A DNA stretch of 64,000 nt, taken from NCBI RefSeq assembly GCF_019263745.1, contig NZ_CP077107.1, positions 806,001 to 870,000 of the forward strand, written 5' to 3'. The notes under the pieces are model-generated. The model was given only the letters and a program-made list of their open reading frames with translations. It did not search any database and was not told the origin of the DNA. The stretch is from Methanospirillum hungatei. Its GTDB lineage: Archaea > Halobacteriota > Methanomicrobia > Methanomicrobiales > Methanospirillaceae. The first letter of the stretch is position 1. Each line of letters opens with the position of its first letter. This document shows, in pieces, positions 1 through 64,000 of this stretch. A program made the position numbers and the translations under genes.

Positions 1-51
1 AGGTTTAATCATAACCTTCATTTATTGAAGGAAATTAGAATAAATAAAATT

Positions 52-226
52 TTACCAGAATATTTTCCCTCCAAAAGACTCAAGATGAAATACTATCGCG
101 GATTTTTATGTCATCCAAAGCTTCCTGATAGGTATCGCCCTGTCCAATAATGATGCCCTTCTTTCCAACTGGATATGCAATAAAACAGTCATGATTTTGC
201 TCTACAAAAATTTTATATTGATTCAT
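52..226 (-). pseudogene. HicB-like antitoxin, frameshifted copy
   Basis: The frame opens at ATG 226 and reads MNQYKIFVEQ..., then GQGDTYQEALDDI, the HicB-type fold also seen in the intact copy at 1786-1947. As written it stops after 48 codons at 80-82. The intact copy has a run of four T (plus strand) where this copy has five at 103-107. Removing one T restores ...DIKSAIVFHLESFGG... to a stop at 52-54, in register with the paralogue. It is therefore a one-base insertion in a homopolymer. HicB proteins normally neutralise a HicA mRNA interferase, and no HicA partner is visible. Sequencing error at this run is the alternative. Confidence 0.7.
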
Positions 227-276
227 AAATCTTACCCTTTGAATTTTTTTAAATACATATGATTATCATGTAAAAC

Positions 277-726
277 TCATATCTTCAATTCAAATATTTC
301 CGGAGTAATTGTTTCCGGATTATTTTTCAGAAACCTGACTGAAGAGATGCCTTCCGGTGCATATCCTGACCGAATGATCTCTTCTATCATTAAAAGGAGG
401 AGAATTTCATAGACTACCGGATGTGGAATGCATCCATGAATATCTCCTGATTCAATACGATAGATAAGGTTCCTACATACTGACCCAAATCCGAATGAGA
501 GGCGGATATCCTCAAAAATGTGTTTTCAACGATAATCCAGGTTTCTGAAGGGATATCCCATGTATTATACAAGATAGTCACTTTCAGCAATCTCTTCTAT
601 AACAGTACCATCCTGAATCTGAAATATTCCGTAGATGCGGTTTGTAAGGGAGGTACTAAGGATTATTGAATATGAAGCAGGGGTTGTTAGATCCTGGGGT
701 GTTTTGGTAATTCCTTCACCTGTCAT
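277..726 (-). pseudogene. Fragmented unknown gene upstream of the HicB-like copy
   Basis: I do not recognise this family. Three minus-strand frames tile the stretch. A 53-codon frame starts MTGEGITKTPQDL at 726 and stops at 565. A second frame reads WDIPSETWIIVENTFL. A third, ending at 277, contains NLIYRIESGDIHGCIPHP and TPEIFELK. Together they look like one protein of about 150 residues with two frameshifts. The last part faintly resembles PIN-type toxins, but no catalytic acidic set can be placed. It lies just upstream of the HicB-like pseudogene on the same strand, as a toxin partner would. The 3' end is also recognisable upstream of the intact HicB copy near 1975-2020. Confidence 0.4.
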
Positions 727-827
727 TATGCCTCTTATTCGTTTACGTAGGTTGAAATTATCTCCTTTATGGTGATGGTTAAGAACATTACATCAGGGAT
801 AGAACCAATGCTTACTCATCTAAACCG

Positions 828-1023
828 CTACTTCATTCCTTGTCCATACTGACTCTTTTGTGCCCTTTCATGGAGAACTGTAAGGCATCCCTGTATGGCG
901 TCCTTAATATTGGCAAGAGCTTCCTACCCTCTCACCCTCGGAATGGCAGCCCGGAAGAGCAGGGCAGCTGACAATAAAACCGCCATCTTCAGTATCTTCT
1001 TCGATGACGACTTTCAAATTCAT
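828..1023 (-). pseudogene. HicB family antitoxin, frameshifted
   Basis: Translation from ATG 1023 gives MNLKVVIEEDTEDGGFIVSC then PALPGCHSEGE, the classic HicB N-terminus with its P-x-LPGC motif. A shift near 925 is needed to continue into EALANIKDAIQGCLTVLHER and a stop at 828. HicB antitoxins bind and inhibit the HicA RNase and repress their own promoter. No HicA reading frame lies upstream (1024-1090), so this is an orphan remnant. The plus-strand frame over the same bases (895-1101) is only its shadow. Confidence 0.75.
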
Positions 1024-1087
1024 GCTTTATTTACGGGAGGCTTTGACTTAATAGGTTCTGGATACTTGAGGGTTTGGGATCAGATAT

Positions 1088-1330
1088 ATGCCCAGATATA
1101 AGATTACTCTCACAAAAAAATGTAAACGAGGCACCATCTCTTCCTGTTCAGGAGAGATTAGCACTCATCGATCAGCTCGTTGTAAGTCTGAATTTACCAA
1201 AGAACCACCTATTGATGGTATGTGGGCTGGCATTGCAAAAGAACAATTGAATGAGATACATGAAGGAATAGTCTCCCCAGTGCCTGGACAACAGGTCTTT
1301 TCAAAATTACAGGCTGAACCTTATAAGTAA
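1088..1330 (+). pseudogene. Addiction module component (PF09720-like), frameshifted
   Basis: The end of the frame, PPIDGMWAGIAKEQLNEIHE and then GQQVFSKLQ, matches the C-terminal half of the short stabilisation antitoxins that pair with RelE/ParE toxins (pattern W-x2-E/Q ... R/E-x2-E-x3-G ... pG-e/q-vf-x-k-l). The N-terminal half of that family (LPVQERLALIDQLVVSLNLP) lies in a different frame between about 1136 and 1205, so one frameshift separates the halves. No ParE/RelE toxin follows; downstream only a possible short tail (FREREQYNDNIAFYR, ending near 1460) is seen. Family assignment rests on motif memory. Confidence 0.6.
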
Positions 1331-1457
1331 AATTACCCTGAAGCAGGATTTGACATAGAATCAGATCTACACAGGATCTCGGTGCAATTACTAATGCTGG
1401 GTGACTCTACCGAACTAAGTTCAGAGAACGGGAACAGTATAACGACAATATCGCCTT

Positions 1458-1700
1458 TTACAGGTAATCCCACGCTTCAGCCTCTTCAGGAGTAAGCCAA
1501 TCACGGGCAAGGATCTGTTCACTCAATTCAGAGGTTTCACACCCGTAACTATTGTCAGGTATCCCTTCTTTTTGGGTGGTATCAGGAGGAATATCCTCAA
1601 TAATGAGATGATACTTCTTTCCGGCCTTTAGTTCAATCGGTTGATCAGGAATGAGATCTTTTCCATCATAAGCTGCAGAAACAGAGATTTTGTAAGTCAT
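1458..1700 (-). CDS. AF2212-like antitoxin (DUF104 type)
   Basis: An 80-residue protein. The first half (YKISVSAAYDGKDLIPDQPI then LKAGKKYHLIIED) fits the small beta-rich AF2212-like antitoxin domain, whose members usually read Y-x-DGv-x-P-x2-P-v-x-Lk-eG. The acidic C-terminus (ILARDWLTPEEAEAWDYL) would be the toxin-binding tail. VapC toxins normally follow such genes, but nothing downstream on the minus strand encodes a PIN domain, so it appears orphaned. It lies among decayed toxin-antitoxin genes and just downstream of the intact HicB-like gene. The frame itself looks intact. Confidence 0.6.
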   Translation of the reverse strand: MTYKISVSAAYDGKDLIPDQPIELKAGKKYHLIIEDIPPDTTQKEGIPDNSYGCETSELSEQILARDWLTPEEAEAWDYL

Positions 1701-1785
1701 AAAAGTGCTTCTTTCTTTTCTGTTGATATTGTTTTAATCAAATACTTCATCCGATATGAGGAAAAGGAATATTTTTTGAGAAAAA

Positions 1786-1947
1786 TTACTTTCCAAATGT
1801 CTCGAGATGAAATACTATCGCTGATTTTATGTCCTCTAACGCTTCCTGATAGGTATCGCCTTGTCCGATTACGATACCCTTCATTCCGACCGGATATGCA
1901 ACAAAACCATCCGGGTATTGCTCAACCGTAATTTTGTACCTATTCAT
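1786..1947 (-). CDS. HicB-like small protein, intact copy
   Basis: A 53-residue protein starting at ATG 1947: MNRYKITVEQYPDGFVAYPV, then GQGDTYQEALEDIKSAIVFH. The layout is that of a minimal HicB domain: a beta-beta opening, the GqGdTyqEALedik segment and an amphipathic helix. It is the intact paralogue of 52-226, and similarity between the two copies extends upstream into the noncoding stretch and the 3' end of the gene before them, so a block rather than one gene was duplicated. A DNA-binding domain is absent. The partner toxin is not recognisable, so the role is inferred only from the family. Confidence 0.6.
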   Translation of the reverse strand: MNRYKITVEQYPDGFVAYPVGMKGIVIGQGDTYQEALEDIKSAIVFHLETFGK

Positions 1948-2401
1948 AACTTTTTTTTAACTTTTTATAAATACATATGATTTCTGCAATTAATTCAAAT
2001 ATAATTATTGGAAAGTCTTTATTCAGACAATTCGATAACTCAATAAGTATTGTATTTTTAGGATTCTGAAGTATTCCATGCTATCCTTGAGTATTGGTAG
2101 CATGATTATTCATTCATATAAGGTTTACAATCAAATAAGAAATCCGATAGATTAACGATATTGATAGAAAGATGCTATTTTAACCAATCTCTTTATCGCT
2201 GAGAGAGATGTAATTATTATTTACATTTTTTCAAGGATAAGACCCATTCAATAAGGCAAATCTCCGAGCACTTGAGCACTTCATTTTGTCTCTGATGAAT
2301 CTATAGATGTTACTAGGAGAAAAATATAGAAATAAAAGTCATTATAGGGTAGAATAGACATATCCTTAAATAGCTAATAAATTATTCATAAGGGTGTCAG
2401 G
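1948..2401. other. AT-rich gene-poor stretch
   Basis: No convincing reading frame on either strand. The part nearest the HicB-like gene (about 1960-2020) is a decayed copy of the sequence upstream of the first HicB copy (245-320), including the ATATTTGAATT and CATATGTATTTA words. The distal part is AT-rich and must contain the promoter for the ATPase gene starting at 2402. An AGGGTG element at 2394-2399 may be its ribosome binding site. Confidence 0.5.
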
Positions 2402-4063
2402 GTGATACATAAAATATCCATAATGCGTTATCGGAAAATGAAAGACTTAGAGTTTCAGTTTACAGATGGAATAAATGTAATTTCAGGAACTAATGGCACC
2501 TGCAAGACTTCTTTACTACACATTATAAGTAATTCATTTCAGGCAGTAACAAAAACATGCGATTGGATACAGGATCCTAATTGTATATATATTATCAATA
2601 AAGTTAATAGTATCTTAAATCCTAAAATAGAGAGATTAACGAAAGGGGATAAAAAATTTAATGACCCAGCTAATGGGCATAAAGGGACATTACTTAAAGT
2701 TGAATATTATAATTATTCTACATTGGATTTTAGGAAGCATATCTCTCCAAAAAATAATCGTTATTCAATAAAGCCATATTATGGTAAGGGAAATCAAGAC
2801 TCATTACCATACTGCCCAATCATCTATTTAGGATTGTCAAGATTATTTCCATTTGGGGAATTTCAAAATGAAGAAACAGTAAAAAGCATTAATAATAGCT
2901 TACCTAAGGAATATCAGGATGAAATCTCAAAAATTTATGAAGATTTTACACACTTAAAAGTCTTTTCTTCTGCACCCCAACAAATGGGGGATATTAAAGT
3001 ACGTTCAGATTTTTCGAGTGAGAAAGAAGGTGTTGATTCAAATACCATTTCTGATGGTGAAGATAATCTCTTCATTTTATTGACAGCCCTAATCTCACTA
3101 AAATATTATTTCAATTCAATAACAAGTAAAAATTATATTGAAAGTATTTTATTAATAGATGAATTGGATGGAACATTACACCCTTCATTTCAATATAAGA
3201 TTCTAAACCTATTCCGGAAATTTGCACAAGAATTTAAAATTCAGATAATTTTTACAACCCATAGTCTTTCAATATTGGAATATGCATTGCAAAAAAAAGA
3301 TAACGTCATTTATCTAATTGACAATGTAACAACGGTTAAAAGAATAGAAGCACCTGATATCTATAAAATAAAAATGTATTTGCATAACATCACTGATAAT
3401 GACATTTATTCTGGGAAAAAGATCCCGATTTTTTCGGAAGATGCTGAAGCAAGAGTATTTCTTAATATTCTCTTTGATTTTTTTACTGAAAATTACGAGG
3501 GTTTTTCAAAAGTGAGAAACTATTTCCACATAGTTAATGTTAATATTGGTGCGAAAAATATTTTGAATATTTTTGAAGATATTTATTTATTAAAGTCAAC
3601 AATGCAATCAATTTGTATATTGGATGGCGATCAACACAATAAGCGTGATTTAAATAAACACATTACTGTTTTACCAGGCATATTTTCTCCAGAAAAACTA
3701 ATTATGAACTACTCCGTTACTTTATTCGAAGCAGATGATCCTTTTTGGATTGAACCATCAATACTTAGCTGTGGGTATGGTAAAATTTACTACCTGGATA
3801 AAATTAAACCAGATTTTGATAGTATTGACATAAAAATCCAAGAATTGAAAAAGAATGGAATATCAATTCATGGTAAAGAAAGAGAATTGAGGAAAAAAAT
3901 TTTTGAAAAACATGAGCGATTTTTTGAATTATTATTCAGACATTGGATAAACAATCCTAACAATAGAAATTTGATAGACCCGTTTTATAATGATCTACAC
4001 ATTTTATTTAAGAAAGTGGCTGCATTTCATGGAGTAAATCCAAAATTCTGGGATTTTGATTAA
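2402..4063 (+). CDS. OLD-like AAA ATPase with C-terminal TOPRIM-type nuclease domain
   Basis: 553 residues, starting with GTG. The N-terminal half is an SMC/ABC-type ATPase: Walker A GTNGTCKTS at residues 29-37, a signature-like SDGEDN stretch around 220, Walker B SILLIDELDGTLHP near 250 and the switch histidine in IIFTTHS near 290. The C-terminal third has TOPRIM-like spacing: SEDAEARVF (first glutamate), GAKN, then CILDGDQH (Asp pair). This is the architecture of OLD-family nucleases, including GajA-type phage-defence proteins. The next gene, 63 bases downstream on the same strand, is a DNA adenine methyltransferase, which suggests a two-gene modification/defence unit. The exact family needs a profile search. 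Confidence 0.7.
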   Translation: MIHKISIMRYRKMKDLEFQFTDGINVISGTNGTCKTSLLHIISNSFQAVTKTCDWIQDPNCIYIINKVNSILNPKIERLTKGDKKFNDPANGHKGTLLKVEYYNYSTLDFRKHISPKNNRYSIKPYYGKGNQDSLPYCPIIYLGLSRLFPFGEFQNEETVKSINNSLPKEYQDEISKIYEDFTHLKVFSSAPQQMGDIKVRSDFSSEKEGVDSNTISDGEDNLFILLTALISLKYYFNSITSKNYIESILLIDELDGTLHPSFQYKILNLFRKFAQEFKIQIIFTTHSLSILEYALQKKDNVIYLIDNVTTVKRIEAPDIYKIKMYLHNITDNDIYSGKKIPIFSEDAEARVFLNILFDFFTENYEGFSKVRNYFHIVNVNIGAKNILNIFEDIYLLKSTMQSICILDGDQHNKRDLNKHITVLPGIFSPEKLIMNYSVTLFEADDPFWIEPSILSCGYGKIYYLDKIKPDFDSIDIKIQELKKNGISIHGKERELRKKIFEKHERFFELLFRHWINNPNNRNLIDPFYNDLHILFKKVAAFHGVNPKFWDFD

Positions 4064-4126
4064 TTTATGGGTTATCTAAACAAAGTCACAGAATCCGCAT
4101 AATGAGGTGATTATATTCCAACAACC

Positions 4127-4993
4127 TTGTCTCCATTGCGATATCCAGGCGGAAAAACAAAGTTCTATAATTATATTAAAGAGATATTACGTTGTAATGA
4201 TATGTTAGGTCAAACATATATTGAACCATTCGCAGGAGGAGCAGGTTTAGCTATTAAATTACTTCTAAATGGTGATATGAAAAGAATTGTAATCAACGAT
4301 TTCGATCCATCAATCTTTTGTTTTTGGTATTCAATTATAAATTTTACAGATGATTTTTGTCGTTTAATCACTGATATTGATATTACTACTGATGAATGGC
4401 AAAAACAAAGAACGATTTATTTTCAACAGGATACTTCAAAACAACTAGAATTAGGATTCGCCACATTTTTCCTAAATAGAACAAATATTTCAGGAGTAAT
4501 AAAAGGAGGACCTATTGGAGGTAAAAATCAAACTGGAAAAAATTCCATTAATGCTCGTTTTAACAAAAAAAATCTCATATCAAAAATTCGGGAAATATCT
4601 TTATACAAAAATCAAATCGCTATTTCCAATTTAGATGCACAAGATTTATTACAATCTAATAATTTAAGAAAATACAATAACGCATTTATCAATTTTGATC
4701 CACCTTATGTAAAGAAAGGATCAAAATTATATAAAAATTCCTTTAACGTAAAAGACCATAAAAATTTAGCTGAAAAAATTTCACAATGCGGAAAAAAATG
4801 GATAGTAACCTATGACGTATGCCCGCTAGTTGCAGAATTATATTCAATTTATCGACATAGTTATTTGGATTTAACTTATAGTATAAAAGGGAGAAAAGAT
4901 GCCCATGAATACATTTTTTTTAGTAATAATTTAATAATTCCTGAAAATGTGGATTTTATTTCTCCAATATGTAAAAATAAAACTGGTGCATGA
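4127..4993 (+). CDS. D12-class DNA adenine N6-methyltransferase (Dam-like)
   Basis: 288 residues from TTG 4127. Motifs of the alpha-group adenine methyltransferases are clear: LRYPGGKTKF near the N-terminus, the AdoMet motif YIEPFAGGAG at 31-40 and the catalytic NFDPPY near 190. It transfers methyl from AdoMet to N6 of adenine; the target is probably short, possibly GATC, but cannot be read from sequence. A strong ribosome site GAGGTGA (4104-4110) sits four bases before an ATT codon at 4115, which would add MPTT, typical of the family, so the true start may be that ATT. It follows the OLD-like ATPase gene and may protect host DNA from it. Confidence 0.85.
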   Translation: MSPLRYPGGKTKFYNYIKEILRCNDMLGQTYIEPFAGGAGLAIKLLLNGDMKRIVINDFDPSIFCFWYSIINFTDDFCRLITDIDITTDEWQKQRTIYFQQDTSKQLELGFATFFLNRTNISGVIKGGPIGGKNQTGKNSINARFNKKNLISKIREISLYKNQIAISNLDAQDLLQSNNLRKYNNAFINFDPPYVKKGSKLYKNSFNVKDHKNLAEKISQCGKKWIVTYDVCPLVAELYSIYRHSYLDLTYSIKGRKDAHEYIFFSNNLIIPENVDFISPICKNKTGA

Positions 4994-5007
4994 TCCAAAT
5001 TAATAGA

Positions 5008-5016
5008 TTTTTTTTT
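5008..5016 (+). terminator. T-tract terminator after methyltransferase gene
   Basis: A run of nine T directly downstream of the stop at 4993. Archaeal RNA polymerase terminates at such U-tracts, and the next gene is on the opposite strand. Confidence 0.5.
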
Positions 5017-5174
5017 AGATTTTATCCTTTCTTACCAATATCTGATAATTCACTTTTATGAAAAATCTAAATAAACCGTGATCATTTCATCATCCCACCG
5101 ATGAAAATCGAAACGCTATTATCCCCTCAATTTATCTAAATATTTAATATAATTTTTGATATTTATTATATATT

Positions 5175-6883
5175 TTAATTTACAATCCCTCGAATAATTG
5201 AATTTGTAAATGATAGAGATATTCTCTCCCTATTATAGATTCTCTGATCTAATTGGTCACAGATTAACATGAAGTCATTCAATTTATCGACAATTCGTTT
5301 TTGTTCGCGTAAAGGAGGAAGGGGAATCAGCATCCGTTTTATCTTGTCCAAATTAAGATTTGGTTGGGCTCCTCCTGCTGAAATTGAACGAATTGAATGA
5401 TAATTCTTTTTTAGGACAAACTTCACAAAATCTTTTATTAATTTTGAGCGATCAAAAAAGCAAATTGCGGCACAAGCTTGGTTGATTGTTGCATCTATTT
5501 TTAATTCAGACACTTGACCACGTGTCTTTCCTTGTCCATATAATGCAACCAGCAGAGTACCAATAGGATAAATTTTTAATGCACAATCATCGACTGCTTT
5601 TTGGGTGATTTTCTTATCAGCAATAGAAATATAATCTAAAGAAGTTTGTGAACTCGTTACCCAAGGTATAATCCCCATTTGATAATAATCAGGGTTAGTC
5701 GTGCTGGGTGTGCTTCCAGTACTAATGTAAGTCAAGTCATCGAGTCTTACCCATTTCCAACTTAGTGGAATAGTATAGGGGATATCATTTTCATCAATTT
5801 CAGGAACAGGCTTAGTTCGACAAATTACTCCGAATTCTATAAGGTGACGTTTTTCTTCAACAATCTGGCGTATTAATTCACTCGCTGGTTCATCTCTCTC
5901 ATCCTCAGTCCCAAGCCTCCCCGTAACCGCCAGCTGCAAAATCGTCTGCCTCAACGCCTCAACATTCTCCACACAATCAAAAATCTGCCCGAAATTCGTC
6001 TGAAGGTGCCCCCACCACCGGATCAACTCCTCCTCCGTGGTGGATTGCTGCAGGGCATTGAGTGACCCGGTCCCGAGTTTGACCAGATGAGAATATTTCT
6101 GGGTCTGTTTGGCCTCCAGATCATCACACAGGGCCATGAGGCTATCGACTTTCTCGACGATCCGCTCTTGTTCTTGAAGTGGGGGAAGAGGAACAGGTAA
6201 TGGAATTAGTTTTGATTGGTTTATTGAAGATTGAGCAATGGCATGTTGAGCGATGCTTAAAAAAAACCATTATTCCGAATATTATTAAAATAAATGTTAA
6301 TAAATTCAGGGCAAACAACATCGGGAAATAGCCTAATCAATAAAAGATTAGTTCCATGAAGCAGTATTCTATCATTGTTAAAAATTGCAGTTTTTCCTAA
6401 ATGTTTGTCACTGTTGATATGACTCATTAAGATATCTCCCTTTTTTAGGGAGTATTTCTCAATAATGTCAGTACCTGGATTATGGATAAACCCAACTCGA
6501 TTAAAATCGATAAATCCAAGTGAAATTGTTTCGATCCGTGTTAAAGGATATTCTGAGCAATTTTTATTCTGTTGTCCGGAATATCCATTAGATATTTTTT
6601 GACAGATATTCCCAAGAGAACTCCAAATCCAATTTTCAGGAATTTTCCAATTTAATTTTTCATATTTTGATTTGTCAATAATTCCATTTTTCCCAGATTT
6701 ATTCTGGTTTATTGATATATTTTCTAATATAGCACTCAAAGATTTTTCTTTGCAATCCCCGGTCCCTAACCTCCCGGTCACCGCCAGCTGCAAAATCATC
6801 TCTCGTAGCCGTTGAACCCCTCCCGGAGCATCTGCCAGGTCCTCAAACTGATCCAAGAGAAACCCGGTCATATCCTCGGTCAA
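5175..6883 (-). pseudogene. hsdS: Type I restriction specificity subunit HsdS, frameshifted
   Basis: Two frames, 6883-6257 and 6137-5175, are halves of one HsdS of about 568 residues. It starts at TTG 6883, overlapping the hsdM stop (TTGA). Each half has a target-recognition domain ending in the conserved PLPPLxEQxRIV spacer and preceded by LQLAVTGRLGT. The frame breaks in a run of eight A (plus strand 6259-6266); nine would give ...NGFFLSIAQHAIAQ... and continue to IPLPVPLPPLQEQERIVEKV and the second half. HsdS sets the two half-sites of the recognition sequence. The recognition domains are AT-rich while the conserved spacers are GC-rich, a sign of domain exchange. As sequenced, only one recognition domain would be made. 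Confidence 0.85.
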
Positions 6884-8319
6884 CTATCTCTCCCCTTCAG
6901 ACAGGCGGCTAATTCCTGTTTCAGTTTTTCTCTGGTCTCGATGACCTCTGATACTATCTTCTGGTACCGGGCAAGAAGTTCTATCGGATCACCATGATCC
7001 TCATCCTCCACATGAGGATTCTTGATATCAAGATTATACCCGGATTCCTTGATCTGATCTATCGAAACCCGCCAGGTATGCTCATTCTCCACCCGGTTAT
7101 CCCACCATTCTTTCTCCGGACCAAACTCCTCAATCCGAATCGGTTTCGTCTTGGAATAGGACTTATACCCTTCCGGATAGGGATGCTCATAATATCATAC
7201 CTCTTTGGTCGGCTCTCCTTTCGTGAAGAAGAGCAGATTTGTCTTTATTCCGGTGTAGGGATTGAACACCCCGTTCGGGAGTCTGACAATCGTGTGCAGG
7301 TTGCACTCGGTCAGCAGCTTCTCCTTGATCCTAGTCTTGACACCCTCACCAAAGAGCGTCCCGTCCGGCAGAACAATCGCAGCCCGTCCTCCGTCTTTCA
7401 GGAGATGCATGATGAGAACCAGGAACAGATCAGCCGTCTCACGGGTCTGAAACCCTGACGGAAAATTCGTCTCAATCCTGTCCTCTTCCATCCCGCCAAA
7501 CGGAGGATTTGTAACGATCACATCCACCTGATCCTTCTTTCCATAATCACGAAGCGGGCGGGAAAGAGCGTTATCGAGCTGGATATTGGTCGGGACATCA
7601 ATCCCGTGAAGGATCATATTGGTCGTGCAGAGCAGATGAGGAAGAGGTTTCTTCTCGATGCGATGAATGGACTGCTGCAAAATTGCCTCATCCTCGACAT
7701 TCTTTACCTGGTCCCGGCGGATGAAATCAAGCATGGAAGCAAGAAATCCACCGGTCCCGCTTGCCGGATCAAGTTTCTTCTCGTCGAGCCGGGGAGCGAC
7801 CATCTCAACCATGAACTGGGTGATGGCCCGAGGGGTGTAAAACTCACCGGCATTTCCGGCACTCTGCAGGTCTTTTAAGAGTTTTTCGTAGATATCACCG
7901 AAGAGGTGCCGGTCTTTGCTGGAATTAAAATCAATCTCATTCAGTTTATTGACGACCTGCCGGATAAGCGTCCCGTTCTTCATGTAGTTGTACGAGTTCT
8001 CAAACACCCGTTTCACAACGATTCCCGGACCTGTAGTGGGGGGGATCTCTTTCAGAGCCGGGAAGAGACCAGTATCGATGAAAGAAAGCAGGGTCTCTCC
8101 CGTCATCCCCTCTTCATCGGCTGCCCAGCTCCTCCATCTATACTCTTCCGGAATCGGTGACTGATAGTCATCATTCAGCTCAAACTCCTCCTCCCGTGAG
8201 TCATAAATTTTCAGAAAGAGCATCCATCCAAGCTGACTTAACCTCTGGGCATCGCCGTCGACACCCGAGTCTTTGCGCATAATGTCTTGTATTGCTTTAA
8301 TCGTCGTGCTGATTGACAT
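6880..8319 (-). pseudogene. hsdM: Type I DNA methyltransferase subunit HsdM, nonsense codon
   Basis: From ATG 8319 the protein has the N-terminal helical domain, AdoMet motif DPASGTGGFL and catalytic VTNPPFGG, then ends at TGA 7197-7195 after ...GEPTKEV. The same frame continues without a shift: YYEHPYPEGYKSYSKTKPIR, then WWDNRVENEHTWRVSIDQIK, to a stop at 6880-6882. The family has Trp at the stop position (VWYYEHPYP), so TGG became TGA. The full product would be about 479 residues. HsdM methylates adenine in a complex with HsdS. The missing C-terminus carries the region that contacts HsdS, so the truncated protein is probably inactive. It lies 7 bases downstream of hsdR. Confidence 0.85.
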
Positions 8320-8326
8320 GAATCAC

Positions 8327-10662
8327 CTAACAGGAAGCAGGATTATGGAGGCACTGCTCAATCCGATGTAATGTGGCCAGATAATTAGACTTACTGCCAA
8401 AAATGCCTTTCACTATCTCAATGGGAGTTCCGAATGTCGGGAAGGGATCAACTTTGAGCACATCAATACTCTCAAGGTTCTCAACCCCTTCATCCGCATA
8501 CTTATCAAGGAGGGAGATGAGAACCGCCCTGGCCTGATCCCCGAATTCTGCAAAATACTTCGCTTTCTTCACCCGGTCGGCCCTCTGTCTCCTCGTCGTC
8601 TTTGGCTGACCATAGGCCACATGGCAGATCATATCAAAGGGATCAAGATCCCGCCCGACCTCTTCTGCAAGTGCATCAAAGAGAACTCCCTGCTGTTGTA
8701 ACTCCTCGATGATGGCCGTTTTCCGTTCTGCCGCAGTCCACCGGGTAAGAAAGTCATCCAGTGTTGCATAGGATTTAAGGACATTGTTCCGGGTATAGTC
8801 CTTGAGTGACTCGGTTATCAGCCGGCCATCGGTCCCATAATACTGAACCCGCTCGGCAACGACTGACACCTCAACATCATTGACAAGATACTTGATCCCC
8901 GGCCAGGGAGGATCAATACCTGGCTTTCCTCCTTTCCCCTTGCCTTTTCCCCCTCCACCTGATCCGTTCTCAGGGTTGAACTCCGGATCCTGTATGGGAT
9001 CGCCATCAAACTCTGGATCTGCAAATCGCTCGATGGCTTTCCTGAAGTCAATGATGGTAAAGTAGTACTTGTCATACTCCTCATTAATCCGGGTTCCCCG
9101 TCCGATAATCTGCTTAAACTCTATCATCGACTCAATACTCTTGTCAAGAGCGATAATCTTGCAGGTCTGGGCATCCACACCGGTTGACATCAGTTTACTG
9201 GTTGTGGCAATCACCGGATACCTGCTGTCAGGCATGATGAAGTTATCAAGCTCTGCCTTCCCTTCCGGAGAATCACCAGTAATCCTGACCACATACCGCT
9301 CTGACTTAAAGACCTCCGCTGCATTCTCATTGACCAGACATTGCCGCATCCGTTCGGCATGGTCGATATTCTCACAGAATATTATTGTCTTATCATACGG
9401 ATCAGTCTTCTTCAGGTAGTCTGATACCTTCTTCGCCACAAGTTCGGTTCGTTTTGTCAGGACCAGATTGTTGTCAAAGTCCTTCTGATAATAAATCCGG
9501 TCCTCTATCTCCTGACCATAGAGATCCTTTTTCCCTTTCTCCGGTCTCCATCCGGCCAGGTCCTTATCTAGATCAACCCGGATCACCCGGTAAGGAGCCA
9601 AAAAACCGTCCTCAATCCCCTGCTTGAGTGAGTAGGTATAGATAGGCTCACCGAAATAGTGCGTATTACTGACATATTCCGTCTCTTTCGGGGTTGCAGT
9701 CAGACCAATATGAACCGCTGAATTGAAATAAGTCAGAATATCCCGCCATGCAGCATCTTCAGCGGCACTGCCCCGGTGACATTCATCAATGACCACCAGA
9801 TCGAAGAAATCAGGTGAGAACTCCTTGTAGATATTCTGGATATCCTCAGTACCGGTTATCGCCTGATAGAGGGAGAGGTAAATCTCATAACTCTTGTCTA
9901 TCTTCCGGTTCGTGATCTTGGTCATCGCCTTTCCAAAGGGCTTGAAATCATTAGTCTTTGTCTGATCGACGAGGATATTTCTATCTGCAAGAAAGAGGAT
10001 ACGTTTCGCAGAGCCGGCCTTCCAGAGCCTCCAGATGATCTGAAACGCGGTATACGTCTTCCCAGTTCCCGTGGCCATCACCAGGAGGATTCGGCTTTGC
10101 CCTTTTGCAATGGCTTCTATCGTCCGATTAATTGCAATTACCTGGTAATACCGGGGAGTCTTTCCTGACCCTCATCATAATAATCCTGGGTCACTATCTT
10201 TGACGTATCAGAACTGATCCCTTTTAAGGTGCAATAGCGATTCCAGAGAACTTCAGGAGAAGGAAATGCATCAAGGGGTAATTCCTGTTCAATGATCCCG
10301 CCCTGACCGCTCTTATCATGAAAGAGAAATGCATCACCATTTGAACTGAATACAAACGGAACATCGATCAGCTGTGCATATCCGAGAGCCTGCTGCATAC
10401 CGGCTCCTACACAATGAGTATTATCTTTCGCTTCTATGACTGCTATCGGAATATTGGGCTTATAATAAAGGATGTAATCAGCAAACCCGGCCTCTGCCCG
10501 TTTCGGTCTTGAACCGGTGGTTACTATCACTCTCCCTTTGGTGATATTCACCTCTTCCCTGACCTGGGTGAGGAGATGCCATCCGGCCCTCTCTATTGCC
10601 GGCGTTATGTATTTAGAACAGATATCCCGTTCTGAAAGAGTTTTTTTATCAATTACAGTCAC
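8327..10662 (-). pseudogene. hsdR: Type I restriction endonuclease subunit HsdR, frameshifted
   Basis: From GTG 10662 the first frame carries the HSDR_N nuclease domain (GFADYILYY...PIAVIEAKD, the PD-(D/E)xK core) and ends at 10138 after QERLPGITR. The remainder continues in another frame: [20 protein letters not shown], motif [13 protein letters not shown] box, SF2 motif VI IIGRGTR, and a C-terminal EcoEI-type domain to 8327. The break lies at a run of four G (plus strand 10153-10156); five would restore [14 protein letters not shown]. The whole would be about 778 residues. HsdR translocates and cuts unmodified DNA. With nuclease and motor split, restriction should be lost. Sequencing error is possible, but all three hsd genes are hit. 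Confidence 0.88.
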
Positions 10663-10850
10663 AACACACTTCTTTTCAATACTCTGAATAATAAATCATA
10701 TCTCTGTTACCAAAAATATTACGAAAAACATCTGGAAAAGAATTGACTCCATGCACACCCATTCCCCTTGACCAAAATAAAAATCAATAGATGTAATCTA
10801 TGTAAACCATTCAAACTGGAATGAAGCCCAAATCTTTTAAAAATTATTAT

Positions 10851-12434
10851 TCACATCCCAAAAATCTCAACTGAAATACCGTCTTTCTCCTTTGTTTCAG
10901 TAAATATCTTCTCTTCCCATTGTCTTTCAGTTGGATCAAATATGACAAGATATACTTCATCTGCCCCACAGGTATCAGCATACCTGATAACCTGACGAAG
11001 CCCGGTTTCAATCGTAGTTTCTCGAGATCCCCGCTGTTCCTTACACTCGATAACGAACCGTTGGTTAGCCCCGTCAGGGAGATTCCAGAGGATGAAGAGA
11101 TCAGTTCTGCCCATACCAAGACCATATTCACGTGTAATCTGCCCGCCTCCATTTACAATCCGTTGAAGGAATGCCTGGAGCAGCAGGTGTGGTCCTGCCT
11201 CTTTATATTTGGCAATCTCCAGCCAGCTTCCGGAATGTTCCCGGTAAAACTGGGCAAATGCACTGAGAAGTTTTGAAAGGAGGAGCCTTCCGTCCGGAGT
11301 AACATACCAGGCAGTCTCAACCGTCATTCCGGTCTGTGCCCCCCAACTTAGTTCCCTGGGAATAATCTCCTGGTATATCGGATTCGCAATCCGTATTGCT
11401 CCGTTCATCTCCTGAGTAATAAGGCCGAGATCAACCAAATATCCAACATCATCAGGTCTGAAACCCTGTTCAAAGACCTCACCTGTGAGCATCGGTTCAA
11501 TAACCCTTCGAACACGCTCTTCTTTGAGTTTATCTGCAAGTTGATCAAGGTGAGTATCACGCCTTCGGATAAGTTGTTCTTTCGCGTTTATGATAAGATC
11601 CAGAGTTATTGCATTTTTCCAATCTTTTCCCGGTTCCATTTTAAAACAGACTTCATATGCAAGAGCATTCACAAGCCAGGGCTGTCCTTTTGTCAAATTC
11701 CATATGGCTGACAAAGCTTCCGTCTCAAACACCTGACCTGTTTCTGAGGTATGTTGCATGAGAAGGGTCCTTGTCTCTTCTGCAGAAAAGTTACCAAGCC
11801 GGAGAGATTCGGCTTTAATATTAAAGGCACTTCCCCCTGATATTATCTCTTGGTGTCTGTCAGAGAGGATTCGGTAATCACGGACATCACGTACACCGCA
11901 GAGGATTATTGAGGCAGGAAATCCAGTAGGCCTGTCAGCATATCCATCCCTTATCTGACGGAGAAGTGAGATCAGAGTGTCACCAACAAGAGCATCAACT
12001 TCATCAATGCAAAGAACAAGGGGGAGTTTCAGTTTTTGACAAAGGTTTGATAAAACAGTTTTAAGGGCTGCATCTTCTCCTGATTCTGCAATAATCCCGG
12101 AAACCCTGTTTTGGAATACACTCTCTCCCAATGTCCTTTCAGCCTGATAAGTCAGTTCACTGAGAATTGCCTTCATCCCCCTGCTTACATCTCCTCTGGC
12201 TGTTTGTGCCATCTCGACATTGACATAGAGGGCAGCATATTTTCCCTCCTGATTCAGCGTATCACGAAGGGCTAAGAGACATGAGGTCTTCCCTGTCTGT
12301 CGTGGTGCATGAAGAACAAAATATTTTTTCTGGATTATGAGAGAGAGAATTTCATTGAGATCGAAACGTGATAGTGAGGGCAGACAATAATGATCCTGGC
12401 AATTTATAGGTCCGGCAGTGTTGAAGAACCTCAA
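10851..12434 (-). CDS. AAA-type ATPase fused to PD-(D/E)xK nuclease-like domain
   Basis: 527 residues. The N-terminal STAND-like ATPase has Walker A HAPRQTGKTS near 45-54 and Walker B VLCIDEVDAL near 140. A winged-helix-like middle follows (around 300-380), and a C-terminal domain with GMGRTDLFILW...FVIECKE is the D...ExK core of PD-(D/E)xK nucleases. This combination is a recurrent, often multicopy archaeal family with no agreed function; mobile-element or defence roles are suggested by the nuclease domain. It stands alone between hsdR and a divergent peptidase gene. A degraded piece of a relative lies at about 14,640-14,760. Confidence 0.7.
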   Translation of the reverse strand: MRFFNTAGPINCQDHYCLPSLSRFDLNEILSLIIQKKYFVLHAPRQTGKTSCLLALRDTLNQEGKYAALYVNVEMAQTARGDVSRGMKAILSELTYQAERTLGESVFQNRVSGIIAESGEDAALKTVLSNLCQKLKLPLVLCIDEVDALVGDTLISLLRQIRDGYADRPTGFPASIILCGVRDVRDYRILSDRHQEIISGGSAFNIKAESLRLGNFSAEETRTLLMQHTSETGQVFETEALSAIWNLTKGQPWLVNALAYEVCFKMEPGKDWKNAITLDLIINAKEQLIRRRDTHLDQLADKLKEERVRRVIEPMLTGEVFEQGFRPDDVGYLVDLGLITQEMNGAIRIANPIYQEIIPRELSWGAQTGMTVETAWYVTPDGRLLLSKLLSAFAQFYREHSGSWLEIAKYKEAGPHLLLQAFLQRIVNGGGQITREYGLGMGRTDLFILWNLPDGANQRFVIECKEQRGSRETTIETGLRQVIRYADTCGADEVYLVIFDPTERQWEEKIFTETKEKDGISVEIFGM

Positions 12435-12540
12435 TATATCAGTAATGAGATATGTGCGATGATATCATTTATTGTTATAGATTCTCGTGGATTTATTCTG
12501 TAGATTATCTTTTTACGAGTAAAGCAGCAATACCCAATAC

Positions 12541-14592
12541 ATGAAATGTATCACCCTGATCAGTTTTCTCCTCATTTCTCTCCTGATTATCGGACTATCA
12601 CCAGTATATGCAAACGAAAATTCTGAGCCGTTCTCTGCACAGGATCTTGTCACCCTTCACCGGATAGAAGGAATATCCATATCTCCAGATGGAAAGTGGA
12701 TCGTATTTCCCTTACGTATCCCGAACCTGACGTCTGATAAGGGTGAAACAAACCTCTGGCTTATGCAGGCAGATGGAAAATCGCTTCATCAGATAACATT
12801 TCAGCCCGGTTCAGACTCGTCCCCCTGTTGGTCACCAGATAGCACCACACTCTATTACATAAAAGCTCTGCCAGAGAGTACACAGATATGGAAGGTGAAT
12901 ATCACAGATGAAAAATCCGTTCAGGTTACCAACGAACCACTCGATATTTCTCATCTAAAATTATCCCCCGATGGAAAGAAACTTGCGTTTTCAATGGAAG
13001 TCTTCCCAGGCACCACCATATCTGAAACCGTGCAGCGGGATGAGATGATTGCCCAGGAAAAATCATCAGGACGAATATATGATTCATTACCGATCCGACA
13101 TTGGGATACCTGGACCAATGGGAAGAGGAACCATATTTTTGTGATGCCGATTGTCGGAGGAGCACCGGTTGATATTATGAATACAATGGATGCAGACTGT
13201 CCTTCCAAACCCTTTGGCGGGAGAGAGGAGTTTACCTTTACTCCAGACAGTAAAGGGATTGTCTTTTCGGCTGGAGATAATGGGAGGGAGGAGGCATGGA
13301 GCACAAATCATGATCTTTTCCTCACCCCAGTTGATGGAAGCATACCTCCAGATAACCTGACCTCATCAAATCCGGCATGGGATTCTCAGCCGGTATTCTC
13401 CCCTGATGGCAAGACTCTAGCATATCTTGCTCAAAAACGACCAGGGTATGAATCAGATCGGTTCCATGTGATGATTAAATCCTGGCCTGACGGAGAAGAG
13501 AGAGAAATTGTTCCTGACTGGGACCGGTCTCCTGCTCTTCTGACATGGTCACCGGATGGGAAGTATCTTTATGCGGTTGCCATGAACAAGGGGAATCGAT
13601 CTCTCTTTGTAATAGATCCAGTGGGAGGGACGGTAAAAACCGTGGTCCCAGATGGAAATGTAGAGTACATTGACTCTCTTGGAGAATCTATAGTATACAG
13701 CCTTTCAACAATCGATAATCCAGCTGATATTTTTGTCATTGACAGAGAAAAGTTAGCAAAGAAGAGACTTACAGAAGTGAACAAAGACCATCTGAAACTG
13801 GTCCGGATGGGTTCCTTTGAATCGTTCACATTTCAGGGATGGAACAATGAAACTGTCCATGGATACATCATCAAACCGGTTGATTTTGACCCTGAAAAGA
13901 AATATCCGATAGCCCTGTTCATTCATGGAGGGCCGGAGGATTCATTCCCAAACAAATTCCATTATCGCTGGAATCCCCAGCCCTTTGCAGGGAGAGGGTA
14001 TGGAGTAGTGATGATCGATTATCATGGTTCTATAGGATACGGACAGGCATTTACCGATTCAATACGGGATGATTGGGGAGGAAAACCCCTAGAAGATCTG
14101 AAAAAGGGTCTTGAGACTGCTATTCAATTGAATCCATGGATGGATGAGAAACGGGTATCTGCTCTTGGTGCATCATATGGCGGATATATGGTGAACCTGA
14201 TAAACGGCGTGTGGCCTGACCGGTTTTTGTGCCTTGTCAGTCATGACGGGAATCTTGATGAGCGGTTTGGCTATTATGATACTGATGAGATCTGGTTTGA
14301 TGAGTGGGAGTATAATGGAACTCCCTGGGATAATCCGGAGAGTTACCAGAGATTTAATCCGATTAATTATGTTGGCAACTGGAAAACGCCAACACTTGTT
14401 ATTCATGGGGGAAAGGATTTCAGGATAGCGGAATCTCAAGGAATGGCAACATTTACGGCTCTCCAGAGAAGAGATATCCCAAGCAAATTCCTATACTTCC
14501 CTGATGAAAACCATTGGGTGATGAGGCCATCTAATAGTATAAAATGGCATGACACGGTTCTTGACTGGCTTGATCAATGGAATAACAACTAA
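12541..14592 (+). CDS. Secreted S9 family peptidase (prolyl oligopeptidase / acylaminoacyl peptidase type)
   Basis: 683 residues. A signal peptide is clear: MKCITLISFLLISLLIIGLS, with cleavage probably after VYA near 24. Residues 35-420 hold repeated PD40/WD-like blades (SPDGK, SPDSTT). The alpha/beta-hydrolase domain follows: oxyanion HGGPED near 463, nucleophile serine in GASYGGYM near 544, aspartate in GGKDFRIA near 625 and histidine in DENHWV near 658. It should cleave short peptides outside the membrane. The gene is monocistronic, divergent from the ATPase/nuclease gene, and followed by a T-tract. Substrate preference cannot be read. Confidence 0.88.
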   Translation: MKCITLISFLLISLLIIGLSPVYANENSEPFSAQDLVTLHRIEGISISPDGKWIVFPLRIPNLTSDKGETNLWLMQADGKSLHQITFQPGSDSSPCWSPDSTTLYYIKALPESTQIWKVNITDEKSVQVTNEPLDISHLKLSPDGKKLAFSMEVFPGTTISETVQRDEMIAQEKSSGRIYDSLPIRHWDTWTNGKRNHIFVMPIVGGAPVDIMNTMDADCPSKPFGGREEFTFTPDSKGIVFSAGDNGREEAWSTNHDLFLTPVDGSIPPDNLTSSNPAWDSQPVFSPDGKTLAYLAQKRPGYESDRFHVMIKSWPDGEEREIVPDWDRSPALLTWSPDGKYLYAVAMNKGNRSLFVIDPVGGTVKTVVPDGNVEYIDSLGESIVYSLSTIDNPADIFVIDREKLAKKRLTEVNKDHLKLVRMGSFESFTFQGWNNETVHGYIIKPVDFDPEKKYPIALFIHGGPEDSFPNKFHYRWNPQPFAGRGYGVVMIDYHGSIGYGQAFTDSIRDDWGGKPLEDLKKGLETAIQLNPWMDEKRVSALGASYGGYMVNLINGVWPDRFLCLVSHDGNLDERFGYYDTDEIWFDEWEYNGTPWDNPESYQRFNPINYVGNWKTPTLVIHGGKDFRIAESQGMATFTALQRRDIPSKFLYFPDENHWVMRPSNSIKWHDTVLDWLDQWNNN

Positions 14593-14602
14593 TTCCTGTA
14601 TA

Positions 14603-14611
14603 TTTTTTTTT
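14603..14611 (+). terminator. T-tract terminator after S9 peptidase gene
   Basis: Nine consecutive T begin eleven bases after the peptidase stop codon. No stable hairpin precedes them, which is normal for archaeal intrinsic termination. Confidence 0.5.
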
Positions 14612-14635
14612 CGTGCGACAAGTAGGAATATTTCT

Positions 14636-14765
14636 ATCGCTAAAGATCTCAACAGAAATCCCGTTGTTTATATTTGTATCAGTAAAAATGGGCAAATGCA
14701 TTAAGTGGTTAAAAAAGGAGTTTTCAATCCAAAGAAACATACCATTATCCAGAAGGAAATTACAG
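14636..14765 (-). pseudogene. Degraded C-terminal fragment of an ATPase/nuclease relative
   Basis: On the minus strand the bases read ...IFTDTNINNGISVEIF, closely matching the end of the 10851-12434 protein (IFTETKEKDGISVEIF). Just before it, DNGMFLWIENSFFNHLMHLP resembles that protein's PDGRLLLSKLLSAFAQFY. The two blocks are separated by more than 100 residues in the intact protein, so this is a remnant with a large internal deletion. The frame around it (14857-14531) is not a credible gene. Confidence 0.4.
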
Positions 14766-14919
14766 GATAGATGATGCTCGAAAAAAGCGAACATGGATAT
14801 GCGATTTTTTTGTCTAACTTGCGACCAATATCTGAAAAAGATCCAAGAGGGTATCAAAAACCCACGGTTAGACCATTATCAGTAATCTTTCTACCTGTCT
14901 GAAATAAGTCAACCTGAAC

Positions 14920-15609
14920 TTATTCCTGTACCTGTTTCTGAAGGTTCAAACAGAGATATCCCTCTTTACCCTCTCCATTCATACATGCTTCATCGATAAG
15001 ATGCATCCCGTCATCTGACAGAGTAAAGTTCACATATTCTGCGAACGTCCAGTTCAGTGAGATATTTCTCCCATCATCAGAAACAAACCCTTTAACATAT
15101 ACTTTCGACTCCGGTTCATTGACTACATTAAAGAACCCGGAGATTGCCTCACCGGTCTGAGTGAGAGTCATAACCATATTATCGACAATCCATTCTCCAG
15201 ACCAGACCGCATCAGTCTGCACCTCGGTCCCATTCCGGGTAGAGTTGTAATCAACGGTAAATGGGGTATCAAATGGATTGACCGGATCAAAGGTCTGAAT
15301 TCCAGAGAGTTCCATCTGATCTTCAGACATCTCAATTTCCATCGTTCCAGTCATATTCTTATATGTGACCAGACGGGTTTTGTTGTCTGATTCCATTCCG
15401 GTAAGTTTCATGGGAAAAAACGATTCTTCATCGAACGGAATTCCGGTTAATACAATGTCTGTACCTTCCTGGACAATGGTAAATGTATAATTGGCATCAG
15501 TCCAGGTTCCGATAAAATCGTTTTTTCCAGTCTGATTGTCTGCTATCGTGGTGGCGACCAGTATAAGACATCCAATCAGTAATATTCCGGTTGTCAGGGT
15601 GAGTCTCAT
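14920..15609 (-). CDS. Secreted protein of unknown function
   Basis: 229 residues with a clear N-terminal signal (MRLTLTTGILLIGCLILVAT; cleavage likely after the TIADN region). The mature part is beta-rich and contains two related segments: GTWTDANYTFTIVQEGTDIV near 34 and WSGEWIVDNMVMTLTQTGEA near 137, each a G-x-W start of a lipocalin-like strand pattern. No catalytic motif is visible. Many N-x-T/S sites fit archaeal surface N-glycosylation. It is transcribed alone, convergent with the peptidase gene. Confidence 0.65.
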   Translation of the reverse strand: MRLTLTTGILLIGCLILVATTIADNQTGKNDFIGTWTDANYTFTIVQEGTDIVLTGIPFDEESFFPMKLTGMESDNKTRLVTYKNMTGTMEIEMSEDQMELSGIQTFDPVNPFDTPFTVDYNSTRNGTEVQTDAVWSGEWIVDNMVMTLTQTGEAISGFFNVVNEPESKVYVKGFVSDDGRNISLNWTFAEYVNFTLSDDGMHLIDEACMNGEGKEGYLCLNLQKQVQE

Positions 15610-15770
15610 TTGGTATAGTACTCCTGTGTCAATAGATGCGGAGTTTGGATAGATTAACTATTCCAATGGGAACTATAAGCTATGAGTAACCGACAATTCA
15701 TTTTTGATAACAGAGCAAAAAAGAGAGTAATAGTTTTATCGTTCCAACACTCGACAGCAAGGAGAGTTGG

Positions 15771-16184
15771 TTAAAAAAATCTTCCAGATATTACATCAGC
15801 TGGACAAACTCTTCCTTTTTCGGTTAAATCAAAATCCTGATCAAAACTCACAATCTGTAGGCTATATTCCTGTGCCAGGGTATATTGATATGCATCGTCA
15901 AAATCAAGATGAAATATATCCATATTTTGCATAACAGAATACAAATCTTCGTATCTTATATGAAGAATATGTATTCGACATCTTACAATTAGATCATCAA
16001 TGAATGTCCTGAATATTTCTTTTCTATCCTTCTTAGCAAGTATTACGCCTATTGAGTGAAGAGAGAAATCACTGATGACACAATGGTGCATCGGGATTGT
16101 CTCAAAAAAAATACGTGCTTCTGATGAATAATCCTGATCAAGAAGAACCATAAGTGGAACATTTGTATCAATCAGATATTTCAT
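15771..16184 (-). CDS. PIN-domain toxin (VapC-like)
   Basis: The likely start is ATG 16184, giving MKYLIDTNVPLMVLL; the frame is open upstream to 16229 but those codons overlap the antitoxin gene and look nonconserved. PIN-fold metal ligands are visible: Asp in LIDTN, Asp/Glu residues around IRYEDL, FDDAYQYTLAQEY and SFDQDFD. PIN toxins cleave RNA. The antitoxin gene overlaps its start by 17 bases on the same strand, the usual toxin-antitoxin arrangement. All acidic residues appear present, so the module is probably functional, unlike the decayed modules at 1-2 kb. Confidence 0.8.
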   Translation of the reverse strand: MKYLIDTNVPLMVLLDQDYSSEARIFFETIPMHHCVISDFSLHSIGVILAKKDRKEIFRTFIDDLIVRCRIHILHIRYEDLYSVMQNMDIFHLDFDDAYQYTLAQEYSLQIVSFDQDFDLTEKGRVCPADVISGRFF

Positions 16185-16392
16185 CGGTGTCACGCCAAAG
16201 CAAGGCTTTTTTCTGGAGAGAGAAAACATCTTCCTTTACATTAGAAAGGGCTCCTGCCCAATTTAGACAGGGTTTTTCAGATTCAATCCTCTGATTGTCA
16301 ATAAATAACGAATCTATAAAATCTAATACCATTTGTTGATATTCAGGAGGAAGATTTCGTGCACGTTGCTCAATAATATCGGTGATTGTCAT
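16168..16392 (-). CDS. Antitoxin of the PIN module (DUF2281-like)
   Basis: A 74-residue protein, MTITDIIEQRARNLPPEYQQ then VLDFIDSLF, the helical start of DUF2281-type antitoxins (LPpe...vldFidfL). The rest is polar with a tryptophan-containing tail for toxin binding. It is the first gene of the pair, overlapping the PIN gene, and probably represses their shared promoter just upstream of 16392. A cognate partner role is inferred from position. Confidence 0.7.
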   Translation of the reverse strand: MTITDIIEQRARNLPPEYQQMVLDFIDSLFIDNQRIESEKPCLNWAGALSNVKEDVFSLQKKALLWRDTDEISD

Positions 16393-16608
16393 AAGAATAC
16401 ATCCACATTAGTCATGAGTAAATATTAGAAATATATCAGACGTATATTTTTGATGTATTTACTGATTTAGTTTTTTTGTTAAAGTCATAATTAACACTAA
16501 CATTCATGTGAATCAGTTCAATTAATTACGAATTCGAAAGAAAAATATACTCCATTTCAAATTTCAGAAGAAAAAATTCAAGCAAAAAGAGATTAGACAA
16601 TTCCTCAA
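16393..16608. other. AT-rich gap between toxin module and tRNA-Val
   Basis: No reading frame. It must contain the antitoxin promoter at its left side and the 3' trailer and terminator of the tRNA at its right side (CTCAATT then AT-rich sequence just left of the tRNA). Confidence 0.4.
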
Positions 16609-16986
16609 TTATGGGCCCAGCCGGATTCGAACCGGCGACCTCCGCCGTGTAAAGGCGGTGTCATAACCAACTAGACCATAGGCCCGGCCTCTACAGGTTA
16701 GTTTCTCACCCATATAAACCTGTCTGGGGTTTTCTACCATTTTCGGGTCAGGATTAATATATTGGATACCACAAGGTATGTTTCCAGACTGCAACGCGGG
16801 TAGAAAACCAGTCTTTGATTCAGCCTCAACATCCACTAACACGTAGGACTCGGATATTTTATATATTGCAAAGACTTTTCCTATTAATTTCTTTTTCATA
16901 TTCTCTACAGGAAACCTAAAATAAGTATATACATATCCAGGTTTAGGTTCAGTCTTTTTAGCTTGGGTTAATCCAATAAATTCCAT
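16609..16986 (-). CDS. int(N): N-terminal half of an SSV-type integrase split by integration
   Basis: Starts at ATG 16986 behind a good ribosome site (TTGAGGT, seven bases away). Residues 1-100 (MEFIGLTQAKKTEPKPGYVY...) are element-encoded; from residue 101 the frame enters the tRNA repeat (RAYGLVGYDTAFTR) and continues through the tRNA to a chance stop. The repeat is in the same phase at the other end of the element, so in the circular form this frame runs on into int(C), giving 436 residues. Residues 1-100 resemble no domain I know. In the integrated state this fragment is expected to be nonfunctional. Its codons for Val90-Tyr91-Met92 contain the tRNA TATA box. Confidence 0.8.
   Translation of the reverse strand: MEFIGLTQAKKTEPKPGYVYTYFRFPVENMKKKLIGKVFAIYKISESYVLVDVEAESKTGFLPALQSGNIPCGIQYINPDPKMVENPRQVYMGEKLTCRGRAYGLVGYDTAFTRRRSPVRIRLGP
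16612..16685 (-). tRNA. tRNA-Val (anticodon TAC)
   Basis: A 74-base gene with complete cloverleaf: acceptor GGGCCTA pairs with TGGGCCC (one G-U), a D-arm, anticodon stem CCGCC/GGCGG around the loop TTTACAC giving anticodon TAC, and T-arm GCCGG-TTCGAAT-CCGGC. Discriminator base is A; CCA is not encoded. It is the integration site of the adjacent element. The 5' 42 bases are duplicated at 31303-31344, so this copy has been rebuilt using element DNA for its 5' part and promoter. Confidence 0.95.
16644..16685 (-). repeat. Left attachment core (attL) inside tRNA-Val
   Basis: A 42-base perfect direct repeat of 31303-31344, covering tRNA nucleotides 1-42 (5' end through the anticodon arm). Identity stops exactly at 16643/31302 on one side and 16686/31345 on the other, as expected for an attachment core left by site-specific recombination. 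Confidence 0.93.
16711..16718 (-). promoter_or_regulatory. TATA box of tRNA-Val, inside int(N)
   Basis: The minus strand reads TTTATATG, 26 bases upstream of the tRNA 5' end. It lies within the int(N) coding sequence, so the element brings its own promoter for the tRNA it rebuilds. The displaced chromosomal box (31372-31379) has nearly the same spacing. Confidence 0.65.
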
Positions 16987-17005
16987 TCAAATACCTCAAT
17001 TAAGA

Positions 17006-17575
17006 TTACTCACAGGTGTGGTGGTTGGTATGCGTGGTTTTGGATGGATCATTTTGGTAATTTAAAAGATATTTTAGCCAATCAATAACTGATGTTCCTT
17101 TTATTAAGCATTCATTACCTTTCTTGCCATTGGTTTTGAGTTCACCGCTTGCTACTGCCTTGGAGACCTTTGATTTCCGAGTATTAATGTTCATTGAATC
17201 GGGTAACATTTCAGCAACATCCTTCTGTCTATACCATTCATTATGATTCAATGGAGGGTCGCTATTGGGAATATGATCTTGATCAAAAGAGATGATGGGT
17301 TCAGGTTCGATAGGTGCTTCATGTGCTTCAGTGATGATCTTTGTTGGTGTCATTGATGCAAACTTTTCTTCTATTACTTGCATCCGGTGAGTTAGATTAT
17401 CAACTTCGGATCGAAGATCATCATTGTGTATTATTTGTGTATTTTTTAAACCTCCCAAGTAATCTTTTAAAGCTACCTCAATAACTGAGCTGCGTGTCAT
17501 ATCATGATCCTTGGCATGTCGATCTAACTGATCATTGATCGCTTCACTAAGTGTAATATTGAATCTCCCTCTCAT
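17006..17575 (-). CDS. Ribbon-helix-helix regulator (paralogue A)
   Basis: 189 residues. The N-terminus RFNITLSEAINDQLDRHAKD then RSSVIEVALKDYL is a ribbon-helix-helix (CopG/MetJ) DNA-binding fold. A linker of about 60 residues leads to a C-terminal domain (WYRQKDVAEMLPDSMNINTR...SKVSKAVASGELKTNGKKGN) shared with the protein at 17824-18327. The gene sits 19 bases upstream of int(N) on the same strand, so it may be co-transcribed with it and control it. Six TGTGTA/TACACA words cluster directly over and upstream of its start, suggesting autorepression. Likely a plasmid copy or integration regulator. Confidence 0.75.
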   Translation of the reverse strand: MRGRFNITLSEAINDQLDRHAKDHDMTRSSVIEVALKDYLGGLKNTQIIHNDDLRSEVDNLTHRMQVIEEKFASMTPTKIITEAHEAPIEPEPIISFDQDHIPNSDPPLNHNEWYRQKDVAEMLPDSMNINTRKSKVSKAVASGELKTNGKKGNECLIKGTSVIDWLKYLLNYQNDPSKTTHTNHHTCE

Positions 17576-17676
17576 GTGTATAATGTGTGTAGAGCATACT
17601 ACTTAATTGTTTGTGTATATTATGTGTAAAATATATGTGCGCGATCTTGTGCAAAATTTGTGTAGAGGAATACACA
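17575..17676 (-). promoter_or_regulatory. Cluster of TGTGTA operator-like repeats
   Basis: TGTGTA occurs at 17575-17580, 17586-17591, 17612-17617, 17623-17628 and 17659-17664, and as TACACA at 17671-17676. Six hexamers within about 100 bases immediately upstream of an RHH gene fit the iterated short operators that RHH dimers bind cooperatively. Binding is inferred. Confidence 0.5.
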
Positions 17677-17823
17677 TTAGAATAAAAATTGCATGGTAAC
17701 TGAATAATAGTAGGACTAGCGGGTCTAATTACGAATTAATTTTAAAATTTGAATACTTTAAGCCGAAATGATGATAAAAGATACAGAAAGATAACTGTCA
17801 ATACATAAAGAAAATAAGGTGTT

Positions 17824-18327
17824 TTATTCATCATTGACTTTTCTATACTTATTTAACCATTTAATAGCAGAAGATCCTTTAACCCTACATTTCTTTCCTT
17901 TTTCTCCATTTGTTTCAATAAAACCTTGTGCGACTGCTCTTGAAACGGTTGCTTTTTTAGAGTTAAATTGCATTGCATCTGGCAAGTGTTGGAATAGATC
18001 ACTTTGCCTATACATTTTATTAGGTTCCAATTGTTCAATCATAGAAATATAATCCATTTTTCTTGGTTTTGACAATTCACCAAATACTGACATAATATGA
18101 TCATCAGGATTCAAAATCGCCTCTATTCTATTCAATCGCTCATCCTGGTTTTCTATTTTTTTTAACAGTTCATTTGAATTGTTTAGAGGAGGAGATTTAC
18201 TTTTATCAAATAAGTCAATCAATGCAATTTCAATTACTGAACTCCGAGAAATCCCATTATTTTTAGAATAATCATCCAATTTTTGATTTATCCGATCACT
18301 TAATGTAATTGTATACTTATTTCGCAT
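17824..18327 (-). CDS. Ribbon-helix-helix regulator (paralogue B)
   Basis: 167 residues with the same plan as 17006-17575. It has RHH N-terminus KYTITLSDRINQKLDDYSKN...RSSVIEIALIDLF, a short coiled linker (LLKKIENQDERLNRIEAIL) and the shared C-terminal domain MYRQSDLFQHLPDAMQFNSK...ATVSRAVAQGFIETNGEKGK. The two genes are a diverged tandem duplication about 250 bases apart. This one is divergent from the helicase gene, so it may control the 18328-18523 intergenic region where GTTAAC boxes lie. Target sites are inferred. Confidence 0.75.
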   Translation of the reverse strand: MRNKYTITLSDRINQKLDDYSKNNGISRSSVIEIALIDLFDKSKSPPLNNSNELLKKIENQDERLNRIEAILNPDDHIMSVFGELSKPRKMDYISMIEQLEPNKMYRQSDLFQHLPDAMQFNSKKATVSRAVAQGFIETNGEKGKKCRVKGSSAIKWLNKYRKVNDE

Positions 18328-18454
18328 AACATATCATTGGTCAGACAAATACATATATTTTACTTCCATATAGAATGAAGAAACAAATCTGACAGTCTCA
18401 AATAATTAAAATTTGAGCCTAATATTTAACAAAAAGATTAATATCAACAGATCT

Positions 18455-18485
18455 GTGTTAACTACCAAAAAGTATATTTGTTAAC
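18455..18485 (+). promoter_or_regulatory. Paired GTTAAC boxes upstream of helicase gene
   Basis: GTGTTAACTA (from 18455) and TTGTTAACTA (from 18478) are near-identical words 23 bases apart, about two helical turns, and 40-70 bases before the helicase start. The TTGTTAAC word recurs as a perfect inverted pair before the primase-like gene (20512-20535). They could be operators or replication-protein sites. Confidence 0.4.
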
Positions 18486-18523
18486 TATACCTACGTATTA
18501 TAGATAACAATCACAGACAGGAT

Positions 18524-20446
18524 GTGAACAGTTCAATTATGGATGACCAAAGAGATTATGAAAAGATTCTGATATCTCATCCCAAGATTTACAACAGTTC
18601 ACATACTGGTGGAAATAAAACCACACGTGCAATACAATTTATCGAGGGTCAAACCCGCAAACAAAGAAATGTTATCGTAATTATGCAAAGTTACGACATT
18701 TTAGAGGTAGCATATCTGAACAAGTTTTCTTCACTTGTTAAATCAAGAACTATCATATTAAAAGGAAGAACTCAAGATGGCGTATGTGATTTTGCAAAAG
18801 CTCTCTCAAAATTTTATGAATATACAATCCCTAAAGTGGAATGTAATTGTGGGCATGAAACAAACTGCCAATATAAAGAAAATATTGAACGTATCAGTGA
18901 TTCAGATTCGACGGGTTATGGTATAGTAATACTCACAACACCGAAGTTACTTTATTACGCATTAAGTATAATTGACAGTTCCATTCCTACAATAATTATT
19001 GATGATGTTCCATTTTCTGAAGTTGTTTGTAACAATGTGAATATTCTAAATGGAAATTTAGACCATTTAATTCAATACTGTAATGATAACAATCTCCCAA
19101 ATTTAAGTACTATCAGCACTCTTGCTAAAAAACAAGATATCAGCGGTATAAGGAGTTTATATAATTGTTATAACACTTCGATAAAGGATGAATTTGATAG
19201 ATTAAATAACATATTATTACATCAAGATTTTGCTTCAGTATTTAACGCTTCCACGAAAATACTTCCAAAATTTCATATTTTACATTTAATCGATAACGCA
19301 ATAAATGGTAACGAAGATATCCAATTATATGAACCTCAAATACCTAACACAGGATTTGAATTAAAAATATTCTCAATTAACAGGTCATTATCAAATTATT
19401 CATTAATATACCTTAATGCTTCAAGGACTTCAGAAGACGATTTCTACTTAAATCGTATTGATAAACATTGGTATAAAATTGAGACAGATGCAACTCCCAA
19501 TCCCAATTTTGTATTACTAGCAATTAATGATGCATCATATTCTCAGGCAACGATTTGCGATCATAATTCAAAATTTGCTGATAAAGTCATTGAAATAGTA
19601 GAACAGTTGGATATCTATTTTAAGTTTCTTAACCAGGAAGTAATTTTTTTTACTCATTCCAGATCCTATGATGAAAAATTTTCTAACAGCAGGTTGAACA
19701 GAACAAATCATAAATTTGTTCCATTTCGAAGCGATAAAAGCAAAGCAACGAATGAATTCATTGATACCCCTATATCGGTGATTGTAGGGACCCCTTATCT
19801 TCCACCAGATTATTTCATCAGTCCACCTTTCGAACTAGAATGGAAACCATCATCAGACATTATAAAAGAAGTTGAAGATAATAAGACCAAACCCTATAAA
19901 AATCCGATTTACCCCGTTAATAGAGAAATATCTGATAATTGTGCTATTGAACACTTAATTCAAGTTGTTGGAAGGACTTTTCGAAAAAAAAACAATGGTC
20001 CCGAGAGAAAGAAACTCGTAATCTTATTTTCGAATCTAGATATCAAAAACGCACTATTTCAGCAAAATGGATGCGAGTATCTCTCTTTTAAAATAAGATC
20101 CCAAACAAGTCGAAACGGCTTTTATACACAATTGGAAAGAGAAATAAAAAAGGTTCTTTTTCCTTTGATTTTTGATAAAATTATTGATGACATAAAAATT
20201 AGATTGGAGAGTGATGATCATGTAAAATTGTATGAATATTGTGTTGAAGTTTCAAAACAGTTGGATGGAAAAATTGGATTTAAAACAATCGAACGAGAGA
20301 TAAAGTCTCGATTACATGATTATATCCAAAAAATGCCAGTAGGCTTTAATAATCGTAACATACTGGTCATAAAGAAACCCAATCTTCCATGTTTTGATGA
20401 TAATGACACAATATTAAAACCTATTCAATCATTGGAGGGAGAATAG
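18524..20446 (+). CDS. Fe-S-type SF2 helicase-like protein (XPD/DinG-like)
   Basis: 640 residues from GTG 18524 (ATG 18539 is an alternative). The P-loop is HTGGNKTT at 27-34, with Asn in place of the usual Gly before Lys. After it comes LKGRTQDGVC (79-88), reminiscent of the LKGR-x-NYxC segment of DinG/XPD helicases, then cysteines at 107, 109 and 115, which with Cys88 could hold a 4Fe-4S cluster. Motif II is IIIDDVPF (157-164) instead of DEAH, and motif VI QVVGRTFR is near 480. It likely unwinds DNA for replication of the element. It stands before a primase-like gene, forming a replication block. ATPase competence is uncertain given the altered motifs. Confidence 0.6.
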   Translation: MNSSIMDDQRDYEKILISHPKIYNSSHTGGNKTTRAIQFIEGQTRKQRNVIVIMQSYDILEVAYLNKFSSLVKSRTIILKGRTQDGVCDFAKALSKFYEYTIPKVECNCGHETNCQYKENIERISDSDSTGYGIVILTTPKLLYYALSIIDSSIPTIIIDDVPFSEVVCNNVNILNGNLDHLIQYCNDNNLPNLSTISTLAKKQDISGIRSLYNCYNTSIKDEFDRLNNILLHQDFASVFNASTKILPKFHILHLIDNAINGNEDIQLYEPQIPNTGFELKIFSINRSLSNYSLIYLNASRTSEDDFYLNRIDKHWYKIETDATPNPNFVLLAINDASYSQATICDHNSKFADKVIEIVEQLDIYFKFLNQEVIFFTHSRSYDEKFSNSRLNRTNHKFVPFRSDKSKATNEFIDTPISVIVGTPYLPPDYFISPPFELEWKPSSDIIKEVEDNKTKPYKNPIYPVNREISDNCAIEHLIQVVGRTFRKKNNGPERKKLVILFSNLDIKNALFQQNGCEYLSFKIRSQTSRNGFYTQLEREIKKVLFPLIFDKIIDDIKIRLESDDHVKLYEYCVEVSKQLDGKIGFKTIEREIKSRLHDYIQKMPVGFNNRNILVIKKPNLPCFDDNDTILKPIQSLEGE

Positions 20447-20511
20447 GATGATTTGAAATTTCACTTTTGAAATATCCCTATTATAATTAATAGGGAGTAT
20501 TTTTCTAATAA

Positions 20512-20535
20512 TTGTTAACATCAGTTAGTTAACAA
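20512..20535. promoter_or_regulatory. Perfect inverted repeat TTGTTAAC/GTTAACAA
   Basis: TTGTTAAC (20512-20519) and GTTAACAA (20528-20535) form a perfect palindrome with an eight-base spacer, between the helicase stop and the primase-like start. The same word occurs upstream of the helicase gene, so one regulator or initiator may act on both. Confidence 0.45.
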
Positions 20536-20607
20536 AACGTGAGGCACTAATGGAATAATATATTGAGACAATTAGATATTGTCCTTAAATTAAGAAAAGG
20601 AAAGCAA

Positions 20608-21552
20608 ATGAAAAAGTTTGAATCTCATAACATACCTGATGAGTTAAAAGTGTATGATTCGTGGGTAGTATGGAGATATATTCAACGAAATGGAGGAAGA
20701 AATGGTAAACAGCCTTTCATCTCATCAACCTGTTATCCTAGTAGGAGAAGGCCAATTCCAGCTAAAACTACCGATCCAAAAACATGGAGCAGCTTTGATG
20801 ATGCTGTACAATATGGAAAATTATCTGGAAACGGAGGAATTGGATTTGTATTTTCTCCAAATATTCCATATATTGGATTAGATATCGATGATTGTATAGT
20901 AAATAGAGAGATAATTGCTCCAGTGAAAAAGTTGTTGGATGACTTAAATACTTACTCCGAAATCTCCCCGAGTGGAACAGGAATACGCTGTATTCTCAAA
21001 TCCAATTATTCTGGAAACCAGAATATATCAGGATATAATAACATTCGTAAAATCGAGATATCAACAGATAGAAGATACGTTACCATTACAGGGTTTGTTA
21101 TTGAAGGTTATCCATTAGAAATCAATGAAAATGACAAGGTAATGGACGAAATTGTGGTACAAATGGAAAACTCACCCACCACCCCACTGTGTGTAGTTTC
21201 TTCTGAACCCTTAAGCCAAATAGATGTTGATCTTTTAACGGGGCCCGAAGAGTTGAATGATGTCGAGATAATTGCAAAAATCTGGTCGAGTCAGAAGGGT
21301 AAAAGATTATGGATCGGAGACATCTCACTGTTTGACAATGATCACAGTAGAGCAGACATGGCACTTCTCTGTATGATCGCTAACTGGTCTCGAAATATTA
21401 ATCAAATCGATCGTCTATTTCGAAAAAGTAAGTTATTCCGAGAAAAATGGGAACAAAAGTGCGGTATGATCAATGGAGTTGAGTGTACATATGGGTATAT
21501 CTCAATAATCAAGGCATTATCTCGTACCAAGGACTTTTTAAAATACCGGTAA
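20608..21552 (+). CDS. Primase-polymerase-like replication protein
   Basis: About 314 residues from ATG 20608, preceded by AAGGAAA; a TTG at 20563 would add 15 residues. The N-terminal part has the pattern of archaeo-eukaryotic primase-polymerases of mobile elements: WVVWRYI...GKQPFISS, TTDPKTWSSFDDAV, GIGFVFS, YIGLDIDDC (catalytic Asp pair), SEISPSGTGIRCIL and RYVTITG. The C-terminal part (DHSRADMALLCMIANWSRNI...FRKSKLFREKW) resembles the helical bundle found in NrS-1-type polymerases. A C-terminal helicase is absent; the adjacent helicase gene may supply that activity. Likely primes element replication. Confidence 0.7.
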   Translation: MKKFESHNIPDELKVYDSWVVWRYIQRNGGRNGKQPFISSTCYPSRRRPIPAKTTDPKTWSSFDDAVQYGKLSGNGGIGFVFSPNIPYIGLDIDDCIVNREIIAPVKKLLDDLNTYSEISPSGTGIRCILKSNYSGNQNISGYNNIRKIEISTDRRYVTITGFVIEGYPLEINENDKVMDEIVVQMENSPTTPLCVVSSEPLSQIDVDLLTGPEELNDVEIIAKIWSSQKGKRLWIGDISLFDNDHSRADMALLCMIANWSRNINQIDRLFRKSKLFREKWEQKCGMINGVECTYGYISIIKALSRTKDFLKYR

Positions 21553-21645
21553 TTACGATGATTTTTGGAATGCCATATTGAAAACCCGGTTTTACTGAAA
21601 TTATAATACCCCTTTTTTAATAGGTAATATTATGAGGGAAAAAAT

Positions 21646-21870
21646 ATGCAGATGATATTAGAAAAATTAAAAGAGAGAGCTCTGAATACAAAAAATCAAA
21701 AGGAATTCATTGCGTTGACTAGGCAGATTATCAAGATTGAAGAATTAAGGGTGAATCAAGAAAGGATGAGTGTGCTAGAATCTCGTATGGAAAAAAAAGA
21801 ACAATTTGTACGAGAAATTGACAAAGCGATAATGACTCAAATTTTAAATGAATCTTCGGTGATCGGATGA
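21646..21870 (+). CDS. Small coiled-coil protein
   Basis: 74 residues, MQMILEKLKERALNTKNQKE..., almost entirely charged helix with heptad-like leucines and isoleucines. No known domain. Its stop overlaps the next start (ATGA at 21867-21870), so the pair is translationally coupled. A TATA-like TTATAATA lies about 45 bases upstream. Probably an element-specific accessory or regulator. Confidence 0.55.
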   Translation: MQMILEKLKERALNTKNQKEFIALTRQIIKIEELRVNQERMSVLESRMEKKEQFVREIDKAIMTQILNESSVIG

Positions 21871-22025
21871 CTAAGACTAAACTGGTGAAATTAGCAGAAC
21901 GGATGGAAAAATTAGAACATAAGGTGACGAGATTGAAGCGGATGATGAATAATGAAATTTATCGTCATAAGTTCATAAAGGCGTGGTGTGAGAATATACC
22001 TAATGTATCTATTCATGAAATTTAG
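21867..22025 (+). CDS. Very small helical protein, coupled to the previous gene
   Basis: A 52-residue frame beginning MTKTKLVKLAERMEKLEHKV and ending VSIHEI. Basic, helical, heptad pattern in the first half. The start codon overlaps the stop of the preceding gene (ATGA). No recognisable family. It converges on the ApeA-like gene, whose stop is 61 bases further on. Confidence 0.5.
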   Translation: MTKTKLVKLAERMEKLEHKVTRLKRMMNNEIYRHKFIKAWCENIPNVSIHEI

Positions 22026-22086
22026 AAATACTAATGATAATAATCTGAATAATATTAGAAAATAGAAGATTGCAGAGATAGAGATA

Positions 22087-23502
22087 TTAGTTATTTATGG
22101 AATAGAACGTTCTAATATTCCCATATTTATTAGTCCGTTGAATCATTTCATTTAATTTATCAGAAGAAATTCCAATCTCTCGGAGTAAACATAATTCTAG
22201 AATAAATTTTAATACGATTATTCCATATATGAAATCCGATCCTTCTAAAATTTGATCTCTTAATCGCTCATCACGATGGGCATGGAAATTTCTTGTGTCA
22301 ACGATTTTATTAATCAATTGATCTAAATTTTGAACGTAATTAGAAAGAATGTTATGATATTCAGAATTCAAAGATACCATTAATTCCTTTAATCGTTTTC
22401 TCAAACTATATTCGTTTAAGTAAGTAAACTTACCTTTTAAGCTTTCTTTAAAGTCACGTTCTAATGATGTTGGAATTGATTGAATTAAATCAATCTTCAA
22501 AAGATCAAATTCAGATTCTATAACATATTTACCATTGAATCTTACTCTATGATAGGACTCAATAGCTTGAATAAGAGAATTAAATTTATATGTGGATAAT
22601 GATCCATCATCAATCATAACTAGGTGATATAATTCAATAACAGATTGAATTGAATTGAATTCTCTATTCCAATTATTTAATGAATCTTCGAATACATCTG
22701 AAATATCTAAATATGTAAATAGCATCTCTGATGGATGTATTGCTTTAATATTTTCATTATATCCTAATATTCGAAAATGTATTTTAATTTCCTGTTCTTC
22801 AACAACTTCAGGATTTTGTGATTGGATAAAACCAATAATTTTTTTGGGGAATATTGGATTACCCAATCCTAAAGATATGTATGTTTGAATTGGAAAGATT
22901 ACTTGTTCGAACACACTATCAAATCGTATCGGACTTTGAGGAATTATTTTAAAAAACCAATTCCAATTAATGGATAAACCGGAGATATTATTGTGATTAA
23001 AATTTATGTTCATCTTTATTTCAATATTACAATCTCCTATGGTTATTGTAATAGATTGAGGGAAATTAACTAATGCCGTCTGTGTCCCTTCAATTCTACC
23101 CTCTCTATCATAATTTAACTGATAGGTCATTGGATGTCGAGCAAACCATTCATTTGTACGAGTGAATTCAATTTTTATTAAGTTATATTCAATATTTTCG
23201 GGAGCCTCCGAGTGGATTCCCTCAAATATTCTCGATACAGCAAAATCACTGGAGTAATAACCAGGAAATGAAAAGCTATTTGTAATATGAAGGCAATTTT
23301 CAAGAGTGTAGAGTTTACCATTTTTCGTATTACCAAAAATGATGTTTTCCCTACTTACCCGTAGTGAAACATCAATTTCGTAAAATGAACCATTTAATGT
23401 TAAATTTCCTCCATCCCTTGAAGAATATGATAGTCTTCCACTAATTTTTCTTTCTGGATTCGATGGAAGCCACCAATATCCCTCACAATCAATCTCTTCC
23501 AT
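22087..23502 (-). CDS. apeA: ApeA-like HEPN anti-phage protein
   Basis: 471 residues. The N-terminus (MEEIDCEGYWWLPSNPERKI...GNLTLNGSF) matches the opening of the ApeA N-terminal domain as I recall it (W-WLPsnPe...G-L...g-xL-L-GsF). The C-terminal third is helical and contains DTRNFHAHRD, an R-x4-H HEPN ribonuclease motif at about Arg404-His409. ApeA proteins are single-gene abortive phage-defence effectors in which HEPN cleaves RNA on infection. Here it is carried on an archaeal integrative element, alone on the minus strand. The HEPN motif is seen directly; the family name is from memory and should be checked. Confidence 0.7.
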   Translation of the reverse strand: MEEIDCEGYWWLPSNPERKISGRLSYSSRDGGNLTLNGSFYEIDVSLRVSRENIIFGNTKNGKLYTLENCLHITNSFSFPGYYSSDFAVSRIFEGIHSEAPENIEYNLIKIEFTRTNEWFARHPMTYQLNYDREGRIEGTQTALVNFPQSITITIGDCNIEIKMNINFNHNNISGLSINWNWFFKIIPQSPIRFDSVFEQVIFPIQTYISLGLGNPIFPKKIIGFIQSQNPEVVEEQEIKIHFRILGYNENIKAIHPSEMLFTYLDISDVFEDSLNNWNREFNSIQSVIELYHLVMIDDGSLSTYKFNSLIQAIESYHRVRFNGKYVIESEFDLLKIDLIQSIPTSLERDFKESLKGKFTYLNEYSLRKRLKELMVSLNSEYHNILSNYVQNLDQLINKIVDTRNFHAHRDERLRDQILEGSDFIYGIIVLKFILELCLLREIGISSDKLNEMIQRTNKYGNIRTFYSINN

Positions 23503-23959
23503 AAATATTATGTGGAAAAGGATTTATTAAAACATTTATACTTAAATTGAGATATCAATATATCTTATTTACTACATCTATAGGAAGAAATGGAAGATTC
23601 TTAAAAGATCTGTAATTATGCCATTGATACCATTGAGATGGAGGGACTATTACAAATCCATCAAGGATAAGATTAATTCCAGGAGAGAGTTCTATTTGCT
23701 TCATCTCATGACCACGATAATAAGGTTTTTCTAAAATAATTTTTCTTAAATATTCACCTAATTGGTCTGGATTAGTGTGGCCTGAATATTCAAAGTACTC
23801 GGGTTTTATTGAGGTCAGTTGTGTCGTTAAAAATTCAGAATCGCATTTAAAGTAATAATCATATCCAAGGGGTGTTTTTACAATTGCAGTTTTTGGTAAT
23901 GTAAGAAATTGGTTTTCGTACTCTATTAATCGATCATTTCTATACCTGAACTCGGCATT

Positions 23960-25390
23960 TTAACCCATAGGTATTTGGTCGGTGAAGAGGCTGAGTATTT
24001 TTGTTGCTCTCTTAGGAATCTGTGCAAAACTTTTTGTTCCACGTGCATCATGAATTATCTCAATTTTTGAAAGTTCAAAAAAGACTTCTTCTACAGAGAT
24101 AATCTGATTTAAGTTTAATATGCGAAGTTTTCTTAAAACTGAAAAGTATATCCTCAGTGCCAATAATGATATGAAAAAATAACCTCTAACACTTTCTTCC
24201 GACTGCAAATACGATTTATCTGAATCTATTGGGTTTTTTAATGCATCAAATGCAAGTTCCACATCTTCCCTCTCTTTATATAAAAGAAAAATTTCTGCTG
24301 GAGGTTTAGCAATGTCAGATAATATTGGAATTATTCCCGAAAATTCGCATTTATTTTGATATTCACCTACATTCAGGCCTCTTTTAAGTGAATTTTTTAG
24401 TAAAGTAGATTCTTTTTCCCCCTTCAATAAGGGATCCATATAAAGGTAGAGGTAACCATATTGATTATTAACACACGTACACAAAATCCCTCTATTACGA
24501 TATAAAAACCCTCCATCCCATACTATTTTAGATTTTTGTAAGAATTTTGAATTCTTTTTTAATGGGACAAGGTAGTGAATACCTCTTTTTTTTAGTTCAT
24601 TCAACAATGAATACGAAGAGAAGCCCCGATCCAAAATTAATCCAATATCGTTGTCTTTAAATCGATTTAAGAAATTTTTTATTGTTTTTATATCTCTCAT
24701 AGATCCATATGAGACATCGCATCCGATTGGAAGACCGGTATTCGATGAGAATGCCATTGAAACCCCAATTTGTTCGTTTTTATCATGGTCTGCATTATAT
24801 CCCTTTTCAGCTAACTTTATTGATTCAGAATAAGTAATAATCGCAGTTAAGTCGTAAAATATCAAATCGTCGTCTGAAGCTAATTCTGCAAATAAGTCAT
24901 ACCACCAGCCAACTTCAGAACCGATTTGGTGAAGTACCTCTCCTAAATGTTTAGGCAACAATTTGACATTGATTTGATTGGATAAATCTAACTTTTCCCA
25001 TCGTGATTCAATTAATCTGAGAGGTTTAGGATCTAAGGCTTTTACGATAGCCATAGTGACTAATTCCTTGAAATATGGAGTATATTTTTCTAATAATGAT
25101 TCAAGATCCTTGATGTATGAATAGGCTAGCATCCCATTAGCATATTCAAATATTTCTCTGTTTGAAACTATTTTTGAGGCTGAATTTTTTTTGGGTTTAA
25201 ACGTACCATCACGAGTTATGGATCCAATATAGTGTGTCGTTTTTTTCGATTTTTTTGTTTGTGGATCATACACACTTGAAGCGCGATAAACATAAAAACC
25301 ACCTTTGATTTGATGAATTTCTACGTTATGTTGAAGATTTTTTTTCAAGTTTTGAAGGGTGTGCCGCACCTTATCAGGGATCATATTCAT
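23960..25390 (-). CDS. IS4-superfamily (IS1634-like) DDE transposase
   Basis: 476 residues. Catalytic residues of an RNase H-fold transposase are visible: first Asp in LIFYDLTAI near 180, second Asp in GLILDRGFSS near 258, and the YREK signature YKEREDVELAFDALK (Y-x2-R-x3-E-x6-K) near 368 containing the catalytic Glu. The gene is intact and fills most of a 1.59-kb insertion sequence; its stop codon overlaps the left terminal repeat. A TATA-like box lies in the 150 bases between the start and the right repeat. It catalyses cut-and-paste movement of the element. Confidence 0.9.
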   Translation of the reverse strand: MNMIPDKVRHTLQNLKKNLQHNVEIHQIKGGFYVYRASSVYDPQTKKSKKTTHYIGSITRDGTFKPKKNSASKIVSNREIFEYANGMLAYSYIKDLESLLEKYTPYFKELVTMAIVKALDPKPLRLIESRWEKLDLSNQINVKLLPKHLGEVLHQIGSEVGWWYDLFAELASDDDLIFYDLTAIITYSESIKLAEKGYNADHDKNEQIGVSMAFSSNTGLPIGCDVSYGSMRDIKTIKNFLNRFKDNDIGLILDRGFSSYSLLNELKKRGIHYLVPLKKNSKFLQKSKIVWDGGFLYRNRGILCTCVNNQYGYLYLYMDPLLKGEKESTLLKNSLKRGLNVGEYQNKCEFSGIIPILSDIAKPPAEIFLLYKEREDVELAFDALKNPIDSDKSYLQSEESVRGYFFISLLALRIYFSVLRKLRILNLNQIISVEEVFFELSKIEIIHDARGTKSFAQIPKRATKILSLFTDQIPMG

Positions 25391-25549
25391 ATCCTACTAC
25401 TGGGTTAAAATACACTGTGTTAATTTATTAGTAGAATTATAAATATTTTGCCCTGTTCTAGAAGTTCATTTTTTAAACTCCTTAAAAATTGAATATTTTT
25501 CAAAACAAAGGGTAAAAATATTTGAAGGAAACTTACAATACTGGGTTAA
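23960..25549 (-). mobile_element. IS1634-like insertion sequence
   Basis: The ends are TTAACCCA (23960-23967) and its complement TGGGTTAA (25542-25549), a short inverted repeat. A third copy, TGGGTTAA at 25402-25409, lies just upstream of the transposase start and may be an internal transposase site. Length is about 1590 bases, holding one transposase gene. It splits a Prim-Pol-like gene. Family size fits IS1634-like elements. Confidence 0.75.
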
Positions 25550-25936
25550 CTAAGAAAAGTTAGGGTTCTATAATTACTTGAAATCACTCGCAATACAACA
25601 ACATCAATGTCAAATCCTACTTTAATAGCATAATATACCCCTAAATGCCCATCTCTTAAAAATTCCTTAATATCTGAAGTTGCTTTATCCGGAGGTTCAC
25701 ATAAATAAAAGTCGTATGGATTTAAATTTCCAGAATTATCATTATAATCAACAGAAATTATCTTTAATCCAATATCCATAAAATCCTTATGAACCGTCAT
25801 TAAATTGGAGTTAATTGAGACCGATTTTACCATAATAAAGGATGTTTTTTCCATGATATTAAGATAAAAACCCTCCATTATGTTATCAAAAACAAACTGT
25901 GAACTTATCTAATGTTCAGTGAGAGCAAAAAATTAG

Positions 25937-27253
25937 TTAATTTTGAGATTCTGAAAATAATTTTAACATCTTTGAAGAAGGGTAAGTTGATAACGAAGCG
26001 ATATTGTTTGCTAGTTCTATAGGAAGAAGTGCACCTTCATATCTATTACTTATAATTTTTGGAATTGTTGAAATAATCCGTGTGTAACCGATCAAATCAT
26101 CCGGTTGCGGATTTTGTTTATACTTTCCAAATGGTATATTCAAAACCATCATATGGTAGTTGTTTTGTTTTATGAATAATTTCGCTCCATAATTAGTATC
26201 CTTTCCATAAGGTGCACCTCCTATTGGACGACACTGAATATGTTTTTTAATATATTCATCTTGTAACAGAAGAAAGGATTTTTTTGGGGCATCAGGACCA
26301 AGAAATTGCAGATGATCATAAAACATGCCAGATTTTTCCTGACCCATCATATGAATAGGATAACCTGAAGTTTTAGCATATTCAAAGAATTGTCTAATTG
26401 GCTCTACTAATTTTGAATATTGTGCTCTAATTGATAATGGACCATCTTTTATAAAAAGACACTCACTGATTAAATCTTTATGATTCTCCCAAAATATACG
26501 TAATGCTGTAAATAGAAGAAGAGTTTCATGGATAATCATATAAGTAGATGCTATTGTTGGGGGAGCCGAATCTTCACCCATATCAAGATGAAAACCAAGA
26601 AAGTCAGTAATATATATTTCATTTCCACAGACAGAACATATTCCTTTATCTGAATCATAAGGCAGAGAGGTCAAATGTTTTTGATCTTCATGACCATATG
26701 GACATTGAAATTCAGGTAAGCCATCTCTAGAATCACTCCATTTTTTATAAGCTATCCATTTTAACGTATCAAGGATTTGTCCATCCATATTAGGTGATGT
26801 ATCACAAATAGAATGATAAATCGTATCCCTAATTGTATCATAAATGGTTTTACCTTCAGTCCAGGTATTCCTTAATGGTAATATTGTTGAATGGGATGTT
26901 ACTGATTCTCGAAGAATGTCTTGTATTACAAAAGGGTGAGGAGTCTCTGGATCTACTTTTTCTAAAGCATAAGTATCCAGTTTCAATAAAGCAGTCTTTA
27001 TAAAAGAAACTGATGAATAGGGATATTGATCATGATCAATTTGTTGAAGAGATCCATCCACAACAAAAATGTATTTCAAAGTCTCTTCAGCAGCAGGTAA
27101 TGGCGACCAATTAATTGTATTACATTCTTCTGGTCGATATTGTTGATTAAAATTCGCTAATAGTTGTTTGACTAATGGATAATCCATAACCTCAAGATGT
27201 CCAAGTCTACTTGCTCGCTCACCAGGTAATCTTGAACCCTGTTGATACGGCAT
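25937..27253 (-). CDS. nurA: NurA-like nuclease with zinc-binding insert
   Basis: 438 residues. NurA catalytic features are present: IFVVDGSLQQ with Asp66, and LFIKDGPLS near 275 with the second essential Asp, followed by the C-terminal stretch YHMMVLNIPFGKY. Between them lies CPYGH...ICSVCG (around 190-215), a four-ligand zinc-ribbon-like insert that typical NurA proteins lack. NurA is a 5'-3' exo/endonuclease that works inside the HerA hexamer during DNA-end resection. Its start overlaps the herA stop as TAATG at 27251-27255, so it is the last gene of dam-herA-nurA. Here it is likely a defence or element effector rather than the housekeeping copy. Confidence 0.8.
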   Translation of the reverse strand: MPYQQGSRLPGERASRLGHLEVMDYPLVKQLLANFNQQYRPEECNTINWSPLPAAEETLKYIFVVDGSLQQIDHDQYPYSSVSFIKTALLKLDTYALEKVDPETPHPFVIQDILRESVTSHSTILPLRNTWTEGKTIYDTIRDTIYHSICDTSPNMDGQILDTLKWIAYKKWSDSRDGLPEFQCPYGHEDQKHLTSLPYDSDKGICSVCGNEIYITDFLGFHLDMGEDSAPPTIASTYMIIHETLLLFTALRIFWENHKDLISECLFIKDGPLSIRAQYSKLVEPIRQFFEYAKTSGYPIHMMGQEKSGMFYDHLQFLGPDAPKKSFLLLQDEYIKKHIQCRPIGGAPYGKDTNYGAKLFIKQNNYHMMVLNIPFGKYKQNPQPDDLIGYTRIISTIPKIISNRYEGALLPIELANNIASLSTYPSSKMLKLFSESQN

Positions 27254-29262
27254 TAATTACTCCTATCAGTGGATTCAGTACAGCAAAATTTATTTGCTTG
27301 AATCGGGATGACAAATCGATTTGAACGTGTTAATATTCGAACATATCCTTGAGTTTTGGTTTGTAAGATATCCTCAATTAGACCTTCATATGCAACGTTC
27401 AATCTCGCTAACTTATCAACTTCTGGTCTTGAAGATATATGTGTTACAAAAAAGTTTTCCGTTTGAGCTAATAAATCTTGACTGATAGTTGAAGGAGATT
27501 GTGTGGAATATACCATTCCTAAATGGTATTTTGCTCCTTCTTTTGATATTCTATTATAGATACTTGTTACCTTACTATCATCAGAAGGGAATAGATTATG
27601 TGCCTCTTCAAAGTATAATTGAATATAATGATCTGACAATTTATTTTCTGAAAATAATTCCACTTGGTGTTCAAAAATAGATTTAGACAACCATTGTGAA
27701 AAATAATTCATGACTTCTGGATGAGCATTACTTAAATCTAAAATTATTGTCTTCCCGAGCGATAATGAATTGAGTATTTCAGTAACAAAATTTGCTGCAT
27801 CTTTATCATGATAAATTCGATAGGGCAGAATTTTTCTAGGTCCACTTGCAGATTGTGATCTGGGTACCAAAAATTCTAGTAATGCTTCATCATCAGAATC
27901 AAATAAGGGATTATTATTAGCACTTTCTAACCTTGGTAAATGTGAATTTCTATTTCGTTCAGCAAAGAGTTGTAACTCAATAAGCAATTCATCTAAAGTG
28001 GTTACATTTTCAGGCATTTGACGATCATTTGCTTCATAGATCTCTAACCTTTGTTCTCTACCAAAACGTGGATTGACTCCACCATAGTGTTGAAGAGTGC
28101 TAAAGTTTGCAGGAAATCCTGCCTTATGAAGAATTGCCCAATACATCAGAATTTTTCGATTTGCACGAGTTCTATCACCGAAACCCATCTCTTGTATACT
28201 TGCAAAAGACGGAATTTCTACGGAAAGGAAACTAGAGATATAATTTGAAAGGTGTGATTCCTTTTCTCGAATCAACGTACCTAATAAGTGATGAGAAATA
28301 TCAGGATTTGAATAGAAATCTAATCTCAAAGGCTTTGAAACAGTGTTTTCTTTAGGAGTGATTGCATAAACATCACAATCAGAAGAATAAGCAGATGCTA
28401 GGGAAGTACTATCATCTTGCGGGTTATCATTAGCATATTCTCCATTAATATCAAAAATCACCTGACCAACAGAATGCTTTCTTTTATCTGTAGTGGATGG
28501 ATTCAAATGAGTTGTTTTTATCAAACTTTCTGCTATGATTTTAACAATATTACTCTTACCTGTTCGCGTTTTTCCGAACATTGCAGTTCTAGTTCCCTTA
28601 AAATCATCGGTTGATACAATAACGGGAACATTAGGTAATTTACAATCAGGTAATTTCAAACGACATTCAGTAAACCTCAATTTTCCAATTTCAAATAGAT
28701 TTTGTGATGGTTGAATTGAATTAATTATTAAATCAAGAAGTTCATCTGACGGCGAATAAACAAAATATTTATGCGCACTAACAATATTATTCAAATCTCC
28801 AGAAAATTCAATAACATTAGAGAGTTCAGGATGTGGATAATACATGCCTAAAAATGAAGTTTTTAAAGCACCCCATTGTAGTTCACTTTGAGTAAAAACA
28901 TCCAATTCAGGCATTGACTTTTTATGTAATTCAAAATAGGTTTGCTGTTTCTCTTTTTTCAATGGTTCATCAGCTGTTCCATCAACCCTGAGTAAAGAAA
29001 AGTGCGGAGTATATTTAGTATATTCAGCAGGTACCATTATTAGTAAAGAATTACGGGGAATGCCCCCTACAGCAATTTTAAATGCGTCAGAAGTTACAAT
29101 AGTTGCAGTATTATACCCTATTTCTAAAACAAATCCAACAAACCGATAATGTGCATAATCTTTACCTTCGAATTTTCTTTGTTCATCCTCTAAAAAATTA
29201 ATCAATACTCTAATCGGATGGTTTTGTAATGCAATATCGTTGCTTAAAGTTTTCAAATTCAT
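27253..29262 (-). CDS. herA: HerA-like DNA-translocating ATPase
   Basis: 669 residues. An N-terminal beta-rich HAS-barrel region (FVGFVLEIGYNTATIVTSDA) is followed by Walker A GKTRTGKS at 230-237, a long insert, Walker B LYFEEAHNLF near 550, and VYSTQSPSTI with a C-terminal tail, the FtsK-HerA pattern. HerA forms a hexamer that pumps double-stranded DNA and binds NurA. It is longer than the roughly 500-residue housekeeping HerA; the extra residues lie between Walker A and B. Both ends are coupled by TAATG overlaps to dam (upstream) and nurA (downstream), implying fixed stoichiometry. Confidence 0.85.
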   Translation of the reverse strand: MNLKTLSNDIALQNHPIRVLINFLEDEQRKFEGKDYAHYRFVGFVLEIGYNTATIVTSDAFKIAVGGIPRNSLLIMVPAEYTKYTPHFSLLRVDGTADEPLKKEKQQTYFELHKKSMPELDVFTQSELQWGALKTSFLGMYYPHPELSNVIEFSGDLNNIVSAHKYFVYSPSDELLDLIINSIQPSQNLFEIGKLRFTECRLKLPDCKLPNVPVIVSTDDFKGTRTAMFGKTRTGKSNIVKIIAESLIKTTHLNPSTTDKRKHSVGQVIFDINGEYANDNPQDDSTSLASAYSSDCDVYAITPKENTVSKPLRLDFYSNPDISHHLLGTLIREKESHLSNYISSFLSVEIPSFASIQEMGFGDRTRANRKILMYWAILHKAGFPANFSTLQHYGGVNPRFGREQRLEIYEANDRQMPENVTTLDELLIELQLFAERNRNSHLPRLESANNNPLFDSDDEALLEFLVPRSQSASGPRKILPYRIYHDKDAANFVTEILNSLSLGKTIILDLSNAHPEVMNYFSQWLSKSIFEHQVELFSENKLSDHYIQLYFEEAHNLFPSDDSKVTSIYNRISKEGAKYHLGMVYSTQSPSTISQDLLAQTENFFVTHISSRPEVDKLARLNVAYEGLIEDILQTKTQGYVRILTRSNRFVIPIQANKFCCTESTDRSN

Positions 29263-30107
29263 TAAAACATCTCTTCTTTGATTGAAAAAATTATGACTTC
29301 TCCAGGATTTGTGGACAATTGTCCAGGATTAGAACCAGTACCAATATCTGGTTGAAACATACGGTTTTTCTTATAGAGTTTAACAATATCAGGATGTGAT
29401 GAATTAGTCATAACCCATTGAACACCCCTTTTGGTTGCTCTTTTCAAAGCATTGGCTAGTCTTTTTTGATCAGGATAAGCAAAAATACCATAGCGATAGT
29501 GTTCGTTAAGCTGCTCTTTCTGCCCCGGACAATAAGGAGGATCAAGAAATAGAAAATCACCATCCACACTTTCATCAATTATCGCATTAAAATCACTGCA
29601 TTTCAAATCAGCTTTTTTAAGTCTCTTTGCCACATCAATTAGATCTTTCTGATCAATTACCCACCGTCTATCTTGACCACCATATCCAACATTGAATTCA
29701 CCATTGGTATTATATCTCCACATTCCTTTGAAACAAGTTCGATTTAAATAAAGTATTCTCGCTGCCCTTTCTAATAAATGAAGATCTTCTGGATTCATAT
29801 TTCGAATCTCATAATATCCATCTTTATTATCTGGATAACTACAGTACAATTTCCAAACAACTTTAGGATCTTTCCTAATTCCTTGATAGAGATCGATTAA
29901 TTCACTATTTATATCAGATAATACCGCTCTTTTCGGATTTAAATGAAAAAATACTGCTCCCCCACCCAAAAAAGGTTCAACATAATATTGGATATCATTA
30001 AGATTATGAGGAAATAAATGAGAGAAATTTTGAATGAAACGCTGTTTCCCCCCAGGATACCGCAAAATAGAAAGATTCTTTGAACTATTGTTAATATGAC
30101 ATATCAT
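29262..30107 (-). CDS. dam: D12-class DNA adenine methyltransferase in the HerA-NurA operon
   Basis: 281 residues. Motifs: LRYPGGKQRF at 16-24, AdoMet site YVEPFLGGGA at 42-51, catalytic LDPPY at 188-192. It methylates N6 of adenine at an unknown site. First gene of the operon; its stop overlaps the herA start (TAATG at 29260-29264). A methyltransferase in front of a translocase and a nuclease suggests self/non-self marking, with HerA-NurA attacking unmethylated DNA. It is only distantly similar to the other D12 enzyme at 4127-4993, with shared motifs but little else. Confidence 0.87.
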   Translation of the reverse strand: MICHINNSSKNLSILRYPGGKQRFIQNFSHLFPHNLNDIQYYVEPFLGGGAVFFHLNPKRAVLSDINSELIDLYQGIRKDPKVVWKLYCSYPDNKDGYYEIRNMNPEDLHLLERAARILYLNRTCFKGMWRYNTNGEFNVGYGGQDRRWVIDQKDLIDVAKRLKKADLKCSDFNAIIDESVDGDFLFLDPPYCPGQKEQLNEHYRYGIFAYPDQKRLANALKRATKRGVQWVMTNSSHPDIVKLYKKNRMFQPDIGTGSNPGQLSTNPGEVIIFSIKEEMF

Positions 30108-30334
30108 AAAATCGCTTAAACATAATACGAATCACTTCTCACACGATCATTAAATCAATTTACTACATTTGGTTGACTTATTAAAGACACTTAATTTAAT
30201 GACAATCATATGATAATAATTTATTAATATCTTACGAAATGCCTCTGAATAATCTATTTAAAGATTTAAGATTATGGAAAAAACATAACTGTTAAGCATT
30301 TTTTAAACACACACCACCCACCTGTGAGTAATTA
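30108..30334. other. Promoter region of the dam-herA-nurA operon
   Basis: 227 AT-rich bases with no credible gene. Because both flanking genes are on the minus strand, it should hold the promoter for dam and the end of int(C). Several TATA-like words (for example ATTAATAT and TTTAAAGA) occur but none can be singled out. Confidence 0.4.
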
Positions 30335-31344
30335 TTAATATAATTGAACATTACCCCATCTTTCCATATACTTATCATAAAGAGATTCAGACGTGATCTG
30401 CTTATAAGATCTGAATTGAACTGATGATAAACCATGACACATTATCATATTTTTAAAGGTCTCATTAAATTCAAGTAAATCACTTTGCTGTTCAAAAAAC
30501 TTCCTCATATCTTTCAACATAATCTTGTCAGTAGTGTGTCGTAATAAGACAGGATTTTTTGATAACCAGCGAACACATTTATCCTTCTTAAACAACTTCT
30601 TATCTAAATCCTTCCCTTCTACCAACTTTTTCAATAATCGTACTAATACCGGATGAAGCGGCACACGATGACTTATCCGTGTTTTATCCTGTTCTCCAAA
30701 TACTTCAAGGACAGGTTTTTCATTATCTAATACTGAAGTCAACTGCCATACTTCCAATGTTTCACTGACGATCGGTCGCTGACCAGTATATGCAAGAAAT
30801 AGAATTTGAGAGACATATTCTAATTTCTGAACATCAGAAAGATCACTTTGATGAACATGATCAATTATATTAACTATGTCCTCTTTCACAATTATTCGCT
30901 GATTGAGATTTCGTATGCGAAGATTTTTAGGTAAAACAAGTTTGCTTTTCAAGTAATCGATATTGTATCCCTTTTTTAGAGATAACTCATGCATAAATTT
31001 CTTAACGAAATTAAAGACTTTTAATCGTGAATCGCGATCAGTATAATGACTGATTACATAGTCTCTCAATTGAGTGATTGTTTCTTCATCGATGATACCC
31101 TGTGTATAATCCCAAAGTATCTGATATGACTTTCTTTTCCATTGCAAAGAATTATATGCAAGACCTATTGTTTGTTCTTTAAAGTATCGATCTAACTCTA
31201 CTTTGTTAAATACGAAGAAATGTTCGAGATAAGTATTATCTATAGGAGAATTAACGTTGAATTCAGAAGAAGGAAAACCGGCGCTTCTCTCCGGATTATC
31301 GGGCCGTGTAAAGGCGGTGTCATAACCAACTAGACCATAGGCCC
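30335..31344 (-). CDS. int: int(C): catalytic half of the split SSV-type tyrosine integrase
   Basis: The frame is open from the repeat at 31344 (and a few codons beyond, to a TAA at 31352-31354) down to 30335; a TTG at 31147 is the only near start. Catalytic residues, numbered from that TTG: Arg124 in YTGQRPIVSE, Lys212 and Arg215 in LKDMRKFF (archaeal KxxR), His238 in CHGLSS and Tyr248 in FRSYKQ, ten residues on, as in XerD-type enzymes. In the circular element, int(N) supplies the start and 100 residues, and the joined frame is exactly 437 codons with stop. It mediates recombination between the element and tRNA-Val. Confidence 0.88.
31303..31344 (-). repeat. Right attachment core (attR), truncated tRNA-Val copy
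   Basis: 42 bases identical to 16644-16685. It is the 5' part of tRNA-Val without its 3' half, so it cannot make a tRNA. It lies in frame within int(C). Confidence 0.93.
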
Positions 31345-31371
31345 TTGCGCCTTACAAGGTATACTTCTGAC

Positions 31372-31379
31372 CATATAAG
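31372..31379 (-). promoter_or_regulatory. Displaced chromosomal tRNA-Val TATA box
   Basis: The minus strand reads CTTATATG 28 bases upstream of the truncated tRNA copy. This is probably the original chromosomal promoter. After integration it points into the tRNA fragment and int(C), and could drive int(C) transcription. Confidence 0.55.
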
Positions 31380-31391
31380 CATTGCCTATTT

Positions 31392-31832
31392 CTATCCAGC
31401 AAAATTATGATACACATGCACATTAAATAACCCAGATGCCATGTACCGCTGCCTATCTTCTATCATCTCAGTCGGACTGTCAACAGCAGTATACAGATTT
31501 ACCTGGACCCACCCTTTTCCCATCGGTTTCTCAGGTTCAGGGGCTGCGAGTGGGGCCATCTTACCATTCGGTGCAATTATTCCAGCAGGAACAGGAGCGG
31601 TTACATTCAGGGACGGATTTGAATGATCCCTGGATTCATCAGAAAAAACCAACACCGGACTACTCTTTTCTGACACCACTGGAATATCACTTGGAAAATC
31701 CTCAAAAATGAGCAGATTTCTCGTTGGAATAATCTCATCAGGCGTTCCGGAGATCTGCAGAGGCATGATGATAACCGGTAGTACGATGATCAAGAACAGT
31801 ACAGGAAACAGAATATAATGAATTATTCGCAT
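31392..31832 (-). CDS. Membrane-anchored extracellular protein of unknown function
   Basis: About 146 residues from ATG 31832 (MRIIHYILFPVLFLIIVLPV), a single N-terminal membrane anchor or signal; the open frame extends upstream to 31883 but adds a non-signal-like leader. The rest is proline-rich and polar (APVPAGIIAPNG, APEPEKPMGKGW) and ends in a compact segment WVQVNLYTAVDSPTEMIEDR. No family recognised. It lies just outside the right attachment site, so it belongs to the chromosome. Confidence 0.5.
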   Translation of the reverse strand: MRIIHYILFPVLFLIIVLPVIIMPLQISGTPDEIIPTRNLLIFEDFPSDIPVVSEKSSPVLVFSDESRDHSNPSLNVTAPVPAGIIAPNGKMAPLAAPEPEKPMGKGWVQVNLYTAVDSPTEMIEDRQRYMASGLFNVHVYHNFAG

Positions 31833-31952
31833 GCTCCCCCTTGCATGCAGCATCCCAGGGCATAATCCGGTGTATAACCCCACCAGTCACACCTGAGAAT
31901 GCCCGGTATACATTATTCTGGTGGGGCAAGAGAAAAAGTCTCTGGTTTTACC

Positions 31953-32618
31953 TTATGTTCCAGATTGGTGTGTCAGAATATCCCGTCCATGAATGAGCCA
32001 GGATCTCCCTACTTTCCGTGCAGAGATCTTATTTTCTTTAATGTATTTTCGCATGGTCGAGACAGATACACCCAATGCTACTGCTGCTTCTGTCTGCGAA
32101 TATTCCTTATCAGGCCTGACCTTCATAGAACCCATCTCCATCGCATCCATAACCGGAGCGACCGGTTGACGAGGAGTTTTTACCAGTGCCTCTTCAGAAA
32201 GATTCCCAGCCGGAGGGAGATCAGAATCTATGACCCCGGTCACTGATACATGGGTTGCCGGACTAGTCAGTGCCATTGTATTTGAAATCGCTGTGGGAAG
32301 AACCGATGGAAATACAGGACCGGACACATGGGTATTACTTTCAAGCAAGGTAATCCGGCGTTCCAGTTCGGTTATCAAAGCGCCATGCCGGGCAATCGTA
32401 ACCGAGAGCTCTGGCGGGCATGATGGTGAGTGTGGTACATCTCTCGCTTCCCCCACCATTTCCTGAAATGACGGGGCCGTGCCCTGCTGTACAGCCTGGA
32501 CATATGACGAGATAATATCCCGGATAAGTGCTGAAAGAGTAGTACTCTGGTTTTCTGCAATTTCCAGCAGTTCATCAATATGTTCCTCATCAAGAGATAT
32601 TGTCAGATCTTTTCTCAT
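31953..32618 (-). CDS. Transcription regulator: ribbon-helix-helix plus excisionase-like helix-turn-helix
   Basis: About 221 residues from ATG 32618: MRKDLTISLDEEHIDELLEI...STTLSALIRDII is an RHH domain. A variable proline/threonine-rich linker follows, with a short coiled stretch near the RHH domain, and the C-terminus (YSQTEAAVALGVSVSTMRKY...ARKVGRSWLIHGRDI) is an excisionase/MerR-type winged helix. Similar proteins are common in Methanospirillum-type genomes. It is monocistronic and divergent from the HAD gene. Its closeness to attR is suggestive of excision control, but its base composition matches the chromosome. Confidence 0.65.
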   Translation of the reverse strand: MRKDLTISLDEEHIDELLEIAENQSTTLSALIRDIISSYVQAVQQGTAPSFQEMVGEARDVPHSPSCPPELSVTIARHGALITELERRITLLESNTHVSGPVFPSVLPTAISNTMALTSPATHVSVTGVIDSDLPPAGNLSEEALVKTPRQPVAPVMDAMEMGSMKVRPDKEYSQTEAAVALGVSVSTMRKYIKENKISARKVGRSWLIHGRDILTHQSGT

Positions 32619-32787
32619 ATTGTCCAAGACCAAAACGTCTCGTACACCTCCGCTGATTCGCGAATGAAAATATGAGCGATACTTGAATATGGTTTTACCG
32701 ATACCCTCCGTAATCAGACAATATATTTCTTCGTCCATAAGCAGAGAGAACCATAGTATGGTACGAAAGAAACCTTAGTACCCTCAC

Positions 32788-33483
32788 ATGCCAAAGATAC
32801 CATACAATATTCCAGATGCAATTCTGTTTGACCTGGACAATACACTCTGTACATTCATAGATGCGAAATTAGCCGCCTGTAGGGCTGTTGTTGAACACCT
32901 GGGAGCAGGAGATGAAAACGAGCTGTTTGAGTACTTTCTCCGCCCGGTTCATTCATTTGAAGACAACCATCACATTCTTGATTACATCGACGAGAAAAAA
33001 ATAACCACGCCGACAGATACCAGTCAGATAACTCGCCTCTTTGAAGAAGTAAAGATCGCACATGTCACGCCATACCCAGGAGTGCATGAGACCCTTAGCC
33101 ATCTGAGCGGGCAGGGGATCAAAATGGCTGTCGTTACTGATGCTTCGATGCCACAGGCTATCCGACGATTACACAAATGTAACCTTGCACAATATTTCCA
33201 GGCGGTTGTCACTCCGGACAAATCTGGGAGATCAAAACCTGACCCTGCCTCATTTATCCTCGCACTAGATGAACTCCAGGTTTCTGGCACTATATGGCTT
33301 GTGGGGGATTCAATCAGGAGGGAAGTACTGCCAGGAAATCAACTTGGATTTGTTACCGTCTATGCCCGATATGGCGATTACTTCTCGTGTAATAACCCTA
33401 ATTGTTCACCATCATATATAATAGACCGATTTCCTGATCTTCTTGAGCTTGAGGGGCTGAATTCAATAAAAAAGACAGGTTAA
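32788..33483 (+). CDS. HAD-superfamily hydrolase
   Basis: 231 residues. HAD motifs in order: ILFDLDNTL at 12-20 (nucleophile Asp), VVTDASM near 114 (motif II Thr), KPDPASF near 150 (Lys) and WLVGDSIRRE near 171 (metal-binding Asp). A helical cap lies between motifs I and II, class I as in phosphoglycolate phosphatase-like enzymes. The substrate is unknown, probably a small phosphorylated metabolite. Its end overlaps the end of the histidine kinase gene by four bases (convergent). Confidence 0.8.
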   Translation: MPKIPYNIPDAILFDLDNTLCTFIDAKLAACRAVVEHLGAGDENELFEYFLRPVHSFEDNHHILDYIDEKKITTPTDTSQITRLFEEVKIAHVTPYPGVHETLSHLSGQGIKMAVVTDASMPQAIRRLHKCNLAQYFQAVVTPDKSGRSKPDPASFILALDELQVSGTIWLVGDSIRREVLPGNQLGFVTVYARYGDYFSCNNPNCSPSYIIDRFPDLLELEGLNSIKKTG

Positions 33484-34532
33484 TTTCCAAACCGATACGT
33501 ATCAGGTGGAAAAATCATCTCAAACCGTGCACCCTCTCCAAAAGTACCGGTCTCCCGGATAGAAATTCCAGTGATATCCAGAATTTCTGCGGCAAGATAT
33601 AGCCCATATCCCCTCCGGTCAGCATAATTCCTTGAAAAAATCCGTTCTTTGAGGTCAGGCTCAATACCCGGTCCTGAATCTTCTATTATGAGAACAAGAC
33701 CTTCAGGATCTTTTCGAAACGAAAAACTAATATGGACGCCTTTTCCTCCATACTGAAGACTGTTTCGGACGATCTCATAAATAATCGCATCAAACATCCG
33801 GTCAACATAGATGAAAAGACCGGTAACGTTCACATCGCTAGTTACCATCTCTGAAAACTCATACCGTTCCAGAATTTTTGTTATTGAAGATTCTGCTTCA
33901 ATGAAACCAGGTGGTCTGATTCCAAGATCCTGATATGTCCGGGTAAGTTCTGCAACTCTCCGGATTCGTTCTCCAAGGTCACGACTCTTCCGAAGCAGCA
34001 GTCGCACCTCTTCATCATCGACAATCTCATCAATTATGTCAACATAGCCGACAATACCCATGATAAGATTGGTGATATCATGACGAACGATAGCATTAAA
34101 ATAGTTCAGCTTCTCATTTGCCTTCCTGACCGCACGTTCAGAACGAATATGATCCTGAATAGATCCTGATTCTGGTTCTGTTTCTGGTTTCACATCTTCT
34201 TTCTCTGCCCAGATAAGAGAAAACCGACCATTTGAAAGTCGTGAGATAGAACCAGGCCATACCAGATCTGTTCCAGGAATGGTAAGACGAATTTTTTTTC
34301 CTGCACCGAGTGACAATTCTGATCCATCCCGGTACATCTCATGGATTAAATAGGCTATATCCGGCGGAAAAATACTCTCCACCGGCATATTTTCTGTTAT
34401 TATTGAGGTTATACGCTCACAGGGTGATGAGAAAACCAGTGTTCCGTCATCATCCCAGATAAACCAGCAGACCCCGGGTTTTAATAGCACTTCCCAATCA
34501 TGGACCCTGTCACTACTGGATGTATTGATCAT
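33480..34532 (-). CDS. Sensor histidine kinase
   Basis: 350 residues, no membrane segment. The N-terminus is a PAS-like region (WFIWDDDGTLVFSSPCERIT); phospho-acceptor histidine lies in FNAIVRHDITNLIMGI near 148, and the ATPase domain has an N-box (EIVRNSLQYGG near 262), G1 box EDSGPGIEP near 290 and G2 box GYGLYLA near 313. It autophosphorylates in response to a cytoplasmic signal. No response regulator is adjacent. This RHDI-type kinase is common in Methanomicrobia. Confidence 0.82.
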   Translation of the reverse strand: MINTSSSDRVHDWEVLLKPGVCWFIWDDDGTLVFSSPCERITSIITENMPVESIFPPDIAYLIHEMYRDGSELSLGAGKKIRLTIPGTDLVWPGSISRLSNGRFSLIWAEKEDVKPETEPESGSIQDHIRSERAVRKANEKLNYFNAIVRHDITNLIMGIVGYVDIIDEIVDDEEVRLLLRKSRDLGERIRRVAELTRTYQDLGIRPPGFIEAESSITKILERYEFSEMVTSDVNVTGLFIYVDRMFDAIIYEIVRNSLQYGGKGVHISFSFRKDPEGLVLIIEDSGPGIEPDLKERIFSRNYADRRGYGLYLAAEILDITGISIRETGTFGEGARFEMIFPPDTYRFGN

Positions 34533-34608
34533 TTATATCCGGCACTATAGCATCTTCTGATACTCTTATTTATAACATGATAGTTTCTTCATATGACCTG
34601 GATCATTA

Positions 34609-35541
34609 TTACCAGAAGTCCGAAACTGCATAATAATATTCTCCATTCCAGAATAAACCAATTCCAAATCGATCTGACAATGGATCAAGTATGTTTTTCT
34701 TATGTCCCGGACTATTCATCCATCCATCCATAAGGGCTGTCGCTATTGCTGAGCTGTTTGTCGGATCCACATATCCGACTCCGGATACCATACCGGTCCC
34801 GATGTACGCCAGATTTTCTGAAATACCTATCCTGACCCCGCCCACTATCTCTTTCGTTGTCGGGTAACCAAAGGCTTCAGCCCGATCAGAAGGTCCGTCT
34901 CCGGATCGGTCGGTGTGAGATAACCTTCCAGTCCTGGATAATTCTTCTGCATACCTGTCAGCTATAATTGCAAGATCATCATCCCAACTCAAAGGATGTA
35001 GTCCTTGTCGGATTCTGTATTCATTTGTCAGATCCTGTATCCCGGCAATAATGCCTGATTCCAGCGCCTTCTGATCAGGAACTGGCTTTTCGATAACTGT
35101 TACCGGAGTAGAGAGACGGGCAAGAGCTTTGGTATTTTCTATAACTCGGGATCCCCGGTACTGAATATATCCATACAGCGAATATTCCCCTTGCGGCAGA
35201 TCATCAGGTACGGTTCCGATGTACGAAAGATTCACGACCTGACCTGAACGAATCGGATCAACCGGAATCGCAGAGATCGTTCCATTTATCTCAGGATCAG
35301 CAGCGTCTCTTAGGAATACGTACACAGTGGTTATCCCGGATGTTTGATCGCCCCGGTTTTCAATACTGATAGTTCCTTCATATGGGTAACCAGTATATGC
35401 CGAGTTCTTCCCGGTAAGATCAGTGATGATGAGATCAGGACCAATGGAGACAGCAGTTACAGGAATTTGAGTGCATGCAATGCAAAATAGACAGAACACA
35501 AAAAATGAAAAAAGCCTCATGACATGATCGTCACTATTCAT
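34609..35541 (-). CDS. Secreted CARDB-CAP/SCP domain protein
   Basis: 310 residues; MRLFSFFVF at 35520 may be the true start. Signal peptide up to about residue 33. A CARDB adhesion-like domain (PDLIITDLTGKNSAYTGYPY...ISIENRGDQ) covers 35-130. The CAP/SCP (PR-1-like) domain covers about 165-310, with LTNEYRIRQGLHPLSWDDDL, SHTDRSGDGPSDRAEAFGY, ISENLAYIG and GWMNSPGHKKNIL, including the paired histidines and glutamate of the CAP cavity. A cell-surface protein of unclear biochemical role. Confidence 0.82.
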   Translation of the reverse strand: MNSDDHVMRLFSFFVFCLFCIACTQIPVTAVSIGPDLIITDLTGKNSAYTGYPYEGTISIENRGDQTSGITTVYVFLRDAADPEINGTISAIPVDPIRSGQVVNLSYIGTVPDDLPQGEYSLYGYIQYRGSRVIENTKALARLSTPVTVIEKPVPDQKALESGIIAGIQDLTNEYRIRQGLHPLSWDDDLAIIADRYAEELSRTGRLSHTDRSGDGPSDRAEAFGYPTTKEIVGGVRIGISENLAYIGTGMVSGVGYVDPTNSSAIATALMDGWMNSPGHKKNILDPLSDRFGIGLFWNGEYYYAVSDFW

Positions 35542-35599
35542 CCGATCACACAGATGGTATGGAAAAGAAAAATGAGTTTCCGGTCAGACGATCCAAAAA

Positions 35600-36529
35600 T
35601 CAGATCTCGTCAGGTTCGAGGTCTTCAAAATCCATATCTGCCAGGTCGTCATCCCCTGACATATCGTCGTCCATCATATTCTCATCAAGAGGCATATCAA
35701 AATCAGAAAGCCCTTCATCTGAAAGGCCACCCTCATCCCCGATCTCTAATTCTGCTGCAGGTTCTTCTGGAGCAGGGAACTCGTCAGTAAGGGATTCAGA
35801 AAACTCCGAGTCTGACATATCGGCCTCTAAATCTCCCTCAAAGTCTGGGAGAGATCCAGAATCAGGTGCCGTCTCCTCTTCTACTCCGGTGTCATCAAAT
35901 GAGCCAAAGTCTTCATCATCAATTCCCGGAAGTGCTGCCTCTCCCCCTTCATCCTCCGGAAATTCATCACCAAAGAGATCACCTGATTCGGATTCATCAA
36001 AGTCATCCGGAAGTGGAAGGTCACCATCGCCAGACTCGAGATCTGCTGTTGCCGCCGCTGCTGCTGTAGCGACTGATGCAGCTGCAACCGATGCAGCCGG
36101 AACCCCCATTTCTGTTGATGCCATCACTCCCGGTGAAGCAGATGAAGTTTTGCCCGATGAACCTGTTGTCCGTGAAGGGCGCAGAGGCTCAGGAACAGGT
36201 AGCCCTTCTTCCTTGCGCCGTTCAGTGACATATTCACGAATCCGATCCCGGAGTGGTAGATTTGATTGTGGAGAAGGAACCGGTCCGGGTTTTTGGGTAT
36301 CTGAAACGGATTTTTTGGCTCCTTTTTTCTTTGTCCGTTCAGAAACATATGGCTGAATTATGTATAGCCATAAGCCCACCATTGCAGTTATCCACAAGGA
36401 AAAATACACTGCAGTAATAATATCCTTAAGTCCGGATTGAAATCCGGTGATAAGATAAAAAACCAGAAGGAGAACAATAAGCGCTACGATAAACGTGATC
36501 CCCATCAGCAACTTCTTCTCTACCTTCAT
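35600..36529 (-). CDS. Membrane protein with long acidic tail
   Basis: 309 residues. Two membrane segments at about 7-29 (LLMGITFIVALIVLLLVFYL) and 42-60, then a basic loop (ERTKKKGAKK), an alanine-rich stretch near 145-165, and about 140 residues dominated by Asp and Glu with Ser, Gly and Pro (EFPEDEGGEAALPGIDDEDF). No known domain. The acidic, disordered tail would lie in the cytoplasm if both termini are inside. Many other open frames over it are compositional shadows. Confidence 0.6.
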   Translation of the reverse strand: MKVEKKLLMGITFIVALIVLLLVFYLITGFQSGLKDIITAVYFSLWITAMVGLWLYIIQPYVSERTKKKGAKKSVSDTQKPGPVPSPQSNLPLRDRIREYVTERRKEEGLPVPEPLRPSRTTGSSGKTSSASPGVMASTEMGVPAASVAAASVATAAAAATADLESGDGDLPLPDDFDESESGDLFGDEFPEDEGGEAALPGIDDEDFGSFDDTGVEEETAPDSGSLPDFEGDLEADMSDSEFSESLTDEFPAPEEPAAELEIGDEGGLSDEGLSDFDMPLDENMMDDDMSGDDDLADMDFEDLEPDEI

Positions 36530-36638
36530 GAATGAACCCTGCAGTGCATTTGTATAGCCGTCATTCAGTTCCGACTAATGATATACCAGATTATCTCAAT
36601 ATTGGAATTTATGTCCTCTGGTTTCCTCCCCAGAATTT

Positions 36639-38057
36639 TTAGGATGACACAATGATAAATCGCTCTTCAGTCATCTCACGGATAGCCCATTTCGGACCTT
36701 CTCTTCCGATTCCAGACTCTTTTACCCCACCATACGGCATACAGTCTATACGGAATGTCGGAATGTCACCAATGACAACAGCCCCGCAACAGATGGTCCG
36801 GCAAGCATACATCGCCCGACTGATGTCTTTCGTAAATACTCCGGCCTGGAGACCAAATCTAGAGGCATTTACCATTTCTATTGCTTCTTCAAAGGAATCA
36901 TACGGAGTAATAGTAACAATCGGTGCAAATACCTCATCACAATTCACCGACATGTCAGGAGTGGTATGAACAAGAACTGTCGGAGAGAGGATACGATCAG
37001 TTGCAGTGCCCCCGCAGAGAATCTTTGCTCCTTTTACTTCTGCATCATGAATCCGGGAATAGGCTTCGGCTACCTTATCAGGACTTATCATCGGACCAAC
37101 ATCGGTCTTTGGATCTTCCGGATCACCAATCTGCAGGGCTTTTGATCTGGAAACAATCTCATCGGTAAGCATGGTCAGGACTGACCGGTGAACAAACACC
37201 CGCTGTACAGAGATACATACCTGTCCTGCATGTGAGTATGCGCCCTCAACAATCCGGGAAGCGGCATGTATCAAATCAGCATCCTCATGCACAATAACCG
37301 CTGCATTTCCGCCAAGTTCAAGAGTAACATGTCTTGCATTCGTAATATGGCGAAGGTGCCAGCCAACAGCAGGGCTTCCAGTAAAACTCAGACAGGAAAC
37401 CCGTTTATCAATTGCCAGTTTTTCTGCAACGGTTGTGGAACAGGGAATGACATGAACCGCTTCTTTGGGAAAACCAGCGCGAAGAAGAAGTTCACCAAAT
37501 TTTAGTGCTGTAAGCGGGGTAGCTGAGGGAGGTTTTATGATACACGCGTTTCCGGCAGCATAAGCAGGTCCTGCTTTATGACATATCTGGTTCAATGGCA
37601 GGTTAAACGGAGTTATTGCAAGAACAATGCCAACCGGAACACGAAAGATCATTCCAGTCCTTCCTTCACCAGCCGGGTATCCATCCATGGGAACCATCGT
37701 ATCATGAATCCTGACCGCTTCTTCAGCAGAAATTCGTATAGTCCCAATGGCTCGTGTAACTTCAGCTGCTGCATACCGACGGACCTTCCCACCCTCACGG
37801 ACAATAAGAGACGTGAGTTCTTCTGCTTCTTCTTCCATAAGGGAGGCAAGTCGATGCAGCATTGCAGATCGTGTATGAGCAGGTATAGTTGCCATGCGAT
37901 TTGCTCCCTGCTCAGCGATGCTGAGGACGGCCTCAGCTTCATCAGGCCCGCCTGTACAGACTTCAGCGATAATTTCTCCAGAATAGGGATTGTGAACTGG
38001 AAGGACTGAAGAGGTTATTTTCAGTGTTCCTCCAAGAATCAGGGGTCTTGGATCCAT
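36639..38057 (-). CDS. Aldehyde dehydrogenase, possibly lactaldehyde dehydrogenase (CofA-like)
   Basis: 472 residues, full-length NAD(P)-dependent aldehyde dehydrogenase. NAD-site ITPFNLPLNQICHKAGPA near 152, SFTGSPAVGWHL near 226, general-base Glu in VTLELGGNAA near 248, nucleophile Cys in SHAGQVCISVQRVF near 282, and C-terminal YGGVKESGIGREG. The length and motif wording fit the methanogen enzyme CofA (MJ1411 family), which oxidises lactaldehyde to lactate for coenzyme F420, but glyceraldehyde-3-phosphate dehydrogenases of the GapN type look alike. No F420 gene is adjacent. Confidence 0.8.
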   Translation of the reverse strand: MDPRPLILGGTLKITSSVLPVHNPYSGEIIAEVCTGGPDEAEAVLSIAEQGANRMATIPAHTRSAMLHRLASLMEEEAEELTSLIVREGGKVRRYAAAEVTRAIGTIRISAEEAVRIHDTMVPMDGYPAGEGRTGMIFRVPVGIVLAITPFNLPLNQICHKAGPAYAAGNACIIKPPSATPLTALKFGELLLRAGFPKEAVHVIPCSTTVAEKLAIDKRVSCLSFTGSPAVGWHLRHITNARHVTLELGGNAAVIVHEDADLIHAASRIVEGAYSHAGQVCISVQRVFVHRSVLTMLTDEIVSRSKALQIGDPEDPKTDVGPMISPDKVAEAYSRIHDAEVKGAKILCGGTATDRILSPTVLVHTTPDMSVNCDEVFAPIVTITPYDSFEEAIEMVNASRFGLQAGVFTKDISRAMYACRTICCGAVVIGDIPTFRIDCMPYGGVKESGIGREGPKWAIREMTEERFIIVSS

Positions 38058-38079
38058 ATACTCTATATGACGTACCGGG

Positions 38080-39945
38080 TTATAATCCGGGTGACATCAG
38101 AGTAAACCAATGGACGAGAGCCCCTGCTGTAAAACCTAACAGAACGGTGTAAAATGATATCTGGAGTGCAGTTTTCAGCCCCTGTTCGCGGTATAACACC
38201 GCAATGGTCGAGATACAGGGAATAAACAAGGTACTGACAAGGGCAAAAATGTAGAGCTGGACTTTTGTCATAACATCAGTCAGGGTTGCGGTTCCTGCAA
38301 GCACAACCAGAGTTTCAAATGCCATCTCTTTTCTGAGAATGCCAAATAACAAAGCGGTTGAAGCAAACGGAGGCAGACCAAGGACTCCGGTCATGAACGG
38401 AGCAGTAACAGCCTCAATGATATCCAGTATCCCGTAAAATCCCAAAAGACCCAGAAAAATACTGCTGACGATGAGCAGAGGCATTGCAATGACCAGAAAT
38501 TCCCGGATATGAATCCATGCCCGGGTGAGTACCATCGCTGGTGAGGGAATCCGGAGGGGTGGGACTTCAAGAACCATTCCCAGTTGGGTTCCTGAGGTCA
38601 CCTTTGAAAGCACAAGTCCGGACAGGAGAATCAAGACAAAGATGATAAGATATATAGAAAGTGCTGCATACAGCCCAACAAATACTGCAACAATGCCGGC
38701 AATAATCACTGTCCGGGCAGAACAGGGAACCATGGTGATGAGAAATGCTGCAATATGCCGTTCTCTTTTTGTTCCTATCTGGCGAATCGCCATAATCGCT
38801 GGAACATTGCAGCCAAGACCCAGAACCATCGGGATGATCGCCTGTCCATGCAAACCAAACCGGTGCATTACCCGATCTACTAAAAATGCAATCCTACTCA
38901 TATACCCGGTATCTTCAACGACCGACATCAGGAGATAAAAGGTGAAGACAAAGGGAAATGCAATGCCAAGGCCAGCCTGGATTGCAATGATAAATGAAAA
39001 TAACAGTTCATAAATCAGAGGGTCAAGAGAAGCGGCCTGAAGAGGGATTATAAGCCAGGTATCGAATGCTGATACGATGAGTTCCTCACAATATGAGCCA
39101 ATAAAAAAAACGGCAAGGAGCATAGAAAGGAGGATACCAATCATGATCGGAATCCCCGGGAACGGAGAGAGAAGCCAGTTGTCAAGTCCGCGCATCTCTT
39201 TTACTGATTTGTGCAAAACAACCTGATGCCGTATTTCTGCTGCTGCATGATGTCGGTTTCCGGCAAGAATCACTGGTACAGGCATGCGGTGCTCTTCCTC
39301 AATCTCTTCTGCTATGGTTTTGGCAGATTCAAGGAGTGAAGCATCAGTTCCTATCCCTTGTAATGCCAGAAGAGACGAAACACGTGATGCTCCGGATACC
39401 CGCATTAATGTCCTGACAGCTGCCTCAATATGACGGTCATACGGAACATGGTACGTTCCAACCGCTGCATGTTCAGAGGCAAGTGGAATTATTTCTGCAA
39501 TATTTTTCCCGATGGTTGCAGCGGTAAGTAAAACAGGAACACCAATAAGTCTGGATAATACTTCAGTGTCAATGAGAAGGCCGTTTTTCTCTGCTTCATC
39601 AGCCATATTCAAAACAGCGAGAACCGGAACCTGATGCTCAAGAACCTGTAAAAGCAGGTAGAGGTTGCGTTCCAGGTGAGCGGCATCAAGGACGACAACC
39701 AGGACATCAAAGGTTCCTGCGAGAACCATATCCCTGACCAGTCGCTCTTCATCAGTGACACCATCAAGTGAATATATACCAGGAAGATCAGTGATCTCTA
39801 CAGGCAGCCGCTTTACACAGGCCGTACCAGACAGGATATCCACCGTTGTGCCGGGGTAATTACTAACTTCAACTCCTATTCCGGTCAGATGTGAGAAAAT
39901 GAGGGATTTGCCTACGTTCGGATTTCCAATCAATCCGATCTTCAA
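38080..39945 (-). CDS. feoB: Ferrous iron transporter FeoB
   Basis: 621 residues. N-terminal GTPase domain: G1 GNPNVGKS at 7-14, G2/G3 region YPGTTVD and DLPGIYSL, NMAD in VLNMADE near 117. The membrane part has paired Gate domains and the FeoB core (GYMSRIAFLVDRVMHRFGLH, LGLGCNVPAI). It imports Fe(II) across the cytoplasmic membrane. The start is TTG at 39945, overlapping the stop of the upstream regulator gene (TTTTGAAG), so the two are translationally coupled. Confidence 0.93.
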   Translation of the reverse strand: MKIGLIGNPNVGKSLIFSHLTGIGVEVSNYPGTTVDILSGTACVKRLPVEITDLPGIYSLDGVTDEERLVRDMVLAGTFDVLVVVLDAAHLERNLYLLLQVLEHQVPVLAVLNMADEAEKNGLLIDTEVLSRLIGVPVLLTAATIGKNIAEIIPLASEHAAVGTYHVPYDRHIEAAVRTLMRVSGASRVSSLLALQGIGTDASLLESAKTIAEEIEEEHRMPVPVILAGNRHHAAAEIRHQVVLHKSVKEMRGLDNWLLSPFPGIPIMIGILLSMLLAVFFIGSYCEELIVSAFDTWLIIPLQAASLDPLIYELLFSFIIAIQAGLGIAFPFVFTFYLLMSVVEDTGYMSRIAFLVDRVMHRFGLHGQAIIPMVLGLGCNVPAIMAIRQIGTKRERHIAAFLITMVPCSARTVIIAGIVAVFVGLYAALSIYLIIFVLILLSGLVLSKVTSGTQLGMVLEVPPLRIPSPAMVLTRAWIHIREFLVIAMPLLIVSSIFLGLLGFYGILDIIEAVTAPFMTGVLGLPPFASTALLFGILRKEMAFETLVVLAGTATLTDVMTKVQLYIFALVSTLFIPCISTIAVLYREQGLKTALQISFYTVLLGFTAGALVHWFTLMSPGL

Positions 39946-40574
39946 AAGTCCACCTCAACAAGGACTGATCGGGCAATTTCAGGACTTATTGCTATATCAC
40001 AGTCCTTTACCCTGATAAGAAGAGTATCTGCCATCCGCTGTTTAACAACCACTTGTTCTCCTGGAATCAGTCCGAGATCAGCGAGTCGTGCTCCACGACC
40101 ACACCCCTTGATTGCATCAATCCTGACTATATCGCCATTTTTACAATCTGACAGACTCTTGAGCGAACATCGCCGTCTGTGTCCAAAACAATGAGCAGGA
40201 CAGTCACGACCTCCTTTTAAAAATTGACGGAGACGGTTGATAGTATCATCAGTCGCATGATGCTCCATCGTGCATGCCTGTGCATGGGCTTTTTCATGAT
40301 CCATCCCAAGCATCTCCTGTAAAAATGCCTCCAGGACATGATGCCGACGCATGATTGCCTCCGCTGCACAAATACCGGCATCAGATAACTGAAATGTGTC
40401 ATTGCCAAGATCAGTCACTTCACCAGACTTGATAAGATCTTGAAGAATGGGTACTATTTTTTGATGAGAAAAACCGGTAATACCGGCTATATCTGCAGTT
40501 GATGCACCAAGACCGGTCGCCCTGGCATGCCGTATCAGAGAAAGAAGCGTATCTTCCCGCTCAGCAATATCCAT
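39942..40574 (-). CDS. DtxR-family metal regulator with C-terminal FeoA domain
   Basis: 210 residues. An N-terminal winged helix (STADIAGITGFSHQKIVPIL) and DtxR-type metal/dimer helix (MRRHHVLEAFLQEMLGMDHE, CTMEHHATDD) are followed by the FeoA/SH3 domain (GARLADLGLIPGEQVVVKQR). Between them sits a Cys/His-rich insert, GGRDCPAHCFGHRRRCS, where related proteins have only CPHG. First gene of the operon with feoB; it may be both an Fe(II)-sensing repressor and the FeoA partner of FeoB. The extra cysteines could bind iron or an Fe-S cluster. Confidence 0.8.
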   Translation of the reverse strand: MDIAEREDTLLSLIRHARATGLGASTADIAGITGFSHQKIVPILQDLIKSGEVTDLGNDTFQLSDAGICAAEAIMRRHHVLEAFLQEMLGMDHEKAHAQACTMEHHATDDTINRLRQFLKGGRDCPAHCFGHRRRCSLKSLSDCKNGDIVRIDAIKGCGRGARLADLGLIPGEQVVVKQRMADTLLIRVKDCDIAISPEIARSVLVEVDF

Positions 40575-40601
40575 CGCGCTATGTTATTGTCACTAAAACT
40601 G

Positions 40602-40633
40602 TTTATAGTCCACTCAAAAGATTTGGTGAGTGG
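40602..40633. promoter_or_regulatory. Divergent promoter region with CCACTC/GAGTGG inverted repeat
   Basis: Between feo and pyk a TATA-like TTTATAG (40602-40608; TATAAAC on the minus strand) is followed by CCACTC (40610-40615) and GAGTGG (40628-40633) with a 12-base spacer. The dyad is positioned near the pyk transcription start and could be an operator for the iron regulator. Function is inferred. Confidence 0.35.
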
Positions 40634-40669
40634 ATCTTTTATGATTCAAACACTTACATCACCGTTACG

Positions 40670-42124
40670 ATGAATAATCCACCATGCACTCCTGATCCAT
40701 TGAATGTGTGCCCCTTACGAAGAACGAAAATCATTGCAACAATTGGTCCAGCTTCAGAAAATCCACGAGTAATGAGAGAGATGATTCTCTCAGGTATGGA
40801 TATCGCAAGGCTCAATTTTTCTCATGGATCATGGGAGTGGCATTGTGAGACTGCTCAGCATATCCGGACCATTGCCGGGGAACTGAACCGGGAGATCGGT
40901 ATAATGGTAGATATCCCCGGACCAAAATTGCGGGTTTTGGCTAAATCACCTCCCCGGGAAGTGATCACCGGTGATACCATACTTATTGCCGCAGAAGATC
41001 ACGAATCGTCGGGAGCGATAAAAGTAGGTCCACCTGATTGTGTCCCGTATGTATACCCTGGAGATATGGTTCTTGTTGGAGATGGAGCAGTCACCTTGCA
41101 GGTACTCAAACCCGGACCACTGATGCTTACAACGGTTACCTCCGGAGGAACTATCAAAGAAGGGATGGGAGTGGTTTTTCCAGGAAGACGTCCGGATGTG
41201 CCCTATGCAGGAACACGATTTCAGGAATACCTGAAACAAGGTGCAGCACTCAGGCCAGATTATATTGCACTCTCCTTTGTAGGATCTGCCCAGGATATTC
41301 TGGATGCCAGATCCCTTCTTATGAAAGAGGGATTAGAGACGCTCCCCCTCATTGCCAAGATTGAATGCAGGCGGGCAGTTGATGCATTATCCAGCATTGC
41401 AGAACATGCTGATGGAATCATGGTCGCCAGAGGGGATCTGGGAGTTGAACTACCTATAGAACAAGTCCCCCATATCCAGAAACATATCATCAACATATGT
41501 GCCAGGCAGGGGATCCCGGTGATCACCGCGACAGAAATGCTTGAATCTATGGTTCACCGGGGAAGACCAACCAGGGCTGAGGTGACCGATGTTGCAAATG
41601 CTATTGTAGACGGAACAGATGCAACCATGCTCTCTGCTGAAACTTCAGTTGGAAAACACCCGGGGCAGGCGGTGATCATGATGGCCAGAATTGCAGTTGA
41701 GACAGAAGGACATCTTCCCTACCTTCACATGCTGAATGAGCGATCCAGATGGCATGAACAGAATGTAGAAGGTGTCATCAGTTATCGGGCCTGTTTTATT
41801 GCTGAAGAACTTGAGAGCCCGGCGATTGTAGCTTTTACCAGGTCAGGCCTGACTGCCGAACGGGTGTCTCGATGCAGACCACGAGCACCAATCCTTGCCC
41901 TGACTCCGGATAGTGAAATCGCACGAAGGCTCCTTCTTCGATGGGGCGTCCAGCCTGTGATATCTGACCCGATTGAATCGGCAGATGAACTCTTCACAAA
42001 AGCAGTAAAGATTGCCCAATACACTGGTATTGCACAATCCAAAGACAACCTGGTCATTATCGCAGGGAATTTCTCCGGAAAGGAAGGTCGGACAAATATG
42101 ATTAAAATTGAGGAGATTCCCTGA
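40670..42124 (+). CDS. pyk: Pyruvate kinase
   Basis: About 484 residues from ATG 40670; the frame is open back to 40499 but that part overlaps the regulator gene and lacks conservation. Family motifs: RRTKIIATIGPASENPRVMR at the N-terminus, ARLNFSHGSWEWH, the active-site IAKIECRRAVDAL and MVARGDLGVELP, and ITATEMLESM plus DGTDATMLSAETSVGKHP. Converts phosphoenolpyruvate and ADP to pyruvate and ATP; in autotrophic methanogens it links the porCDAB product to glycolytic or gluconeogenic flux. It is divergent from the feo operon. Confidence 0.93.
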   Translation: MNNPPCTPDPLNVCPLRRTKIIATIGPASENPRVMREMILSGMDIARLNFSHGSWEWHCETAQHIRTIAGELNREIGIMVDIPGPKLRVLAKSPPREVITGDTILIAAEDHESSGAIKVGPPDCVPYVYPGDMVLVGDGAVTLQVLKPGPLMLTTVTSGGTIKEGMGVVFPGRRPDVPYAGTRFQEYLKQGAALRPDYIALSFVGSAQDILDARSLLMKEGLETLPLIAKIECRRAVDALSSIAEHADGIMVARGDLGVELPIEQVPHIQKHIINICARQGIPVITATEMLESMVHRGRPTRAEVTDVANAIVDGTDATMLSAETSVGKHPGQAVIMMARIAVETEGHLPYLHMLNERSRWHEQNVEGVISYRACFIAEELESPAIVAFTRSGLTAERVSRCRPRAPILALTPDSEIARRLLLRWGVQPVISDPIESADELFTKAVKIAQYTGIAQSKDNLVIIAGNFSGKEGRTNMIKIEEIP

Positions 42125-42135
42125 ACGTCAGGGAT

Positions 42136-42354
42136 TTAATCAAAGAGTAATGTTCGGTATTTCCCCCCACCGGACGGTTCGGGATCTCTGCGAACAGAGG
42201 ATTGTTTTACTGTATTCTGATTTGTTTTCAAAAAGCGAATAAGATCTGGGATAGACAAAAAACTACAAGCACCTGTCTCTTCTGACCAGACCGCACAATC
42301 ATCCCGTATACAGGGATTTTTATCAAACGGACATCGTTTGGATCCTTTACTCAT
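42136..42354 (-). CDS. Small cysteine-rich protein
   Basis: 72 residues from ATG 42354 (ATG 42366 is possible). The pattern CPFDKNPCIRDDCAVWSEET then ACSF gives four cysteines able to bind a metal or Fe-S cluster; proteins with this CP-x5-C-x4-DCAvW pattern are common, uncharacterised genes of methanogens. It is convergent with pyk and just downstream of the MFS gene, with which it may be co-transcribed. Confidence 0.65.
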   Translation of the reverse strand: MSKGSKRCPFDKNPCIRDDCAVWSEETGACSFLSIPDLIRFLKTNQNTVKQSSVRRDPEPSGGGKYRTLLFD

Positions 42355-42369
42355 ATATTTCACCATCTT

Positions 42370-43785
42370 TCAGGATCTGTTCAGTATCTTACCGTTCACC
42401 CGGTTGTCTTTCATAATAAACCAGGATACAAACAGGATAACCAGACTTATCAAAACCACCGCGAGAAAAACAAGGTAATATGACTCAATCTGTGGAACCT
42501 GCCATTCTTCACCCTGATATACCATCGATACCTGTGAGGAAGAAAGAATGATCCCCGTGACAATCGGCCCGGCCATTCCTCCAAGCGTCTGCATACTCTG
42601 AATAATACCTGTCGCTTCTGCCGTCCGATCCTCTCTGACATGATCCATCACTCCAATAAGATCCGCTGTTGCGATCATCGACATCCCAAATGAAAAGACC
42701 ATCCAGGCAATGACCAGAATCTCAACTGAGAGAGGAAAAACCAAGAGCAGTATCCCGGCAGAGAGAAAAAAGAGAGAACCAATCACACATGGAACCCTGC
42801 TTCCGATACGTGGTATCAACCGTCCGGTCAGCGGTCCTGCTACCATATCACAAATAGTTCCGGGAATCAGGATCAGTCCGACCATCTCTGCAGTCAGACC
42901 AAGGCCGGTTGGAAGGCGAATGATATAAGGCATCATCTGGAGCAGAATAAAAAATGTCAGGATAGTCAAAAACCCAATGACCATGAATACAGCAACCGGG
43001 CGTTTTTTCAGGAGTTCAAAATCTGCAAGTGGTATGGTTGCCCGTCGTTCTACCCTGATAAAGAGTATCAATCCGAGAATGGAGCACCCAAGAACCACAA
43101 AGCCCATCATCCCCGTCATTTCTTCTCCAGGCATGGATAGGAACATAAGGCCCATGAACAGGAAAAGGAGCAGTGAAAAAAAACCGGCAACATCCAGAGT
43201 TCCTGCCCTCTCCCGTGGATCATCATTCTGGATAAAATACCAGACAAGAACAATGAGCAGGAGTGAGAAAGGTATTAAAAAGAGATAGGTTAGTCGCCAT
43301 GAAAAAAAACCAGTAATAAATGAACCGGCAATGACACCAATAAATGTCCCGGCGCCATACATGGCACTGATAACACCAATCCCGGTATCAGCCAGTGTTT
43401 CTGGCATTCGCTCCCTGATGATAGCATATGCCAGGGGAAATGCCGCTATTCCTGCACCCTGTAAAGCCCGGCTTATAAGGAGCACCCAGATATCTGGAGC
43501 AAAAATACCACCACACAGGCCAAGAAAGTAGATCCCAAGGCATACAAGAAGTAAACGCTTATGCCCATACCGATCTCCGGCAGTTCCGACAAACGGTGAT
43601 GCTGCTGCTCCGACCAGTAAAACAACCGGAAGAATCCAGGATTCATAAATACCCGGAACAGCAAAATCATGCTCAATTTCTGGAAGAGCAGCAGTAAGCA
43701 TTGATTCGCCAGCCATTACCAGCATAACCGTCATGGAGAGCAGGAGTATCAGGCTGATATGATGTTTCATTATCCTGTGTTTCAA
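42370..43785 (-). CDS. MFS drug-efflux transporter (DHA2/EmrB type)
   Basis: 471 residues with about 14 hydrophobic segments. Motif A between helices 2 and 3 is GTAGDRYGHKR; motif C-like glycines lie in helix 5 (GAGTFIGVIAGSFITGFFSW). Drug:H+ antiporters of the 14-helix group share this layout. Likely exports a toxic compound using the proton gradient; the substrate is unknown. No regulator gene is adjacent. Confidence 0.82.
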   Translation of the reverse strand: MKHRIMKHHISLILLLSMTVMLVMAGESMLTAALPEIEHDFAVPGIYESWILPVVLLVGAAASPFVGTAGDRYGHKRLLLVCLGIYFLGLCGGIFAPDIWVLLISRALQGAGIAAFPLAYAIIRERMPETLADTGIGVISAMYGAGTFIGVIAGSFITGFFSWRLTYLFLIPFSLLLIVLVWYFIQNDDPRERAGTLDVAGFFSLLLFLFMGLMFLSMPGEEMTGMMGFVVLGCSILGLILFIRVERRATIPLADFELLKKRPVAVFMVIGFLTILTFFILLQMMPYIIRLPTGLGLTAEMVGLILIPGTICDMVAGPLTGRLIPRIGSRVPCVIGSLFFLSAGILLLVFPLSVEILVIAWMVFSFGMSMIATADLIGVMDHVREDRTAEATGIIQSMQTLGGMAGPIVTGIILSSSQVSMVYQGEEWQVPQIESYYLVFLAVVLISLVILFVSWFIMKDNRVNGKILNRS

Positions 43786-43901
43786 CCTATGAACCCCTCT
43801 CTTTGTACCTCTCAGATCAATAAAACTATACCCGGTCTCTTCGCATACATCACGGTTATTGATTATCCACCATGGAATGAGGACGTGATGGAGGGGGATC
43901 T

Positions 43902-44999
43902 ATGGAGGAACACACAAACATAGTTGGGATGATGTTTCGGTGTAAAGCCGATGCTGCATTATCAATTACCCATGCTGATGATGGATCGCGGAAAGTTACG
44001 GGGTATACACCAGCAGAACTGGTAGATACTGGTCTTATCACATTGCCTGATCTGATACACCCGGATGACCGGGATTATGCTCGTAGCGCAATACAGGCAG
44101 GTCTTTCTGAAAAGCGGACCTTTGTCGTGCATACACGGCTTCAGGTAAAAGATCGAACCAAGACAGAGGGTATCCTTATTGGTACCGGGATATTCAATGG
44201 TCCTTTGGCATTGACCGGACTTGAAGGATATATCATTAGGATACTCAGTTCGCCTCCATCAGGTCAGGAGAGCGGGCTGTTGTCACCAGAAGTGTATCTT
44301 GAGCTTCTTTCCCATACAGACGAACTGATTGCTCTGCTCAGCCCTGAAGGACATATTCTCTATGTAACACCTTCAGTCAACAGAATTATGGGGTATGATC
44401 AGGGTGCAGTAACCGGGCTACTTTTCACCCAGGTTCTGGTATCGCAAGAACAAAAGCGATTTGAGGAGTTGAAAAACCAGGTTCTTTCCGGGGGAGGCAG
44501 TAGTGAACGGTTCCTGGTATCACTACCGGATGGACAGATTCGCCCGGTATTAATAAGACTTTTTAAGCCCGGTGGCCTCAACGGATTCATTGTACGTGCT
44601 ATCCTAATCGATGAACAGGCAGAAGAAACCAGGAATAAAGAGTCCCGGTTTCATGATATCTTCTCTCGTATACCAGTCCCTGCCATCGTCACCAAATCAT
44701 CAGATTTGCAAATCGCTCATATGAACCAGGCAGCATCTACCTATGCATCTGTGCACGCTGCCGATGGATCAGCCGGGACAGATATCAGGGATACCCATCT
44801 CATCAGCCTTGACGTTATCGACCAGATCAGGGAAGGGCTTGGAATAGCAGAACAAGTAGAAGTTTCAGATTCGATATCAGGGCGGGAACCGGTCAGGGTC
44901 ATCGGACGTGAGATACAAAGTGGTGATGATAATCTCATTATCTGGACACTAATCCCTGATTATCGTGAGCGTGTGGATGTTCAGGAAAGTGAGGAATAA
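43902..44999 (+). CDS. Multi-PAS signalling protein without kinase domain
   Basis: 365 residues with three PAS-like modules: residues 10-120 (SITHADDGSRKVTGYTPAEL, a PAS_3 fold), 125-245 (LSHTDELIALLSPEGHILYV...VNRIMGYDQGAVTG) and 250-360 (DIFSRIPVPAIVTKSSDLQI). There is no histidine phospho-acceptor, ATPase or output domain. It could bind a ligand and act on a partner kinase, as many such proteins do in Methanospirillum. Confidence 0.75.
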   Translation: MEEHTNIVGMMFRCKADAALSITHADDGSRKVTGYTPAELVDTGLITLPDLIHPDDRDYARSAIQAGLSEKRTFVVHTRLQVKDRTKTEGILIGTGIFNGPLALTGLEGYIIRILSSPPSGQESGLLSPEVYLELLSHTDELIALLSPEGHILYVTPSVNRIMGYDQGAVTGLLFTQVLVSQEQKRFEELKNQVLSGGGSSERFLVSLPDGQIRPVLIRLFKPGGLNGFIVRAILIDEQAEETRNKESRFHDIFSRIPVPAIVTKSSDLQIAHMNQAASTYASVHAADGSAGTDIRDTHLISLDVIDQIREGLGIAEQVEVSDSISGREPVRVIGREIQSGDDNLIIWTLIPDYRERVDVQESEE

Positions 45000-45040
45000 A
45001 AACCCGAACCTATATATGATTTCAGATAAACTCAAGTACC

Positions 45041-45445
45041 ATGACTGCTCTAACACCCGAGATAAAGGAAGCCATTGAAGCGATCAAGGTTTTCCCTCTG
45101 GCAACTGCATCAAAATCAGGAATCCCCAACGTAGCTCCCATGGGATCAGTCTTTTTAATTGACGATGAGACGATCTGGATCGGAGACAATTTTATGCAGA
45201 AAAGCCTGCAGAATGTCTTAGAAAATCCAAAGGCAGCAATCTATGTGTATGGTCCGGGCGCCAAGGGGTGCTACCAGATTAAAGGTGATATTACCGTAAA
45301 GACAAGTGGGGAGGAACATGCAAAGATGAAAGCAATGATCCACGAGAAAAAACCCAACCTTCCGGCTAAATCACTCCTCATCTTTAAAATCACCGATGTT
45401 TTTGAATGTATGCCAGGAGCAGATGCAGGGAAGAAACTCCTCTGA
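45041..45445 (+). CDS. Pyridoxamine 5'-phosphate oxidase-like FMN-binding protein
   Basis: 134 residues. The split-barrel flavin fold is recognisable: FPLATASKSGIPNVAPMGSV (strands 1-2), DDETIWIGDNFMQKSLQNVL, NPKAAIYVYGPGAKGCYQIK. Probably a flavin reductase or F420/FMN-dependent enzyme; substrate unknown. A TATA-like TATATATG lies about 30 bases upstream of its ATG. Often annotated as a pyridoxamine oxidase-related protein, but too short for true PdxH. Confidence 0.8.
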   Translation: MTALTPEIKEAIEAIKVFPLATASKSGIPNVAPMGSVFLIDDETIWIGDNFMQKSLQNVLENPKAAIYVYGPGAKGCYQIKGDITVKTSGEEHAKMKAMIHEKKPNLPAKSLLIFKITDVFECMPGADAGKKLL

Positions 45446-45497
45446 TTTTTTTAGATACATCTTCATGCAATAGTAAACAAAAGGGTACGTACGCGTT

Positions 45498-46235
45498 ATG
45501 CTTCATATTACAGACCTTCATGCAGAAATTGGCGGTAAGGAAATTCTGCATGGAATCACCCTTCATATAGAACCTGGTGAAACCCATGTTCTGATGGGCC
45601 CGAACGGGTCAGGAAAATCCACGCTGCTGATGTGTATCATGGGATTTGATGCATACACTATCACAAGTGGAAAAATCGAATTCAATGGGGTGGATGTGAC
45701 CCATATGCCAGTACATGAACGGGCACGACTTGGTATGGGGATCATGTTCCAGCGACCACCTTCAATTCCCGGCCTGAAACTTGGAAAGATGCTGGAGGTT
45801 ATCAGTCCTGATAAAAATCCTGAGGAAGTAGCAGCTGCAACTCAGAAGATGAACATGGAAGAGTTCACGAACAGGGATATCAACCTTGGATTTTCAGGTG
45901 GCGAGATCAAGCGGAGTGAAATTTTGCAGATGATGATACAGGATCCGCATTTTATCATGCTCGATGAACCTGAAAGCGGTGTGGATCTTGAAAATATCCA
46001 TCTGATGGGTGAATCTATTGCCCAGCTCCTCCAGAAGAATCAGCGATTCGTAAACCGGAAAAACAGCGGTCTGGTCATAACACACACCGGTTATATCCTT
46101 GATTACCTGGATGCCGACAAAGGGCATGTCATGATTAACGGTGAATTCAAGTGTCACGGAAATCCCCGTGAGATTTTAAAGTTAATCAAGGAAAAAGGGT
46201 ACAAAGAGTGCCTTCGATGTGTCAAGATTGAATAA
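45498..46235 (+). CDS. sufC: SufC-type ABC ATPase
   Basis: 245 residues. Walker A MGPNGSGKST near 34-43, Q-loop MFQRPPSIPG, signature LGFSGGEIKRSEI near 129, Walker B FIMLDEPESGVDLEN near 151 and switch His VITHTGYIL near 194. The wording (GvDLEN, SGGEkkR) is that of SufC, the ATPase of Fe-S cluster assembly, normally paired with SufB. No sufB/D gene is adjacent; the next gene is an ADP-ribosylglycohydrolase overlapping the end. It may work with a SufB encoded elsewhere. Confidence 0.82.
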   Translation: MLHITDLHAEIGGKEILHGITLHIEPGETHVLMGPNGSGKSTLLMCIMGFDAYTITSGKIEFNGVDVTHMPVHERARLGMGIMFQRPPSIPGLKLGKMLEVISPDKNPEEVAAATQKMNMEEFTNRDINLGFSGGEIKRSEILQMMIQDPHFIMLDEPESGVDLENIHLMGESIAQLLQKNQRFVNRKNSGLVITHTGYILDYLDADKGHVMINGEFKCHGNPREILKLIKEKGYKECLRCVKIE

Positions 46236-47184
46236 TCCCTTTTTTTTAAATGGCACCTGTTCGCCTGGTGCCCGGATGCTGCTCGGACTGGCGTTAGGTG
46301 ATGCATATGGTGCACCGTTTGAAAATCTCTCGTACATAAAAGCAAGTGAAAAACTCGCATCAGATGGCCTTGTATGTGGAACATACACTGATGATACCCA
46401 GCAGGCTCTTGCAGTAGCAGAACTTTTAGCATCTGGTCAATCTTGTTCTCCTGAAACAATGGCTGATTTTTTCCTTACAGCATATAAGCGGGACAAGAGA
46501 TTTGGCTATTCTGAAATGACACAAAAAATGCTTGCATCCGATAGTCCAAAGTTATTTCTTGAAAGCATATCCACCGTAGAAAAATTGAACCGAAAGACGG
46601 ACGGGGCAGCTATGCGGGCGCTCCCCATTGGATTTTTACCGGAGCGAGATGGGGTCATCTGCTGTGCAGGACTAAGTGCATCAATTACTCATGGTCATCC
46701 GGATGCAATAGCAGCAACAATTGGAATAGCCCTCATAGCTCACCATAGACTCTATCACCATACGCCATTTTCAGAGATCTGGAGTGCGGTAAGGGAGGAT
46801 ATTAGGAAAATACATCCGGATATCATCAGGTATTGCGACACGTGCGCTCTGCTCAAGTCCCCTGAACGGGAGATACTTCTTGAATCATATGCAGAGTATG
46901 GCGTACCGTATACAGAATCACGGATATTTCTCGGTTCTGTCCTTTTTCTTCTTATACAATACGGAAGTGATCCCATGAGGCTGCTCATCGAATCGATCCT
47001 GCTTGGTGGAGATACTGATACTGTTGCAGCAGTAGTACTTGGTGCAGCACTCATTACTGGAGGAGAGGGAAGTGAGATCTGGAATCTTGTTTCAGCCCTT
47101 GAAGATGGCCCATTTGGAAAAAAGTATCTGATATATATCGGAGATCAGTTATCCATGAGATATCCTGCACCTTCTGAGTTATAA
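46219..47184 (+). CDS. ADP-ribosylglycohydrolase family protein
   Basis: 321 residues from GTG 46219, overlapping sufC by 17 bases; ATG 46276 (MLLGLALGDAYG) behind GGTG is a plausible alternative. Metal-binding motifs of the DraG/ARH fold are present: LGLALGDAYGAPFE, TYTDDTQ near 54, and LGGDTDTVAAVVLGA near 254. It removes ADP-ribose from proteins or small molecules. It is convergent with the AN1 zinc-finger gene, overlapping by six bases. Confidence 0.85.
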   Translation: MSRLNNPFFLNGTCSPGARMLLGLALGDAYGAPFENLSYIKASEKLASDGLVCGTYTDDTQQALAVAELLASGQSCSPETMADFFLTAYKRDKRFGYSEMTQKMLASDSPKLFLESISTVEKLNRKTDGAAMRALPIGFLPERDGVICCAGLSASITHGHPDAIAATIGIALIAHHRLYHHTPFSEIWSAVREDIRKIHPDIIRYCDTCALLKSPEREILLESYAEYGVPYTESRIFLGSVLFLLIQYGSDPMRLLIESILLGGDTDTVAAVVLGAALITGGEGSEIWNLVSALEDGPFGKKYLIYIGDQLSMRYPAPSEL

Positions 47185-47460
47185 AATAAACGCAAATAGA
47201 AGGATCAACAGAGTGATCACAAGAACCACGCCGATGAGCACTTCTTTTTTCAGATAAACAGGAACATCTGCAGATACAGAAGCTTTTTTTGTCAGCCGAA
47301 CTTTCTTTTTCCCTGGCACCCCGGATTTTTTCCATTCTACAAGGTTTTTACAGGCATGATTAAAGGGCAGCCGGTGTTTTGGGCAGAAGACTCCGCCACA
47401 ATAATTGCAAGTAAAGGCTGCAGCTCCGGATATCTCCTTACCGCATATTTCACAGTTCAT
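47179..47460 (-). CDS. AN1-type zinc finger membrane protein
   Basis: 93 residues. An AN1 zinc finger at 1-40: CEICGKEISGAAAFTCNYCG, then FCPKHRLPFNHAC, with Cys/His ligands in the usual order. A basic linker and one C-terminal membrane helix (VLIGVVLVITLLILLFAFIL) follow, so the finger faces the cytoplasm in a tail-anchored layout. The start overlaps the stop of the DUF1848 gene (ATGA). AN1-TM proteins recur in Methanomicrobiales; function unknown. Confidence 0.8.
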   Translation of the reverse strand: MNCEICGKEISGAAAFTCNYCGGVFCPKHRLPFNHACKNLVEWKKSGVPGKKKVRLTKKASVSADVPVYLKKEVLIGVVLVITLLILLFAFIL

Positions 47461-48470
47461 ATAAAAAACCTGAGATCACTATTCATTCTTACGGTATTTC
47501 CACATTTTTCTCCGGTTATCGTATCATTCCATGGCTGAGCTGTATGTTTCAATGCATTCATCTTCGCTTTTTCATGACGTGTTGCATAACAATAGACACA
47601 TCCATGCAAACAGGTATCGTACTGTCCGATATCTTTGCTCTTGATACACCTGCAGGCAGGCCTTTGACCGGGATCTTTACCAGCCTTATCCAGATATCTG
47701 AGTAATACCTCATCATCCCTACAAATCCGACGAAGTAATACAGCATCAATGCATGAATTATGCTCAATTTCTGTTCCATATGAAGTGCCATCTGCACAAG
47801 AGGCCAGTACCAGATGCCATCTCTGGTTCAGATAGATAAGTCCCTTAATAAACTCCTCTTTCTCTTCAGATGTCGGTGTTCTGAAAAAATAATTATCTGA
47901 CTGTCGTTTTACTTTTGCATATGAAGTGTCTACAAAACTAAATACCAGTTTTTCTGTATATGGTGATATCCGGTCACCAATGTATGCAATCCGGGTTAAA
48001 AGAGTCTTCATATCCAGGGAAGGTGACAACAGAACCGGATCAAAGCGCCAGATTACCCGGTTTTTCCCCAGCCGCTGTGCAAGAGCAATAAATGTTGCAA
48101 TCCGATCATCAAGGGATGGGACTGATGGTTCGAATCCTTCGTTTTCATAATCATTTAAGGTATATTGAAAATAGTATGTCGAAACAACTGAATCAAGAGT
48201 GTCAAGATATGGGAAAAGTGGTTTCGGATTTTTACTCCAGAAAACAATGGCCCGTGTTTTTTCAAATGACACATAGTACAAAAGATTCGGGTTAAAACTG
48301 TTTACCCATCTGATATAGCCCTTGGAAAGCCGGTGAACAAACCATTCTGCATAATATGCCGGAATATCAGTTGATCTGCTTGCAGAGATGATAACCGGAC
48401 AGACTGCAGATACCTCATCCCCCTCGTCAGTTATCACGGATCCTTTTGGATCAGATCTCTCTGCAGACAT
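47457..48470 (-). CDS. DUF1848 family protein (Fe-S, radical-SAM-like)
   Basis: 337 residues. ISASRSTDIPAYYAEWFVHR and VSFEKTRAIVFWSKNPKPLF are DUF1848 hallmarks, and the C-terminal CRCIKSKDIGQYDTCLHGCV then CYAT supplies cysteines for Fe-S clusters. Proteins of the family are proposed to be radical-SAM-related, but biochemical function is unknown. Its start overlaps the GNAT stop (TAATG) and its end overlaps the AN1 start, so three genes are coupled. Confidence 0.82.
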   Translation of the reverse strand: MSAERSDPKGSVITDEGDEVSAVCPVIISASRSTDIPAYYAEWFVHRLSKGYIRWVNSFNPNLLYYVSFEKTRAIVFWSKNPKPLFPYLDTLDSVVSTYYFQYTLNDYENEGFEPSVPSLDDRIATFIALAQRLGKNRVIWRFDPVLLSPSLDMKTLLTRIAYIGDRISPYTEKLVFSFVDTSYAKVKRQSDNYFFRTPTSEEKEEFIKGLIYLNQRWHLVLASCADGTSYGTEIEHNSCIDAVLLRRICRDDEVLLRYLDKAGKDPGQRPACRCIKSKDIGQYDTCLHGCVYCYATRHEKAKMNALKHTAQPWNDTITGEKCGNTVRMNSDLRFFI

Positions 48471-48910
48471 TAAAACCGGTTTAAGGGAGAAGATCCTTCA
48501 TATCGCATCGGAGTATATCCGTTCATTTTAGCAAATCCAAACCGACGGTAAAAAAATTCAGTTTCCGGTTCGGCTATTATCCCAATCCAGCCAAGATTTG
48601 CATGCGTACAGATAAGCATGAGTTTTTTCACCAGAGCGGTGCCGATTCCTTTCCCTCGCCATTCAGGAAGCACCACGATATCCTGCAGGTAGGCATCTGA
48701 CACCCCATCTGAAATTATCCGACCCATTCCAATCCATCGGTTTTTTGAATCTGTTGCTACTACAAAAGCAAAACTTCGATGAACAATCTCACATAAAATG
48801 GAATCATCCCATGCAGGTTCCCACCAGTCACCGGACTCAAACAACGTTCTCATTTCATCCGGTTTGCACTCATTGACCACGTCAATAGAATACTCATCAG
48901 ACATAGTCAT
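48470..48910 (-). CDS. GNAT family N-acetyltransferase
   Basis: 146 residues. The acetyl-CoA motif A is VVLPEWRGKGIGTALVKKLM near 78-97 (RGxGIG), followed by the AEPETEFFYRRFGF segment. Transfers acetyl from acetyl-CoA to an amine of unknown identity. ATG 48910 overlaps the response regulator gene by 14 bases; a second ATG at 48904 is possible. Member of a coupled operon with DUF1848 and AN1 genes. Confidence 0.85.
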   Translation of the reverse strand: MTMSDEYSIDVVNECKPDEMRTLFESGDWWEPAWDDSILCEIVHRSFAFVVATDSKNRWIGMGRIISDGVSDAYLQDIVVLPEWRGKGIGTALVKKLMLICTHANLGWIGIIAEPETEFFYRRFGFAKMNGYTPMRYEGSSPLNRF

Positions 48911-49619
48911 CCCTCTGGGTTAATACAACCAGGCATCCGGATAATGAGCCATCCGTATTCGTGATATAACCAAGGCTCATTGTAATCGGAATCACAGTTC
49001 CGTCTTCTCGTTTCATCTTAACAGCCTCAGGCATGACAACTGGTTCAAATACAGGGGGTGTTGCAAACAAAGAATCAAACCTTGTTTGAATGAGTGAACC
49101 CGTCGTTGTACCCAGTAATGTAGCGGCTGCGTCGGTTGCCCCGGATATCATACCATCTGATGAAATTATGAGGCATGGGAGAGAATCAGGCAAACTTGAA
49201 ATTCTATCAAGAATGAAGAAATGAGGCAGAATTTTCTTTCTGAGTGCATGTTTGTGAAGCGAAAGTTCTATCGTTGAATAAAGTTCACGGTCACGGAATG
49301 GTTTCATGAGGTATCCGGAGGGCTGGGCTGCTATCGCTCGCTGAAGAGTGTTTTCATCAGAATGTGCCGTAAGAAACACAACCGGAATGTCATACAGATT
49401 GCGGATTGTGTCAGCAGCTTCAATTCCGTCAATCTCGCCCTGAAGCCTGATATCCATGAGAATAAGGGAAGGTTTTTGTAATCCAGCCTGCTCAATGGCA
49501 TCTTCACCTCTGGTAACCTGCCCGGCGATATCATATCCAAGTCGCCGCAATGTTCCTGCAAGCTCCATGGAGATAACCATCTCGTCTTCTACAATGAGTA
49601 TCCGATGTGTGTGTTCCAT
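48897..49619 (-). CDS. Response regulator with PAS output domain
   Basis: 240 residues. The receiver domain (8-125) has the acidic pair in VEDEM, phospho-acceptor Asp in LILMDIRLQGE near 56, Thr in VFLTAHS near 84 and Lys in GYLMKPF near 106. A PAS-like module follows (HFFILDRISSLPDSLPCLII...). No DNA-binding domain. It lies directly downstream of the large hybrid kinase on the same strand, its probable phosphodonor. Confidence 0.85.
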   Translation of the reverse strand: MEHTHRILIVEDEMVISMELAGTLRRLGYDIAGQVTRGEDAIEQAGLQKPSLILMDIRLQGEIDGIEAADTIRNLYDIPVVFLTAHSDENTLQRAIAAQPSGYLMKPFRDRELYSTIELSLHKHALRKKILPHFFILDRISSLPDSLPCLIISSDGMISGATDAAATLLGTTTGSLIQTRFDSLFATPPVFEPVVMPEAVKMKREDGTVIPITMSLGYITNTDGSLSGCLVVLTQRDDYV

Positions 49620-49637
49620 GATCTAATTCCCACAATT

Positions 49638-51641
49638 CTAATTGAATGAGGTAACCCGGTGCTGTACGGGAAATGAAAGCACACAGGTCATTCCTGACCC
49701 TGAAGTGAATGATACCGTTCCCATTATCTGGTGAGTGAGATTATGAATTAATTCAATTCCCAGGGATGTATGCTTCTTTGAGTGAAAATCTATGGGAAGG
49801 CCAACCCCGGTATCATGGTATCTGATCCTTTTACATCCGTTATCCGATGAAAGAGATACCTCGATGCTTCCCTTTCCATCTACAGGAAATGCATGTTTGA
49901 TACTGTTTGTTATCAGTTCATTCATGATAAGACCGATGGGTATTCCGGTATTAATATCAACAAGAACAGGTTCGTCTTCCTGAACTACATATGAAATGCG
50001 TCCCTCTTCCATTTCAAACTCAAGTATTATGCGGTTTCCGATGTCACGGATATAACTTCCAAGAGGAACCCTGACCAGGTCATCAGTTTCATATAATTTT
50101 TCATGGATAGAAGTCATTGAAAAGATACGGTTTCTGCAGTCACGAATAATGTCATGCACTTCAGGATTCCCACTTTTAAATCCGGAAAGCCGAAGCAGAC
50201 TTGCGATTATCTGCATATTATTCTTGACCCGGTGATGGATCTCCCGAAGGAGTGTCTCCTTCTCATGAAGTGAAGTAAGCATATTTTGCTTTAAGAGTTC
50301 CTCACTTGCCCGTGCTTTTTCTTCTGCTTCCTTCCTGGCGGTGATATCGAGGCAATTCCCTATAAGACAGGGGGAATCATTGCACCTGAACATGGTCACA
50401 TAGAGTTCAAGATATATGAGAGAGCCATCCCGGTGCCTTGCTTTTACTTCCAGATGCCCGTTTTCTCTCCAGCCGGACTGAATGTCTGAAAGGGTTGTCA
50501 TGACCAGTTCTACATCCTCCTCTTCAAAGAGTCCGGGAAGAGATTTTGACCTGATAATATCCGTTCTGGAATACCCGAATATTGTTGAGAACCGGGGATT
50601 AATATAAATAAACCGGTTATTCTTTATGAGAAATACTCCGACAAGGGATTTTTCAACAGGATTTTTAAAATACTCTTCCATGTATGCCCGGTATCGGGCT
50701 GCACCGGCAAGTTTGGTAAGCATGGAAAATGCGTAGAGTTCTGGATCGGAGAGATGGATTTTTGATTCTTTATAAAACAGAGATAAAAATCCCCATCGTT
50801 CATTTCCTGATGAAACCGGGAGAAACACCACAGAGGTAATGTTTAATGTATCAAGTACCTGTTGCTCTGATGGTGATGTTTCAGTTCCGGATGTCAGAAT
50901 AAAATGTTCATCCTTATCCCAATGTTTACTCGTCGCAATGGCAAGATCAGAAAAGAGATTGCGAATATCCTTGGGATATGTTCCATTATGCATACCTTCT
51001 CCGGTCCACCAGGTAACAACATTCGGCACATCACCAGGCAATTCCTCACCATGCTGTATGGGATTACCAATAAATGCTCCGACTGCACTGGTAACCTGGC
51101 AGATATCTCGAAGAGTTACCATCATCTCTGCATAGAAGTTCTCACCTTTCAGAAGTCTTCCTGCCGTGTGACCGATGACTTCAAGAATCCGATCTTTTCT
51201 CTGGATAGCAGCTTCAGCACGGGCTTTCTCGACAAGGATAGTAATTTTATGTGACAGGTCAAGTACCTGGATTTCCAAATCCTCGCCCTTGTTCTGGTAA
51301 AAATCCGCCCCTGCGTTTAATGCTTCAATGGCAATCTCCTTGCTGTCATTACCGGTCAGCATAATGAACGGAAGCTGAGGATGTAAATTCCTGACCTGTC
51401 GAAGAAGGGTGATCCCATCCATTTCAGGCATATCATAGTCTGATACAATTGCCTGTACTTCATTACCATTTAAAAATTCGAGGGCATCATCCCCGTCCAG
51501 ACATACATGGACCGTAAAAAGACCGGTCTTCTCCAGATAAAACTGGAATATGTTTGCTAATTCACGGTTGTCATCGACAAAAAGTATTGGGATGATTGTG
51601 ACCACCTGCGACTGAATTATACCGGTACTCCCCGAGTCCAT
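49638..51641 (-). CDS. Hybrid sensor histidine kinase (REC-GAF-PAS-HisKA_2)
   Basis: About 667 residues from ATG 51641; GTG 51605 (VVTIIPILFVDDN) is also possible because a TATA box covers the ATG. The open frame reaches 51836 but would enter porB. Order: receiver (ILFVDDN ... VSDYDMPEMDG phospho-Asp ... MLTGND), GAF-like (about 155-310), PAS (NRFIYINPRFSTIFGYSRTD), HisKA_2 box EIHHRVKNNMQIIASLLRLS, HATPase (GIPIGLIMNELITNSIKHAF; HDTGVGLP). HisKA_2/HWE kinases lack the classic dimer helix. Likely phosphorylates the adjacent regulator. Confidence 0.85.
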   Translation of the reverse strand: MDSGSTGIIQSQVVTIIPILFVDDNRELANIFQFYLEKTGLFTVHVCLDGDDALEFLNGNEVQAIVSDYDMPEMDGITLLRQVRNLHPQLPFIMLTGNDSKEIAIEALNAGADFYQNKGEDLEIQVLDLSHKITILVEKARAEAAIQRKDRILEVIGHTAGRLLKGENFYAEMMVTLRDICQVTSAVGAFIGNPIQHGEELPGDVPNVVTWWTGEGMHNGTYPKDIRNLFSDLAIATSKHWDKDEHFILTSGTETSPSEQQVLDTLNITSVVFLPVSSGNERWGFLSLFYKESKIHLSDPELYAFSMLTKLAGAARYRAYMEEYFKNPVEKSLVGVFLIKNNRFIYINPRFSTIFGYSRTDIIRSKSLPGLFEEEDVELVMTTLSDIQSGWRENGHLEVKARHRDGSLIYLELYVTMFRCNDSPCLIGNCLDITARKEAEEKARASEELLKQNMLTSLHEKETLLREIHHRVKNNMQIIASLLRLSGFKSGNPEVHDIIRDCRNRIFSMTSIHEKLYETDDLVRVPLGSYIRDIGNRIILEFEMEEGRISYVVQEDEPVLVDINTGIPIGLIMNELITNSIKHAFPVDGKGSIEVSLSSDNGCKRIRYHDTGVGLPIDFHSKKHTSLGIELIHNLTHQIMGTVSFTSGSGMTCVLSFPVQHRVTSFN

Positions 51642-51759
51642 ATAAGGGTACGTGTGAAGAAAGCCATACGAGAAAAAGCAAGAGAAAATAATTTTACAAT
51701 GAGAGGGTATGGTGCCAGCAGGCCCTGGCAAACACCCATTACCCAAAGGGATTGTCGAA

Positions 51760-52647
51760 TCAGATTTTAAGATCGATGCCGTATTTTTCTGCGTTTGCAT
51801 CAGCGATTGCCTGAATTTTTGCAATCTCTTCTGCATTTACTGAGGGTTTGAAGAGATGGGCAAACCGCTTCTGAACCCGTAAGTAATCCTCTACCGGTTT
51901 CCTTTTTACCTTCTTTGCCTTTTCAACTTTACCATTGACAATCTCATAGTTAACCCAGAGTCCGGTTTCAATGGCTAGTTTTCCAAGTTCAATGGTTTTA
52001 GATCCATCAAATCCCCAACCCGTGCAACAAGGGGTGTGAATCTGAATATAACATGGTCCATCGGTATTTACTGCCCGCTCAACCTTTTTGATGACATCAT
52101 TCGGGTAAGCAATAGAGCAGGTTGCAACATATGGTGCACCATGAGCCGCGAGGATTTGTGGCATATCCTTTTTGGGCCGTGTATTTCCAAAGCTCTTCTT
52201 TCCTGCCGGAGAGGTTGTTGTGCTGGCATCAAAGGGAGTGGCTCCTGAACGCTGGATACCGGTGTTCATGTATGCCTCATTGTCATAACAGATGTATGTG
52301 ATGTTATGACCACGTTCAAATGCTCCACTGATACAGAGCACCCCAATGTCAAAGGTAGCCCCGTCACCACAGATACACAGGACATGTTCATCCCGGCCCT
52401 GTCTCTTGAGTGCAGCTTCAACACCAGATGCTACTGCTGCTGTGTTCTGGAATAAGGAATGGACCCAGGGAACCTTCCAGGCAGTCTGCGGATATGGAGT
52501 TGAAAATACTTCCATACACCCGGTTGATGCACAGACAATGGATCGTTCACCGGCTCCCTTTAATATTAGCCGTGCTGCAAACGCCGGACCACACCCACCA
52601 CAGGCACGGTGGCCACAGTCAACCAGTTCAAGGGTTCTGTCAGCCAT
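51760..52647 (-). CDS. porB: Pyruvate:ferredoxin oxidoreductase beta subunit
   Basis: 295 residues. [16 protein letters not shown] holds Fe-S cysteines near the N-terminus; [11 protein letters not shown] near 92-102 is the thiamine-diphosphate/Mg motif; [20 protein letters not shown]-type wording (residues 51-71) is characteristic of PorB. A conserved Cys pair lies in [10 protein letters not shown]. Catalyses, with A, C and D, reversible pyruvate + CoA to acetyl-CoA + CO2 with ferredoxin; in methanogens mostly pyruvate synthesis. Last gene of porCDAB, one base after porA. Confidence 0.93.
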
Positions 52648-52648
52648 G

Positions 52649-53809
52649 TTAGATCAGCTCCTCGCGAAGACCGAAGAAACAATCTCCATTTCCGGCCTCA
52701 ATAGCGTCAGTCATCTTTTTAATATCAAGAATGCGGATATCCCGGCCACCAAGTCCTGCAACATAGCTGAGTACCTGGACAGAAGAGTCACCGATTGCAT
52801 CCTTTACCTCATACCCGACTGCTCCCTTCATCCGGGAACCAATCGAGATATTCTTTTCAAACACCCCGATCTTTTTAATTCCTTTCAGGGCATTTTTTAC
52901 GTCTTCAGCAGGGAACGGACGAAAAGCTCTGATCTTAAGCAATCCAACCTTTTTCCCTTCGGAACGCATCTCATCCACAGCATCCTTGATAGTACCACAG
53001 ATAGATCCCATTGCAACGATGGCAACTTCTGCATCTTCAAGTTTGTATGATTCGACAAGTTCGCTATAATCGCGTCCGAACTGTTCCTTGAACTCTTTTC
53101 CGGCTTGTTTTAATACTGAGAGAGCACGGACCATGGCCTGATCCATCTCATACCTGAATTCCATGTAGTATTCAGGAGTTGCATACATTCCCATGCTGAG
53201 TGGCTCATCTGCATCCAGTTTGTTTACCGGATCATAGGGCGGAAGGTATGCCTGGACTTCCTTTTCGTCAGGAATATCAACTGGTTCATAGGTGTGTGAG
53301 ATAATAAATCCGTCAAAACATACAAAGACCGGCAGGAGTACCCGGTGATCCTCTGCAACTTTATATGCAAGGATATGGAGATCAAAACTCTCCTGCACAT
53401 CTTCTGCATACAGCTGGATCCATCCGGAATCGCGAAGACACAATGAATCCTGTTGATCATTCCAGATAGAGAGCGGGGCACTGACCGCACGGTTCGCAAT
53501 TGACATTACAATTGGCTGACGCATACCTGCTGCATTGAAACATACCTCGGCCATAAACAAAAGACCCTGTGAGGATGTTGCAGAGTATACCCGTGATCCT
53601 GCTGCAGAGGCTCCAACACATGCTGAAAGAGCAGAGAACTCACTTTCAACACAGATATATTCACTTTCAAGTTCTCCCTCTGCCACCATTTCTGCAAGTC
53701 GCTCAACGATGTGTGTCTGAGGAGTGATTGGATACGCAGAGATGACATCAGGTTTTACCAGCCGTACTGCCTCTGCTATTGCATGAGAGCCTTCAAGGAT
53801 AGCTTTCAT
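52649..53809 (-). CDS. porA: Pyruvate:ferredoxin oxidoreductase alpha subunit
   Basis: 386 residues. [20 protein letters not shown] near 23 (the YPITPqT signature), [20 protein letters not shown]-like region near 54, [11 protein letters not shown] near 79 and a C-terminal transketolase-like domain ([20 protein letters not shown]). It binds the substrate end of the thiamine cofactor. Directly follows porD in the same operon. Confidence 0.93.
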
Positions 53810-54067
53810 CTATTTCTCCTCCGTTTCCATGGTGATTGCTTTTGCCGGGCATTCATGGGCACAGAGCCCGCATCCTTTACAGAAATCATAGTCAGGGTTG
53901 AATTCATTATTTTCAGAGCGAATGCACCCTTCAGGACAGACCAGCTGACACATCCCACAGGATGTACACGTGTCATGATCAAATTCCGGACGAAATACAC
54001 GCCAAGATCCGGTTTTATTCTCCCGGGCCTGACCTGGTGCTGCTGCACACCCAATACGAAGCGCCAT
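53810..54067 (-). CDS. porD: Pyruvate:ferredoxin oxidoreductase delta subunit (2x4Fe-4S)
   Basis: 85 residues with two ferredoxin motifs, CTSCGMCQLVCPEGC and CKGCGLCAHECP. Electron-transfer subunit of the complex. Its start shares a base with the porC stop region at 54067, so the genes are coupled. Confidence 0.93.
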   Translation of the reverse strand: MALRIGCAAAPGQARENKTGSWRVFRPEFDHDTCTSCGMCQLVCPEGCIRSENNEFNPDYDFCKGCGLCAHECPAKAITMETEEK

Positions 54068-54609
54068 CAGGCACCTCCCTTGATCAGGTCATATGCTGCC
54101 CGGCTTGCTGCGACATTCTTGTCTGCCAGACTACCGGAGAATCGTTCACGGACAGCTTCTTCCAGTGCCTCCAGACTAATCTCGCCGGATGCTGCTGCAA
54201 ATGCTCCCATCAGGGTCGTGTTCGTGATCGGAACACCAAGGACATCTAGCGCGAGGCGGGTAGCATCTATCGGAATAAATCTGACACCTTCCGGAATAGT
54301 GCCATGTATCTCCCCCTTGGTATTAATGAGGATAATGCCACCCTTCTTCATGCCAGAAAAGACATTGACATCCTTAATCAGCGTACTGTCCTGCACAATG
54401 ACATAGTCCGGTTCATAAACCTGGCTCCTGAGCCGGATCTTTTCATCCGAGAACCTGACAAATGCCTGGACCGGGGCACCCCGCCTTTCCACTCCGAATG
54501 CCGGAAAGGCTTGCGAGAATACTCCGCTCTTAAAGGCTGCGACGGCGATCAGCTCGGCTGCAGTAACCGAGCCCTGACCACCTCTCCCATGGATCCGTAA
54601 CTCTCTCAA
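54067..54609 (-). CDS. porC: Pyruvate:ferredoxin oxidoreductase gamma subunit
   Basis: 180 residues. IHGRGGQGSVTAAELIAVAA near 6-25, AFPAFGVERRGAPVQAFVRF near 35-54 and ALEEAVRERFSGSLADKNVA near the end are family hallmarks. First gene of porCDAB. The operon order C-D-A-B is that of archaeal Por. Confidence 0.93.
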   Translation of the reverse strand: MRELRIHGRGGQGSVTAAELIAVAAFKSGVFSQAFPAFGVERRGAPVQAFVRFSDEKIRLRSQVYEPDYVIVQDSTLIKDVNVFSGMKKGGIILINTKGEIHGTIPEGVRFIPIDATRLALDVLGVPITNTTLMGAFAAASGEISLEALEEAVRERFSGSLADKNVAASRAAYDLIKGGA

Positions 54610-54649
54610 GAAAATTCCCAGAATATTTTACACGATTAATCATATAAAA

Positions 54650-55525
54650 TTACAGTCTGACAGGGATGCTTAAAATATTTCTAATATTTTTTGAAAATAT
54701 GTCTTCTGCAATCCTTGAGAGCCCCTTCGCAGCCGTCCATTCGTCAAGAACAAGCAGATCACAACATAACAATTGTTTAATTTCGTCTGAAACCGAAAGG
54801 GCCCTGCTTCCACATAACGCAACCGGTGCATTCGGGGCTAAAAGTCGGAGCGATGCACATTCCATGGCTGCAAACATGGCAAGAGCAGACTGTCGATCTG
54901 AATCAGGGAGGGTATCCCTGACCCCTGCATGAAGGAAAGCATCGTTTGCGGTTATCTTTCCAGCATCTATTGCCCGGATGGCATCAAGATCAAGGGCGCC
55001 ATGAACCCAGCCTGGTGCAAAGATGCAGGCATCAAATCCACCGATGATCTGATTATCTTTCATGAGCAGAGTGACGGTATTTGAGCTGATATCAGAGACA
55101 ATACATGTTGATCCAAGATGAGAAACGACCTCATATGCAAGACCTATCTTTTCTGGGCTTGCCTGATGCGAATATACTTTAAACCGTGGATCTGTATGTG
55201 AACCCCGGTGAAGGCCAGGTATTGCTACTGCTGGAATACCGCTTTCTTTTATGATGTCAAAAACTCTGGTGCCCCCACCGGTATGTTCCCCTGCTCCATC
55301 CCTACTGACAAGTCCACGGTTTGTTAGATGCTCTATTGGGGTTATCTCTGAAAAATTGTCCCCCATCGAATAGGTAATGGCAAATCCTTCTATCTCTTCC
55401 CCTTCAGTCAGATGAGAAAGGTCAGAGAGCCGGAATGAAACTGCGTCAGACCGGGGAATTTTAAATACACGTCCCCCGCCTGCAAATCGCATCGCAGTTG
55501 TTCCGTGATCTATCCCGACAAACAT
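54650..55525 (-). CDS. Methanogenesis marker protein 12
   Basis: 291 residues with an ASKHA (acetate/sugar kinase-Hsp70) fold: MFVGIDHGTTAMRFA phosphate-binding start, DISSNTVTLLM near 143 and VALCGSRALS near 230. The wording matches the methanogen-specific marker 12 family. Biochemical role unknown, possibly a modification or ATP-dependent assembly step linked to methanogenesis. It lies upstream of porC on the same strand, 40 bases away, and may be co-transcribed. Confidence 0.88.
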   Translation of the reverse strand: MFVGIDHGTTAMRFAGGGRVFKIPRSDAVSFRLSDLSHLTEGEEIEGFAITYSMGDNFSEITPIEHLTNRGLVSRDGAGEHTGGGTRVFDIIKESGIPAVAIPGLHRGSHTDPRFKVYSHQASPEKIGLAYEVVSHLGSTCIVSDISSNTVTLLMKDNQIIGGFDACIFAPGWVHGALDLDAIRAIDAGKITANDAFLHAGVRDTLPDSDRQSALAMFAAMECASLRLLAPNAPVALCGSRALSVSDEIKQLLCCDLLVLDEWTAAKGLSRIAEDIFSKNIRNILSIPVRL

Positions 55526-55568
55526 TGCTGTTATACATTTAGGTAGAAGGAAAGGGATATGAGTATGG

Positions 55569-56495
55569 ATGCGCAGTATTGTGACCGGCGGGGCAGGGTT
55601 TATCGGATCGCACCTGGTAGACTATCTGGTCAGTGCCGGTGACGACGTAATCGTCATTGACTCACTGGTTTCCGGTGATATCAACTCAATCAAAGGTCAC
55701 CTTGATGCAAACCGAATACAATTGGTAAGCGCAGATCTCCTTTCAGATGGGTGGCAGGATCATCTCAAAGGTGCTGCCCGGGTTTATCACCTTGCAGCTG
55801 ACCCGGATGTCAGAGAGAGTTCAGTCTCACCCGACAAGCAATTGAATAATACCATCATTGCAACTCACAGGATTCTTGAAGCAATGAGAAAAGCACAGGT
55901 CCCGGAGATAGTCTTTACATCCACCTCAACGGTATATGGAGAAGCAACAGTCATCCCAACTCCTGAGTCATACACTCCCATGGAGCCGGTGTCAGTATAT
56001 GGGGCATCTAAATTAGCATGTGAAGCCCTCATCTCCGCATACTGTCACAGTTTCTCGATGAATTCATGGGTGTTCAGGTTTGCAAATATTATCGGAGCCA
56101 GATCAGGACATGGAGTTATCACAGATTTTATCAAGAAACTGAAAGCAAATCCACATGAACTAGAAATCCTGGGAGATGGGAAACAAACGAAATCATACCT
56201 TGAAGTAGGTGCCTGTATCAGGGCGATTATGTACGTCGTCTCCCACACTCACGATACCGTCAATACATTCAACATCGGTTCTGAAGACTGGATATCAGTT
56301 ACAGATATTGCCGACATACTTACTCGGGAAATGAACCTTACTCCCAAATTTACGTATACCGGCGGAAGCAGAGGATGGATAGGTGATGTCCCAAAGATGC
56401 AGCTTGACATCTCCCGACTGAAAAGTCTTGGTTTTATCCCAGAATTATCAAGCAGGGAAAGCGTCAGACTGGCAGTGCAGGCAGCTCTGGAGTAG
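55569..56495 (+). CDS. NAD-dependent sugar epimerase/dehydratase (GalE-like)
   Basis: 308 residues, extended SDR. Nucleotide site TGGAGFIGSHLVDYL near 7-21, LAADPDVRESS (the x-A-A-x region) near 74, and catalytic STVYGEA with YGASK (Tyr-x3-Lys) near 142. Substrate is likely a UDP-sugar for surface glycans or glycosylation. Its stop is followed three bases later by apgM, so they form an operon. The start codon follows the divergent promoter shared with marker 12. Confidence 0.88.
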   Translation: MRSIVTGGAGFIGSHLVDYLVSAGDDVIVIDSLVSGDINSIKGHLDANRIQLVSADLLSDGWQDHLKGAARVYHLAADPDVRESSVSPDKQLNNTIIATHRILEAMRKAQVPEIVFTSTSTVYGEATVIPTPESYTPMEPVSVYGASKLACEALISAYCHSFSMNSWVFRFANIIGARSGHGVITDFIKKLKANPHELEILGDGKQTKSYLEVGACIRAIMYVVSHTHDTVNTFNIGSEDWISVTDIADILTREMNLTPKFTYTGGSRGWIGDVPKMQLDISRLKSLGFIPELSSRESVRLAVQAALE

Positions 56496-56498
56496 CCG

Positions 56499-57656
56499 AT
56501 GTCAGAAAAATATTGCATCATCTTAGGGGACGGTATGGCTGATGAGCCACTTGCGGAACTCTCCGGAATGACACCATTAGAAGCAGCACATACCCCCAAC
56601 ATGGATTATATTGCCAGGGAAGGTTCCATGGGTCTTTTAAAGACTGTGCCAGAAGGCTACTCTCCAGGAAGCGACATTGCAAATCTTTCTGTCCTTGGAT
56701 ATGATCCAGTATCCTGCTATACCGGACGAGGGGCACTTGAAGCGGCAAGTATGGGTATTACATTAGGTGATGAGGATGTGGCATACCGGTGTAACCTGGT
56801 AACCATTCGAAATGGAATCATCGAGGATTTTAACGCAGGACATATATCCAGTGAAGAGGGAGCTGCCCTCCTTACGAGTTTAAATAAGCATCTGACTGGA
56901 ATGATCTGTTATCCAGGGATTAGTTACCGAAACCTCCTTGTGCTTCCCGGCGGAAAAGGGTGTGAATCTACCGCCCCCCATGATGTAACCGGTCAGCAGG
57001 CAGAGTTATATCTGCCAAAAGGTTCTGATGCAGAAAAACTCTTAAAGGCAATGGAGATCAGTAGAGAAATCTTTGCAGATCACCCGGTGAACCGCGACCG
57101 TATAAGGAGAGGGAAAAACCCTGCTACCTCAATATGGCCCTGGTCTGGTGGAAAACGTCCGGCAATACAACCATTTTCGGAGATCTTTGGCCTGAAAGGA
57201 GGCATCATTTCTGCTGTTGATCTCCTGAACGGGATTGGAACCTATGCGAAGATGGAGATCATAAAGGTTCCTGGTGCAACCGGTTTTATTGATACTGATT
57301 ATCAAGCAAAAGCACGGTACGCCATTGAGGCATTAAAACATCTTGACTTTCTCTTCATCCATGTCGAAGCACCAGATGAAGCAGGACATATGGGAAGCAT
57401 TGAAGAGAAGGTAAAAGCAATTGAACGGGTAGATGAGATGATTGGAACAATCATGAGCCAGTTTACCGGACGAATCGCAGTCCTGCCTGACCATCCGACG
57501 CCTATAAGAATTAAAACACACACCGCAGATCCGGTGCCATTTGCGATACTTGGAAAAGAGAAAGATACGACAACCAGATTTTCAGAAAAAGAGGGACAGA
57601 AAGGAAAATACGGCCTTCTTCCAGGCACATCTCTTATTCCTCTCCTTATCTCATAA
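56499..57656 (+). CDS. apgM: Cofactor-independent phosphoglycerate mutase, archaeal type
   Basis: 385 residues. Alkaline-phosphatase-like metal site: IILGDGMADEP at the N-terminus, catalytic Ser in GSDIANLSVLGYDP near 58, and C-terminal ligands in VEAPDEAGHMGS and VLPDHPTPIRIKTH. Interconverts 3- and 2-phosphoglycerate. Placed directly after the epimerase. Normal length for ApgM. Confidence 0.93.
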   Translation: MSEKYCIILGDGMADEPLAELSGMTPLEAAHTPNMDYIAREGSMGLLKTVPEGYSPGSDIANLSVLGYDPVSCYTGRGALEAASMGITLGDEDVAYRCNLVTIRNGIIEDFNAGHISSEEGAALLTSLNKHLTGMICYPGISYRNLLVLPGGKGCESTAPHDVTGQQAELYLPKGSDAEKLLKAMEISREIFADHPVNRDRIRRGKNPATSIWPWSGGKRPAIQPFSEIFGLKGGIISAVDLLNGIGTYAKMEIIKVPGATGFIDTDYQAKARYAIEALKHLDFLFIHVEAPDEAGHMGSIEEKVKAIERVDEMIGTIMSQFTGRIAVLPDHPTPIRIKTHTADPVPFAILGKEKDTTTRFSEKEGQKGKYGLLPGTSLIPLLIS

Positions 57657-58553
57657 TTTTTCTATACTTCGTTTATTCATATAAGTCTGAGTATATTGGA
57701 ACAGGCCAACAACCAGAATACCCAGAATGACACTCACCATGAGATCGATCCCGATTGGTGTTGTTTCTGTTGCCCGATCAAAGAGAAGTTTGGATGATCC
57801 CAGCATAAGACCAGTCAGGATCGCAACGATCAGGTCATGATAATACTTCAGCAGATATTTAAGAAGCCGGGTAAAGGTCAGAATCCCCAGTACTCCTCCA
57901 ATGAGATACGCTCCGATATCAGGCAAAGAGAGGGTTTTGATGGCATTGAGCAGATATTCATACTGGTTCATAATGAGAGTGATGTATGCTCCGGAGATTC
58001 CGGGGAGAATCATCGCACAAAGGGCGATAAATCCGGTAAGGAACAGAATAGGGTACGAATGCCCCAGGGATGAGGGATTAAGCATGACAATACCAAGCCC
58101 GAGGACAATACCAATAATAAGAAAGATAAAACTGCCCGGATAACGGCGGGGAAGTGGAGCAAACAACAGGACTGATGATGCAAGAATAAGACCAAAGAAA
58201 AAACCGTTTGTCTGAACCGGATACTCATGAAGCAGCCAGAGCATTACCCGTGATGCCAGCAGAAATGCTGATCCAATGCCACAGGCAAGAACAATAAGAA
58301 ACACAATATCCATTTGTTCCAATTTTGATCTGAAGGAAGGCAGATCCCACCTGATAAGATCAATGATAATGTTGGGAGAAATATTTGCTATTCCTGCGAT
58401 AAGACGTCCATATATTCCGGTGATGAAAGCGACTGTGCCACCAGATACTCCTGGTATAATGTCACAGATTCCCATCAGGATGCCTTTCACCAGTACCGGA
58501 AGATACTCAGTTAGAAATGTTCTGATCTGCATGCGTGTCTGAATAGGTTTCAT
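57651..58553 (-). CDS. DUF368 membrane protein
   Basis: About 300 residues from ATG 58553 (MKPIQTRMQIRTF); the frame is open to 58619. Eight or so membrane helices, with DUF368 landmarks GICDIIPGVSGGTVAFITGI and ILPGISGAYITLIMNQYE, a glycine-rich repeat in both halves suggesting internal duplication. Proteins of this family have been linked to polyprenyl-phosphate recycling (flipping), which would fit glycan synthesis next to the epimerase; that link is from memory. Convergent with apgM, overlapping by six bases. Confidence 0.85.
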   Translation of the reverse strand: MKPIQTRMQIRTFLTEYLPVLVKGILMGICDIIPGVSGGTVAFITGIYGRLIAGIANISPNIIIDLIRWDLPSFRSKLEQMDIVFLIVLACGIGSAFLLASRVMLWLLHEYPVQTNGFFFGLILASSVLLFAPLPRRYPGSFIFLIIGIVLGLGIVMLNPSSLGHSYPILFLTGFIALCAMILPGISGAYITLIMNQYEYLLNAIKTLSLPDIGAYLIGGVLGILTFTRLLKYLLKYYHDLIVAILTGLMLGSSKLLFDRATETTPIGIDLMVSVILGILVVGLFQYTQTYMNKRSIEKL

Positions 58554-58728
58554 TCTCCTGCTATTTGCACATAGTGAGGTCATAAGGAAAGACATCATCC
58601 AGGACCTGAATCCAATCATCCGATAAAAACATCTAAACCATGACCGGAACGAAATCTTTTTGTCTACATCCCTTGATCTATGAAGTGCAACTGATATCAG
58701 GAAGATATCAGATGAATGGGAAGAATGG

Positions 58729-59853
58729 ATGACCCTGAAAAATATGCTGATGTGGGATGAGACTCTTTTTCGGGATCCTGATATTTTTGAAATTGACTAC
58801 ATTCCGGATCAGTTCAATTACCGTGAAAACCAGTTACGGGAACTTGCTTTTCTTCTAAAACCCGGCCTTAAAGGTTCACGTCCATTGAATGCAATAATTA
58901 AGGGAACTCCGGGTACTGGAAAAACAACATCGGTAAAAAAGATCTTTGCAGAAATTGGTGAGATTAAGTCAAAAATGCTCACAGTTCATATCAACTGCCA
59001 GATAGAGAATTCCAGGTTCATGATATTATCCCAGATATACCGGCAGATAGCTGGCCATAACCCTTCTGCAGCAGGCAACTCATATAAGCGGGTTTTTGAA
59101 TCAATCGCAGAGACTCTCCTTGAAGAGGATCGGGTTCTCCTTATCGCTCTTGATGACGCTAATTACCTTCTGTTTGAAAATGAACTCAATAATGTCTTAT
59201 ACCTGCTTTTACGTGCACATGAAACATATCCGGGAACCCGGATAGGAGTCATGGTCATTATATCAGACATGGACGTGGACCTCTCCAGAGAACTGGACAT
59301 CAGAGTTACCTCAGTGTTTTCTCCAACAGAAGTGTACTTTCCTCCCTATTCTGTTCAGGAGACATTCCAGATATTAAAGGAACGTGTACAACAGGGATTG
59401 TATCCAGGAGTTCTATCAGACAGCCTGCTCGATCTTGTCGTTGATCATACTCTCCGGTCAGGGGATATGCGGGTGGGCATAGACATGATCAAACGGGCTA
59501 CTCTGAATGCTGAAAAAGAAGCAAAAAGAGAGATTAGTCATGAGCATATTCAAGAAGCATATAAAATCTCACGGTTTCTTCACCTCAAATATTCAATCCA
59601 GGCACTGCGCCGCGAAGAGAAAGATGTCCTGCGAATCTTAGTTGAATTATCACGTAATGATGAACAGCTTACTTCCGGGAAAGTATATACTGTAATCAAG
59701 AAGAAACTCAAACTCGGATACACGGCATATTATGAAGCATTGAGAAAATTAGACAGTCTTCGGCTTTTAAACTTACAGTTTCGTGATGGTCGGGGCAGGA
59801 CACGACTTATTAATCTTCGGTATGACCCGGATAAAATCCTGCAATATCTATAA
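58729..59853 (+). CDS. cdc6: Orc1/Cdc6-family replication initiator
   Basis: 374 residues. AAA+ module: Walker A IKGTPGTGKTTSVKK near 62-76, Walker B VLLIALDDANYLL near 138-150 (Asp-Asp), arginine sensor regions around 190-250, then a C-terminal winged helix (ELSRNDEQLTSGKVYTVIKK...). It binds origin DNA and loads MCM. No obvious origin recognition boxes or AT-rich unwinding element appear in the flanks, so this may not be beside an origin or may be a second paralogue. Confidence 0.88.
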   Translation: MTLKNMLMWDETLFRDPDIFEIDYIPDQFNYRENQLRELAFLLKPGLKGSRPLNAIIKGTPGTGKTTSVKKIFAEIGEIKSKMLTVHINCQIENSRFMILSQIYRQIAGHNPSAAGNSYKRVFESIAETLLEEDRVLLIALDDANYLLFENELNNVLYLLLRAHETYPGTRIGVMVIISDMDVDLSRELDIRVTSVFSPTEVYFPPYSVQETFQILKERVQQGLYPGVLSDSLLDLVVDHTLRSGDMRVGIDMIKRATLNAEKEAKREISHEHIQEAYKISRFLHLKYSIQALRREEKDVLRILVELSRNDEQLTSGKVYTVIKKKLKLGYTAYYEALRKLDSLRLLNLQFRDGRGRTRLINLRYDPDKILQYL

Positions 59854-59871
59854 AACATCTATAAAAGTCAG

Positions 59872-59897
59872 TTGAACTCAAAAAACGAAGAGTTCAA
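59872..59897. promoter_or_regulatory. Inverted repeat TTGAACTC/GAGTTCAA before mch
   Basis: Perfect 8-base arms (59872-59879 and 59890-59897) with a 10-base spacer, 45 bases before the mch start and just after cdc6. It lacks a following T-tract, so an operator or mRNA leader hairpin is more likely than a terminator. Confidence 0.4.
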
Positions 59898-59942
59898 TAC
59901 CGCTGCATCAGAGATGTATTGGTACTCCACGGGGGTTCGAAC

Positions 59943-60890
59943 ATGATTAGCGTTAATGAACTAGCACTTGAGATATTCGATAATCTTGCTAACTATTCTG
60001 AAGATTTTAATGTCGCGTACCATGAACTTGACAATGGTGCGAAAATTGTAGATTGTGGTGTTTCTGTTCCTGGTGGCTATGCAGCAGGTCGTGCATTCAC
60101 TGAGATCTGTATGGGGGGTCTTGGTGAAGTAAACTTTAGAATGGGTCAGATCAAGCATGTCCCCATGCCGTTTGTTGAGGTTTCAACAGACTATCCGGCA
60201 ATCTCATGTCTTGGAGCACAAAAAGCAGGTTGGACCGTAAAAGCTGGTAACTACTTTGCAATGGGATCTGGCCCGGCACGTGCCCTTGCTTTAAAACCAA
60301 AGCATACCTATGAAGTTATCGAGTATGAAGATGAGAGCGATGATGCAGTAATTGCACTTGAATCAGACCATCTCCCAAATGGCGAAGTGATGGAAAAGAT
60401 AGCAAAAGACTGTGGCATCGATGTTGAAAATCTCTGTGCAGTTGTTGCACCGACAGCATCACTTGTTGGCTCTATTCAGGTTTGTGGACGGTGTGTTGAG
60501 ACAGCAGTATACAAACTGAACGAACTGGGATTTGACACCCGGAAGATTACCGCGGCAATGGGTACTGCACCAATTCCACCAGTGAAGGCAGATGCAACCA
60601 AAGCCATGGGAACAACCAATGACGCTACTATCTATCATGGTCAGATCAACCTGACTATGAAGGCCCCTGAAATTGTTGACTTCCTTGACAAAATACCAAG
60701 CAACAAGTCAAAAGGATATGGTAAGCCCTTTTACGAAATTTTCAAGGAAGCAAACTTTGACTTTTACCAGATCGACACGTCTCTCTTCTCCCCGGCAGAA
60801 GTTACCATTAATGAACTGACCGAAGGAAAGGTATACCACGTCGGTGAAGTAAACCCGGATGTAACCTTAAAATCATTCGGCTTTATCTAA
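59943..60890 (+). CDS. mch: Methenyl-H4MPT cyclohydrolase
   Basis: 315 residues from ATG 59943 (MISVNELALEIFDNLANYSE). Family sequence such as GGYAAGRAFTEICMGGLGEV, AMGSGPARAL and GRCVETAVYKLNELGFD is unmistakable. It converts 5,10-methenyl- to 5-formyl-tetrahydromethanopterin, reversibly, in the CO2-reducing pathway of methanogenesis (cytoplasm). Single gene with its own promoter, followed by T-rich sequence. Confidence 0.96.
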   Translation: MISVNELALEIFDNLANYSEDFNVAYHELDNGAKIVDCGVSVPGGYAAGRAFTEICMGGLGEVNFRMGQIKHVPMPFVEVSTDYPAISCLGAQKAGWTVKAGNYFAMGSGPARALALKPKHTYEVIEYEDESDDAVIALESDHLPNGEVMEKIAKDCGIDVENLCAVVAPTASLVGSIQVCGRCVETAVYKLNELGFDTRKITAAMGTAPIPPVKADATKAMGTTNDATIYHGQINLTMKAPEIVDFLDKIPSNKSKGYGKPFYEIFKEANFDFYQIDTSLFSPAEVTINELTEGKVYHVGEVNPDVTLKSFGFI

Positions 60891-60891
60891 A

Positions 60892-60904
60892 TTTTTTCTT
60901 TTTT
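60892..60904 (+). terminator. T-rich terminator after mch
   Basis: TTTTTTCTTTTTT immediately follows the mch stop codon, and the next gene is on the other strand. Confidence 0.55.
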
Positions 60905-60939
60905 CCTGCATCGAATTGAAAGCAGAAATGTAAAAAAAG

Positions 60940-61131
60940 TTATGCGGAGATTTCAAGAGCACCTAACAGCTCTTCGAGTGGAATCCCGTGAGCTGCTGCT
61001 GCCTCTGCGACAGTCTCTCCTCTGCTGATAGCACACCCGACACAGCCCATTCCAAAACGGGCAAATATTGCTGCTGCATCAGGTTTTTCCTGCAGTACTT
61101 CGAGAATTGTAGAATCTTTGGACAATGCCAT
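60940..61131 (-). CDS. DUF1858 small protein
   Basis: 63 residues from ATG 61131: MALSKDSTILEVLQEKPDAA, then FARFGMGCVGCAISRGETVA. The G-C-x2-C pair and helical frame are those of DUF1858, often fused or linked to hybrid-cluster or redox proteins. A TATA-like TATAGTATATGG lies at its start, so translation probably begins there and the long upstream open frame (to 61437) is spurious. Confidence 0.82.
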   Translation of the reverse strand: MALSKDSTILEVLQEKPDAAAIFARFGMGCVGCAISRGETVAEAAAAHGIPLEELLGALEISA

Positions 61132-61268
61132 ATAGTATATGGTACGAAAGGTTACGAATAAAAGTATAGCGATCCCATCCGGAATCAATTCGAAATCAAT
61201 TATTATAAAAAGACCCCTTCCATATATAAGAGGAACAGATACCTGGCACAAGTCCGTCTGATGATACC

Positions 61269-61991
61269 ATGCTCTGGATTTCAACCACCTGTATGCGGGA
61301 AACCCCGCTCGATATCGCTCTTGAAAGCCTGGGATCCCTGACCAGGGGAGTTGAGATAGTTGACGAAGGACTACACCGGATTCCGGCAGTAAGCCTACTC
61401 GAATCATTCCCTTATAAGTATATGATCCGTCTTCCACAACGGGAGATTAACCCGGCCAGTATTCTTGAACCGGTTCGTCAGGCATCGGTAGCCGTCATTA
61501 CCGAACGGTTTGAACTGGCATCAGAAATCGGCGCAGAAGTGGTGGTAGATCCAGGATTTGTATCATCAAAATCAGATCTTTCTCATGCAAAACGGCAACT
61601 GGCACGATCCTGTGTAGATATAATCCATGCTGCGGATGAATTTGGAATCAGGTTTTTATTCAGAAACATGGGTAAAAAAGAGGGAAACATGGTTCGATAT
61701 CCGGAGGATATCAATCTTATTACCCAGATACCTCTTGCTCTCGATATTGGTCACGCCCATGTGAATGGCTGTCTGCCAAAATTCTTACATGAAGCCGCCA
61801 GCAGATGTTATTACTTGTACGACTGCAGAGAGTTTTCAGAAGAACATATGGAGATTGGGAGAGGCACGATCCATTTTGATCAGGTAGCCGCGAGTATGTT
61901 TGCCAATGGAGCCCGTGGAATCATCGATGCTCCCACCTTCAGAGCAGCACATAATAGTCTTATCGCCCTTCGAAGATTTGGGATCGGATAA
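61269..61991 (+). CDS. TIM-barrel protein (xylose isomerase/AP-endonuclease-2-like)
   Basis: 240 residues. The repeating beta-strand pattern (GVEIVDEGLHRI, VVVDPGFVSSK, FLFRNMGKKEGN, LALDIGHAHVNG, YLYDCREFSEEH) with a metal-site Asp-x-Gly-His (LDIGHAH near 158) fits the sugar phosphate isomerase/epimerase superfamily. It is shorter than typical members. The next gene, exonuclease III, starts 19 bases later on the same strand, so a DNA-repair link is possible but the true substrate is unknown. Confidence 0.75.
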   Translation: MLWISTTCMRETPLDIALESLGSLTRGVEIVDEGLHRIPAVSLLESFPYKYMIRLPQREINPASILEPVRQASVAVITERFELASEIGAEVVVDPGFVSSKSDLSHAKRQLARSCVDIIHAADEFGIRFLFRNMGKKEGNMVRYPEDINLITQIPLALDIGHAHVNGCLPKFLHEAASRCYYLYDCREFSEEHMEIGRGTIHFDQVAASMFANGARGIIDAPTFRAAHNSLIALRRFGIG

Positions 61992-62010
61992 CTGAAAACA
62001 TAATAGTGCT

Positions 62011-62808
62011 ATGAAAGAATACCGGCTATTTTCATGGAATGTAAATGGAATACGGGCAGTTAGTGGAAAAGAAGTACTTCCTGGTGTTCTGTTTCATGAT
62101 TTTTTGAAAACTGAAAAACCAGACATTCTCTGTCTTCAGGAGACAAAGGTAGATTCACATACCATACCATCTGACCTGACCAGAATACCAGGGTACTTTT
62201 TTTACCTGAATCCGGCAGAGCGGAAAGGTTATAGCGGTGTTGCCATGTATTCCCGGATTGAACCTGAATCAGTTGAATATGGAGGTCTTGGCAAAGAATT
62301 TGATACTGAAGGGAGACTCATCACGGCACGATTTCCTGAGTTTACCATCATGAATGTCTATTTTCCGAACGGGGGAGCATCTGATGAACGGCTTGCATTT
62401 AAACTCAGGTTTTATGATTCATTTCTAGAAAAGATAATAAAAATGAGTGCTGCAGGAGAACGAATCATATTTTGTGGTGATGTCAATACTGCCCATACCC
62501 CGATTGATCTTGCAAGACCAAAAGAGAATGAACAGGTGTCAGGATTCATGCCAATAGAACGGGAATGGATTGACAGGGTTATACAAGCTGGTTTTTTTGA
62601 CAGTTTAAGACTCTTTTCAGAGGAAAAGGACCAATACAGCTGGTGGGATTACAAAACACGGGCACGGACGAGAAATGTTGGCTGGAGAATAGATTACTTC
62701 TTTATCAATGAAGCCATGAAATCATTTATCACCGGTGCCGGAATCAGACAGGATATAATGGGTTCTGATCACTGCCCGGTTACCCTGACTGCTGCATTTC
62801 CTGAATAA
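62011..62808 (+). CDS. xth: Exodeoxyribonuclease III (AP endonuclease, Xth family)
   Basis: 265 residues. Catalytic motifs in order: LFSWNVNGIRA, ILCLQETKVD (metal Glu), YSGVAMYSR, FCGDVNTAH (Asp-x-Asn), WRIDYFF and the final GSDHCPV (Asp-His). It incises DNA at abasic sites and removes 3' blocks in base excision repair. Follows the TIM-barrel gene, probably one transcript, and is closed by a T-tract. Confidence 0.93.
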   Translation: MKEYRLFSWNVNGIRAVSGKEVLPGVLFHDFLKTEKPDILCLQETKVDSHTIPSDLTRIPGYFFYLNPAERKGYSGVAMYSRIEPESVEYGGLGKEFDTEGRLITARFPEFTIMNVYFPNGGASDERLAFKLRFYDSFLEKIIKMSAAGERIIFCGDVNTAHTPIDLARPKENEQVSGFMPIEREWIDRVIQAGFFDSLRLFSEEKDQYSWWDYKTRARTRNVGWRIDYFFINEAMKSFITGAGIRQDIMGSDHCPVTLTAAFPE

Positions 62809-62824
62809 GGTCTTTTGAATCCAA

Positions 62825-62833
62825 TTTTTTTTT
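62825..62833 (+). terminator. T-tract terminator after xth
   Basis: Nine T beginning 17 bases after the xth stop, between convergent genes. Confidence 0.5.
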
Positions 62834-62843
62834 CGAAAGTCGA

Positions 62844-64000
62844 TCATTCATTCTCTAACAACCCATAATGACGACGGAGGAAATCCCTGATACTTTCAGA
62901 TTCAATCCATCCCCGATCTAATTGATCCACGATCTTATTGACATGGTTAATTTGATCAGCTATCTTTTCTGCATATGCACCAGACTGAAGATCATTATAT
63001 CCGGCAATCACCTGCAACGGGTTTCTGATGTGATCACCAAGAATTGCAAACTGCTCGATGTATTTTTCTATCGCTACAAGTGCTTTCTTTTTTGCCTCTT
63101 CATTCGCCCGCATTTCACTAATATCTGAAACAATCCCAACGGTTTTGATCTGCTGGAAATTTGCGTTATAAAGAGCAACTGCCTTAATTATCCAGGTCTG
63201 ATAAAGGCCGTTCCGATGTTTAATCCGAAGTTCTTCAGTGATTGGATCTCCGGTGAGAACATGATTGATAAAGGATCTCTTGATTCTATTGACGTCATCT
63301 TCGTGAATAAGGGTTGCCCAGCCGGTCAGGGAACTAACAAGACCTGATGATTCAAGGCCAAGCCATCGTTCAATATCACCAAACCACAATATCCGGTCGG
63401 ATTTCTGATCATATTCAAAGATGAGATCAGTTGCAATCTGTGAAGCTATCTTAAACCGTTCCTCACTGATTCGAATAGCATCTTCAGCAGCCTTCTGGGT
63501 GGAAAAATCTTCAAATGTCTCAATTGCACCAATTGTTTCTCCTTGTTCATTCACTAGCCTGGCAGCTGTGCTTCGGATCCATTTCCCACCTTCACCGATA
63601 TGGGGGTAAAAATCAATCACTTCATATGCTCCCGGAACGGTAGGAGATGGAGAATATAACCCCTCAAATGAATTTTCTAAAAGAACATCGACATCTTCTC
63701 CGACCATAAGATCACAGAGCATCCGGCGTTCACCGGCAGGATAGAGAAGGTTGCCATGAGACTGAGTACCAATGAGATCTTCAACTTCCCGTTCAAAGAG
63801 CATTGCAAGTGCCTGATTAACTGACAGAACATGTAAGGCAGGATCGACAACGATCGTCGCAAGAGGAAGACCACCAAGTACCATCCGAAGGTATTCTTCG
63901 CGTTCTCTTATCTGTTGCAGGTAATTTTCACGGGCAGTTATATCATGGATTACTCCTGCAATCCGGGTGATAGTATTGGTATCATCATTCACCGGTGTCA
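62844..64000 (-). CDS. PAS-domain sensor protein, partial, lacking an ATPase domain
   Basis: The 5' end lies beyond the window: the first residues seen (TITRIAGVIHDITARENYLQ) are the tail of a PAS domain. Then follow PAS modules at about 27-165 (RMVLGGLPLATIVVDPALHV) and 170-300 (FKIASQIATDLIFEYDQKSD). A helical segment YIEQFAILGDHIRNPLQVIA has a possible phospho-acceptor His in GDHIRNPL, but the protein ends 50 residues later without any N-, G1- or G2-box. So it cannot phosphorylate itself alone; it may be a phosphotransfer or ligand-sensing partner, a layout common in Methanospirillum. Confidence 0.78.
   Translation of the reverse strand, partial: TPVNDDTNTITRIAGVIHDITARENYLQQIREREEYLRMVLGGLPLATIVVDPALHVLSVNQALAMLFEREVEDLIGTQSHGNLLYPAGERRMLCDLMVGEDVDVLLENSFEGLYSPSPTVPGAYEVIDFYPHIGEGGKWIRSTAARLVNEQGETIGAIETFEDFSTQKAAEDAIRISEERFKIASQIATDLIFEYDQKSDRILWFGDIERWLGLESSGLVSSLTGWATLIHEDDVNRIKRSFINHVLTGDPITEELRIKHRNGLYQTWIIKAVALYNANFQQIKTVGIVSDISEMRANEEAKKKALVAIEKYIEQFAILGDHIRNPLQVIAGYNDLQSGAYAEKIADQINHVNKIVDQLDRGWIESESIRDFLRRHYGLLENE

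Follow-up and report, generated by a model that had tools for sequence, protein, structure and literature searches.

The N-terminal part of a split integrase, int(N), probably carries a complete tRNA promoter of the host type within its own codons. After SSV-type integration the linker that encodes these residues would drive the only tRNA-Val(TAC) gene of the cell, and we place the probability of this dual use at about 0.8. An element that inserts into the 5' half of an essential tRNA gene present in one copy would be expected to kill the cell if no new promoter were supplied, and the DNA beside the attachment core here can be nothing but integrase code. In the mechanism we propose, an SSV-type element takes nt 1-42 of tRNA-Val(TAC) as its att core, and crossover within the core exchanges the whole chromosomal 5' flank for the terminal part of int(N). 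Directly upstream of the core, the int(N) linker would then present a TATA box, 10 bp and an initiator, i.e. a host-type tRNA promoter. In the circular form this DNA would serve as protein code, and in the chromosome it would drive the rebuilt and only tRNA-Val(TAC), with the native promoter ending up facing int(C). If this is correct then a stretch of protein has been shaped by the promoter needs of the host.

The window, a stretch of 64,000 nucleotides of the Methanospirillum hungatei genome, contains a mobile element of ~14.7 kb (about 16,644-31,344) that carries an integrase gene in two parts. The key features are summarized in Table 1. The 42-bp direct repeat is exact, and the identity ends at the first base of the tRNA. 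int(N) is read in the same sense as the tRNA gene, which it enters and passes through, and when it is joined to int(C) at the repeat the two form a single open frame, 436 codons long. Across the second (attR) copy of the repeat the ORF ending at 30335 on the minus strand is likewise open, in the same frame. With attP located within int and the frame divided between the two ends of the element, the integrase is of the partitioned SSV-type ('suicidal') kind, and the element is positioned 5' of the tRNA.

Table 1. Coordinates within the window of the split integrase, its attachment cores, the target tRNA gene and the two promoters.
Feature	Position	Strand	Remarks
tRNA-Val(TAC), rebuilt at attL	16612..16685	-	Found by ARAGORN; only complete copy in the genome
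attL copy of 42-bp core	16644..16685	-	tRNA nt 1-42; exact direct repeat
attR copy of 42-bp core (orphan 5' half of tRNA-Val)	31303..31344	-	Exact direct repeat
int(N), N-terminal part of split integrase	16609..16986	-	125-codon ORF
int(C), putative catalytic part	30335..31302	-	In frame with int(N) via the core
Putative TATA box GTTTATATGG	16710..16719	-	Codons Q89/V90-Y91-M92/G93 of int(N); bipartite tRNA-promoter model
Initiator-like block AACCTGTAGAGG	16688..16699	-	Codons L96-T97-C98-R99-G100; exactly 10 bp past the TATA box
Displaced original tRNA-Val promoter (GCTTATATGG...ACCTTGTAAGGC)	31345..31381	-	Matches empty site of G002
Ribbon-helix-helix (RHH) regulator gene	17006..17575	-	19 bp upstream of int(N)

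The R, K, R and Y columns of int(C) are invariant across five relatives, and the sequence has a PHROG integrase match (E = 0.0013) and no Pfam match. AlphaFold run on int(C) without an alignment gave a pLDDT of 36, and a profile search of the PDB returned nothing relevant to the integrase. Neither the full integrase nor the int(N) alignment picked up relatives in scans of viral contigs, and a plasmid scan found none either. The RHH gene is a probable operon partner of int(N), and an array of ~18-nt TGTGTA-rich repeats upstream of it (17424-17664) might be iterons or operator sites. Elsewhere the element carries an ApeA-like HEPN protein (22087-23502, minus strand; Pfam ApeA_NTD1 and HEPN_Apea, PADLOC PDC-S58), a candidate defence gene, and a module at 25937-30107 (minus strand) of a HerA-type ATPase, a neighbour that looks NurA-like by eye and a D12 adenine methyltransferase, with a possible role in DNA processing or defence. 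On the chromosomal side, downstream of the tRNA, two small overlapping genes (15771-16392, minus strand) resemble by eye a PIN-domain toxin/antitoxin pair.

The rebuilt tRNA-Val(TAC) takes nt 1-42 from the element/core and nt 43-74 from the chromosome. The preliminary description had pointed out that a second tRNA-Val(TAC) gene would make the promoter dispensable. A search of the 3.39-Mb genome shows that only one tRNA-Val(TAC) gene is complete. Besides the 42-nt fragment there are Val(CAC) and Val(GAC), which are distinct genes, and a second TAC gene is absent. By the decoding rules the TAC tRNA is required for GUA codons. Since the repeat is exactly nt 1-42 of the tRNA, integration exchanges the entire 5' flank. 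The uninterrupted arrangement is seen directly in a relative (G002), whose empty tRNA-Val(TAC) site (L017/L020) is preceded by a gene ending in ..HVYHNFAG and a stop, and then by the promoter CCTTATATG...ACCTTGTAAGGC. The same gene end and promoter lie beyond attR in the window. The native promoter has therefore been shifted by 14.7 kb, and faces the tRNA fragment and int(C). The repeat and the empty site thus confirm the earlier proposal that the sequence upstream of tRNA-Val is replaced on integration.

That proposal also placed a TATA box 26 bases upstream of the tRNA, encoded as Val-Tyr-Met, and this is correct. The octamer TTTATATG occupies 16718-16711 on the minus strand, its last base lying 26 bases upstream of the first base of the tRNA, and is read as V90-Y91-M92 (GTT TAT ATG) of int(N). 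Yet the signal appears to exceed a TATA box alone. In the native tRNA promoters of the genome a TATA box is followed, after ~10 bp, by an initiator-like block AACATATARAGG near the tRNA, and the int(N) site has the same layout at the native distance from the tRNA. As a refinement, we consider it a probable two-part tRNA promoter that includes the initiator-like block.

We scored the site with a model built from 34 tRNA promoters native to the genome, the site of the element being excluded. The combination GTTTATATGG-10 bp-AACCTGTAGAGG scores 21.2, about fifth of 35, where the native range is 7.2-23.2 and the value for the displaced native promoter is 19.6. Among 42,618 background windows (both strands of the 64 kb) the median is 2.4, and a fraction of 7e-5 reach 21.2. 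With a wider model based on 80 native promoters of the order, the int(N) site scores 17.8, compared with 23.2 for the displaced native promoter and a native median of 16.1, and 4.8e-4 of windows reach the int(N) score. In both models it is the top site on the same strand in the 2 kb upstream. The block could in principle be an AT-rich linker with an accidental TATA-like octamer, since such octamers are frequent and the codon-choice P values discussed below are modest in three of the four elements tested. But the full bipartite score is found in just 7e-5 to 5e-4 of windows, the site is the best in 2 kb and a promoter-like linker recurs in other 5'-type elements, which makes chance the least probable of the explanations. 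The sequence strongly indicates that the int(N) block would function as a promoter. The proposed dual use as protein code and tRNA promoter sequence is upheld, with the function being predicted. We infer that transcription initiates at this promoter, and that it has been selected for. With regard to its descent, among 44 native promoters the displaced one matches the int(N) site best, in a tie with Ile (shuffle P = 0.0002), a resemblance that could be explained by common promoter motifs.

With an alignment of the int(N) N-domain we have searched two overlapping sets, 232 genomes from the order and 393 from the phylum, and classed the int(N)-tRNA junctions. Fifty-four are classical (3'-type), with int(N) running antisense into the 3' end of the tRNA. 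Six intact int(N) genes enter the tRNA from its 5' end, in sense orientation (5'-type), a set that leaves aside L303 and L258 (altered tRNA 5' end; broken frame) and in which the attL/attR pair is verified only for the genome of the window (G000). The finding thus extends to a small class of elements. Allowing any leader of up to 85 nt, the promoter scores are 17.7 for G000 (Val-TAC), 18.1 for G002 (Val-CAC), 14.3 for G489 (Val-GAC), 7.5 for G033 (Val-TAC), 9.0 for G061 (Asp-GTC) and 7.4 for G313 (Gly-TCC). Under the same rule the 3'-type controls (n = 54) have a median of 6.0, a 90th percentile of 10.1 and a maximum of 10.8. The 5'-type linkers are thus more promoter-like than the 3'-type (Mann-Whitney P = 0.0013, or 0.0063 if G002 is omitted and 0.029 if both members of this genus are), P values that are indicative because the flexible leader rule was chosen after seeing G002. 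For the TATA box alone the contrast gives P = 0.0019. With the leader fixed at native lengths it weakens to P = 0.10, because G002 needs a leader of ~55 nt and G061 one of 30-40 nt. The G033 match is weak (5.2), and three of the six best non-genus cases depend on a model trained on Methanomicrobiales. The linkers of G489 and G061 are unrelated in sequence, with the same promoter layout.

A second line of evidence comes from decayed integrase genes. In this genus tRNA-Gly(TCC) and tRNA-Val(CAC) normally lie in tandem behind one promoter. In G002 they are separated by a 9.7-kb insert, and in G000 and G003 by ~330 nt and ~900 nt respectively of decayed int(N)-related DNA. Alignment of these two fossils with two intact genes reveals a common block around GGTTtATAt...AAC.AA...AGGC. 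The frame of the G000 fossil is broken, and blastn against the intact gene finds substantial similarity only over the last 93 nt (73% identity), extending from the TATA box to the tRNA. The promoter scores of the fossils in the 80-promoter model are 22.9 (G000) and 15.0 (G003). The clearest indication of a role for the block as DNA, and not as protein, is that the promoter is retained after loss of the frame. A conserved block in attP might instead be an arm-binding site for the integrase with no promoter role. It does adjoin the core, and an AGAAAAC motif lies 5' of the TATA box in three of the four sequences of the genus. We consider this very unlikely, given that the block fits the consensus of the native tRNA promoters, including their 10-bp spacing, that the promoter layout is maintained between the unrelated linkers of G489 and G061, and that the block is kept by fossils that are unable to excise.

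If the linker is a promoter, the demand could fall on the choice of codons or on the amino acids themselves. Synonymous recoding of the G000 linker gave P = 0.03 using host codon usage, rising to 0.14-0.15 with the usage of the element. For G002 P = 0.002-0.006, and G489 and G033 were not significant. Codon choice alone is therefore significant only in G002 and borderline in G000, and these tests are modest overall. Yet recoded linkers outscore ordinary protein windows (n = 1136), G000 lying above 99.4-99.9% of them and G489 above 99.8%. The residues themselves are therefore promoter-compatible. In G000 and G489 the promoter shape resides mainly in the amino-acid sequence, the linker being like a translated promoter, and most of the constraint sits in its choice of amino acids. 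Between G000 and G002 almost no residues of codons 69-100 are conserved except P71, Q75, V84-E85-N86 and V90-Y91. The codons of V84-E85-N86 and V90-Y91 are identical in the two genes, numbers too small for a formal test. Codon conservation at int(N) residues 90-92 beyond the need of the protein had been suggested as a check in the preliminary description.

The closest structural parallel is with the pTN3-like suicidal integrases of the Thermococcales (pTN3, TKV4), where the att core is the tRNA 5' half, 41 bp to the anticodon (PMC8371274, PMC5495485). In the excerpted text of these sources the integrase gene is split, the tRNA is cut from its own promoter and int(C) comes to lie behind the tRNA promoter, all as here, where the core is similarly the 5' half to the anticodon region (nt 1-42). 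The pTN3 excerpt has the rebuilt tRNA parted from its original promoter (PMC5495485), and that of the review has it expressed from the integrase promoter (PMC8371274). The present integrase belongs to a different family, in a different order, and is found at tRNAs Val, Asp and Gly rather than Leu. No match to the Phage_integr_3 domain (PF16795) was found in the Pfam scan or in this genome, and profile comparison is only distant. Use of the 5' half is therefore not confined to pTN3-like integrases. A scan of genome contigs seeded with pT26-2 returned only pT26-2-type loci of Thermococcus and Archaeoglobaceae. A split at the tRNA 5' half is thus known, whereas a tRNA promoter inside int(N) codons, as predicted here, is not described in the excerpts on pTN3-like elements (PMC8371274, PMC5495485).

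Following those elements, the tRNA could be transcribed by read-through from the promoter of the integrase operon (the RHH gene plus int(N)) and released by RNase P, in which case the TATA box would be incidental. The RHH gene ends just 19 bp before the start of int(N), in agreement with this. But an essential tRNA would then depend on an element promoter that is probably repressed, and there would be no explanation for a bipartite tRNA-type signal at the native distance, for its absence in 3'-type relatives or for its persistence in the fossils. We regard read-through as unlikely, though as it is the published assumption for the analogous elements, we use the term essential promoter provisionally. 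The promoter within int(N) would provide a specific start site in place of that assumption.

SSV1 and pT26-2 share the partition of the gene at a tRNA core, and the present N-domain aligns with many such int(N) in Halobacteriota. They differ in that the 3' half of the tRNA is used and int(N) is antisense to it, so the tRNA retains its own promoter. The nearest functional precedent is SpyCIM5, an island of Streptococcus pyogenes in which a cryptic promoter in an integrase pseudogene drives the adjacent mutL and rescues expression after decay (PMC3430984). However, this is bacterial, the target is protein-coding, and the promoter, which follows int deletion, is neither in a working integrase gene nor a tRNA promoter. 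Islands and prophages specific to dusA swap the 5' end of their target gene and bring a putative new promoter (PMC4482086). In the excerpted text of that report the target is protein-coding and the promoter is of the bacterial -10/-35 type, not reported to lie within integrase codons.

A general statement would be that suicidal integrases targeting the tRNA 5' end have, as the variable linker ahead of att, a tRNA promoter translated into amino acids. This would have arisen in several lineages (Val-TAC/CAC, Val-GAC and Asp-GTC), and after decay of the element would stay as the permanent tRNA promoter of the host. Two species appear to run tRNA-Val(CAC), torn from the old tRNA-Gly operon, on a fossil integrase fragment. 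We lean towards this broader view, if only slightly. It would lead to a predictive rule, that 5'-type elements need a promoter and 3'-type do not, and provide a route by which host tRNA promoters are swapped for mobile-element DNA that is kept once the element has gone. The genus seems to have cultured representatives.

The same integrase family also strikes tRNA-Val(TAC) from the other side. The 3'-type copies in G010 (C42:215834-226077), G009 (C44:40251-47272) and G003 (C15) duplicate nt 33-74, where the 5'-type uses nt 1-42. Both halves of this tRNA are therefore att sites, overlapping only around the anticodon loop. In one genus of the same phylum (G061, G070, G079, G102, G096 and G088) there are 7-17 copies of the int(N) N-domain per genome, and some tRNAs (L252, L258 and L303) have an int(N) on each side, an unusually dense load of suicidal integrases.
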